Of a stretch of DNA of 31,188 nucleotides, positions 1 to 31,188 are shown one piece after another. The notes under the pieces are model-generated. The model saw only the letters and a list, made by a program, of their open reading frames with translations, searched no databases and was not told where the DNA came from. Both the position numbers and the translations under genes were made by a program. The stretch is from a virus. The DNA lies in IMG/VR virus record IMGVR_UViG_3300027963_000221, positions 1 through 31,188 of that record; one strand, given 5' to 3'. Positions within the stretch are counted from its first letter, which is position 1, and every line of letters begins with the position of its first letter.

Positions 1-90
1 GGTTCCGACCGCGACTTTTTTGTACGAGTTAACCTAAGAATCTTTTAGTTAACAACTTACAAGTAAAAATCTGCGTAACTTTTTAGACCA
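1..90 (+). other. Upstream edge and leader before the ParB-like gene
   Basis: This short AT-rich stretch precedes the first complete gene. All three + frames end within the first 50 bases, so the tail of an upstream gene could lie in any of them; frame 1 reads SDRDFFVRVNLRIF before a TAG at 46-48. None is recognisable. No good Shine-Dalgarno sequence sits before the ATG at 91, whose immediate context is AGACCAATG. No convincing promoter was seen. Confidence 0.3.
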
Positions 91-555
91 ATGAAATATC
101 CCTGCCTAATTTCCAAGAAAATCTCCGAGCTTTCACCAGCAAAATACAATCCTCGGACAATCTCTTCTGACTCATTGGGTAGGCTCACAAAATCCTTGAG
201 CGAGCTTGGGAATCTTCAACCTATCACTTGGAACGCCAAGACTGGCAACATCGTAGGAGGCCACCAAAGGCTAAAGTGCTATTCGGCACTTGGGAAAGAT
301 GAGGTCGAGGTATGGGCGGTGTGGTTGGATGAGGCACAAGAGAAGGCGGCCAACATCGCTCTAAACAAGTTAAGCGGAGAGTTTGATATGCCTAAGCTGA
401 AGGACATCTTGGAAGAGATCGATGTGGGGGAGATTGATGTGGATATTACCGGATTTAGCTTAGAGGAGATTAGTAAGATGATGGAGGCGAGTATGCCAGA
501 GGAAACAGAGAGTGGAGGGGGCGAGAAGTGTTTGGCGTGTGGGAAGCCCTTGTGA
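91..555 (+). CDS. ParB-like N-terminal (ParB/Srx fold) domain protein
   Basis: This 154-residue protein looks like a stand-alone ParB N-terminal domain. The N-terminal part has the family pattern KISELSPAKYNPR, then a helix containing LTKSLSELGNLQPI, and the signature GGHQRLKCYSALG (around residues 57-69), which matches the GxHR nucleotide-binding box. The C-terminal third is acidic and helical and ends in CLACGKPL, half of a zinc-ribbon-like CxxC. Phages often place such proteins next to the terminase or DNA-modification genes, where they may be CTP-dependent DNA-binding proteins or nucleases. The role here is inferred; there is no partner ParA and no HTH domain, so a partition function is unlikely. 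Confidence 0.8.
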   Translation: MKYPCLISKKISELSPAKYNPRTISSDSLGRLTKSLSELGNLQPITWNAKTGNIVGGHQRLKCYSALGKDEVEVWAVWLDEAQEKAANIALNKLSGEFDMPKLKDILEEIDVGEIDVDITGFSLEEISKMMEASMPEETESGGGEKCLACGKPL

Positions 556-558
556 AGA

Positions 559-1158
559 ATGATAAGGCAAACCGACCTCGCTCAAAAGTGGAATGTCTCA
601 AGGGCGGCAATCTCCAAGTTCGTAAAGGCTGGAATGCCCCTAACAAGCGTGAACGATGCCGAGCGTTGGAAGTTGAGCAATCAAAAGAGGGTGAGCAAGA
701 CCGAGATCAGTTTGATACCATCCCCGAACTCCTCCGAGCCATCGAAGGACTCGGATGCCGAGTTGTCTGTATCGAAAACCTCGCTTGGACGATTGAATCG
801 AGCCAAGAACGCCGAGGTAGTTGCTTACTCATTGGTAGCTACGGCGGCAACAAACAAAAACCCAGTCGCTATGAGAGCGGCGGTTCAAGGATGGGGCGAA
901 GCAAAAAAGCGAGTCGCAGAAGCCGAAATGGAACACGCTCGATGGGAAGAAGTGAGCCGAGTCACAGTTCGGATGGGGGAAGTGCAGGAATGGATAACGA
1001 AGTGGCACGGAGCAATCAGATCGCTTCTGGATGCCCTTCCTTCGAGCCTAGCGGCCAGAGCAAACCCATCAGACCCAGAATGTGCAAAGCAAGCCATCCA
1101 AGACGGAATCAATCAAATCTTCGTTACCATCCAGAAAGCAGAGGGGGCGTTTAAATGA
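559..1158 (+). CDS. Terminase small subunit (Nu1-like)
   Basis: This 199-residue protein starts with a winged-helix/HTH of the Nu1 type: LAQKWNVSRAAISKFVKAG followed by MPL and a short wing with AERWK (residues 7-38). A polar Ser-rich linker (about 45-75) leads to a long helical domain, and the C-terminus contains LPSSLAARANPSDPE, typical of small terminases. It would bind the packaging site and recruit the large subunit. A same-strand ORF in another frame (528-1154) overlaps it, but only this frame gives a recognisable fold. Its stop overlaps the next start (ATGA). The HNH and large terminase genes follow directly. Confidence 0.8.
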   Translation: MIRQTDLAQKWNVSRAAISKFVKAGMPLTSVNDAERWKLSNQKRVSKTEISLIPSPNSSEPSKDSDAELSVSKTSLGRLNRAKNAEVVAYSLVATAATNKNPVAMRAAVQGWGEAKKRVAEAEMEHARWEEVSRVTVRMGEVQEWITKWHGAIRSLLDALPSSLAARANPSDPECAKQAIQDGINQIFVTIQKAEGAFK

Positions 1159-1292
1159 TACTAGGATTAAAAATAGGGGTCGGGATAGTGCTTGGAATCG
1201 TGCTACTCAATGTAGCGTTCTGGGCTTGCATTATTCTCGCCTATCTGCTCGCTACTTTATTTGAGTGCATCGGGAAGTGGATTAAAAAGTGA
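1155..1292 (+). CDS. Small single-pass membrane protein (45 aa)
   Basis: The ATG at 1155 overlaps the terminase small subunit stop as ATGA. The 45-residue product is strongly hydrophobic from about residue 6 to 36 (VGIVLGIVLLNVAFWACIIL) and ends in a basic tail KWIKK, as expected for one transmembrane helix with a cytoplasmic C-terminus. Its own stop overlaps the next GTG start. Function is unknown. A holin- or superinfection-type membrane role is possible, but its position between the two terminase genes gives no direct support for either. Confidence 0.55.
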   Translation: MILGLKIGVGIVLGIVLLNVAFWACIILAYLLATLFECIGKWIKK

Positions 1293-1363
1293 ACGAATGT
1301 TTCCTTATCATCCTTGCCACCCTCGGCTTGCTAGGATTGATTCTGCCGTTCTTTGACGAATGA
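1289..1363 (+). CDS. Very small hydrophobic peptide (24 aa)
   Basis: A GTG start at 1289 overlaps the previous TGA (GTGA). The 24-residue product is almost entirely hydrophobic (FLIILATLGLLGLILPFF) and ends in DE. Its stop overlaps the ATG of the HNH gene (ATGA at 1360-1363). Tight overlap on both sides and a clean transmembrane profile suggest it is translated, either as a functional micropeptide or as a coupling ORF carrying ribosomes to the HNH gene. No known family is recognised. Confidence 0.4.
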   Translation: MNECFLIILATLGLLGLILPFFDE

Positions 1364-1665
1364 AACGCTCGCCCCTTAAACGCAAAACCCCACTCAAGCG
1401 AGGCGGGAAACTACGCCGAGTGTCTGCCAAAAGAAGAAAACAAAATGAGGTCTATTCTGATGTGCGAGAGAAGTTTCTAGGCAACACGCCGGTCTGCCAA
1501 GTTTGCCAGAGCAAGATGGCGAGCCAAGTTCACCATAGGCGAGGGAGATTTGGGGATAGACTAAACGAGGTAGAGTTTTTCTTGGCGGTGTGTTTTGATT
1601 GCCACCATAAAATCCACATGAACCCAGCGTGGGCTTATGCAAAAGATTATCTAGTTAAGAGATGA
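1360..1665 (+). CDS. HNH-type zinc-binding nuclease-like protein
   Basis: The first 28 of 101 residues are very basic (KRSPLKRKTPLKRGGKLRR), probably contacting DNA. A zinc-knuckle pair follows: Cys46-x2-Cys49 and Cys78-x2-Cys81, framing the VHHRRGR segment (His58-His59) and HHKIH (His82-His86), the usual HNH/NinG-like arrangement. Phage HNH proteins beside the terminase are known to assist cleavage at packaging in several cos phages; that role here is inferred from position. The stop overlaps the large terminase start by 4 nt. Confidence 0.75.
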   Translation: MKRSPLKRKTPLKRGGKLRRVSAKRRKQNEVYSDVREKFLGNTPVCQVCQSKMASQVHHRRGRFGDRLNEVEFFLAVCFDCHHKIHMNPAWAYAKDYLVKR

Positions 1666-3437
1666 ATATCGGGGCATTCAGCCGTAGTTTCTTTGAGCCA
1701 AGAGAGCAACTATCAATCCCAGAGTGGGCAGAGAAAAACCTCACGCTCTCGGCGAGGGTAACGAACATACCCGGAGCTTATTCGACAACCCTCACGCCCT
1801 ATGTCCGTGAACCCCTAGAGGCTTTTGGTGATGATTCGATTCGGAGGGTTGTGTTGGTATGGGGAGCGCAGACCTCAAAGACGACAACGATTCTCGCTGG
1901 CCTAGCCTACCGAGTAGCAGAACGGCCTTGCCCGGTCTTGTGGGTAATGCCCTCGGAACATCTGGCTCGATCATTTACAGAAACCCGCTGGCTTCCGATG
2001 GTGGATGACTGCCCAGCCTTAGCCAAAGAACGGCCAGAAAATACAGACCGAATCAAAATCCTAGAGCAACATTTTAAGCGATGCTCGGTCTGGTGGGCAG
2101 GAACAAGTGCCTCGGCTCTTTCTAGTCGCTCGATTGCGTTACTCTGTATGGATGAGGTGGACAAGTTTCCAGAGCAAGCAGGGTCGGGGAGGGAAGCCAA
2201 TCCGGTGCAGTTAGCAGAGGCACGAGTCAGCACCTATCCTAATCATCTCATCATAGCAACCAGCACCCCGACAACTGCGGACTCAATAATCTGGGCTGAA
2301 TGGCAGAAGGGAGATATGCGATTCTATTTTGTGCCTTGCCCTCATTGTGGATTGAAACAAAAACTAATTTGGGGGCAAGTGAAGTGGGACGAAGCGGCCA
2401 AGATAGAAGATGGCGTTTATGATTACGCCCTAGTTAAAAGCTCCACCTACTACGAATGCGAGGGGTGCAAGGGCAAGATTCAAGATGGCCAGAAAACCAA
2501 GATGCTCCGAGAGGGGGAGTGGAGGGCAACCAATCCCAAGGGCGAACCAGCTAGACGCTCCTATCACCTCAACGGCCTATACGCTCCGTGGGTTAGCTTC
2601 GGAAGTTTAGCGGTGAAGTTCCTGCAAGATAAGCACAGCGGGATTATCGGCCTGCAAGATTTTGTGAACCGAGTTCTTGCCGAGCCTTGGATGGAACACG
2701 AATCAGAAAAGATGCAGATCGTTCCCGGAGCTTATAAGATGGGCGAGGTAAGGATGGGCGATAAGCTGATTATGAGTTGCGACATTCAAGAGGCGGGGGG
2801 CTTCCACGCTTGGTGCGTAGTGAGGGCTTGGGATTTGGATGGCAAACCAAGACTTGTGTGGGCGGGTAGACTAGAAACTTGGGGCGACATAAAGGCAAAA
2901 CAAGATGAGTTTGGCGTTGAGGATAAGTGCGTTCTAATTGACTCGGGCGATCAGACCAGAGAGGTATATCTAAACTGCTGTAAGCAAGGCTGGGTTGCGT
3001 TGGTTGGCTCGGACAAAACCAGCTTTTCCGAGATCGTGAACGAGCAGAAGGTTCAAAGGCCATACGCTCGAATTGCAAATGGCGACCCCTTCTCTGGTAA
3101 GGCAGTTCAATCAAAGGCAGGGTGGAAGTGGAAGCTCTGCCCGATTTGGCGATGGTCTAACCCATCCATCAAAGACATCCTTTCCCAACTTCTCAAAGAG
3201 GAGGGCTTTATCGCCCTAGATACGCCCGATGTCTGGAAGGTTCATATCGAAGCAGAGGTGAAGGTGAGGGTGAAGAACCCGATGACTGGCAGGGAAAGAC
3301 TTGTGTGGAAGCAAATTGGGAAGCATAATCATTTAATGGATTGCGAATGTATGAACATCGTGGGGGCGGCACTCCACGGACGGCTCAAAGTTTCACCCGC
3401 AAGTTTGACAGAGGAGGTTGAGAATGGCGAAGGGTGA
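1662..3437 (+). CDS. terL: Terminase large subunit, lambda GpA-type
   Basis: This is the packaging motor ATPase and nuclease, 591 residues, close to lambda GpA. The N-terminus has the GpA entry pattern WAEKNLTLSARVTNIPGAY. The ATPase shows a Walker A variant GAQTSKTT (68-75), Walker B LLCMDEVDKFP (160-170) and coupling motif ATSTPT (199-204). A zinc-ribbon-like insert carries Cys226-x2-Cys229 and Cys266-x2-Cys269. The C-terminal RNase H-like nuclease begins at MSCDIQ (Asp374), continues with LIDSGD (Asp427, Asp430), and ends near HNHLMD (Asp560). It starts in an ATGA overlap with the HNH gene and overlaps the gpW-like gene at its 3' end. Confidence 0.95.
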   Translation: MNIGAFSRSFFEPREQLSIPEWAEKNLTLSARVTNIPGAYSTTLTPYVREPLEAFGDDSIRRVVLVWGAQTSKTTTILAGLAYRVAERPCPVLWVMPSEHLARSFTETRWLPMVDDCPALAKERPENTDRIKILEQHFKRCSVWWAGTSASALSSRSIALLCMDEVDKFPEQAGSGREANPVQLAEARVSTYPNHLIIATSTPTTADSIIWAEWQKGDMRFYFVPCPHCGLKQKLIWGQVKWDEAAKIEDGVYDYALVKSSTYYECEGCKGKIQDGQKTKMLREGEWRATNPKGEPARRSYHLNGLYAPWVSFGSLAVKFLQDKHSGIIGLQDFVNRVLAEPWMEHESEKMQIVPGAYKMGEVRMGDKLIMSCDIQEAGGFHAWCVVRAWDLDGKPRLVWAGRLETWGDIKAKQDEFGVEDKCVLIDSGDQTREVYLNCCKQGWVALVGSDKTSFSEIVNEQKVQRPYARIANGDPFSGKAVQSKAGWKWKLCPIWRWSNPSIKDILSQLLKEEGFIALDTPDVWKVHIEAEVKVRVKNPMTGRERLVWKQIGKHNHLMDCECMNIVGAALHGRLKVSPASLTEEVENGEG

Positions 3438-3657
3438 TTTCATTGGGCTACCCCTTGCCACCCTAACTTCGTTGCGTGATAAATATATCACTTGCCTAGA
3501 AGCGATTGCGGTGGCTGGGTCAAGCTATTCGATAGCGGGACGCTCTTTTTCGAGGGCGAATCTTGGGGAAGTTCGTGATACCATCGCAGAGTTAACCCTT
3601 GCCATCCAGTCTGTCAACGGCACTCGTATCCGCACGACCTACGCCAACTTCTCGTGA
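3424..3657 (+). CDS. gpW-like head-tail connector protein
   Basis: This 77-residue protein has the size and pattern of lambda gpW: an N-terminal helix (LATLTSLRDKYITCLEAI), a beta hairpin (SYSIAGRSFSRANL) and a second helix (GEVRDTIAELTLAIQS). Its location between large terminase and portal is the gpW position. The ATG at 3424 is preferred over the TTG at 3418 because GAGGAGG (3411-3417) lies 6 nt upstream. A TTGACA hexamer (3405-3410) also precedes it. The end overlaps the GTG start of the portal gene. gpW joins the head after packaging. Confidence 0.7.
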   Translation: MAKGDFIGLPLATLTSLRDKYITCLEAIAVAGSSYSIAGRSFSRANLGEVRDTIAELTLAIQSVNGTRIRTTYANFS

Positions 3658-6600
3658 AAAAAGCCCAGCTAAACTTAATCGATAAAGCGGTTGCCTTTCT
3701 GAACCCGCAAGGGGCAGTTAATCGGATGATTGCACGGCAGAAGCTCGTCAACTTCTCTTACGACGCAGTCAAATATACAAGGGAACGCAAAGGGCCGAGT
3801 TCGCTTTCTGGTGCGGAAGATTATCGTTCTAATTACGACCGAGTAGAGTTAATGAAAAGGGCGAGGGACTTGGCAGAGAATGTTGGCCTTGTTCGCTCCA
3901 TCCTTATGAAGTTCGCCAGTCATACAGCCGCAAACATCTCCTACCAAGCCCGAACTGAGAATCCCGAAGTGAACAGCGATGTAGAAGCATACTGGTCAGA
4001 GTGGTGGGACAAGTGTGACATCTCAACAAGGCACACCGGCTCAACCCTTATGCAAGTAGCGGTGATGAGTATGCTCCGAGATGGAGACTTTCTTTTTGCC
4101 CTAGTGCGAGACAAGGAAGGCGATCTTAAACTCCAAGGCATCGAAGCAGACCGAGTGGGCGACCCATTCAAGGTTTATACAAGCCTAGATTTGATCGGTG
4201 GAATCCATATAGACCGAACGACTGGCGCACCCTCGGCTTATGATATTTATTCAAGGAGCATCGGGGATTTCTACACCTACCAAGCAACCATCCCCGCAAG
4301 CCAAGCCTTTCACCTATTCGACCCACTTCGCATCGATCAATATCGGGGAGTAAGTGCTTTCCATACTGCTATCAACGACTGCACGGACATTTACGATATC
4401 GTGAACTTTGAGAAGATGGCGGCACGAGTTGCCTCTTCTCAATCCGCAGTTGTTCGCAGGAATAACAACAATGCCTCCGACCTCTCCACGCTCACAAACG
4501 ATGAGAATGTTAATGGCGATACGATTAAGCTAGAAGCGATTGAGTCGGGCAAAATCTCCTACCTAGAACCGGGTGAAGATATTGTGTTTCCCGATGGGCC
4601 GAGCCGTCCCTCTGGTGCGTTTGCAGAGTTTCACAAGATTCTCCTCCGCAATATCTGCCTTGGCCTTGGCATCCCTTACAGCTTCGCCGTTGACCCATCC
4701 GCTATGTCTGGCCCGACTGCAAGACTTGAGATGCAACAAGCAGGGCGCACCTTCCGCAGATACCAGAAGCTTATCGATGACAAGGTTCTGCGACCAATCA
4801 AAAACATCGTACTTGCCGATGCCGTCTCTCGTGGATTGATCGAAAACAATTTGGGAAGCAGAACAACCAAGGGCATATTCAATTTCGGGGCTAATGTATC
4901 TATTGATTTAGGCAGAGAATCAGCCTCAGCCATCTCCGAGTTCAAGACCGGACTCCGCACCGCCGCCGACATCTACGCAGAGCGAGGGCAAGATTTTGAA
5001 AGTGCTATGAGACAAAGGGCGATTGAGGCCAAGTTAGTCAAGGATTTGGCAAGTGAATACGAAGTTTCAGCAGATACAATTTCCGACATCGCCGCAGAGG
5101 GATTGACCAGAGATTCCCAACAAGCACAAGCAACCCCAGCCGAGGGCGAACAGAAACCCGCAGGACAACCCTCGGACGAGGATATGCTTGGCGGTGCTTC
5201 ACTCAATGGAGCGCAAGTTGCCTCTCTTATCAATGTTATCAATGCCGTGGCGATGGGCGCAGTTTCCAAGGAAGGTGCAGTATCTATTATCACGGCGGCC
5301 TTCCCAACCATCAGCCCAGACCAAGCAAGGGCAATCGTGGCGGGAGTCAACATTGGCACAACTATCCCCACGACCAAAGAAGAGAAACAGCAGATCGCAA
5401 AAGACCAAGAAGGGGATTCTTCGGGAGGCTCAACACCCCCAGCCCCAGAACCCACCACACCACCGACCGCCCCCACGGCAACATCACAAAAAAAAAGTAG
5501 TTTAGAGATTTTAGAAAGCCTCGACCCAGCTTCTATTAAGATGCTGATTGAGGGGATGATGGGTGGGATTGAGTTGGCAAAATACGATGGGATTGATTTT
5601 ACCCCACCAGAAGGAGCTAGGGAGGCCGCTAAAAGAGCCTTGGATGTGCGGGAGACGAAACCATCCAGCCAAAGGGGGATGACCCCTGTTGGCATCGCTA
5701 GGGCTAGAGATTTAATCAATGGGGTGAAGATGTCGCCCGACACAGTTCGCAGAATGAAAGCATTTTTCGATAGGCACGAAGTCGATAAGAAGGGCGCAAC
5801 TTGGGATGAGGAGGGGAAGGGCTGGCAGGCGTGGCACGGCTGGGGTGGAGATGCTGGTTATGCTTGGGCAAGGAAAGTGGTTGGTCAGATGGAGGCAAGG
5901 GACAAGAAAGAACTAGCAGAACCAGCCTCTTGCCCAATCGCAACCCAAGACATCAAAACAAATCTAGCCAATAGGCAGACAGCCGTGGACGATGCAAACT
6001 ACGGCCCAGCCAATCCAAACGAACCAAATGAGGACTACTGGAAGGCCAAGGCAGACGAGTTCCAAGGCGATGTAGTCACGGCAAAGAAGATGCTTTGTGG
6101 TAATTGTGCGGCTTTTAACCAAACAAGCAAACTCCTTGGATGTATTAAGAAGGGGATTGGTGAGGATGCGAATGAAGTAGCAGTTGGTGGCGATCTTGGT
6201 TACTGCGAGATTTTTGATTTTAAGTGTGCGGCCAAAAGGACTTGCGACGCTTGGATTGTAGGCGGGCCGATTACGGACAAGAAAGAAGAACTAGCCCGAC
6301 CAGTAAGCCAAACCCCTGCCCCTCCTAAAGAGAGAATCAAAGGCTCAAAGGAAAACCCAAAAGGCACGGCATCGACCCGGAGCAAGGCTGGCGACATTGA
6401 GATTTCAGAACAGAACGAAGAAGCCCTAAAGAATAAGATTGCCGAGTTCAAGGACAAGCATCCCTCAAGGAAAGCCCCTAGCCTTGGAGCATTAAAGAAA
6501 GTGTTTCGCAGGGGGGCGGGTGCGTTCTCGACTAGCTTCCGACCTACTATCAGCGGGGGCAAACCCAATTCAAGGAACGCTTGGGCGATGGCTAGAGTGA

Positions 6601-6674
6601 ACAAGTTTCTAAAGATGGCTGGTGGGGGTGAGGTTAAGAAGTCATACCGAGCGGCAGACGGCGATCTCCTTTGA
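3654..6674 (+). CDS. Portal protein (lambda family) with a large multidomain C-terminal extension
   Basis: Residues 1 to about 470 form a lambda-family portal: MKRARDLAENVGLVRSILMK, the DGDFLFALVRDKEGDLKLQ segment, and YRGVSAFHTAI before the clip and crown helices. The protein has 1006 residues, roughly twice a normal portal. After two low-complexity linkers (about 485-510 and 585-615, rich in Pro, Thr, Gln) come extra domains: a helical module with GIARARDLINGVKMSPDTVR and HEVDKKG (about 672-745); a Cys/Trp-rich module with CGNC, GYCEIF and CDAW (about 814-865); and a basic C-terminus with RRGAGAFSTSFRP (about 925-1006). These extras look like structural modules found fused to various environmental phage proteins; their function is unknown. 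The start is GTG at 3654, overlapping the gpW stop. Confidence 0.85.
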   Translation: MKKAQLNLIDKAVAFLNPQGAVNRMIARQKLVNFSYDAVKYTRERKGPSSLSGAEDYRSNYDRVELMKRARDLAENVGLVRSILMKFASHTAANISYQARTENPEVNSDVEAYWSEWWDKCDISTRHTGSTLMQVAVMSMLRDGDFLFALVRDKEGDLKLQGIEADRVGDPFKVYTSLDLIGGIHIDRTTGAPSAYDIYSRSIGDFYTYQATIPASQAFHLFDPLRIDQYRGVSAFHTAINDCTDIYDIVNFEKMAARVASSQSAVVRRNNNNASDLSTLTNDENVNGDTIKLEAIESGKISYLEPGEDIVFPDGPSRPSGAFAEFHKILLRNICLGLGIPYSFAVDPSAMSGPTARLEMQQAGRTFRRYQKLIDDKVLRPIKNIVLADAVSRGLIENNLGSRTTKGIFNFGANVSIDLGRESASAISEFKTGLRTAADIYAERGQDFESAMRQRAIEAKLVKDLASEYEVSADTISDIAAEGLTRDSQQAQATPAEGEQKPAGQPSDEDMLGGASLNGAQVASLINVINAVAMGAVSKEGAVSIITAAFPTISPDQARAIVAGVNIGTTIPTTKEEKQQIAKDQEGDSSGGSTPPAPEPTTPPTAPTATSQKKSSLEILESLDPASIKMLIEGMMGGIELAKYDGIDFTPPEGAREAAKRALDVRETKPSSQRGMTPVGIARARDLINGVKMSPDTVRRMKAFFDRHEVDKKGATWDEEGKGWQAWHGWGGDAGYAWARKVVGQMEARDKKELAEPASCPIATQDIKTNLANRQTAVDDANYGPANPNEPNEDYWKAKADEFQGDVVTAKKMLCGNCAAFNQTSKLLGCIKKGIGEDANEVAVGGDLGYCEIFDFKCAAKRTCDAWIVGGPITDKKEELARPVSQTPAPPKERIKGSKENPKGTASTRSKAGDIEISEQNEEALKNKIAEFKDKHPSRKAPSLGALKKVFRRGAGAFSTSFRPTISGGKPNSRNAWAMARVNKFLKMAGGGEVKKSYRAADGDLL

Positions 6675-6690
6675 CATAATCTAGGCATTT

Positions 6691-7785
6691 ATGCCTTTAC
6701 CCCTACCTTCCGCAGACGAATCCGAACAAGACTTTGTATCCCGCTTTATGGGTGACGAAGAGGCAGTATCCAAGTTCCCAGATGAAACTCAGAGGGCGGC
6801 GGTTGCCTATTCTACTTATAGGGATGAGGAGATGGAGGAAATGGAACTAGGGGGAGTGAGCATTTTGGAGGTGGGAGAGGCTAAAGGACACGACCTTTTC
6901 GTGGATAAGACCAGCCTAGAAACCGCCCTCAAACTTATGAGCAACGCCAAGAATGGTGTGAAGGTTAAGATGAACCACGGAAGCGGATTGGACGCAGTTG
7001 TCGGCTTTGCCCGCAACCCCCGCATCGATGGAGATAAGCTGGTGGCCGACCTTCGCTTACTACGCAACTCCCCCCACTATGGCCTAATCAAAGAGATGGC
7101 CTCCGAAGCCCCCGACCAGTTCGGAGTTTCCCTAGCCTTTGTGAATGAGTCCGAGACGATTGACGGCAAGGATTACATTCGCCCCCAGAGCATCGCCTCT
7201 GCTGATTTAGTTTCCAGCCCAGCCGCCACGAATGGATTATTCGAGGAGATGGTGAAGTTTATGGAAAAACTCGGTTATGTGCAGGGAGGCAAGACCATCC
7301 CAGCCGTAACCAAAGAAGCCGTGGAGGAATCTCCACTTGACAAAAAGGACAAAACAAATATGGAAAACAATTATATGAAAGATATCGAGGACATCAAGGT
7401 TCGCCTAGCGGCCATTGAAGATTCGATGAAACCCAAGAACGAAAAGATGGCCGAAGCCCCTGTAGACGAGCAAGCTGTTGCCAAAGAAGATAAGGCAGTT
7501 GCCGAGGGTGCAAAAGCCGAAGGCGAATCTGTTGATGAGGAAAAGCAAGAGGAGATGAGCGAAGTGGTGAAGAAAGTTCTGACCGAGTTTGGCATCAAGC
7601 CCATCCCCGCCTCACCCTCAATCGAAGTTCTTTCCCAGAAAAAGGAAGAACCCAAAACTTTTGAAGCTCTCGTGGCCGCCCATAGCGACTACGGAACAAG
7701 CAAGCTCAAGGCAATGAAAGCCGTGATGCTATCTAACCCAACCGAATACACCGAGGCATTGTCTCGTGGTATTACGAAACTCTAA
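6691..7785 (+). CDS. Prohead maturation protease with C-terminal scaffold domain
   Basis: The 364-residue protein has three parts. Residues 1-45 contain ESEQDFVSRFM and a helix ending AVAYSTYR, a module common at the start of phage proteases. Residues about 55-195 resemble a serine prohead protease, with candidate catalytic residues His96 (MNHGSG), Ser147 (FGVSLAF) and possibly Asp172 (SADLVSSPAATNGLF). Residues from 224 are acidic, Ala/Glu/Lys-rich and helical, as in scaffolds. It would cleave scaffold and capsid during head maturation. TTGACA (6671-6676) lies 20 nt before the ATG and contains the portal stop. An internal ATG at 7360 may yield free scaffold. Confidence 0.8.
   Translation: MPLPLPSADESEQDFVSRFMGDEEAVSKFPDETQRAAVAYSTYRDEEMEEMELGGVSILEVGEAKGHDLFVDKTSLETALKLMSNAKNGVKVKMNHGSGLDAVVGFARNPRIDGDKLVADLRLLRNSPHYGLIKEMASEAPDQFGVSLAFVNESETIDGKDYIRPQSIASADLVSSPAATNGLFEEMVKFMEKLGYVQGGKTIPAVTKEAVEESPLDKKDKTNMENNYMKDIEDIKVRLAAIEDSMKPKNEKMAEAPVDEQAVAKEDKAVAEGAKAEGESVDEEKQEEMSEVVKKVLTEFGIKPIPASPSIEVLSQKKEEPKTFEALVAAHSDYGTSKLKAMKAVMLSNPTEYTEALSRGITKL
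7360..7785 (+). CDS. Putative internally started scaffold protein (Nu3-like)
   Basis: In lambda the scaffold Nu3 is made from an internal start in the protease gene C. Here an in-frame ATG (residue 224 of the protease) lies at the boundary between the protease and scaffold domains. It has AAGGA at 7345-7349, about 10 nt upstream, and TTGACA at 7337-7342, 23 nt upstream, the same hexamer found before other structural genes. The product would be 141 residues, acidic and helical, starting MENNYMKDIEDIKVRLAAIE. Initiation is inferred from this context and the lambda analogy. A second in-frame ATG is at 7375. Confidence 0.5.
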   Translation: MENNYMKDIEDIKVRLAAIEDSMKPKNEKMAEAPVDEQAVAKEDKAVAEGAKAEGESVDEEKQEEMSEVVKKVLTEFGIKPIPASPSIEVLSQKKEEPKTFEALVAAHSDYGTSKLKAMKAVMLSNPTEYTEALSRGITKL

Positions 7786-7802
7786 AGAAGGATAATACTA
7801 AA

Positions 7803-8162
7803 ATGGCTACAAATATTGACGGTGGTGCAGTTCGCACCTTTAACTTTGCCTCGGCGATCTCGGCTTACCGATTCGCAGAGATTCACACGGACGGCACGGC
7901 TCGTGCGGCTGTTTCCGGTTCTGCTCGTTGCATTGGTTCTACCATTAGCGATGTAGCGGCTGGCGACAACGGAGCGGTCAAGCTGTTCTACCCAACCTTT
8001 TTTGCAAATTGCGAGACGGCGATTGCCATCGGAGGCTTGGTAGCCACGACTGGTTCTGGCCTTGTAACAACGGCGGCCGCCAATACTGGCATCGTCGGAG
8101 TTGCCCTCGAAGCGGGTGCGGCTGATGCAGTCATCGAAGTCGCAGTTCCCTTAACCCAGTAA
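7803..8162 (+). CDS. Head decoration (capsid cement) protein, DUF2190-like
   Basis: This 119-residue, Ala/Gly/Val-rich beta protein lies between the protease and the major capsid protein, the usual slot for decoration proteins. The pattern resembles the DUF2190 family: a short N-terminal arm, then beta strands around RCIGSTISDVAAGDNGAVKL, a central IAIGGLVATTGSGLVT hairpin and a terminal AVIEVAVPL strand. Such proteins bind the outer capsid lattice and stabilise it after expansion. ACTAAAAT (7797-7804) overlaps the start codon, with AGAAGG about 9 nt upstream. Confidence 0.7.
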   Translation: MATNIDGGAVRTFNFASAISAYRFAEIHTDGTARAAVSGSARCIGSTISDVAAGDNGAVKLFYPTFFANCETAIAIGGLVATTGSGLVTTAAANTGIVGVALEAGAADAVIEVAVPLTQ

Positions 8163-8191
8163 TTTAACCTAAAAAAGAAAGACTAAAATAT

Positions 8192-9157
8192 ATGGCATAT
8201 GTAAACGGCGGCACAACTATTCGGGCAGACATCAGCCAAGCGTTGATCGAAGCTCCTCAAGCCGACATCGGTTTGATCGGTTCGCAACTCCTCCCCTTGC
8301 AGAATGTAGATGCAAAGGCTGGAACATACCTCAAAGTTCAGTTGGCTGGTGGGGAACTCTTGACCAACAATGCTCTAGCTCGTGAAAGCGGCTCGAGCTA
8401 TTCTCGTGGCATCCGTTCCTTCAGCTCGGCAAACTACGCAACGAACGAGGTAGGTCTAGAAGAGCTAATTCCGGATGATGCGGCCAAGGACTTAAATCGT
8501 TTCTTCGCCTACGAGTCTGAAACAGCAAAGTTCTTGCTCCGTCAGTTGAAGCTCTCCCACGAGAAGCGGGTATCCGATCTTCTCTGGAACGCAACGACTC
8601 CCTTCACCATCGCCGATCAAACTCGTGCAGTTGCCTACACCCAAGCCTTAGTGGCAACGGTTGATGTAGCTCGTGATGTGGCGACGGCTAAATTGGCTCT
8701 TGCCCAATATGGTTACGAAGCGAATTGCGTTGCGATGTCTGCCAATGTGTTTGAGTTGATCAGACGCTCGACCCTCCTCCAGAATCAGTTCTTCGGAGTT
8801 ATCTCGAATACTGGTGCTAGGTTGTTGAGCGAAGCTGAAATTGCGGCGGCTCTAGGAATCCAGAACTTGCTCGTAGGCCGTGCGGCTTACAACACCGCTG
8901 GCAAGAACAAAACCTATTCTGGTTCGTTCGTTGTTCCAGATACTAAGATCATCGTAGGTCAGATTGCTGGTGGTGAGTTCACCGCTGGTGGAATCGGACG
9001 CACCTTGGTCTGGTCGGGTGACTCGGCTGGTGGTTTCGTCTCTGAAAGCTATCGTGACGAAGCTCGCCGTAGCCAAGTGTTGCGGGTGCGTATGAACACC
9101 GATGAGGTCGTGATTGACCCGAATGCGGCGGTTCGTATCACCACAAACTTCGCCTAA
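8192..9157 (+). CDS. Major capsid protein (HK97-fold, lambda gpE-like)
   Basis: This 321-residue protein has the size, position and composition of a major capsid protein. An N-terminal arm (ADISQALIEAPQADIGLIG) precedes the LLPLQNVDAKAGTYLKV segment, an acidic spine-helix region (FAYESETAKFLLRQLKLSHE), and a C-terminal part with VPDTKIIVGQ and ARRSQVLRVRMNTDEVV, typical of P-domain/A-domain strands in this fold. It follows the decoration protein and is closed by a strong terminator, consistent with very high expression. The start at ATATATGGC lacks a strong Shine-Dalgarno sequence; only a weak AAAGAAAGA lies upstream. It is the candidate substrate for the glycan genes downstream, by position only. 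Confidence 0.85.
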   Translation: MAYVNGGTTIRADISQALIEAPQADIGLIGSQLLPLQNVDAKAGTYLKVQLAGGELLTNNALARESGSSYSRGIRSFSSANYATNEVGLEELIPDDAAKDLNRFFAYESETAKFLLRQLKLSHEKRVSDLLWNATTPFTIADQTRAVAYTQALVATVDVARDVATAKLALAQYGYEANCVAMSANVFELIRRSTLLQNQFFGVISNTGARLLSEAEIAAALGIQNLLVGRAAYNTAGKNKTYSGSFVVPDTKIIVGQIAGGEFTAGGIGRTLVWSGDSAGGFVSESYRDEARRSQVLRVRMNTDEVVIDPNAAVRITTNFA

Positions 9158-9183
9158 AGAATTGTTGGTTGTTTCATAGGAAT

Positions 9184-9219
9184 GGGGGGAGGGCGAAAGC
9201 TCTCCCCCCTTTTCTTTTT
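9184..9219 (+). terminator. Strong rho-independent terminator after the capsid gene
   Basis: An 11-bp GC-rich stem (GGGGGGAG plus GGC, with one G-T pair) closes on a GAAA tetraloop at 9195-9198; the right arm ends at 9209 and TTTTCTTTTT follows. The C(GAAA)G loop is an extra-stable GNRA type. It sits 26 nt after the capsid stop and separates the head genes from the glycan-modification island, so it should make head transcripts much more abundant than what follows. Confidence 0.92.
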
Positions 9220-9259
9220 GACATCCTTATGAACTAAAATCCTCAACCTCGAAATCCCC

Positions 9260-10912
9260 TTGAAATATCCTATCTCCACCTATTTAATTGCAGGCAATGA
9301 AGAAGAATACATTGGCCGATGTTTGGAAAGTTTCAAACCCATTTCAGCGGAGCTTGTTGTCTGCATCGCTAGGGGGAATCTTGTCCCAGACAAAACAGAA
9401 GAAATTGCAAAAGCTCTGGGTGCGAAAATCGTTCACTACCAGAATCAAAGAACTGATTGGCCTCACATAGACGATTTTGCTACGGCAAGGAACACGGCTC
9501 TTGGTGCGTGTTCAAACGAGTGGTGTTTATGGGTAGATGCTGACGATGTAATGGCCGAGGATGGGGCAAAGGTTGTCGAAGAAGCTATTGACCTTGCCGT
9601 TGAGAAAGACGCTCATTTAGTAGCGTTAAAATATTGGGTTGAAAATGCTGGTTTGTTGCCCCTCCGAGAAGAAATCTCCAAGAGGGGGACTTGTAATTGG
9701 AAGAACCGAGTCCACGAAATGCTTGTTACTAAAGAGCCAAACAAGACTATTGGGCTAGATAAGATTTTCAGAATCCACAAACCTAACGGCTATAAGGCCA
9801 AAAGTGCGGAAAGGAACTTTAACATTTTAGCCGACACGCTTTCCACCGCCCCCAACGCCCTTTACTACCAAGCACAAGAATACTTCCTATCAAATCAGAT
9901 GGACAAGTGTATTGATTCTAGCTTGCGAGCCTTAGCCTTTTCAGAGCTAGAGGATACGCTTCGCTATGATGTGCTTTGCAATCTTGGCCGATGCGTTCCA
10001 GACAATGAGAGGCTTTCTTATCTAGGGCAAGCAGTAGCCCTACAACCAGACCGCCGAGAGGCTTATTTTTATATAGCAAACCATTGGGCAGGGAAGGGCA
10101 ACTGGATAAAGACCTACGGCTCGGCAAGGGCTTGTATGACTTTGCATAGACCTAAAACCCACTACTGGAATCTTGTCGAAGCAATCTACAACTGGCAAGC
10201 GATGGACTTATACGAGACGGCTTCGGTGTGTGTGGGAGAGGATGGCGAAGCTGAAAAGATTAAGAAGATGCGACCCGCCCCCAAGATCAGCATTATCCAC
10301 GCAACCAAGGGGAGGCCGCAAGTAGCTTGGCAAAGACGCTGGCAATGGCTTTCCCTAGCCCAAAAACCCCTAGAGGTTGAATGGTTGTTTATGGTAGATC
10401 ACGATGAGGCCGTTGACTACACCCCCCACCAAGCAATCCGAGTGAATCCCGGAGGCATCGTCAACGCTTGGAACGCAGGGGCAAAGTTAGCCAAAGGGGA
10501 TATCATCATTCAAATGAGCGATGACTGGACACCACCCCGCCATTGGGATGCCCTAATTTCGACCGCTATGGGGGATACAGCGGGGGAGAAAGTGCTGGCA
10601 GTATCAGATGGCCTACGACAAGACAAACTCCTTTGTATGGCGATTCTGACGCAATCGAGGCTCAAGAAGCAAGGGCATCTATTCCACCCCGACTACCAAG
10701 ACTCGGACGGCATTTACTCGGATAACGAGTTCACGGATAGAGCCTATGCAGAACAAGCCGTGGTTGATGCTAGACATATCCAGTTTAAGCACGATAACCC
10801 TATGTTTACTGGCGGCCAACCAGACGAACAACTAAAGAACCACAACAAGCCGGAGTTCTACGAGAAAGGAAAAGCAATCTATGAAAAACGCAAAACAAAT
10901 AATTGGATGTAG
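9260..10912 (+). CDS. Two-domain glycosyltransferase (GT2-like N-terminal, second GT-A-like C-terminal)
   Basis: Residues 1 to about 180 match a family 2 glycosyltransferase: ISTYLIAGNEEEYIGRCLES, a DDFATARNTAL helix, and the metal/nucleotide-sugar box WVDADD (Asp93-Asp96). Residues about 185-325 are helical and repeat-like (YYQAQEYFLSNQMDKCIDSS, ALQPDRREAYFYIANHW), similar to TPRs. From about 337 a second GT-A-like domain begins (PKISIIHATKGRP) with MVDHDE near 378-383 and MSDDWTPP near 419-426. At 550 residues it could transfer two sugars in sequence. The start is TTG at 9260, because the frame is closed at 9230-9232 and no ATG is available; there is no clear Shine-Dalgarno sequence. The target is unknown. 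Confidence 0.82.
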   Translation: MKYPISTYLIAGNEEEYIGRCLESFKPISAELVVCIARGNLVPDKTEEIAKALGAKIVHYQNQRTDWPHIDDFATARNTALGACSNEWCLWVDADDVMAEDGAKVVEEAIDLAVEKDAHLVALKYWVENAGLLPLREEISKRGTCNWKNRVHEMLVTKEPNKTIGLDKIFRIHKPNGYKAKSAERNFNILADTLSTAPNALYYQAQEYFLSNQMDKCIDSSLRALAFSELEDTLRYDVLCNLGRCVPDNERLSYLGQAVALQPDRREAYFYIANHWAGKGNWIKTYGSARACMTLHRPKTHYWNLVEAIYNWQAMDLYETASVCVGEDGEAEKIKKMRPAPKISIIHATKGRPQVAWQRRWQWLSLAQKPLEVEWLFMVDHDEAVDYTPHQAIRVNPGGIVNAWNAGAKLAKGDIIIQMSDDWTPPRHWDALISTAMGDTAGEKVLAVSDGLRQDKLLCMAILTQSRLKKQGHLFHPDYQDSDGIYSDNEFTDRAYAEQAVVDARHIQFKHDNPMFTGGQPDEQLKNHNKPEFYEKGKAIYEKRKTNNWM

Positions 10913-11135
10913 GAAAGCAAAAAAGTGGGAAGATACCAGCGGGCTCGGTATGATTAAATTCGGGAAGTCTCGCCCCGACCCCACCAAGTATGTGAAGGTT
11001 GATATTACCTATGACGAAAAAGCGGAGAAAGATTTGTATGAGTGCGGGATGATTGCGTTGAAGCACGACAAGGAAGCTGTCATTCAATATGTGATTGTTA
11101 AGGCTCTTACTGGGTACGCAAAGTGCAAGAAATAA
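10881..11135 (+). CDS. Hypothetical protein in the glycan island (84 aa)
   Basis: This 84-residue basic protein is not recognised. It overlaps the end of the two-domain glycosyltransferase by 32 nt and the start of the methyltransferase-like gene by 13 nt, so it is translationally coupled on both sides. The ATG at 10881 has AAAGGA about 10 nt upstream. A second in-frame ATG at 10950 would give a 61-residue form starting MIKFGKSRPDPTKYVKVDI, which looks like the beginning of the folded part. The C-terminus is helical and Lys-rich (KALTGYAKCKK). Confidence 0.6.
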   Translation: MKNAKQIIGCRKAKKWEDTSGLGMIKFGKSRPDPTKYVKVDITYDEKAEKDLYECGMIALKHDKEAVIQYVIVKALTGYAKCKK

Positions 11136-11734
11136 GCATCCACGACCCCTTTGGCCAAGCCCTTTCAAAATATAGCGACGGGCTTGAGGTTGGGTTAGAG
11201 ATCGGGGGAGGAACTGGGGATGGCTCAACTCAATGTATCAGAACCAAAAAGCTATTCAGCATTGAGAACCACCCAGACCGCATAGGCCGTCATTCGATGA
11301 ACCTATCTGCAAGAGGTGGTGTTGCCATCAACGGCACGGCAACCCTATCAAAGCTCTGGATGAACAAGAACGACATCGAGCAATTCTATCGAACCACCAA
11401 AACAAATCTCAACCAATACCCACTCGAAACAGTTCTGGGCTGGCACAATGTCTGCCTAGAAACCGCCTTTCCTTATTCAACCAACGCCATCGAGGACATT
11501 CACTTTGAGCATAATGTAGACTTTGATTTTGTGCTAATTGATGGTTCGCCATTTTCGGGTGAGGCAGAATTGCGTTGCGTCCGTCCCTTCCTAGCAGATA
11601 AGGCAATCATCGCACTAGACGATGTGAACGACATAAAGAACCACACCAACTACCACAAGCTCAAGGGATTTGCCAAACTGCTCTGGGAGGATTTAACCCT
11701 CCGCAACGGCTCGGCCATCTTCCAATTATGCTAA
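11123..11734 (+). CDS. Class I SAM methyltransferase-like protein
   Basis: The 203-residue protein has the outline of a small Rossmann-fold methyltransferase of the Methyltransf_24 kind. The SAM-binding loop is GLEIGGGTGDGST (about 24-36), followed by a strand with FSIENHPDR at the motif II position and a late DFVLIDGSPFSGEAELR (about 133-149) where these enzymes have an acidic post-motif strand, then IIALDDVND. This family is often found with glycosyltransferases and may methylate sugars. GTG at 11123 is the only start giving the full domain, and it overlaps the upstream gene. Flanking genes suggest a role in completing the same glycan. Confidence 0.65.
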   Translation: MQEISIHDPFGQALSKYSDGLEVGLEIGGGTGDGSTQCIRTKKLFSIENHPDRIGRHSMNLSARGGVAINGTATLSKLWMNKNDIEQFYRTTKTNLNQYPLETVLGWHNVCLETAFPYSTNAIEDIHFEHNVDFDFVLIDGSPFSGEAELRCVRPFLADKAIIALDDVNDIKNHTNYHKLKGFAKLLWEDLTLRNGSAIFQLC

Positions 11735-12495
11735 CCATCTTTACCATCGTCCTCAATGGGATGCCCTACATCCAAAGGCATCTAGCAGAGTTTCAGAAGT
11801 TAAAGATTCCGTGGGAGTGGAGGATTGTCGAGGGAGTGGCCGAGCCTCTTGGATGCACCCGCTGGTGCAAGCAAGTTCCAGAGAAGTACCATAAGAACTT
11901 TGTGAGCGTGGATGGAACGCACGAATATCTTGAGAGCATTAGGGGCAAGAATGTTTCAGTCTATTGGCAAGCAAAGCCCTTCCTCGGCAAGCTAGCGATG
12001 ATTAACGAGGCATTGAAGGGGGTGGAGAATGGCGTTGTGATGGAGATTGATTCCGATGAGATATGGAGAGCCGACCAGCTAGAAGCAATCTTTGGGCATC
12101 TCAAGGGTTGCGAGGAAGGGCGAGCGATGCAGTTCCATTGCAATTATTATGTGGGGCAGAATAAAAAAGTTGTGACTAGGGAAGGATTTGGTTCGCATTG
12201 GTACGAATGGTTTAGGGCTTGGAAGTGGGGCAAGGATGTTCACTTTATCAGCCACGAACCGCCCAAACTTAATGTCCAGTCGATGATGATTCCGAGGGGA
12301 GTGACAGAAACTTGGGGGCTAACCTTCGACCACTTCGCCTACGCCATAAAGGAGCAAGCCCAATTCAAGGAAGATTTCTATGGGTATAAGGGGCTAGTCG
12401 AGGGATGGGAAAGGCTACAACAAACCACTAACCCAGTTAGGTTGAGAGATTATTTACCATTTATAACAGATAAGAGCGTTGCCGATGAGTGTTAA
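11728..12495 (+). CDS. Glycosyltransferase family 2-like protein
   Basis: This 255-residue protein starts like a GT-A glycosyltransferase (MLTIFTIVLNGMPYIQRHLA) and has the DxD-type box MEIDSDE (Asp108-Glu111) after the helix LGKLAMINEALKGVENGVV. The second half, with many aromatic and His residues (HWYEWFRAWKWG, TFDHFAYAIKEQAQFKEDFY), resembles the acceptor-side region of phage and bacterial GT2 relatives. It overlaps the methyltransferase-like gene by 7 nt and the GT9-like gene by 11 nt, so the four genes probably form one translational unit. Confidence 0.72.
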   Translation: MLTIFTIVLNGMPYIQRHLAEFQKLKIPWEWRIVEGVAEPLGCTRWCKQVPEKYHKNFVSVDGTHEYLESIRGKNVSVYWQAKPFLGKLAMINEALKGVENGVVMEIDSDEIWRADQLEAIFGHLKGCEEGRAMQFHCNYYVGQNKKVVTREGFGSHWYEWFRAWKWGKDVHFISHEPPKLNVQSMMIPRGVTETWGLTFDHFAYAIKEQAQFKEDFYGYKGLVEGWERLQQTTNPVRLRDYLPFITDKSVADEC

Positions 12496-13156
12496 AACTA
12501 TTAAGTATTCGCAGAGGTTGGGGGATGTGCTTCGTTGCTTGCCAGCCGCCAAACATCTAGCCGACCAAGGCCACGAAGTTTTCTTTGATTGCTTGCCTCA
12601 ATATCATTCAGTCTTTGATTTAGTTAGTTATGTGAAGGCCGGAAGCAAGGGGGATATTATTGATTTGGAAGTATGGCCAAATCGTTATGAGGAATATCGC
12701 AAGAGCAAAAGAAGTTGGACTGATTTTGTGTATAGCCATCCAGAGATTAAGGATGCAGATAAGACGAACATTATTTTAGATAAGCTGGACGATAAACCAG
12801 CCGAGGGACTTCCAGAGACTTACAATCTAGTGGCCGCCTTTGGCAATAGTCAAGGATTCTATCGCAATCCTCTCGACATAATCACCAAGGCAAGAACTGA
12901 TATGGGCAAGGACAACTTCTATGTGATGACCCCACCAGAGATTCAGATTCAAGGACTTTCTACCTATACCGCACCAAGTGTTTCAGAGATGGCGAAGGCA
13001 ATCAGAGGGGCAAAAGATTTCTGGGCTATCAATAGCACCCCGATCATTCTTGCGTCAGTAGTGAGAAGGGGCAAACCTACTGCCTTCTTCCCCCAAAAGA
13101 ACGAGTGGGAAACTGATAATATTTTCGACTTTGAGGGTATGTTTAGGATGGATTGA
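12485..13156 (+). CDS. GT9-like (heptosyltransferase-type) glycosyltransferase
   Basis: The N-terminus IKYSQRLGDVLRCLPAAKHL followed by GHEVFFDC matches the opening of GT9 (ADP-heptose:LPS heptosyltransferase-like) proteins, and the C-terminal part has SEMAKAIRGAKDFWAINSTP and ASVVRRGKPTAFF, like their nucleotide-sugar-binding half. At 223 residues it is shorter than bacterial GT9 enzymes (about 350). ATG 12485 is preferred over TTG 12479. Its stop codon lies inside the TTGACA element before the next gene. It is the last gene of the glycan island. The donor sugar cannot be deduced. Confidence 0.6.
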   Translation: MSVKTIKYSQRLGDVLRCLPAAKHLADQGHEVFFDCLPQYHSVFDLVSYVKAGSKGDIIDLEVWPNRYEEYRKSKRSWTDFVYSHPEIKDADKTNIILDKLDDKPAEGLPETYNLVAAFGNSQGFYRNPLDIITKARTDMGKDNFYVMTPPEIQIQGLSTYTAPSVSEMAKAIRGAKDFWAINSTPIILASVVRRGKPTAFFPQKNEWETDNIFDFEGMFRMD

Positions 13157-13172
13157 CATAGGAGGTGATTTT
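13153..13172 (+). promoter_or_regulatory. TTGACA element plus near-perfect Shine-Dalgarno sequence
   Basis: TTGACA (13153-13158) is followed directly by AGGAGGTGAT (13160-13169), a 10-nt match to the anti-Shine-Dalgarno end of 16S rRNA, 7 nt (measured from AGGAGG) before the ATG at 13173. This is the strongest ribosome-binding site in the window and fixes the start of the next gene. The stop codon of the upstream gene (13154-13156) is embedded in the hexamer. Confidence 0.75.
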
Positions 13173-13490
13173 ATGGCTGGAACAATCAGCACCTCCTACT
13201 TTGCAACGGACTTGTCCTATATGATTCAAGACCTATACCAATCCGTTACTGGCTTGGGTTCGTCCTCTGTTTCTGCTTCTGTTACCGACCTATCCACAGC
13301 AAGCGAACTTGAAATAGGCGGGGAGGTATTTAGAGTCACCCAGAGCCTTGTTGTTTTGGCTTCTGGAATCTCTGCCCCAGTTATCGGCTCTCTTTGCACA
13401 GTTAGCGGGGTGGAGCGTATGATCGGAGGATTTTCGCAAAGCACAGATGGCCTTTCCTACACCATCGAACTTGCGGAAATTACAACCTAA
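13173..13490 (+). CDS. Putative head-tail joining protein
   Basis: The 105-residue product has an N-terminal Ser/Thr-rich helical stretch (FATDLSYMIQDLYQSVTGLG) and a C-terminal beta region (LEIGGEVFRVTQSLVVL, SYTIELAEITT). Its position before the tail-completion pair and its beta-rich form suit a head-tail joining (gpFII/stopper-type) protein; sequence evidence alone is weak. The ATG at 13173 is fixed by the strong ribosome-binding site; the frame is open further upstream to 13131, but that would overlap the GT9-like gene. The TAA overlaps the next ATG (TAATG). Confidence 0.6.
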   Translation: MAGTISTSYFATDLSYMIQDLYQSVTGLGSSSVSASVTDLSTASELEIGGEVFRVTQSLVVLASGISAPVIGSLCTVSGVERMIGGFSQSTDGLSYTIELAEITT

Positions 13491-13906
13491 TGGCCTCAAT
13501 AGAGAGGGAGGTTGAGAACGCCCTCCTTAATGTTGTCTCTGGTATTACTGGCGTGAACTTCTTTACTAGCGAGAGGGGAACAGCTCGCACGATGCCTAGC
13601 GTCACGGTTCAATCCACCATCAGCGGAGAGGAGCTTGTGCCTTTCTCTGGTGTATTCAAAGCCCCTGCCTCTATTACCTATGTGGCAAGGGCAGACACTA
13701 CTGCAAGAGCCGACTTCGATGCCAAGTTTTATGACATCCTAGAACAACTCTATCGTGACCCAGACTTGGCAAGCTATCTTACAGCTAATTCAAATATTAC
13801 TTTCTATGTGGCAAAGGTGACTGGGGATAATCCCGCCGTGATAAGTCAAAACCGAACTTGGTCAAGGGCGATGACTTTAGACATCACGGCAACTGCAAAG
13901 AAATGA
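13490..13906 (+). CDS. Tail completion/terminator-like protein, paralogue 1
   Basis: This 138-residue protein starts with a helix (IEREVENALLNVVSGITGVNFF), then PSVTVQSTISGEELVPFSG, a helix around ARADFDAKFYDILEQLYRD, and beta strands ITFYVAKVTGD and TWSRAMTLDITATAK. This alpha/beta pattern fits small tail terminator or tail completion proteins. It shares the whole order with the next gene, so the two are tandem paralogues. It starts in a TAATG overlap with the joining protein gene and ends in an ATGA overlap with its paralogue. Confidence 0.65.
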   Translation: MASIEREVENALLNVVSGITGVNFFTSERGTARTMPSVTVQSTISGEELVPFSGVFKAPASITYVARADTTARADFDAKFYDILEQLYRDPDLASYLTANSNITFYVAKVTGDNPAVISQNRTWSRAMTLDITATAKK

Positions 13907-14394
13907 ACAACAGCGTTCAAATCAATGTGGAGGATGCTTTAGAGAATCTTCTTGCGAACATCCCCAATCTCAATGTCTATAAGACTAATCGGGTGGGGGC
14001 AAAGCTATTCCCATCAGCCACAATCTCGGCATCGGTTGGGGGACAGTTGCTTGGAAACTATACCGGAGTGTATGAAGTAGCCGTTACAATCGACTACTCC
14101 GACACAGCGGCCAAGATTAGCCAAGAGGCTTTTGACTCTGAATACTGTTCAATCTTTGAGGCTTTCTATTCTGAAACCAAGCCCCTCTTTACCAAGATTC
14201 AAAACAATATAGTCGATACAAAGGTTTATACGGCTCGCATTACTGGTCAAACCCCAACCATTAGAACGGCTAAAAGGGCTTGGCAAAGGGGGTTGAAGAT
14301 TAGCCTTATATGCACCCCATCAGAACTAGACGATGGCTTGCGGTCTTTGAACTTCTCACAGAGACAAAACTCAATGTATGTGGCAGTCATTTAA
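13903..14394 (+). CDS. Tail completion/terminator-like protein, paralogue 2
   Basis: The 163-residue product aligns along its length with the preceding protein: VEDALENLLANIPNLNVY against VENALLNVVSGITGVNFF, FPSATISASVGGQLLGNYTG against the corresponding PSVTVQ strand region, and KVYTARITGQTP with KRAWQRGLKISL near the end. It has an extra C-terminal tail of about 25 residues rich in Ser, Asn and Gln. ATG 13903 (ATGA overlap with the previous stop) is preferred over the upstream ATG at 13858, which lies well inside the previous gene. A TTAACA element containing its stop codon follows. Confidence 0.65.
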   Translation: MNNSVQINVEDALENLLANIPNLNVYKTNRVGAKLFPSATISASVGGQLLGNYTGVYEVAVTIDYSDTAAKISQEAFDSEYCSIFEAFYSETKPLFTKIQNNIVDTKVYTARITGQTPTIRTAKRAWQRGLKISLICTPSELDDGLRSLNFSQRQNSMYVAVI

Positions 14395-14410
14395 CAAGGG
14401 ATAAGGCTAT

Positions 14411-15616
14411 ATGGCACTTTCTATTTTAGACGGCAACCAGTCAGCAACTACGCTTTCAACCATTCTTTCAAGTGGGCAACACATCACCGCCCACACGGTT
14501 GTTAGCCTTGGCACTCAAGCGATTACAGATATGCGAAGCGCAGTCAGTGGGAGCGTTGTTTCAATCCCATCTCTCCCAGCCATCTCTGGCACGGTGACGG
14601 CGAATGTTCCGCAAACAACGGTTACTAAGGGCATCGGTCAAGACACGGCATCAATTACTGGAATACCAGTCATTCCAAAATTTATTACTAATAATGGAGG
14701 TGTTGGCGTTATAACAGACCTTCCAATTCAATTTGTTGGAGGAACTGACGATACTTTTCTTAAAAATGTTTTATTCAAAACAGATATAGATGGAGAAAAT
14801 GCGGTGATTGTTGGCGATGCAAACCCTCTCCCCATCTCTGGCACGGTTACTATCGGCTCTGCTCTCCCCGCTGGCACAAACCGAATCGGAGTTGTGACGA
14901 TTGGAGCAGGCACAGTCACCATCGGAGCAGGAACGGCACAGATTGGAAGCGTCACTGCCTCCATCAGCGGTACAGTTCCGATTAGCATTTCCTCTGTTAC
15001 GATTGGCAACTCTATAACCATCGGCTCTTGTGTGACCCACGGCGTGACGATTGCAAATTCGAGCGTAACTGTGAATGGAACATTTTTTCAAAACACGCAA
15101 CCGGTATCTTTATCAACTCTTCCTGCATTAGTCACTGGCACGGCTCAAATTGGTAGCGTCACCGTGGGAAATACTGTTACTATTGCAGGGACAGTCACGG
15201 CCAACCCAACTGGAACTCAAACGATTGCTGGTTCTGTAACGCTAGGAGCAAGCACATCACAAATCGGCGCAGTCACGGCATCCATCTCAAACAGCGTAAC
15301 CATTGGCTCGCTCCCTGCGATTAGTGGGACGGTAACGGCCAACCTAGCAATATCTTCTTCGGCCATTACTTCTGGCAGTTTTACTTCGCTAACTTCGGCC
15401 ACACTAGTTCCTGCAAATACTGCCCGAAAAATGGCCACAGTCTACAATCTAGGAGCAGGGCAGTTATTCGTGAACGCAGGGACAACAGCCACAACGCTTG
15501 GCGGTGGTTTTATGGTGGCACTATCTAGCGGTGATTACTTTGAGTGCGGGTTCACGACCACGACACTTTCGGCCATATATGCAACCGCTGGAACGGCGAG
15601 CTGGGTTAGTCATTAA
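14411..15616 (+). CDS. Repeat-rich beta structural protein with C-terminal jelly-roll-like domain
   Basis: The 401-residue protein has a short helical N-terminus and then many irregular repeats built on SGTVT, TVTIGAGT, AQIGSVTAS and VTIGSLPAISGTVTAN, with Val/Ile/Thr alternating with Gly as in beta-solenoids. The last 80 residues (about 320-401) look like a compact beta domain: LVPANTARKMATVYNLGAGQ, GGGFMVALSSGDYFECGF and a terminal strand. Such domains end many environmental phage surface proteins. It may be a tail or capsid fibre. Repeats produce spurious antisense ORFs here. TTAACA lies 20 nt upstream of the ATG. Confidence 0.65.
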   Translation: MALSILDGNQSATTLSTILSSGQHITAHTVVSLGTQAITDMRSAVSGSVVSIPSLPAISGTVTANVPQTTVTKGIGQDTASITGIPVIPKFITNNGGVGVITDLPIQFVGGTDDTFLKNVLFKTDIDGENAVIVGDANPLPISGTVTIGSALPAGTNRIGVVTIGAGTVTIGAGTAQIGSVTASISGTVPISISSVTIGNSITIGSCVTHGVTIANSSVTVNGTFFQNTQPVSLSTLPALVTGTAQIGSVTVGNTVTIAGTVTANPTGTQTIAGSVTLGASTSQIGAVTASISNSVTIGSLPAISGTVTANLAISSSAITSGSFTSLTSATLVPANTARKMATVYNLGAGQLFVNAGTTATTLGGGFMVALSSGDYFECGFTTTTLSAIYATAGTASWVSH

Positions 15617-15626
15617 GGAGTAGGCG

Positions 15627-16631
15627 ATGCCCTTGTATTCGGCAACTTGCCCCTTGCCTAAGAATCAGATGCTACGGAGGCATCGCACCGCAACGCCTTT
15701 TGCTCCTACCGATCTATCTGGCCTATCTCTATGGCTCAAGGCTGATGCTGGGGTAAGCACAACTCCAGAACAATTTATCAGTCAAATTATAATTAGCGGT
15801 GCTGGAACAACAACCTCTAATGGAACATATACAAGAGCATCTGGAGGGCTAACAACATTTAATGGGCCGAATGGAAATTATATTAATTATATAAGTGGTG
15901 TTGAGTGGGCTTTATTTGATACGCAACTTTACAATCCAAATAACGAAGATTATGGCAATGAAGCATACTATACTGAAGATTTTGCATATTGGTATATTGC
16001 AGGAGCAAACTTAGGAGAAAGCCCAGCACCATCTGGCACAATAACAAACAGCCCAACTGGCATCAATCTTGTCACAGTTTGGGCAGATCAAAGTGGGAAT
16101 GGAAATAATTTTACACCAGCATCTGGAACTGTCGTAAAATCAAATAACATTATAGGCTCTAATCCAGCAGTCTTATTTGATGGAGGCAGTCTTTTTGGAA
16201 ATGATATTGTAACAGCCAAAACAATCTATGCTGTAATTAAAACCCTTGCAATATCAGCAGAGCAATACGCCGCAATTTTGGAAGTAACTGGAGGTAGCTT
16301 ATATAGTGCTATTAGTGGAACTCAATGGGGTAGTTATTATGAATCTGAATCTTCCTCTGGGCAAACAATCCCAACCGAAACTGCTTCAATAATTGCAACA
16401 TTATCTGATGATGGTATTAATTATGAATTACGCAGAGACGGACAACAAGTTGTAAGTGGAACAGGAACAGGATTCACATCAAGATCAGCCGCCTATCTTG
16501 GTAGCGATTCAAGTGCTGGTCAGCCAGCCAATGTCTATATATCTGAAATTGTTGTTTATAACCGAGTCCTCACTACTCCAGAACGCCAGCAAGTCGAAGC
16601 GTATCTAAACGCTAAATACGCAATCTACTAA
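15627..16631 (+). CDS. LamG/concanavalin A-like adhesin with an inserted module
   Basis: The ends of the 334-residue protein form a LamG-like jelly roll: LSGLSLWLKADAGVS at about 30-45, then VTVWADQSGNGNNFTP, NPAVLFDGGS, and VYISEIVVYNRVLTTPERQQ near the C-terminus. Between about residues 50 and 145 a separate module, with SGAGTTTSNGTYTRASGG, NGNYINYISGVEWALFDT and a Tyr-rich DFAYWYIAG, is inserted in the first strand-loop. From about 15760 to 16560 the DNA is clearly more AT-rich than the flanks. It probably binds carbohydrate on the host or particle surface. TAAGGAG (15614-15620) is the ribosome-binding site and includes the previous stop. Confidence 0.7.
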   Translation: MPLYSATCPLPKNQMLRRHRTATPFAPTDLSGLSLWLKADAGVSTTPEQFISQIIISGAGTTTSNGTYTRASGGLTTFNGPNGNYINYISGVEWALFDTQLYNPNNEDYGNEAYYTEDFAYWYIAGANLGESPAPSGTITNSPTGINLVTVWADQSGNGNNFTPASGTVVKSNNIIGSNPAVLFDGGSLFGNDIVTAKTIYAVIKTLAISAEQYAAILEVTGGSLYSAISGTQWGSYYESESSSGQTIPTETASIIATLSDDGINYELRRDGQQVVSGTGTGFTSRSAAYLGSDSSAGQPANVYISEIVVYNRVLTTPERQQVEAYLNAKYAIY

Positions 16632-16632
16632 A

Positions 16633-16758
16633 ATGCCCCTCCTCCTCCTCACCCTCTTACTCTGCTCCTGCTCGCCACGGCCAGCCGAGAACACCGGCCT
16701 GCCTAACTATGATATGATGCAAGCCGCCGAGGACGCAGGGCAAACGCTTAGCAAGTAG
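16633..16758 (+). CDS. Small lipoprotein (41 aa), o-spanin-like
   Basis: Two bases after the adhesin stop, an ATG opens a 41-residue ORF starting MPLLLLTLLLCSCSPRP, a short signal sequence with a lipobox before Cys11 or Cys13. The mature part is about 30 residues, polar and Pro-containing. Size and form suggest an Rz1-like outer membrane spanin subunit or another small phage lipoprotein. With the two following genes it forms a small membrane-protein cluster separate from the main lysis cassette. Confidence 0.55.
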   Translation: MPLLLLTLLLCSCSPRPAENTGLPNYDMMQAAEDAGQTLSK

Positions 16759-16765
16759 AGCCGGT

Positions 16766-16906
16766 ATGATGCACCAATATACTTATGAGGATTTTATGTC
16801 CTCGCTTAAATGGCTTGAGGCCGAGGGTTACATAGAGAAGTTCTATGATAACAACGGCGATCTATGCGTCCGAATCTGCGAAGGAGCAGAGGATTGTGAA
16901 GTATGA
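16766..16906 (+). CDS. Hypothetical small acidic protein (46 aa)
   Basis: The 46-residue product contains YEDFMSSLKWLEAEGYIEKF followed by a DNNGDLCVRIC hairpin, reminiscent of half a winged helix; no family is recognised. It starts 7 nt after the lipoprotein stop (two consecutive ATG codons, 16766 and 16769) and ends in an ATGA overlap with the coiled-coil membrane protein, which supports translation. It may simply couple the lipoprotein to the next gene. Confidence 0.5.
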   Translation: MMHQYTYEDFMSSLKWLEAEGYIEKFYDNNGDLCVRICEGAEDCEV

Positions 16907-17178
16907 GCGCAGACCAAGTTGCAGAACTTCAAGAGCGTTTATCTGTTGTCCGTGAGGCAATCGCAAGAATAGAAGAAAGACAGCAAAGTATAATTTCCGT
17001 TATAGAACGCCACACTAGCGAGCTGGCTCAATGGACAGCCAAGATCAATGGCAAGGTGGACACCCTAGAGAGGGAGTCGCACACCATCAAAACTAAGCTA
17101 TGGTTAGTTGCGCTAGTGTCGGGGGCGGTGTTTTCTACAATCTGGGAACTGATTAAAGTGCGGGTGTTCCCACGATAA
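16903..17178 (+). CDS. XhlA-like coiled-coil membrane protein (holin/lysis-associated)
   Basis: Residues 1-65 of this 91-residue protein are a charged coiled coil (VAELQERLSVVREAIARIEE). A single transmembrane helix follows (LWLVALVSGAVFSTIWELI, about 66-84), with a short basic tail KVRVFPR. This is the layout of haemolysin XhlA-type phage proteins, which act with holins. Alternatively it could be a spanin-like or tail-associated membrane protein. Its start overlaps the previous stop by 4 nt. It stands about 8.5 kb before the canonical lysis cassette. Confidence 0.6.
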   Translation: MSADQVAELQERLSVVREAIARIEERQQSIISVIERHTSELAQWTAKINGKVDTLERESHTIKTKLWLVALVSGAVFSTIWELIKVRVFPR

Positions 17179-17200
17179 TTTGACACAAGCAAAGGAGATT

Positions 17201-17236
17201 ATGAAAAATACACTTTCTAACGAGGTTTCAATCTAA
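17201..17236 (+). CDS. 11-residue leader mini-ORF coupled to the tail tube gene
   Basis: TTGACA (17180-17185) and AAAGGAG (17191-17197) precede an ATG at 17201 that reads MKNTLSNEVSI and stops with TAA at 17234-17236, overlapping the ATG of the next gene (TAATG). The tail tube gene itself has only GAGG about 10 nt upstream, inside this mini-ORF. The arrangement suggests that ribosomes loaded at the leader reinitiate on the tail tube gene, or that the leader regulates it. The Shine-Dalgarno spacing to the leader ATG is short (3 nt after GGAG). Confidence 0.45.
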   Translation: MKNTLSNEVSI

Positions 17237-17583
17237 TGGCGGCCGTTACTATTGGCACGCAGGGCTTGTCCTTCGGCTTGGTTGGGGAAGCTGGTATCGG
17301 ACTGGTTCAGAGCTTTTCAGAGGCTCGTAATGTTGAGAAAAATGAGGTGCGAAATAATTTGGGCGATATAGTTGCCATCGGATACTTCAACGCCACGACC
17401 TCCTATTCACTCTCTGTTGCTATTACTGGCTCGTACAATGTGACCGCAGGGGCGGCTCTTGCGGCGTTGGCAAATGCAACCACTCTAGGCACAACTCGCA
17501 TCGACTCCATCACGCTAAACAAGTCTAACGATGCCTTTGTGACCCTCGATATCTCGGCTACTGGCTACCCGAACGTAACTTAA
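17236..17583 (+). CDS. Putative major tail (tube) protein
   Basis: The 115-residue protein is beta-rich: VTIGTQGLSFGLVGEAG, NLGDIVAIGYFNATTSYSL, SVAITGSYNVT and a terminal VTLDISATGYPNV strand. This pattern, in which the NLGDIVAIG loop is followed by paired strands, fits a minimal tail-tube fold. The gene lies just upstream of the gpG/gpGT unit and the tape measure candidate, where the major tail protein is expected. It is shorter than lambda gpV because it lacks an Ig-like C-terminal domain. Expression is probably coupled to the 11-residue leader. A hairpin follows its stop. Confidence 0.6.
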   Translation: MAAVTIGTQGLSFGLVGEAGIGLVQSFSEARNVEKNEVRNNLGDIVAIGYFNATTSYSLSVAITGSYNVTAGAALAALANATTLGTTRIDSITLNKSNDAFVTLDISATGYPNVT

Positions 17584-17584
17584 T

Positions 17585-17601
17585 AGAGGTTCTAAACCTC
17601 T
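17585..17601 (+). other. Small RNA hairpin after the tail tube gene
   Basis: AGAGGTT (17585-17591) and AACCTCT (17595-17601) form a perfect 7-bp stem with a CTA loop, starting 2 nt after the stop codon. No T-tract follows, so it is not a normal terminator. It could protect the 3' end of a tail tube message, act as an RNA-processing site, or cause partial attenuation. Confidence 0.5.
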
Positions 17602-17619
17602 TAATGAAATCCTAAACTT

Positions 17620-17994
17620 ATGACCGAAGCCTACTGGGGAACGACTAATATAAAAGTAGCGAGTGCCGTTGCTTCCTTTGGGGCAAAGCCAAGACAACTC
17701 GACCCAGTAACGAGAACTATTAAAGAAAGCGGGGAGGTTCAGGCTACCTTCTGGTTCGAGGCTGGGGCAGGGGCAGAGGCAAAGGCAGAAATGGAACGCC
17801 CTTGGTCAGAAATGAGGAGCGACCCAGAAAGCCCTATTAGGTATGTTCGAGCGGCCTTGGAGAACCGAGAAACCTTCTTGGGGCTTCTCAAGAGGGCAGT
17901 TCCGGTGCGGGTGATACAAAGGGGCGGGCAAACTCTACTCATCTCAGAAAACGCAACCTCGGAACAAAGAAGGGCAATCCTAAAGCATCTATGA
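17620..17994 (+). CDS. Hypothetical tail-region protein (124 aa)
   Basis: This 124-residue protein is not recognised. It begins MTEAYWGTTNIKVASAV, has a central AGAGAEAKAEMERPWSEMR helix, and an alpha-helical, basic C-terminal half (RRAILKHL). Between the tail tube and the gpG-like chaperone it could be a tail assembly factor. Its TGA overlaps the ATG of the chaperone gene (ATGA), so the two are probably translated together. Confidence 0.6.
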   Translation: MTEAYWGTTNIKVASAVASFGAKPRQLDPVTRTIKESGEVQATFWFEAGAGAEAKAEMERPWSEMRSDPESPIRYVRAALENRETFLGLLKRAVPVRVIQRGGQTLLISENATSEQRRAILKHL

Positions 17995-18371
17995 GCATAT
18001 CCCTCGATGAAGAACTAAACTCGGCCTTTATATCCCCAGAAAAGGAGTTTATGGGCGAGAAACTAGCACCCTATACGGAAGGCTCTCGCTTGCTCCTTTT
18101 GCAAGTAAGGGACGATAACGACTCCTCGATCTACTTTATATGGTCGTTCATCTATATGCACATCCAAATTGCCAAGAGTAGGAAAGAAGCGATCAAACTG
18201 GCTTGGAATCGGGACTTGTTTCGTGAAAAAATTATGGACTTTATTGAGGGCAAGACAGAAGCAGATCGAGATATAGCCACTCAAATCGTCTCTAGCATTT
18301 TGGACGAAGCTCAAAAAGGCAGAGTTGATGTTATCCCAGCCCCTCATCAGCCAGACTTGGGAAACGCCTAA
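17991..18371 (+). CDS. Tail assembly chaperone, gpG-like
   Basis: The 126-residue product is mostly helical and acidic (LSISPEKEFMG-type N-terminus, then SSIYFIWSFIYMHIQIAKSR and a C-terminal helix DRDIATQIVSSILDEAQKG). Size, position just before the tape measure candidate, and the slippery heptamer near its 3' end match lambda gpG and its counterparts. It would bind the tape measure protein and prevent aggregation during tail assembly. Most ribosomes should stop at TAA 18369-18371; a minority should shift into the -1 frame. Confidence 0.75.
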   Translation: MSISLDEELNSAFISPEKEFMGEKLAPYTEGSRLLLLQVRDDNDSSIYFIWSFIYMHIQIAKSRKEAIKLAWNRDLFREKIMDFIEGKTEADRDIATQIVSSILDEAQKGRVDVIPAPHQPDLGNA

Positions 18372-18577
18372 CGCCAGCGGGAACAGCAAGTTTTGTGTTC
18401 TCGTTGGCAGAACGAACCGGTTGGAGCATAGATTATATCTTATGGAACATTCCTTTAGCCCTAATAACTCAAGCAACTCATACCTATCTATGGCAAAATG
18501 GAGCGAAGTGCCGGCGGGTGCTTACAGAGATAGGTGAGGATAGGGAAAACCTAGAGAGGCTATTGGGTATAGTTTAA
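17991..18577 (+). CDS. gpGT-like frameshift fusion of the tail assembly chaperone
   Basis: The -1 frame is open from 18329 to the TAA at 18575-18577. After slippage on G GGA AAC the ribosome would continue at 18365 with RLTPAGTASFVFSLAERTGW and a T domain (SIDYILWNIPLALITQATH) for a total of about 195 residues. The T domain resembles second tail chaperone domains (AERTGW-x-I pattern). It would contact the tail tube protein in the gpGT manner. A GTG at 18395 could also start the T part on its own, but the exact slippery heptamer in the overlap makes fusion the better reading. Confidence 0.8.
18359..18365 (+). promoter_or_regulatory. Programmed -1 ribosomal frameshift site G GGA AAC
   Basis: GGGAAAC lies in the correct phase (X XXY YYZ = G GGA AAC) relative to the gpG-like frame, two codons before its stop. 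It falls inside the 43-nt region where both frames are open. Lambda uses G GGA AAG at the same gene boundary. No clear upstream Shine-Dalgarno-like stimulator or downstream pseudoknot was found by eye. Confidence 0.88.
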
Positions 18578-18593
18578 CACAAAGAAGAAGTTT

Positions 18594-19370
18594 ATGGGCA
18601 ATCTATTCAAATTAGATGTGACGGAGTTTAATAGGACGATTGACCTATACTTAGACCTCACACGCCGAGACAGAATCAATGAGCTTAATCGCAGGGCGGC
18701 TAACATTTGTGCAAGGGCAAGCAAGCTAACAAAAAGATCAGACCCAGAAGATATTGTCGATGATATGAAAGCGGTTGAAACAGTTACGGCTTCTTATGTT
18801 AAAAAGACAAAGAAAAGGGGTGAGTATGTTGCACTAAGCAAGGGTGGAAAGACAACACAGAAGCAAGCAACTGTTAATTATATGGGTAGTCAAGAGGCTT
18901 TCAAGATTGCAAATTGGAGGCTTGCTAGAGGAAAAAGATTAGGATTCTACAATAAGTTTCCAGCTAAATTGGCAGGGCCGGGTAAGGGCAAAAAGGGAGG
19001 GACAGCAAGCCAGTTCTATAATAAGTTTGTTAAGCGAGCAAAGTCATCAGCCGGATACATTGCCGCTGGTTGGTTGCCAGCCTTCTATCATTTTAGCAGA
19101 AAGACTATTGGGAAAACAATTCAGCCAGATAATGTTTTATTAAAATTCTTCAGGGCATTAAAAGGAAGTGCTGGGCTAGGATACGGAATTGACAATGTTT
19201 TTGCTGAAGGCGATGTGATTAAGGCAGTATTTGTTAATGCGGCCGCAGGAGTAGCAAAAATTGGGCAAGGTTCTTTGCAAAATGCAATCAATGAAGAAGA
19301 GGCCGATATGAAGGAAAAGATTGCTGAAAAGCAACAAGAGATTGCTGACAAGGTTAATAGAATAAGGTAA
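18594..19370 (+). CDS. Hypothetical basic tail-associated protein (258 aa)
   Basis: The protein has an N-terminal helical region (FKLDVTEFNRTIDLYLDLTR), then a Lys/Gly-rich central part (KKTKKRGEYVALSKGG, GPGKGKKGGTASQFYNKF), a segment with SSAGYIAAGWLPAFYHFSRK, and a helical C-terminus with many Glu and Gln (MKEKIAEKQQEIADKVNRI). No family is recognised. Its location between the tail chaperone and the tape measure candidate suggests a tail assembly or minor tail role. TTAACA, containing the upstream stop, lies 20 nt before the ATG, with AAGAAGAAG as a weak ribosome-binding site. Confidence 0.6.
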   Translation: MGNLFKLDVTEFNRTIDLYLDLTRRDRINELNRRAANICARASKLTKRSDPEDIVDDMKAVETVTASYVKKTKKRGEYVALSKGGKTTQKQATVNYMGSQEAFKIANWRLARGKRLGFYNKFPAKLAGPGKGKKGGTASQFYNKFVKRAKSSAGYIAAGWLPAFYHFSRKTIGKTIQPDNVLLKFFRALKGSAGLGYGIDNVFAEGDVIKAVFVNAAAGVAKIGQGSLQNAINEEEADMKEKIAEKQQEIADKVNRIR

Positions 19371-19375
19371 TATAT

Positions 19376-20680
19376 ATGGCTTTTGTATTAAAAGGAGAGA
19401 TCGAGCTTGATGGACGCAAGGCCACGACTGGCTTGCGGGCAGTTCAGAAAGAAGCCACAAAGACGGCTAGCACATTCAAGCAATCTGACGCATCGGCTCA
19501 AAAGCTGGGCAAGACGCTTGTTAGTCTTGGGCTTAATGCAAGCAAGGCGGGGACATCCCTAGGTATGTTGGCAAGGCTTGGAACTGGTGGAATCTTTGGG
19601 TATGCCGTTATCGGCGCAATGAATAAGTTTGGGGAAACAGTCAAACAAGCATCGACAGATTATTATTCAGCACAAAAAGATTTAGCAGATGCCTTTGAAA
19701 CATCTTTCAAAAGCACAAGTGTTGACCAAGCAAGGGCAGGGCTGGAAAAGACTCAAGATACAATCGAATCTTTGCGTGGGAAAATAACTCAACTCGGCCC
19801 TATGGCAGGAATAATGAAGGGGATAGAAAAAGTATTTAACCTTGATCTTGGTGTATCCAGCACAGAAAAAACACTTAAAGACACTCAAGCTCTTTTAGAC
19901 TCAGAAATGCAGTTGCTCGCAACAAGACAGCAAGAAGAAAAGATAACAAAGCAAGGAAAAGAAGAAGCAGAAAACACAGAGCGAACAGTTAAACAAAATA
20001 AGATACTTCGCCAGCTAAATGCGGTAAGAAATAAAACACAAGCAGATTTTGTTACTGACGCAAAGGCAGAGTTAGAATTAGCAAAATATCAACTTGCTTT
20101 AATAAATCAACAAATAGAGCAATTATATAAGTTAAAAGATGTTGGTGTAAATATAAAACTAATAGATGATCTTACCAGAAAGGGAAGAGAAAAAGACCTA
20201 GAGGTGGCACAAAAAAGACTATCACTTGAACAAGCCTCTCAAAAACGAAAAGCTGATGTCGCAAAAGTTGCCTCAGAGACTGGCGGTGGCATACTTGGTG
20301 CAAGCAAGGCTGGTGGTCAAGCTCTCGATTTGGCTAGAAAACAAAGGGAACGACAATTAAAGACAGAAAATTTTAAGGTTGCCGAGAAGATTGCCCCCAC
20401 CCAAAGGGACAGAGAAAAGCTGGCCGCACAACAAGCCGCAGGAGAGATGCCGTCATTGGGAGAAAAGATTCGAGGAGGTCTAACCGGCGTTGACCCATCA
20501 CAACTTGCAAGGGAATCGGCCGCAACTAAATTTGAAAAAGACCGATCAGTTGGCAAGGGCACACTTGGTAGTCCACCAATAGGCGAATTAGGCAAAGAAC
20601 AAAGTAGTTTAGGTAAAGAGACTTTACAAGCAATCAAGGCATTGGTTGACCTTATGAAATCTGGGCCACTTGTAAATTAA
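19376..20680 (+). CDS. Putative tape measure protein (short)
   Basis: This 434-residue, Ala/Lys/Gln-rich helical protein follows the gpG/gpGT unit. It begins LKGEIELDGRKATTGLRAVQ, has an Ala/Gly-rich segment (SLGMLARLGTGGIFGYAVIG, about 60-82) that may be the membrane-interacting part, then long coiled coils (TEKTLKDTQALLDSEMQLLA; EELARQKRERQ-like repeats) and a Gly/Pro-rich C-terminus. This is the tape measure profile, though short. By the usual relation of about 0.15 nm per residue the tail would be about 65 nm. The start is in the motif ATATATGGC with no Shine-Dalgarno sequence. Confidence 0.55.
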   Translation: MAFVLKGEIELDGRKATTGLRAVQKEATKTASTFKQSDASAQKLGKTLVSLGLNASKAGTSLGMLARLGTGGIFGYAVIGAMNKFGETVKQASTDYYSAQKDLADAFETSFKSTSVDQARAGLEKTQDTIESLRGKITQLGPMAGIMKGIEKVFNLDLGVSSTEKTLKDTQALLDSEMQLLATRQQEEKITKQGKEEAENTERTVKQNKILRQLNAVRNKTQADFVTDAKAELELAKYQLALINQQIEQLYKLKDVGVNIKLIDDLTRKGREKDLEVAQKRLSLEQASQKRKADVAKVASETGGGILGASKAGGQALDLARKQRERQLKTENFKVAEKIAPTQRDREKLAAQQAAGEMPSLGEKIRGGLTGVDPSQLARESAATKFEKDRSVGKGTLGSPPIGELGKEQSSLGKETLQAIKALVDLMKSGPLVN

Positions 20681-20684
20681 ATAT

Positions 20685-21560
20685 ATGGCATTCACAATAG
20701 TTGGCTTGACCGCAAACAAGATAGTTCTTAAGCGTGAGAATGTTCATACTGACCCCAACGGCCTAAATACTATAATTATGAATTTTGCGGTTAGAACACA
20801 AGATATACCTGATGTTCAGCCTAAAATTGGAGATTCACACGCACAAGTTTGCAATACAGCTGGTATTTCCAAACCAACTTTATGGGGATATATGAAGGTA
20901 GTATCCGTAAATACGGAAGAGCAGGATGGCGGATTGAGTGAAATGATCGTTACATTTGAAGGACTAATGTATAGTGGAACAATGCCTCTGCCGATTGTAA
21001 GATATATACCAACAGAAGGACAAGGCATTTACGGCCCCCCGATAGTTATACAAGCCGAATATGTTACACTTCAAACTGACACTCAGTTCCTTGCACTATT
21101 TGACCCACAAAATAATTTAGCCCAACCAGTTCTTTGGTTTGCACAAAGGAAAAAAATGCCAAAATATATTAACGGATATGAAATGCCAAAAGACCCCCAA
21201 GAGGCATTTTATGCCACTCCGGGTACTGGTGGTGGAATTATTCAAGAATATCTTGGCTATTGTTATTTATCCGTAGCTTGTGAGCGCAGGGGTGGAGTGC
21301 TTCTTGTTACAAGCACTTTTGGAGAAGTGCAGAATATTGCTCAAGTTATTGGATGTTGGGTGGCACGAGAGGTCTATGGCGAGAGCAATCCAGACTGGTT
21401 ATTGTTTAGAAGCTGGTTGGTTAATCTTGCCCCTAAATGGTTATTAAATGGATATATTAAATATGGAGAAAGAATTGCCAGATTGATACGCAATAAGAAA
21501 TTAATCAAATGGTTGATCAGATTGTGGATGGATTCAAAAATAAACAAGATTAGGATATAG
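20685..21560 (+). CDS. Putative tail tip/baseplate structural protein (291 aa)
   Basis: The first two thirds are beta-rich (FTIVGLTANKIVLKRENV; GYMKVVSVNTEEQDGGLSEM; GIYGPPIVIQAEYVTL), and a Tyr/Gly-rich segment, GGGIIQEYLGYCYLSVACER, occurs around 185-204. The last 60 residues are unusually basic and hydrophobic (WLLNGYIKYGERIARLIRNK), like an amphipathic membrane-seeking helix. Position after the tape measure suggests distal tail or tail tip. No family is recognised. It starts 4 nt after the tape measure stop at AAATATATGGC. Confidence 0.55.
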   Translation: MAFTIVGLTANKIVLKRENVHTDPNGLNTIIMNFAVRTQDIPDVQPKIGDSHAQVCNTAGISKPTLWGYMKVVSVNTEEQDGGLSEMIVTFEGLMYSGTMPLPIVRYIPTEGQGIYGPPIVIQAEYVTLQTDTQFLALFDPQNNLAQPVLWFAQRKKMPKYINGYEMPKDPQEAFYATPGTGGGIIQEYLGYCYLSVACERRGGVLLVTSTFGEVQNIAQVIGCWVAREVYGESNPDWLLFRSWLVNLAPKWLLNGYIKYGERIARLIRNKKLIKWLIRLWMDSKINKIRI

Positions 21561-21564
21561 AGGA

Positions 21565-21819
21565 ATGAGGTCGACCGAATTAAAGGAGTTGCAGGGGGCT
21601 TCTAGAATATCCCTTGGGTTTGTGAATAGTCTTATTAGAAGAATTGAATGCACAAAACCTCTCGCCGGGTCTTACATTAGCATCACTCAAGAAGATAACG
21701 GATATAAGATAAATTTGATTGGGGGCAGTTCCGTATTTAACGCAGTAACCTATGAATTAAATGTATGCTCAAATGGAACTCCGGACACCATAATTGTATA
21801 TGGCGAAAAAAAAGAATAG
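21565..21819 (+). CDS. Small protein sharing a C-terminal VCSNG motif with the next fibre gene
   Basis: The 84-residue protein has an N-terminal helical part (LQGASRISLGFVNSLIRRIE) and a beta C-terminus ending YELNVCSNGTPDTIIVYG. The same ending (VTINVCSNGSPSTLVVL) closes the following fibre protein, and the DNA there is identical over 19 nt. It could be a small accessory subunit of the tail tip or fibre whose last strands associate with the fibre. It starts 4 nt after the previous stop, with AGAGGA upstream. Confidence 0.5.
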   Translation: MRSTELKELQGASRISLGFVNSLIRRIECTKPLAGSYISITQEDNGYKINLIGGSSVFNAVTYELNVCSNGTPDTIIVYGEKKE

Positions 21820-21843
21820 TACATTGACCCCCAATAGAAGATT

Positions 21844-23277
21844 ATGGCTCAAAGTTTAGACCTATATATTGACACAACTAATGGCAATTTGGTAGCCGCT
21901 GGTTCTGCAAAAGATGGAAGTTTGCCAGTAATAACAAGAAATGATTATTCTAAATTAAGAGTTAGATTATTAGAAACAGATAAAAAAGGATTTTATAGAG
22001 ACATTGACTTATCAAATACCTCTGTGCAAGTTGGGATTGGGGAAATTAACGCTGGGCCTAGTTCTGGCAGTTTTAAGCTAACAAGAAATTCTGTAACATC
22101 TTTAGAAATTCAATATAACGCAACAACAACAGATTTATATAATGCGATTTCTGGCATTGCTGGCCTTGGTGTTAGTGTAGCAACTTATGGGATTGAGCCA
22201 TTCTCCTATTTAATAACAGCGGCAACAGACAATACGGCCTTATCTCTAGGAGGCTCTTCATTCACGCTATTCCCAACAAGTTCAGTAGCAATTAGTACAA
22301 GGAAGTTTCCTGCCCCATCGGCAAAAGCACAGCAAATTATTAAACTTATAAGAAATACAGCAGTATATTCTGATGTTTTTACCATAAGTCCAACCGCAGG
22401 AGTTGTAACATTAAGCAAGGTGCAGGATGGCTCTGCAACCCAAAATGAAACATATTCTCTTGCAATCGGGTCGGACGCAGTTGGTGGGTCAGTCGTTCTT
22501 AATTATGGGCAGAATACAACTACTGCTATTGCAGTTGGCTCTAGCGCATTGGTATTTTCTGATGCGTTATCTTCCGTAACTGGAATTGGAGCTGGAAACA
22601 TAAGCGTAGATTCCGGTAATAATACCGGCGAATACTCAATCTCTTTTGTTCGCAATCTTGGTTTGCAGAATATTACAACAGCACTTACTTTGGACTCTGC
22701 TGGCGTTATATATGCAAAATTCCTTCAAACCACAATTACAATGGCAACGGCAGAGCTTAATGAATTGTTTGCAGAGGAAGCTCTATCTGAATTTACAAAG
22801 AGCCTAGAGGTTAAATTAGTTCAGCCAAATAATTTAAGAACCATTTACCAAGGCCCAATTACAATTCGTGCCGGGCTAGTTGATACATCCAATATTGTTC
22901 CAGCACAGCAAGCGTCATATTATACCAAGGCAGAATGCGATTCTCTCTTTGCCACCAATCCACCAACATTCCCTGCCTTGAATAATTATTATACAAAGAC
23001 TGAGTCTGATGGTCGTTACTCAACTACTGCCGCCTTGAATAATTATTATACAAAGACTCAGTCTGATGGTCGTTACTCAACTACTGCCGCCTTGAATAAT
23101 TATTATACAAAGACCGAGTCTGATGGTCGTTACTCAACTACTGCCGCCTTGAATAATTATTATACAAAGACCGAGTCTGATGGTCGTTACCTAACCACTA
23201 CCGCCTTTACATCAGTAACTATCAATGTATGCTCAAATGGAAGTCCAAGCACTTTGGTTGTTTTGCGCTACTCATAG
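21844..23277 (+). CDS. Tail fibre protein A with YYTK repeats
   Basis: Residues 1 to about 350 of this 477-residue protein form an N-terminal beta-rich region (AQSLDLYIDTTNGNLVAAGS, GFYRDIDLSNTSVQVGIGEI, AELNELFAEEALSEF) shared with the next gene. A segment with SYYTKAECDSLF then leads into four 19-residue repeats NNYYTKTESDGRYSTTAAL (about 379-454), a known kind of phage fibre shaft repeat, and a terminal NVCSNGSPSTLVVL strand. It is probably a trimeric receptor-binding or side fibre. TTGACC is 20 nt upstream of the ATG; AGAAG serves as a weak ribosome-binding site. Confidence 0.7.
   Translation: MAQSLDLYIDTTNGNLVAAGSAKDGSLPVITRNDYSKLRVRLLETDKKGFYRDIDLSNTSVQVGIGEINAGPSSGSFKLTRNSVTSLEIQYNATTTDLYNAISGIAGLGVSVATYGIEPFSYLITAATDNTALSLGGSSFTLFPTSSVAISTRKFPAPSAKAQQIIKLIRNTAVYSDVFTISPTAGVVTLSKVQDGSATQNETYSLAIGSDAVGGSVVLNYGQNTTTAIAVGSSALVFSDALSSVTGIGAGNISVDSGNNTGEYSISFVRNLGLQNITTALTLDSAGVIYAKFLQTTITMATAELNELFAEEALSEFTKSLEVKLVQPNNLRTIYQGPITIRAGLVDTSNIVPAQQASYYTKAECDSLFATNPPTFPALNNYYTKTESDGRYSTTAALNNYYTKTQSDGRYSTTAALNNYYTKTESDGRYSTTAALNNYYTKTESDGRYLTTTAFTSVTINVCSNGSPSTLVVLRYS
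22978..23205 (+). repeat. Four tandem 57-bp repeats in fibre A
   Basis: Copies start at 22978, 23035, 23092 and 23149. The unit encodes LNNYYTKTESDGRYSTTAA. Copies differ at few bases: GAG/CAG in the Glu/Gln codon and ACT/ACC, while the last copy diverges at its end. Such near-identical in-frame repeats can gain or lose units by slippage or recombination and would change the fibre length in 19-residue steps. Confidence 0.95.
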
Positions 23278-23299
23278 ATTGACATAGGAATGAATTGAA

Positions 23300-25000
23300 A
23301 TGGCTCAAAGTTTAGATATCTATATTGACACAACTAATGGTAATTTAGTGGCCGCTGGTTCTGCAAGAGATGGAACGCTAAAAACTTTTACCAGAAATGA
23401 CTCATATAATATTAGAGTCCGACTGCAAGAAAGAGATTCTAATGGGTTTCTTCGAGATTTAGACACAACTGGTTCTTCGCTAAAATTGGGCATCGGCGGT
23501 ATTGATGCAGACCCAATAGACGGACAATTTAAGTTAATTCTGAATGCTGTAACATCAACCGCAATCTCTTTTAATGCTACCACAGCCCAATTATACAACG
23601 CTATTTCTGCGATTGCTGGAACTGGAGTTTTAGTAACTACTTACGGAAGCGAACAATATGCCTATCTAATCACTTCTGCAACGGCAAATAGCGCAATGTC
23701 ATTTGGGGCTTCTGCTTTTACTCTTTTCCCAACGAGTTCTGTTATTGTAAATACTCGACGATTCCCAGCCCCCTCTGTAAACGCCCAGCAAATCATTAAG
23801 CTAGTTCGCAATCCGGCTGTATATGCAGACACATTCGTTGCCTCTCCGACTGCTGGGGTTGTTTCTCTTACAAATATTCAAGACGGTTCTGCAACTCAAA
23901 ATGAAACATATAGTCTGGCCGTTGGCCCAGACGCAGAAGGCGGCTCAGTTATTCTTAACTTTGGAGCGAACTCGACAACCGCTATCCCGATAGGCTCAAA
24001 TGCCGCCAGTTTTGCAGAAGCATTAAGCTCTGTGACTGGAATTGGTAGTGGAAATATAAGTGTTGATCTTGGCAATAATGCAGGGAATTATTCGATTTCG
24101 TTTGTCCGTGCACTTGGGTCAACTGCTATCACCACTCCTCTGACGCTAGATGCAAGCGGAGTTATCTTTGGGAAATTCTTGCAGTCTGTTGTGACTTTTG
24201 CGACCGCAGAGCTTGATGAATTGTTTGCAGAGCAGGGAACAAACACAGTTACTCCCACACTAGAAATTGAGCTTGTGCAAGCAGGCTCGCCTAAAACAGT
24301 CTTACAAACTGATGTTACAATACGCCGTGACCTAATAAGCACCGGGTCGGCAGTACCAGCGGCTCAAGCCAGTTATCTTACGGCCTCCGAAAGTTACGCC
24401 GCTTTTGTTGCTAATTCGACGACTGGCGTAAATTCCCTAGCTCGTGGCCTTGCTGATTCCTCTGCTGTAACATCAGTCGCCTTTGGTTCTAGGACGCTCA
24501 ATAATAGCTCTGGCACGGCAGTCGTTAGTTATGGGGCAGGGCTTTCCTTTGCCAATACCCCTATGGGATTTTATGGAGCAACAGTTACGGCAAAACCATC
24601 TGGAGTAAACATTGTCTCTGGCCTCACAAACCTTGGGCTTCTTTCATATACCCAGCCAACGGCGGTTAATGTTGTTTCTGGCCTTATTAATACTGGGCTA
24701 ATCGCAAGCGGGGTTAGCTACGGCGTTCTTCCACAATCTCCTTATACCGTCACAACACTTGCCTCAGTCACTTTTGGAACGCTAGCCGCAAACGATCAGC
24801 ATTATCGGGATGTAGTGGTTACTGGTGCGGCAGTAAATGATATTGTTTTGGTTGGATTGCCATCGGCAATTTCAGCGGGAGCAATTATTCAAGGCGTGGT
24901 TTATAAGACCAACACAGTCTGCTTATCTTGTGTAAATGCAGATAGTGTTTCAAGGGATGTAAATACCGCCACTTACCGCATCACCGTCATTGGTTATTAA
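23300..25000 (+). CDS. Tail fibre protein B, paralogue of fibre A with a different C-terminus
   Basis: The first 355 of 566 residues follow fibre A closely (AQSLDIYIDTTNGNLVAAGS, SATQNETYSLAVGPDAEGGS, ATAELDELFAEQGTN). After VPAAQASYLTASESY the protein has no YYTK repeats. Instead there is a Ser/Gly-rich beta region with the pair GVNIVSGLTNLGLLS and AVNVVSGLINTGLIAS, and a final module of about 85 residues (LASVTFGTLAANDQHYRDV, TATYRITVIGY) seen at the end of many environmental phage fibres. Fibre B may bind a different receptor. TTGACA is 21 nt upstream of the ATG. Confidence 0.7.
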   Translation: MAQSLDIYIDTTNGNLVAAGSARDGTLKTFTRNDSYNIRVRLQERDSNGFLRDLDTTGSSLKLGIGGIDADPIDGQFKLILNAVTSTAISFNATTAQLYNAISAIAGTGVLVTTYGSEQYAYLITSATANSAMSFGASAFTLFPTSSVIVNTRRFPAPSVNAQQIIKLVRNPAVYADTFVASPTAGVVSLTNIQDGSATQNETYSLAVGPDAEGGSVILNFGANSTTAIPIGSNAASFAEALSSVTGIGSGNISVDLGNNAGNYSISFVRALGSTAITTPLTLDASGVIFGKFLQSVVTFATAELDELFAEQGTNTVTPTLEIELVQAGSPKTVLQTDVTIRRDLISTGSAVPAAQASYLTASESYAAFVANSTTGVNSLARGLADSSAVTSVAFGSRTLNNSSGTAVVSYGAGLSFANTPMGFYGATVTAKPSGVNIVSGLTNLGLLSYTQPTAVNVVSGLINTGLIASGVSYGVLPQSPYTVTTLASVTFGTLAANDQHYRDVVVTGAAVNDIVLVGLPSAISAGAIIQGVVYKTNTVCLSCVNADSVSRDVNTATYRITVIGY

Positions 25001-25027
25001 CTAGGCTAGTGCTACAACAAAATCCTT

Positions 25028-25627
25028 ATGGCAAAAATTCTTCACGCTAGTGGAAGTGGGTATTTCCTAGACTGCATACAAGAAAGCTTGGACAGTAAAT
25101 ACGCAATATGGTCTTTAGAGAAAGCTATGCAAACTTATTGGCGGGTGCGAACTTGGACTTTTTCCGCAAGCGGAACATTAAGAATTTATAATTTTCCACA
25201 AGAGGGACAAAATACAGACCTTCCGATTAGTACCTCTCTTTCTGGGATTCAAAGTGGCTCGATTTTTAATGACCTATATACAAGCGAAGATCAATTAGTT
25301 TGCGGAGGTGGATTTTACAAGAATGACCCAGACACTAGCGATATATTTGCAACAATAGACTTTGAGGTGGGGGCAACCAAGGTGGGCAATTTATATGATT
25401 CTGGAATGCAAGGCGTTATTTACGATATAGATAGTGCAGAGTTTGTTTTTGGCACAAATTACAATTCGTGGTCTGTATCTGTTTTAGGAAACGACTTGCC
25501 AATGGATGTGAACCTTTTTCCAAGTGAATTTGAGCAAGAAATCATATCTATGTCGGCAACCCTTACTCCTACGCTTTGGTGGTCTTACGATGGAATGTAT
25601 AACACGAGTACTGGTCAACGGTTATAG
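25028..25627 (+). CDS. Hypothetical tail or fibre-associated protein (199 aa)
   Basis: The 199-residue protein is rich in aromatic, Ser and Asp residues, with a beta pattern (WRVRTWTFSASGTLRIYNFP; SGIQSGSIFNDLYTSEDQLV; SAEFVFGTNYNSWSVSVLGN). No family is recognised. As the last gene of the fibre cluster before lysis it could be a fibre tip, a chaperone or a host-recognition accessory. The ATG follows AAATCCTT, with no Shine-Dalgarno sequence visible. Confidence 0.55.
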   Translation: MAKILHASGSGYFLDCIQESLDSKYAIWSLEKAMQTYWRVRTWTFSASGTLRIYNFPQEGQNTDLPISTSLSGIQSGSIFNDLYTSEDQLVCGGGFYKNDPDTSDIFATIDFEVGATKVGNLYDSGMQGVIYDIDSAEFVFGTNYNSWSVSVLGNDLPMDVNLFPSEFEQEIISMSATLTPTLWWSYDGMYNTSTGQRL

Positions 25628-25650
25628 CCCCTTGACACCATTACATCAGT

Positions 25651-25821
25651 ATGAACCAACTTCTATCCTTCGTTCAGACACAAGACTTGTTTGCTTGGCT
25701 TGGAGCATTGACCGCCCTTCTGACTGCGGCGATTGCTATTTGTGCATTGATACCCGGTGACGAGCCGGAGGCCACGCTAACCAAAATCGTTTCATTCCTC
25801 TCGAAGTTCTCACGGAAATAA
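25651..25821 (+). CDS. Holin-like small membrane protein (56 aa)
   Basis: One transmembrane segment (LFAWLGALTALLTAAIAICALI, about 13-34) is followed by an acidic turn GDEPE and a basic amphipathic tail (LTKIVSFLSKFSRK). This is the form of small class III-like or pinholin-like proteins, and the IPGDEPE tail resembles many phage membrane proteins beside endolysins. It opens the lysis cassette. TTGACA is 19 nt upstream of the ATG. The next gene starts 2 nt after its stop. Confidence 0.65.
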   Translation: MNQLLSFVQTQDLFAWLGALTALLTAAIAICALIPGDEPEATLTKIVSFLSKFSRK

Positions 25822-25823
25822 CA

Positions 25824-25985
25824 ATGTGGGAGGCCATTCTAGCCTCGCTCGCTGGTCTAATTGGAATCATTGCTTGGTGGACGAAGAACCGAGCCAAGAC
25901 AAGAAAAGAACGAGACGATGAAGAAATTGCTTACAATAGGCGTTTGCGGGATGCGGAAGTGGATTCTTGGATTCACCGCAACTAG
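25824..25985 (+). CDS. i-spanin-like (Rz-type) small membrane protein (53 aa)
   Basis: The first 20 residues are a transmembrane anchor (WEAILASLAGLIGIIAWW), then a highly charged helix (KNRAKTRKERDDEEIAYNRR, LRDAEVDSWIHRN). The form suits an inner-membrane spanin subunit, although 53 residues is very short for Rz. Its 3' part overlaps the lipoprotein gene in another frame, the classic Rz/Rz1 arrangement. It could alternatively be a second holin or antiholin. Confidence 0.55.
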   Translation: MWEAILASLAGLIGIIAWWTKNRAKTRKERDDEEIAYNRRLRDAEVDSWIHRN

Positions 25986-26199
25986 CTTCCTTCTTTGTGG
26001 GTGCGTAACAACCCGCCCTTACGATATTGGCGAAGTCCCAAACCAAGATTCAATTACCGACTTCATTATGCGGTGGGACAAGCTCGACCGAACCAAATCA
26101 ACCCCAGAAGAATACAGACAGCTTTTTGGGCAATCGCTCAAAACGATTTCTCGACTCGTGGAGGAGAATGAACGACTCCGAAAGAGGCTCGATCAATGA
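25918..26199 (+). CDS. o-spanin-like lipoprotein (Rz1-type)
   Basis: Two starts are possible: ATG 25918 (93 residues) or ATG 25951 (82 residues). The latter gives a textbook lipoprotein signal, MRKWILGFTATSFLLCGC, with lipidation at the last Cys of this segment. The mature part is polar (TTRPYDIGEVPNQDSITDFI) and ends in a coiled coil (SRLVEENERLRKRLDQ). The gene starts inside the i-spanin-like gene in another frame, and its end overlaps the endolysin start by 4 nt. It would bridge to the inner spanin and fuse the membranes at lysis, implying a diderm host. Confidence 0.7.
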   Translation: MKKLLTIGVCGMRKWILGFTATSFLLCGCVTTRPYDIGEVPNQDSITDFIMRWDKLDRTKSTPEEYRQLFGQSLKTISRLVEENERLRKRLDQ

Positions 26200-26702
26200 C
26201 GATTCGAGAGGCGGTGGAAAGGTCAAGAAGCCACATCGAAAAATGCGAGCCTAGTTTTGGCAAGAGGGTGGGGGCTTGGTATAGCGAGTTGATGAGCAAA
26301 AAGATTCCGGTGCTGATCTATTGTTCGGTGCGTACCCCTCAAGAGCAAGAGGAACTATACGCCCAAGGACGGACAAAGGCTGGAAGGAAAGTCACAAACG
26401 CTCGTGGAATACCCCCGCAATCGCTCCACATTGACCTAGGCAAGGGTTCTCACGCCATTGACTATGTTCCCCTTGCCCAAACTCCCAGCGGTGATCTAGT
26501 GACCTCTTGGGACGATGACCAAGGCTATTCAATCACCCGCAAGATTGCAGAGAAGCACGGCCTTCGTGGATTGGATTGGGAACAGCCCCACCTAGAAGAT
26601 GCAAATATCTCTGGATGGAGAGAGCTTGTCTCTCCACAAAAGCAAGAGGTGAACAATCAAAAGATTTCTCTAGTCAGTAAGCGTCCGTGGTCTAGTCGTT
26701 AA
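26196..26702 (+). CDS. Endolysin, M15 (VanY-like) peptidase
   Basis: The 168-residue protein has the M15 zinc peptidase motifs: SVRTPQEQEELYAQGRT (about 44-60), a zinc-binding His78 in QSLHIDLG, Asp89 in SHAIDYVP, and Glu129/His132 in LDWEQPHLED. The spacing between His78 and Asp89 is a few residues longer than in the usual SxHxxGxAxD box. It would cut peptide cross-links in peptidoglycan. There is no signal peptide, so release depends on the holin. The start overlaps the o-spanin-like stop (ATGA). Confidence 0.85.
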   Translation: MTIREAVERSRSHIEKCEPSFGKRVGAWYSELMSKKIPVLIYCSVRTPQEQEELYAQGRTKAGRKVTNARGIPPQSLHIDLGKGSHAIDYVPLAQTPSGDLVTSWDDDQGYSITRKIAEKHGLRGLDWEQPHLEDANISGWRELVSPQKQEVNNQKISLVSKRPWSSR

Positions 26703-26705
26703 TGG

Positions 26706-27056
26706 ATGACATCAATAGGGGGAGTGGTCGATTCCAAGTTCACGAAAAAACACGAGCTTCATATGACTACGCTTCAAATGGCGGCAGTCGAGTCGATGGA
26801 GAAAAAATATAAGCGTGGAGTTGAGGAACACGGCGGGACAAAACTTTGGGAGATGCCGGCGGTAAGGCTCGTTGAGAATGCGATTGAGGAAGCAACCGAC
26901 CAGCTAACATATCTTTTGACCCTTCGCTCCCAAATGCACATTGTGATGGAGCTTGCTAGGGACGGATGCACGGACGAAACATTGACAAATCCTAGAGCTA
27001 GAGAGTGTTGTAATTTAATTTACACAACTTTAACTGGACAATCTAAACCCTTATGA
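26706..27056 (+). CDS. MazG-like all-alpha NTP pyrophosphohydrolase-like protein
   Basis: The 116-residue helical protein contains EKKYKRGVEEHGGTKLWEM, then RLVENAIEEATDQLTYLLTL (about 54-73), where EExxD matches the metal-binding helix of MazG-like/all-alpha NTP-PPase proteins. Only one such motif is clear, so the assignment is tentative. The upstream ATG at 26706 and the in-frame ATG at 26763 are both possible starts. It ends in an ATGA overlap with the phosphoesterase gene. It may clean nucleotide pools for phage replication. Confidence 0.5.
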   Translation: MTSIGGVVDSKFTKKHELHMTTLQMAAVESMEKKYKRGVEEHGGTKLWEMPAVRLVENAIEEATDQLTYLLTLRSQMHIVMELARDGCTDETLTNPRARECCNLIYTTLTGQSKPL

Positions 27057-27793
27057 AGCCAATAAAGTTTGTCGCTTGTGGTGATATCCACGGCGACGAA
27101 CAAGATGCTCCTTCGGTGAAAGCCCTGCTTGCTTTCACGAAAGAATACAAACCCGACCTCGTGGTTTGCATCGGCGACCTCTGGGATTTTCGAGCCATTC
27201 GCAAGGGGGCAGGGGATGAGGAGCAAGCATCGAGCCTGCAAAAGGATTGGGACTGCGGGGAGGAGTTCATTCGGGAGTTCTTCAAGTTCGGGGATGAGAG
27301 AATCTTTTTAAGAGGCAACCACGATGAACGGATTTTTGATATGGCTAGTAACAGCCGAAGCGGAGTAGCTCGTGATTATGCCAATGATGGGATTGAGAAT
27401 ATCGAATTGATAATGAAGGAAACCAAGGCGAGGATGTTCCCCTATGATTCAGTCGGTGGAATCTACAAGTGCGAGACGCTCTCATTCGCACACGGTTACG
27501 GCCACGCAATGCACTCTGCCAAACAACACAGCGATGCGTATGGGGATGTTATCTTCGGCCACACCCACGCCATTGACTATTTTCGTAGCGTCTCGATCGA
27601 CCCACGGACTGGCTACAATATCGGATGCCTATGCAACAAGACCCCAGAATATAATCGAGGCCAACTCCGCAGACTTCGATGGCAACACGGCTGGGCGTTT
27701 GGAGCGATCTACCCAGACAAGACACACGAAGTTTTTCAAGCAAGGCAACGAGGCAACAAGTTTTATCTGCCCACCGACATAAAGGCTTTTTAA
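27053..27793 (+). CDS. Calcineurin-like metallophosphoesterase
   Basis: All motifs of the family are present in this 246-residue protein: GDIHG (Asp11, His13), GDLWDF (Asp42), GNHDE (Asn89-Asp91), SFAHGYGH (His147) and GHTH (169-172). It would use two metal ions to hydrolyse a phosphomonoester or diester; the substrate, whether nucleotide or nucleic acid, cannot be told. It overlaps the MazG-like gene by 4 nt and shares TAATG with the next gene, consistent with a nucleotide metabolism operon. Confidence 0.9.
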   Translation: MKPIKFVACGDIHGDEQDAPSVKALLAFTKEYKPDLVVCIGDLWDFRAIRKGAGDEEQASSLQKDWDCGEEFIREFFKFGDERIFLRGNHDERIFDMASNSRSGVARDYANDGIENIELIMKETKARMFPYDSVGGIYKCETLSFAHGYGHAMHSAKQHSDAYGDVIFGHTHAIDYFRSVSIDPRTGYNIGCLCNKTPEYNRGQLRRLRWQHGWAFGAIYPDKTHEVFQARQRGNKFYLPTDIKAF

Positions 27794-28065
27794 TGAAAGC
27801 ACAAAATCCTTGGCAGAAACTTTTATCGGAACACATCAAAGACAAGTTTGCTCCACCCCAGCCGGAGGGATATTATACGAGGGAACAAGTCAGTAAGTTG
27901 TGGCAGAAATCAATGAACACAACCTCACGGATGCTCAATCAAATGCTCGAACAAAAGAAAGTGGAGATGAAAAGATATCCATTTATTGTTGCCAGAAAAG
28001 ACCATCGTGTAGTTCGCAACTTAAAAATCTACAAGATTCTCCCCACAAAGCACCCCCACAAGTAG
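27793..28065 (+). CDS. Winged-helix/HTH-like DNA-binding protein (90 aa)
   Basis: The 90-residue basic protein has GYYTREQVSKLWQKSMNTTS followed by a helix (RMLNQMLEQKKVEMKRYP) and a short beta wing with a basic C-terminus, matching small phage HTH proteins of the type 'wide open, then recognition helix'. ATG 27793 overlaps the TAA of the phosphoesterase gene (TAATG) and is chosen over the further upstream ATG at 27679. Role unknown; it could be a transcription regulator. Confidence 0.6.
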   Translation: MKAQNPWQKLLSEHIKDKFAPPQPEGYYTREQVSKLWQKSMNTTSRMLNQMLEQKKVEMKRYPFIVARKDHRVVRNLKIYKILPTKHPHK

Positions 28066-28149
28066 CGTGTTTATAGGCACTTACAAACAATCGTTAAGAT
28101 AAGATAAAAAAAGAGTGGACAACTTGGTGGAGTGTGATAGGGTGTGGGT

Positions 28150-28386
28150 ATGCAAATAACCAAATCAATCCCAACCACAAAAAGAAAATTCAGTCAGTCG
28201 TGCAACAGCAAACAAGACTTTTTTGACTTGCTGGTTGAACTTCGTGATGAGGCAGAAAAAAAGCAATACGACCCAGAGAATACATTTAGCAGGGAATATC
28301 AGCAAGGCTTTGGTGATGGCAAATGGAGCTTGCTTAATTCTTTAATAGATGAACTGGCGAAGTCACCAGACACAAGAACCTACTAA
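28150..28386 (+). CDS. Hypothetical protein (78 aa)
   Basis: This 78-residue protein is polar and helical in its second half (KQDFFDLLVELRDEAEKKQY; GFGDGKWSLLNSLIDELAKS). No family is recognised. The ATG at 28150 is preferred; a GTG at 28144 in the same frame is also possible. The 84 bases before it (28066-28149) contain AT-rich TAAGAT repeats, but no convincing promoter spacing was seen. Confidence 0.5.
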   Translation: MQITKSIPTTKRKFSQSCNSKQDFFDLLVELRDEAEKKQYDPENTFSREYQQGFGDGKWSLLNSLIDELAKSPDTRTY

Positions 28387-28404
28387 CCAGAAAGGAACAA
28401 CCAA

Positions 28405-28491
28405 ATGACCAGAATCCTCATAGCCTATATCATCGGACTAATCGTAGGTGCTGGCTCGGTGCTAGTGATAGTTGAACATCTCCTCAATTAA
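28405..28491 (+). CDS. Tiny membrane peptide (28 aa)
   Basis: An ATG at 28405 opens a 28-residue ORF, MTRILIAYIIGLIVGAGSVL and LVIVEHLLN, a single transmembrane helix with small-residue spacing (GxxxGxGS). AAAGGA lies 8 nt upstream, and the leader ACAACCAAATGA is identical to the one before the gene at 29639, which supports real translation. Function is unknown. Confidence 0.5.
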   Translation: MTRILIAYIIGLIVGAGSVLVIVEHLLN

Positions 28492-28529
28492 ACCTTTACA
28501 ACTCCAAATCGAAATCCTACAACAAACCA

Positions 28530-29099
28530 ATGACATCCTTCCCACTCCCCGCTAGACCGCAAGCCTCCGCAGTTCCAGCATCTCATAAAGAATTTGCTAA
28601 ACGCACATCCATCGAAGGCAAGGCGAACGGCTGGCGTGGATTGTTTCATCAAAAGACTGGCATCGGATATAATCGCCACGGAAAGATTGCATCCAACCAC
28701 AACCTAATGGTTGAGCGTCTTTCCAATGCTGGCATCAAAGCCCCTTATATTGATTGCGAGATTATGGGTATGCGAACCAAGGCTGGCAAGGGAACGATAG
28801 TAGTAATGGATGCTTTTGACCCAGCCAACCCGAAGCCCTACGCCGAGAGGATGAAGGATATCGAACACCTCGAAGCCGTCACCTTCGATATCCCCAACAA
28901 CAAGCTCCTCCGCTTTGTCCGTCTCGCCCACCACAAGATCAGTTCGATATGGGAAGAGATGAACTTTCAAAACAACAAGGCAGGAGAAGTTATCTGGGAG
29001 GGCTTTGTAATGAAATCCCTTGATGATGGCAAGTATCCTTACATTACCAACCCCAACTACTGCTCACCCGCTTGGCAGAAACAACGGATACGCTGGTGA
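28530..29099 (+). CDS. ATP-dependent DNA ligase-like nucleotidyltransferase domain
   Basis: The 189-residue protein has the outline of the ligase/capping-enzyme nucleotidyltransferase fold: motif I-like EGKANGWRG (Lys31, Arg36; the canonical KxDG reads KANG), GYNRHGK (motif Ib-like), DCEIMG (about 75-80), and motif IV-like WEGFVMK (156-162), then GKYPYI. A normal ligase is larger and has an OB domain, which is absent. It may be a minimal ligase, a degenerate homologue or another nucleotidyltransferase. It overlaps the next membrane protein gene by 4 nt. Confidence 0.5.
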   Translation: MTSFPLPARPQASAVPASHKEFAKRTSIEGKANGWRGLFHQKTGIGYNRHGKIASNHNLMVERLSNAGIKAPYIDCEIMGMRTKAGKGTIVVMDAFDPANPKPYAERMKDIEHLEAVTFDIPNNKLLRFVRLAHHKISSIWEEMNFQNNKAGEVIWEGFVMKSLDDGKYPYITNPNYCSPAWQKQRIRW

Positions 29100-29320
29100 T
29101 TATTTTCCTCGTGGTTTTCTTTGGGCTTCTGATTCTGCAAGGCGTGAGGATATTTGCAAAGCACATCGACCAGCAAAATTATGATCGAAGGCAATTCTAT
29201 CTTTATGTTGCCGCCGAACTCGACAAGATGGACAAGATCGTTGCCGAGGGCAACCAGCCCAAGAAACCAAAAGAACCGGAGCTATTGTTGCCCACAAAGA
29301 ACTGGGTGGGGAGAAACTAG
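29096..29320 (+). CDS. Small membrane protein (74 aa)
   Basis: The N-terminus is a transmembrane helix (IIFLVVFFGLLILQGVRIFA), followed by a charged helix (YDRRQFYLYVAAELDKMDKI) and a Lys/Pro-rich end (PKKPKEPELL). The GTG at 29096 overlaps the ligase-like stop (GTGA) and is preferred over a TTG at 29072 in the same frame. Function is unknown. Confidence 0.5.
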   Translation: MIIFLVVFFGLLILQGVRIFAKHIDQQNYDRRQFYLYVAAELDKMDKIVAEGNQPKKPKEPELLLPTKNWVGRN

Positions 29321-29321
29321 A

Positions 29322-29642
29322 ATGAAGATGACCCCATCAGCCAAGTTTGAACTTCTTTGGAGGAGTCTTGGTGGTGGGGAGTTGAAGAAGGAATACAAGT
29401 TTGCGGAGGGCAGAAGATTCAGATTCGACTATTACCACATCGAGGGCGTAGCCATCGAACTTGAAGGGGGAATTTGGCGAATGGGTAGACACACAAGGCC
29501 ATCGGGATTCCTTAATGATATGGAAAAGTACAACCTCGCCGCATCAATGGGCATCCTAGTTTTCCGCATACCCTCCCACGACATCAGCACTAAGTGGCTT
29601 TCCCCGATAATAAAAACCATAAAAGAGAGGACAACCAAATGA
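29322..29642 (+). CDS. PD-(D/E)XK nuclease-like protein
   Basis: The 106-residue protein carries a compact PD-(D/E)XK core: FRFDYYHIE (Asp36), a VAIELEGGIW strand with ExE (Glu46, Glu48), GRHTRPSGFLNDMEKYN with His57 and Lys69, and a C-terminal GILVFRI strand. It resembles the Vsr/DUF559-type and other phage Holliday-junction or DNA-end nucleases. It may resolve recombination intermediates or trim DNA ends, in line with the annealing-type protein nearby. ATG 29322 is preferred to the longer frame upstream. Confidence 0.7.
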   Translation: MKMTPSAKFELLWRSLGGGELKKEYKFAEGRRFRFDYYHIEGVAIELEGGIWRMGRHTRPSGFLNDMEKYNLAASMGILVFRIPSHDISTKWLSPIIKTIKERTTK

Positions 29643-29854
29643 GCGAAGAAATGCCTACATTCTGGCATCAAGAACCAGCCAATAAAAAATTACCAAATGA
29701 AACTACGGATGAATGGGTAGTGAGAGTGTTTGGAGCGTTCCCCGATACAGAGTTCGACCAGCGTAATGACTTTAGGTTTTTGAACTTACCCAAGACAGAG
29801 AAAGAAAACGCCGAAGGCTTTGGCGTATTCGATGACGGACAGAACAAAAAATAA
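29639..29854 (+). CDS. Hypothetical protein (71 aa)
   Basis: The start ATG overlaps the nuclease stop (ATGA) and has AGAGG with the leader ACAACCAAATGA. The 71-residue product is acidic and aromatic (PTFWHQEPANKKLPNETTDE, FDQRNDFRFLNLP). No family is recognised. It is followed by an AC-rich leader for the annealing-type gene. Confidence 0.5.
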   Translation: MSEEMPTFWHQEPANKKLPNETTDEWVVRVFGAFPDTEFDQRNDFRFLNLPKTEKENAEGFGVFDDGQNKK

Positions 29855-29873
29855 ACAAAGAAAGAACCAACAA

Positions 29874-30680
29874 ATGAATGACCAACTAGCAGTACACAAC
29901 GGCAACGGAGTCTCCAACCATATCCGACAAGCAACAGATGTGGCTGGGGCTTGTCGTGCCATCGTAAAGGAAACTTGCCAACGCATCGGCCAGAAAGATT
30001 ATGTTCGGGTTGAGGGTTGGCAGGCCATCGCAGTAGCTCACGGATGCGTTGCCTCCGCAAGAGATGTGGAGAGGCTTGAAGATGGCTATCGGTGCATCGG
30101 TGAGGTGAAACGAATGGACAACGGACAAGTGATCTCCCAAGCCGAGGGGTTCTTGGGTGATGACGAGCCGATGTGGGAGAAGCGTCCGACCTACGCCAAG
30201 AGGGCGATGTGCCAGACTCGTGCAATCAGTCGGGCTTGTCGCTCTGCCTTTGCCCATATCGTAGTCCTAATCGACAAGAGCCTATCCACCACACCAGCCG
30301 AGGAAGTTCCTTATGGTGGATTCCAAGATATCAACACAGATAAGTTTGAGGAAGCCCCAAAGGCCGAACCAGCCAAGATCAGTAAAGCAGACCTAGCAGA
30401 TATCACGGCCAAGCTCAACTCTCCTAATAAAACCAACGGCACAGAGCCGAGGGATATGGAGTTGAAGTTTGGTAAGTATAAAGGCTCAACCCTTCGCCAG
30501 ATCGCCGCCTTTGGTGATAAGGGATTGGACTACTTGGACTGGTTGAGCAAACAAGAACTTAAACCCGGCAAGGACGGCCAACCATATAAGAATGACATCA
30601 TACGCAACGAAATCATCCAAGAGATTCTTTTGGAGAGCGAGGCGTTAAGTAAAGGAACACCCGATGAAATCCCATTCTGA
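29874..30680 (+). CDS. Putative single-strand annealing-type protein with ExoX C-terminal-like tail
   Basis: Residues about 1-140 of this 268-residue protein contain KDYVRVEGWQAIAVAHGCVA, YRCIGEVKRMDNGQVISQAE and KRAMCQTRAISRACRSAFAH, which match a phage family in which TRA-x-x-RA helices resemble Rad52/Erf-type annealing proteins. A polar linker follows, then MELKFGKYKGSTLRQIA and DYLDWLSKQ (about 200-230), the FGKYKG...YLxWL pattern of the DUF3820/exonuclease X C-terminal domain. The product may promote recombination or DNA-end handling. Start 29874 is preferred; upstream codons lie in the previous gene. Confidence 0.65.
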   Translation: MNDQLAVHNGNGVSNHIRQATDVAGACRAIVKETCQRIGQKDYVRVEGWQAIAVAHGCVASARDVERLEDGYRCIGEVKRMDNGQVISQAEGFLGDDEPMWEKRPTYAKRAMCQTRAISRACRSAFAHIVVLIDKSLSTTPAEEVPYGGFQDINTDKFEEAPKAEPAKISKADLADITAKLNSPNKTNGTEPRDMELKFGKYKGSTLRQIAAFGDKGLDYLDWLSKQELKPGKDGQPYKNDIIRNEIIQEILLESEALSKGTPDEIPF

Positions 30681-30852
30681 ACTTATCCAAGACATACTTA
30701 ACGATGTGAGGAGCAAGGCCGCCGATCTTGAAAGAGAACGATGTGCCGACCTCGTGCAACAACTGGCAGATGGAACAGAGGATGCAGTCATCACCGGAAT
30801 CTTAAACGAGGTCGTGCTTGCGATTAGGAGGCTCGGAGATGTCAGCCGTTGA
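30664..30852 (+). CDS. Hypothetical small helical protein (62 aa)
   Basis: The start overlaps the annealing-type gene by 17 nt, with AAAGGA upstream of the ATG. It has LQERERCADLVQQLADG-like helical content (SKAADLERERCADLVQQLAD) and a second helix, NEVVLAIRRLGDV. This is common in phage early regions, but no function is known. Confidence 0.5.
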   Translation: MKSHSELIQDILNDVRSKAADLERERCADLVQQLADGTEDAVITGILNEVVLAIRRLGDVSR

Positions 30853-31060
30853 TGTCGAAGTTCCAGAAACCAAGTGGTCAATGCTTGTTTGGAAAACCTT
30901 AAAGGAGAAACCACAAAACGATGAAAGAGTTCTTATGGATATCGGCGGTGAGGTTGTTGTCGGTCGTTTCGTTGATGATTCGTTTGTCTCTCGAAGCTGG
31001 GGACATTCTGAAAATGATGTTCGGCTTTGGGCAAGCTGGCCGAAAGCACCCAAATGGTAA
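30839..31060 (+). CDS. DUF551-like protein (73 aa)
   Basis: The 73-residue protein has the short domain that begins with a Trp and ends with VRLWASWPKAPKW, like the DUF551 pattern (NDERVLMDIGGEVVVGRFVD between). Its function is unknown; it occurs widely in phage and prophage. The ATG at 30839 overlaps the previous gene by 14 nt, with AGGAGG about 5 nt upstream. Confidence 0.65.
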   Translation: MSAVDVEVPETKWSMLVWKTLKEKPQNDERVLMDIGGEVVVGRFVDDSFVSRSWGHSENDVRLWASWPKAPKW

Positions 31061-31188
31061 CTTTCCTTTCATCCATCGGGAAAGTTTTGTGGGAATTGTT
31101 CGTGGTAGGTATAGGATGCTTGAGTATTTTTCTCACCATTCTATTTCTGGCCGACCTATTCTGGGATTTAGTAAAAGATATATGGAGG
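31054..31188 (+). CDS. Partial small membrane protein, continues beyond the window
   Basis: An ATG at 31054 (overlapping the previous stop by 7 nt) opens a frame of at least 45 codons that is still open at the end of the window. It is hydrophobic at residues 14-36 (ELFVVGIGCLSIFLTILFL), followed by ADLFWDLVKDIWR. The product is likely a membrane protein; nothing further can be said without the missing end. Confidence 0.4.
   Translation, partial: MVTFLSSIGKVLWELFVVGIGCLSIFLTILFLADLFWDLVKDIWR

Follow-up and report, generated by a model that had tools for sequence, protein, structure and literature searches.

The overlap between two tail-module genes of an uncultivated phage very probably holds a hairpin-stimulated -1 programmed frameshift signal, made up of a slippery heptamer, a 7-nt spacer and a 13-bp stem-loop, that would yield a tail-assembly chaperone fusion as a minor product. 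We analyzed the 31,188 bases of the IMG/VR virus record IMGVR_UViG_3300027963_000221 (hereafter the window), in which the terminase and portal genes are of the lambda family. Judged by comparison with related sequences, the ribosome-slip signal is real, evolutionarily conserved and of a textbook kind. From it we infer the slip itself, what is said below of its rate, stimulation by the stem and the chaperone function of the products.

Anatomy of the frameshift site

The upstream gene is a frame-0 ORF of 126 codons (17991..18371, on the plus strand like the other parts of the site and the neighbouring tail ORFs). It starts at the ATG at 17991, stops at the TAA at 18369-18371 and is kept in all relatives. 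Its codons across the site read TTG GGA AAC GCC TAA, with the slippery heptamer G GGA AAC (18359..18365) two codons ahead of the stop. Between a preceding stop at 18326-18328 and its own TAA at 18575-18577, the -1 frame stays open (18329-18577), and it overlaps the frame-0 ORF by 43 nt (18329-18371). The post-slip part (18365-18574) comprises 70 codons, occupies the position of a gpT extension and contains the motif F.LA..TGW....I.W..P. The predicted fusion is 125 + 70 = 195 aa long. A first-pass annotation had placed the heptamer here in this phase, and re-reading the sequence bore this out; its limits for the -1 frame, its overlap and its fusion of about 195 residues were all correct on recount. 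That description captured the heptamer and the ORF anatomy but was incomplete, having overlooked the 3' stem-loop at 18373-18408.

In-frame heptamers of the form X XXY YYZ (Y = A or T) occur six times among the 7,396 codon sites of the 22 main ORFs. A stricter filter, applied to both strands of the whole window, demanded besides the heptamer a stop no more than 15 nt away, 60 or more codons upstream and a -1 frame open for 50 or more codons. Two sites passed, the heptamer at 18359-18365 and, within the portal gene, an A-run read in an overlapping frame.

The stem-loop that we propose as the frameshift stimulator has arms at 18373-18385 and 18396-18408 and a loop at 18386-18395. Its 13 bp, G-U pairing included, have a minimum free energy of -22.5 kcal/mol and begin 7 nt past the heptamer. 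The spacer (18366..18372) contains the frame-0 TAA and has the same length in all stem-bearing relatives. This distance falls within the 5-9 nt at which 3' structures of -1 frameshift signals usually lie downstream (PMC5009743). A search of the whole window against Rfam at gathering scores gave no match. No Shine-Dalgarno-like stimulator was seen ahead of the heptamer, where the upstream 25 nt are poorly conserved.

In the mechanism that we propose, the majority of ribosomes would terminate at the TAA and release the 126-aa protein. With GGA in the P site and AAC in the A site, the base of the stem would stand at the mRNA entrance and slow translocation. A minority of ribosomes would re-pair one base back (GGA to GGG, AAC to AAA) and read on to 18577, producing the 195-aa fusion with its 70-residue second domain. 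The hairpin probably sets the frequency of this slip. In E. coli, an A-site AAC is usually less shift-prone than AAG. The frameshift rate is therefore not inferable here, and the weaker A-site codon offers a reason for having a stimulator. The Atkins review calls A-site AAC mammalian-like (PMC5009743). By analogy with lambda gpG and gpGT, coating of the tape measure would fall to the short form, and recruitment of the tail tube protein to the rare fusion. The ratio of short form to fusion would be expected to matter for tail assembly as it does in lambda, where it is about 30:1 (PMC5009743).

Conservation of the site and alternative readings

Relatives were gathered by three protein-guided scans of IMG/VR in which the heptamer was not a criterion, and in 94 distinct ones enough of each part was present to be read. 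All 94 carry an X XXA AAZ heptamer in the proper frame, 9-12 nt upstream of the last base of the stop, and have a -1 frame that stays open over roughly equal length. The heptamer is GGGAAAC in 85 relatives and CCCAAAC in 6, with GGGAAAG, GGGAAAT and GGGAAAA found once each. GGGAAAC is preceded by CCG, TTG, CAG, CTG, TCG, GTG or GAG, always with G as the third base, and CCCAAAC by CCC or AGC, always with C. The amino acid ahead of the heptamer varies (P, L, Q, S, V or E) while the third base needed for slipping stays constant. Likewise, GGGAAAC and CCCAAAC differ at three adjacent bases, and a switch from one to the other is compensated so that slipperiness is retained. Per-site identity to the window is 0.94-1.0 over the heptamer versus 0.17-0.78 in the preceding 30 nt. 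Given such conservation in 94 distinct relatives, we regard a chance origin of the heptamer as untenable. Substitutions in the -1 frame concentrate on its third codon positions (1309, 1001 and 2006 changes at positions 1, 2 and 3), which argues that this frame is translated downstream of the heptamer.

The stem-loop recurs at equal spacing in essentially all relatives and is weakest in L117 and L118 (-13.5). Because it overlaps coding sequence, its stability was compared with that of synonymous shuffles, in which the -1-frame protein was kept and synonymous codons were redrawn from each locus's own usage. The stem was more stable than its shuffled versions in all 23 diverse representatives (z from -2.6 to -5.5; -4.9 in the window). 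Elsewhere across both ORFs, 51-nt segments gave mean z values of -1.3 to +0.4, and the segment overlapping the stem gave -1.65. In an ungapped alignment, 87% of the cells were paired; shuffling gave 81%, and sliding no more than 55%. Cells with double changes numbered 20 versus 6.8 in shuffles, or 28 versus 11.3 when five loci from metagenome-assembled genomes (MAGs) were added. At alignment pair 20-45, C-G is replaced by G-C or G-U: the third base of a Val (GTG/GTC) or Ser (TCG/TCT) codon changes synonymously, matching an Ala/Gly change in the opposite arm. Since the shuffles leave relatedness in place, we put weight on the tests taken together rather than on the shuffle count by itself. Selection at the RNA level acts on both the stem and the heptamer.

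These results bear on whether the stem has a part in the shift at all. The lambda-type shift is said to need no stimulators (PMC5009743), and the heptamer might slip alone here as it reportedly does in lambda, the stem being kept for coding constraint, mRNA stability, or control of termination or reinitiation. Conserved residues of the second domain (P..A/G and L-A) do force part of both arms, and the distant Verrucomicrobiota prophages L258, L260 and L261 have a heptamer without a matching stem. We nevertheless consider this account improbable, because it does not explain why the stem is so much more stable than its synonymous versions, why third-position changes in one arm track amino-acid changes in the other, or why the spacing is constant at 7 nt, in the usual range for -1 stimulators.

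Production of the second domain as a separate protein, by reinitiation or from its own start past the stop, is less probable still. In-frame GTG (18395) and TTG (18404) codons of the window's -1 frame could serve such a start, but this frame contains no ATG, and the stem would occlude 18373-18408. Since 93 of the 94 relatives lack a -1-frame ATG in the first 30 nt from the heptamer start, a separate start is not a conserved route. Over the first 90 nt, too, an ATG is lacking in most relatives, and those that occur (mostly at +69 to +81) fall within the conserved domain. Separate synthesis would also leave the conservation of the heptamer unexplained. Finally, although indel errors can create overlapping ORFs, the idea that a sequencing error or gene decay split one gene is refuted, its probability being negligible: MAGs and 94 distinct sequences drawn from many independent metagenomes share the identical arrangement.

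Hairpin-stimulated frameshifting thus remains our preferred reading of the site. The first-pass annotation had proposed a programmed -1 frameshift joining two overlapping tail-module ORFs, and none of the 94 distinct relatives was found to keep both ORFs without a heptamer. With the compensated heptamer switches, the protein-like substitutions in the -1 frame and the covarying stem-loop, the comparative support for that proposal is strong.

The tail gene neighbourhood

The putative chaperone pair lies in a syntenic block (17236-20680) whose order in the relatives is a 115-aa ORF, a 124-aa ORF, the chaperone pair, a 258-aa ORF and a 434-aa ORF. The 115-aa ORF (17236..17583), syntenic in all relatives examined, is by position a candidate for the major tail (tube) protein. 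The 124-aa ORF (17620..17994) lies directly 5' of the frame-0 ORF and overlaps its start through an ATGA at 17991-17994; the two are likely to be translationally coupled. The 258-aa ORF (18594..19370) separates the putative chaperone from the 434-aa ORF and differs among relatives. The 434-aa ORF (19376..20680) is a candidate tape measure protein, as suggested by its position and by length variation; its counterparts in relatives are divergent and have 429-504 aa.

The product of the frame-0 ORF is a predicted short tail-assembly chaperone, a protein in the position of gpG. Its AlphaFold model is mostly helical (pLDDT 80). Pfam and the named PHROG tail-chaperone families gave no match to the putative chaperone, nor did PDB give an informative one by sequence profile or Foldseek. 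The best PHROG was phrog_11996, for which no function is given; the profile matches 12 of 16 members at the second-domain motif in the query protein. A tblastn search of 50,697 phage records with the fusion and its consensus returned nothing credible, as did searches with the tape-measure candidate, the tail-tube candidate and the capsid protein, and the 258-aa ORF gave only a weak partial match. Pfam and PHROGs searches likewise found no credible family match for any of the neighbouring ORFs, the tube and tape-measure candidates included. Known tail-assembly chaperones are highly divergent and are not defined by similarity, so the lack of it is weak evidence. The earlier label of gpG- and gpT-like domains fits in architecture and position, whereas matches in Pfam, named PHROGs and PDB that would back it are absent.

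Other genes of the window were also inspected. The portal gene (3654-6674; 1006 codons) has a lambda-family portal in its first half and a long C-terminal extension that matches phrog_2859 and, weakly, DUF5824. An ORF near the terminase genes (91-555) resembles a ParB N-terminal domain below the Pfam cut-off. The region 9260-13156, which separates the major capsid gene from the tail genes, holds a block of ORFs, among them glycosyltransferase-2-like and methyltransferase-like ones, that may serve in glycan modification of the virion or the host. The tandem paralogous ORFs at 13490-13906 and 13900-14394 (26% identity, E 1e-20) are perhaps tail-terminator or completion proteins. Two adjacent paralogous ORFs (21844-23277 and 23300-25000) share 63% identity in their first 375 residues and diverge beyond; the first carries NNYYTKTESDGRYSTTAAL-type repeats at its C-terminal end, and the pair resembles tail fibres with swapped tips.

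Distribution, host and known frameshift systems

We searched cellular genomes for the same arrangement. A narrow-alignment scan of bacterial and archaeal genome contigs found no match. A broad-alignment scan of 84,980 bacterial and archaeal genomes found five contigs, all labelled Verrucomicrobiota (Akkermansiaceae, Verrucomicrobia, Chthoniobacterales, Pedosphaera and Chthoniobacter). These five MAG contigs all retain the heptamer, the 7-nt spacer and the stem, with a frame-0 protein that is almost unrecognisable. Scanning IMG/VR with the second domain only added further contigs. Among the distinct ones listed, all share the cassette apart from L187, where the heptamer is an A-run (an A AAA AAA-type run around 3001, 24 nt before the end of the stop) and the downstream stem is a different one. 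In L190 and L229 the heptamer is visible and the contig end cuts off the remainder; L185 retains the spacing and the closing bases, and its predicted fold lacks the stem.

A second-domain profile matched 15 places in 14 of 387 Verrucomicrobiota genomes. Several readable places have a boundary heptamer (A AAA AAG, A AAA AAC, C CCA AAC or G GGA AAG) without the 7-nt stem; L259, L262, L265 and L270 were left out of these readings. Such places suggest that the frameshift arose earlier and is more widespread than the stem, which would mark a subgroup. The covariance model R1 found, beyond the known locus, only weak matches of up to about 25 bits in the 387 genomes, none with the cassette pattern at that place; one unrelated match to the pattern, with GGGAAA-type spacing, was in L159. 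A search of the same genomes with phrog_11996 gave zero matches, with no positive control to calibrate it.

The chances are about even that a lineage-specific hairpin, structurally conserved and frameshift-stimulating, sets the ratio of the two chaperone forms across a large group of Verrucomicrobiota phages whose heptamers have AAC in the A site, while distant Verrucomicrobiota prophages mostly use A-run heptamers without a hairpin. Within this one family of tail genes, a stimulator would then trade off against heptamer strength. We hold the trade-off loosely, since the L261 prophage, with C CCA AAC and no strong stem, is a counter-example.

The closest known system is lambda G/GT, whose -1 tail-assembly frameshift occurs at G GGA AAG and belongs to the dsDNA-phage class of Xu, Hendrix and Duda (2004). 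Our site differs from it in having C instead of G as the Z base, a strong 3' stem-loop that covaries and lies at 7 nt, and one ORF between the putative chaperone and the tape-measure candidate; similarity between the proteins was not detectable. GGGAAAC is already known at tail-chaperone frameshifts, and stem-loops have been predicted there from single sequences. Burkholderia phage KL1 has this heptamer with a downstream stem-loop predicted by Mfold (PMC3483164), and it is found in comparable genes of Caulobacter phage Colossus (PMC3556154) and haloarchaeal virus HCTV-1 (PMC5009743). The KL1 structure came from one sequence, whereas covariation extends here over dozens of lineages. The -1 frameshifts of dnaX and IS elements share a heptamer and a 3' stem-loop a few nucleotides downstream, but they concern a different gene, and our site has no apparent upstream Shine-Dalgarno-like stimulator.

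Among cultivated Verrucomicrobiota phages, Akkermansia phage Moulinsart (ON453896; L139) has an ORF (10632-11090) that ends in A AAA AAC (11081) and an open -1 frame that runs to 11332 and encodes a comparable second domain (ATGW...MPL...QY.H). Its heptamer differs from ours and the 7-nt stem is absent. The Moulinsart record lists two separate hypothetical proteins, with the frameshift unannotated and the second ORF begun at an internal ATG (11120). Since both the host of Moulinsart and the five MAGs point to Verrucomicrobiota, the phage of the window probably infects this phylum, although MAG contigs can be misbinned.

What is new is that comparison of relatives supports a conserved stem, resembling a 3' stimulator, across a large group of uncultivated phages that probably infect Verrucomicrobiota. 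The group would use a classical tail-gene frameshift, with a corrected gene product of 195 aa that automatic annotation splits or drops. It offers a good comparative case for a 3' RNA stimulator in tail-chaperone frameshifting, for which lambda reportedly requires no such element. With Verrucomicrobiota indicated as hosts, the cultivated Akkermansia phages provide a test bed.
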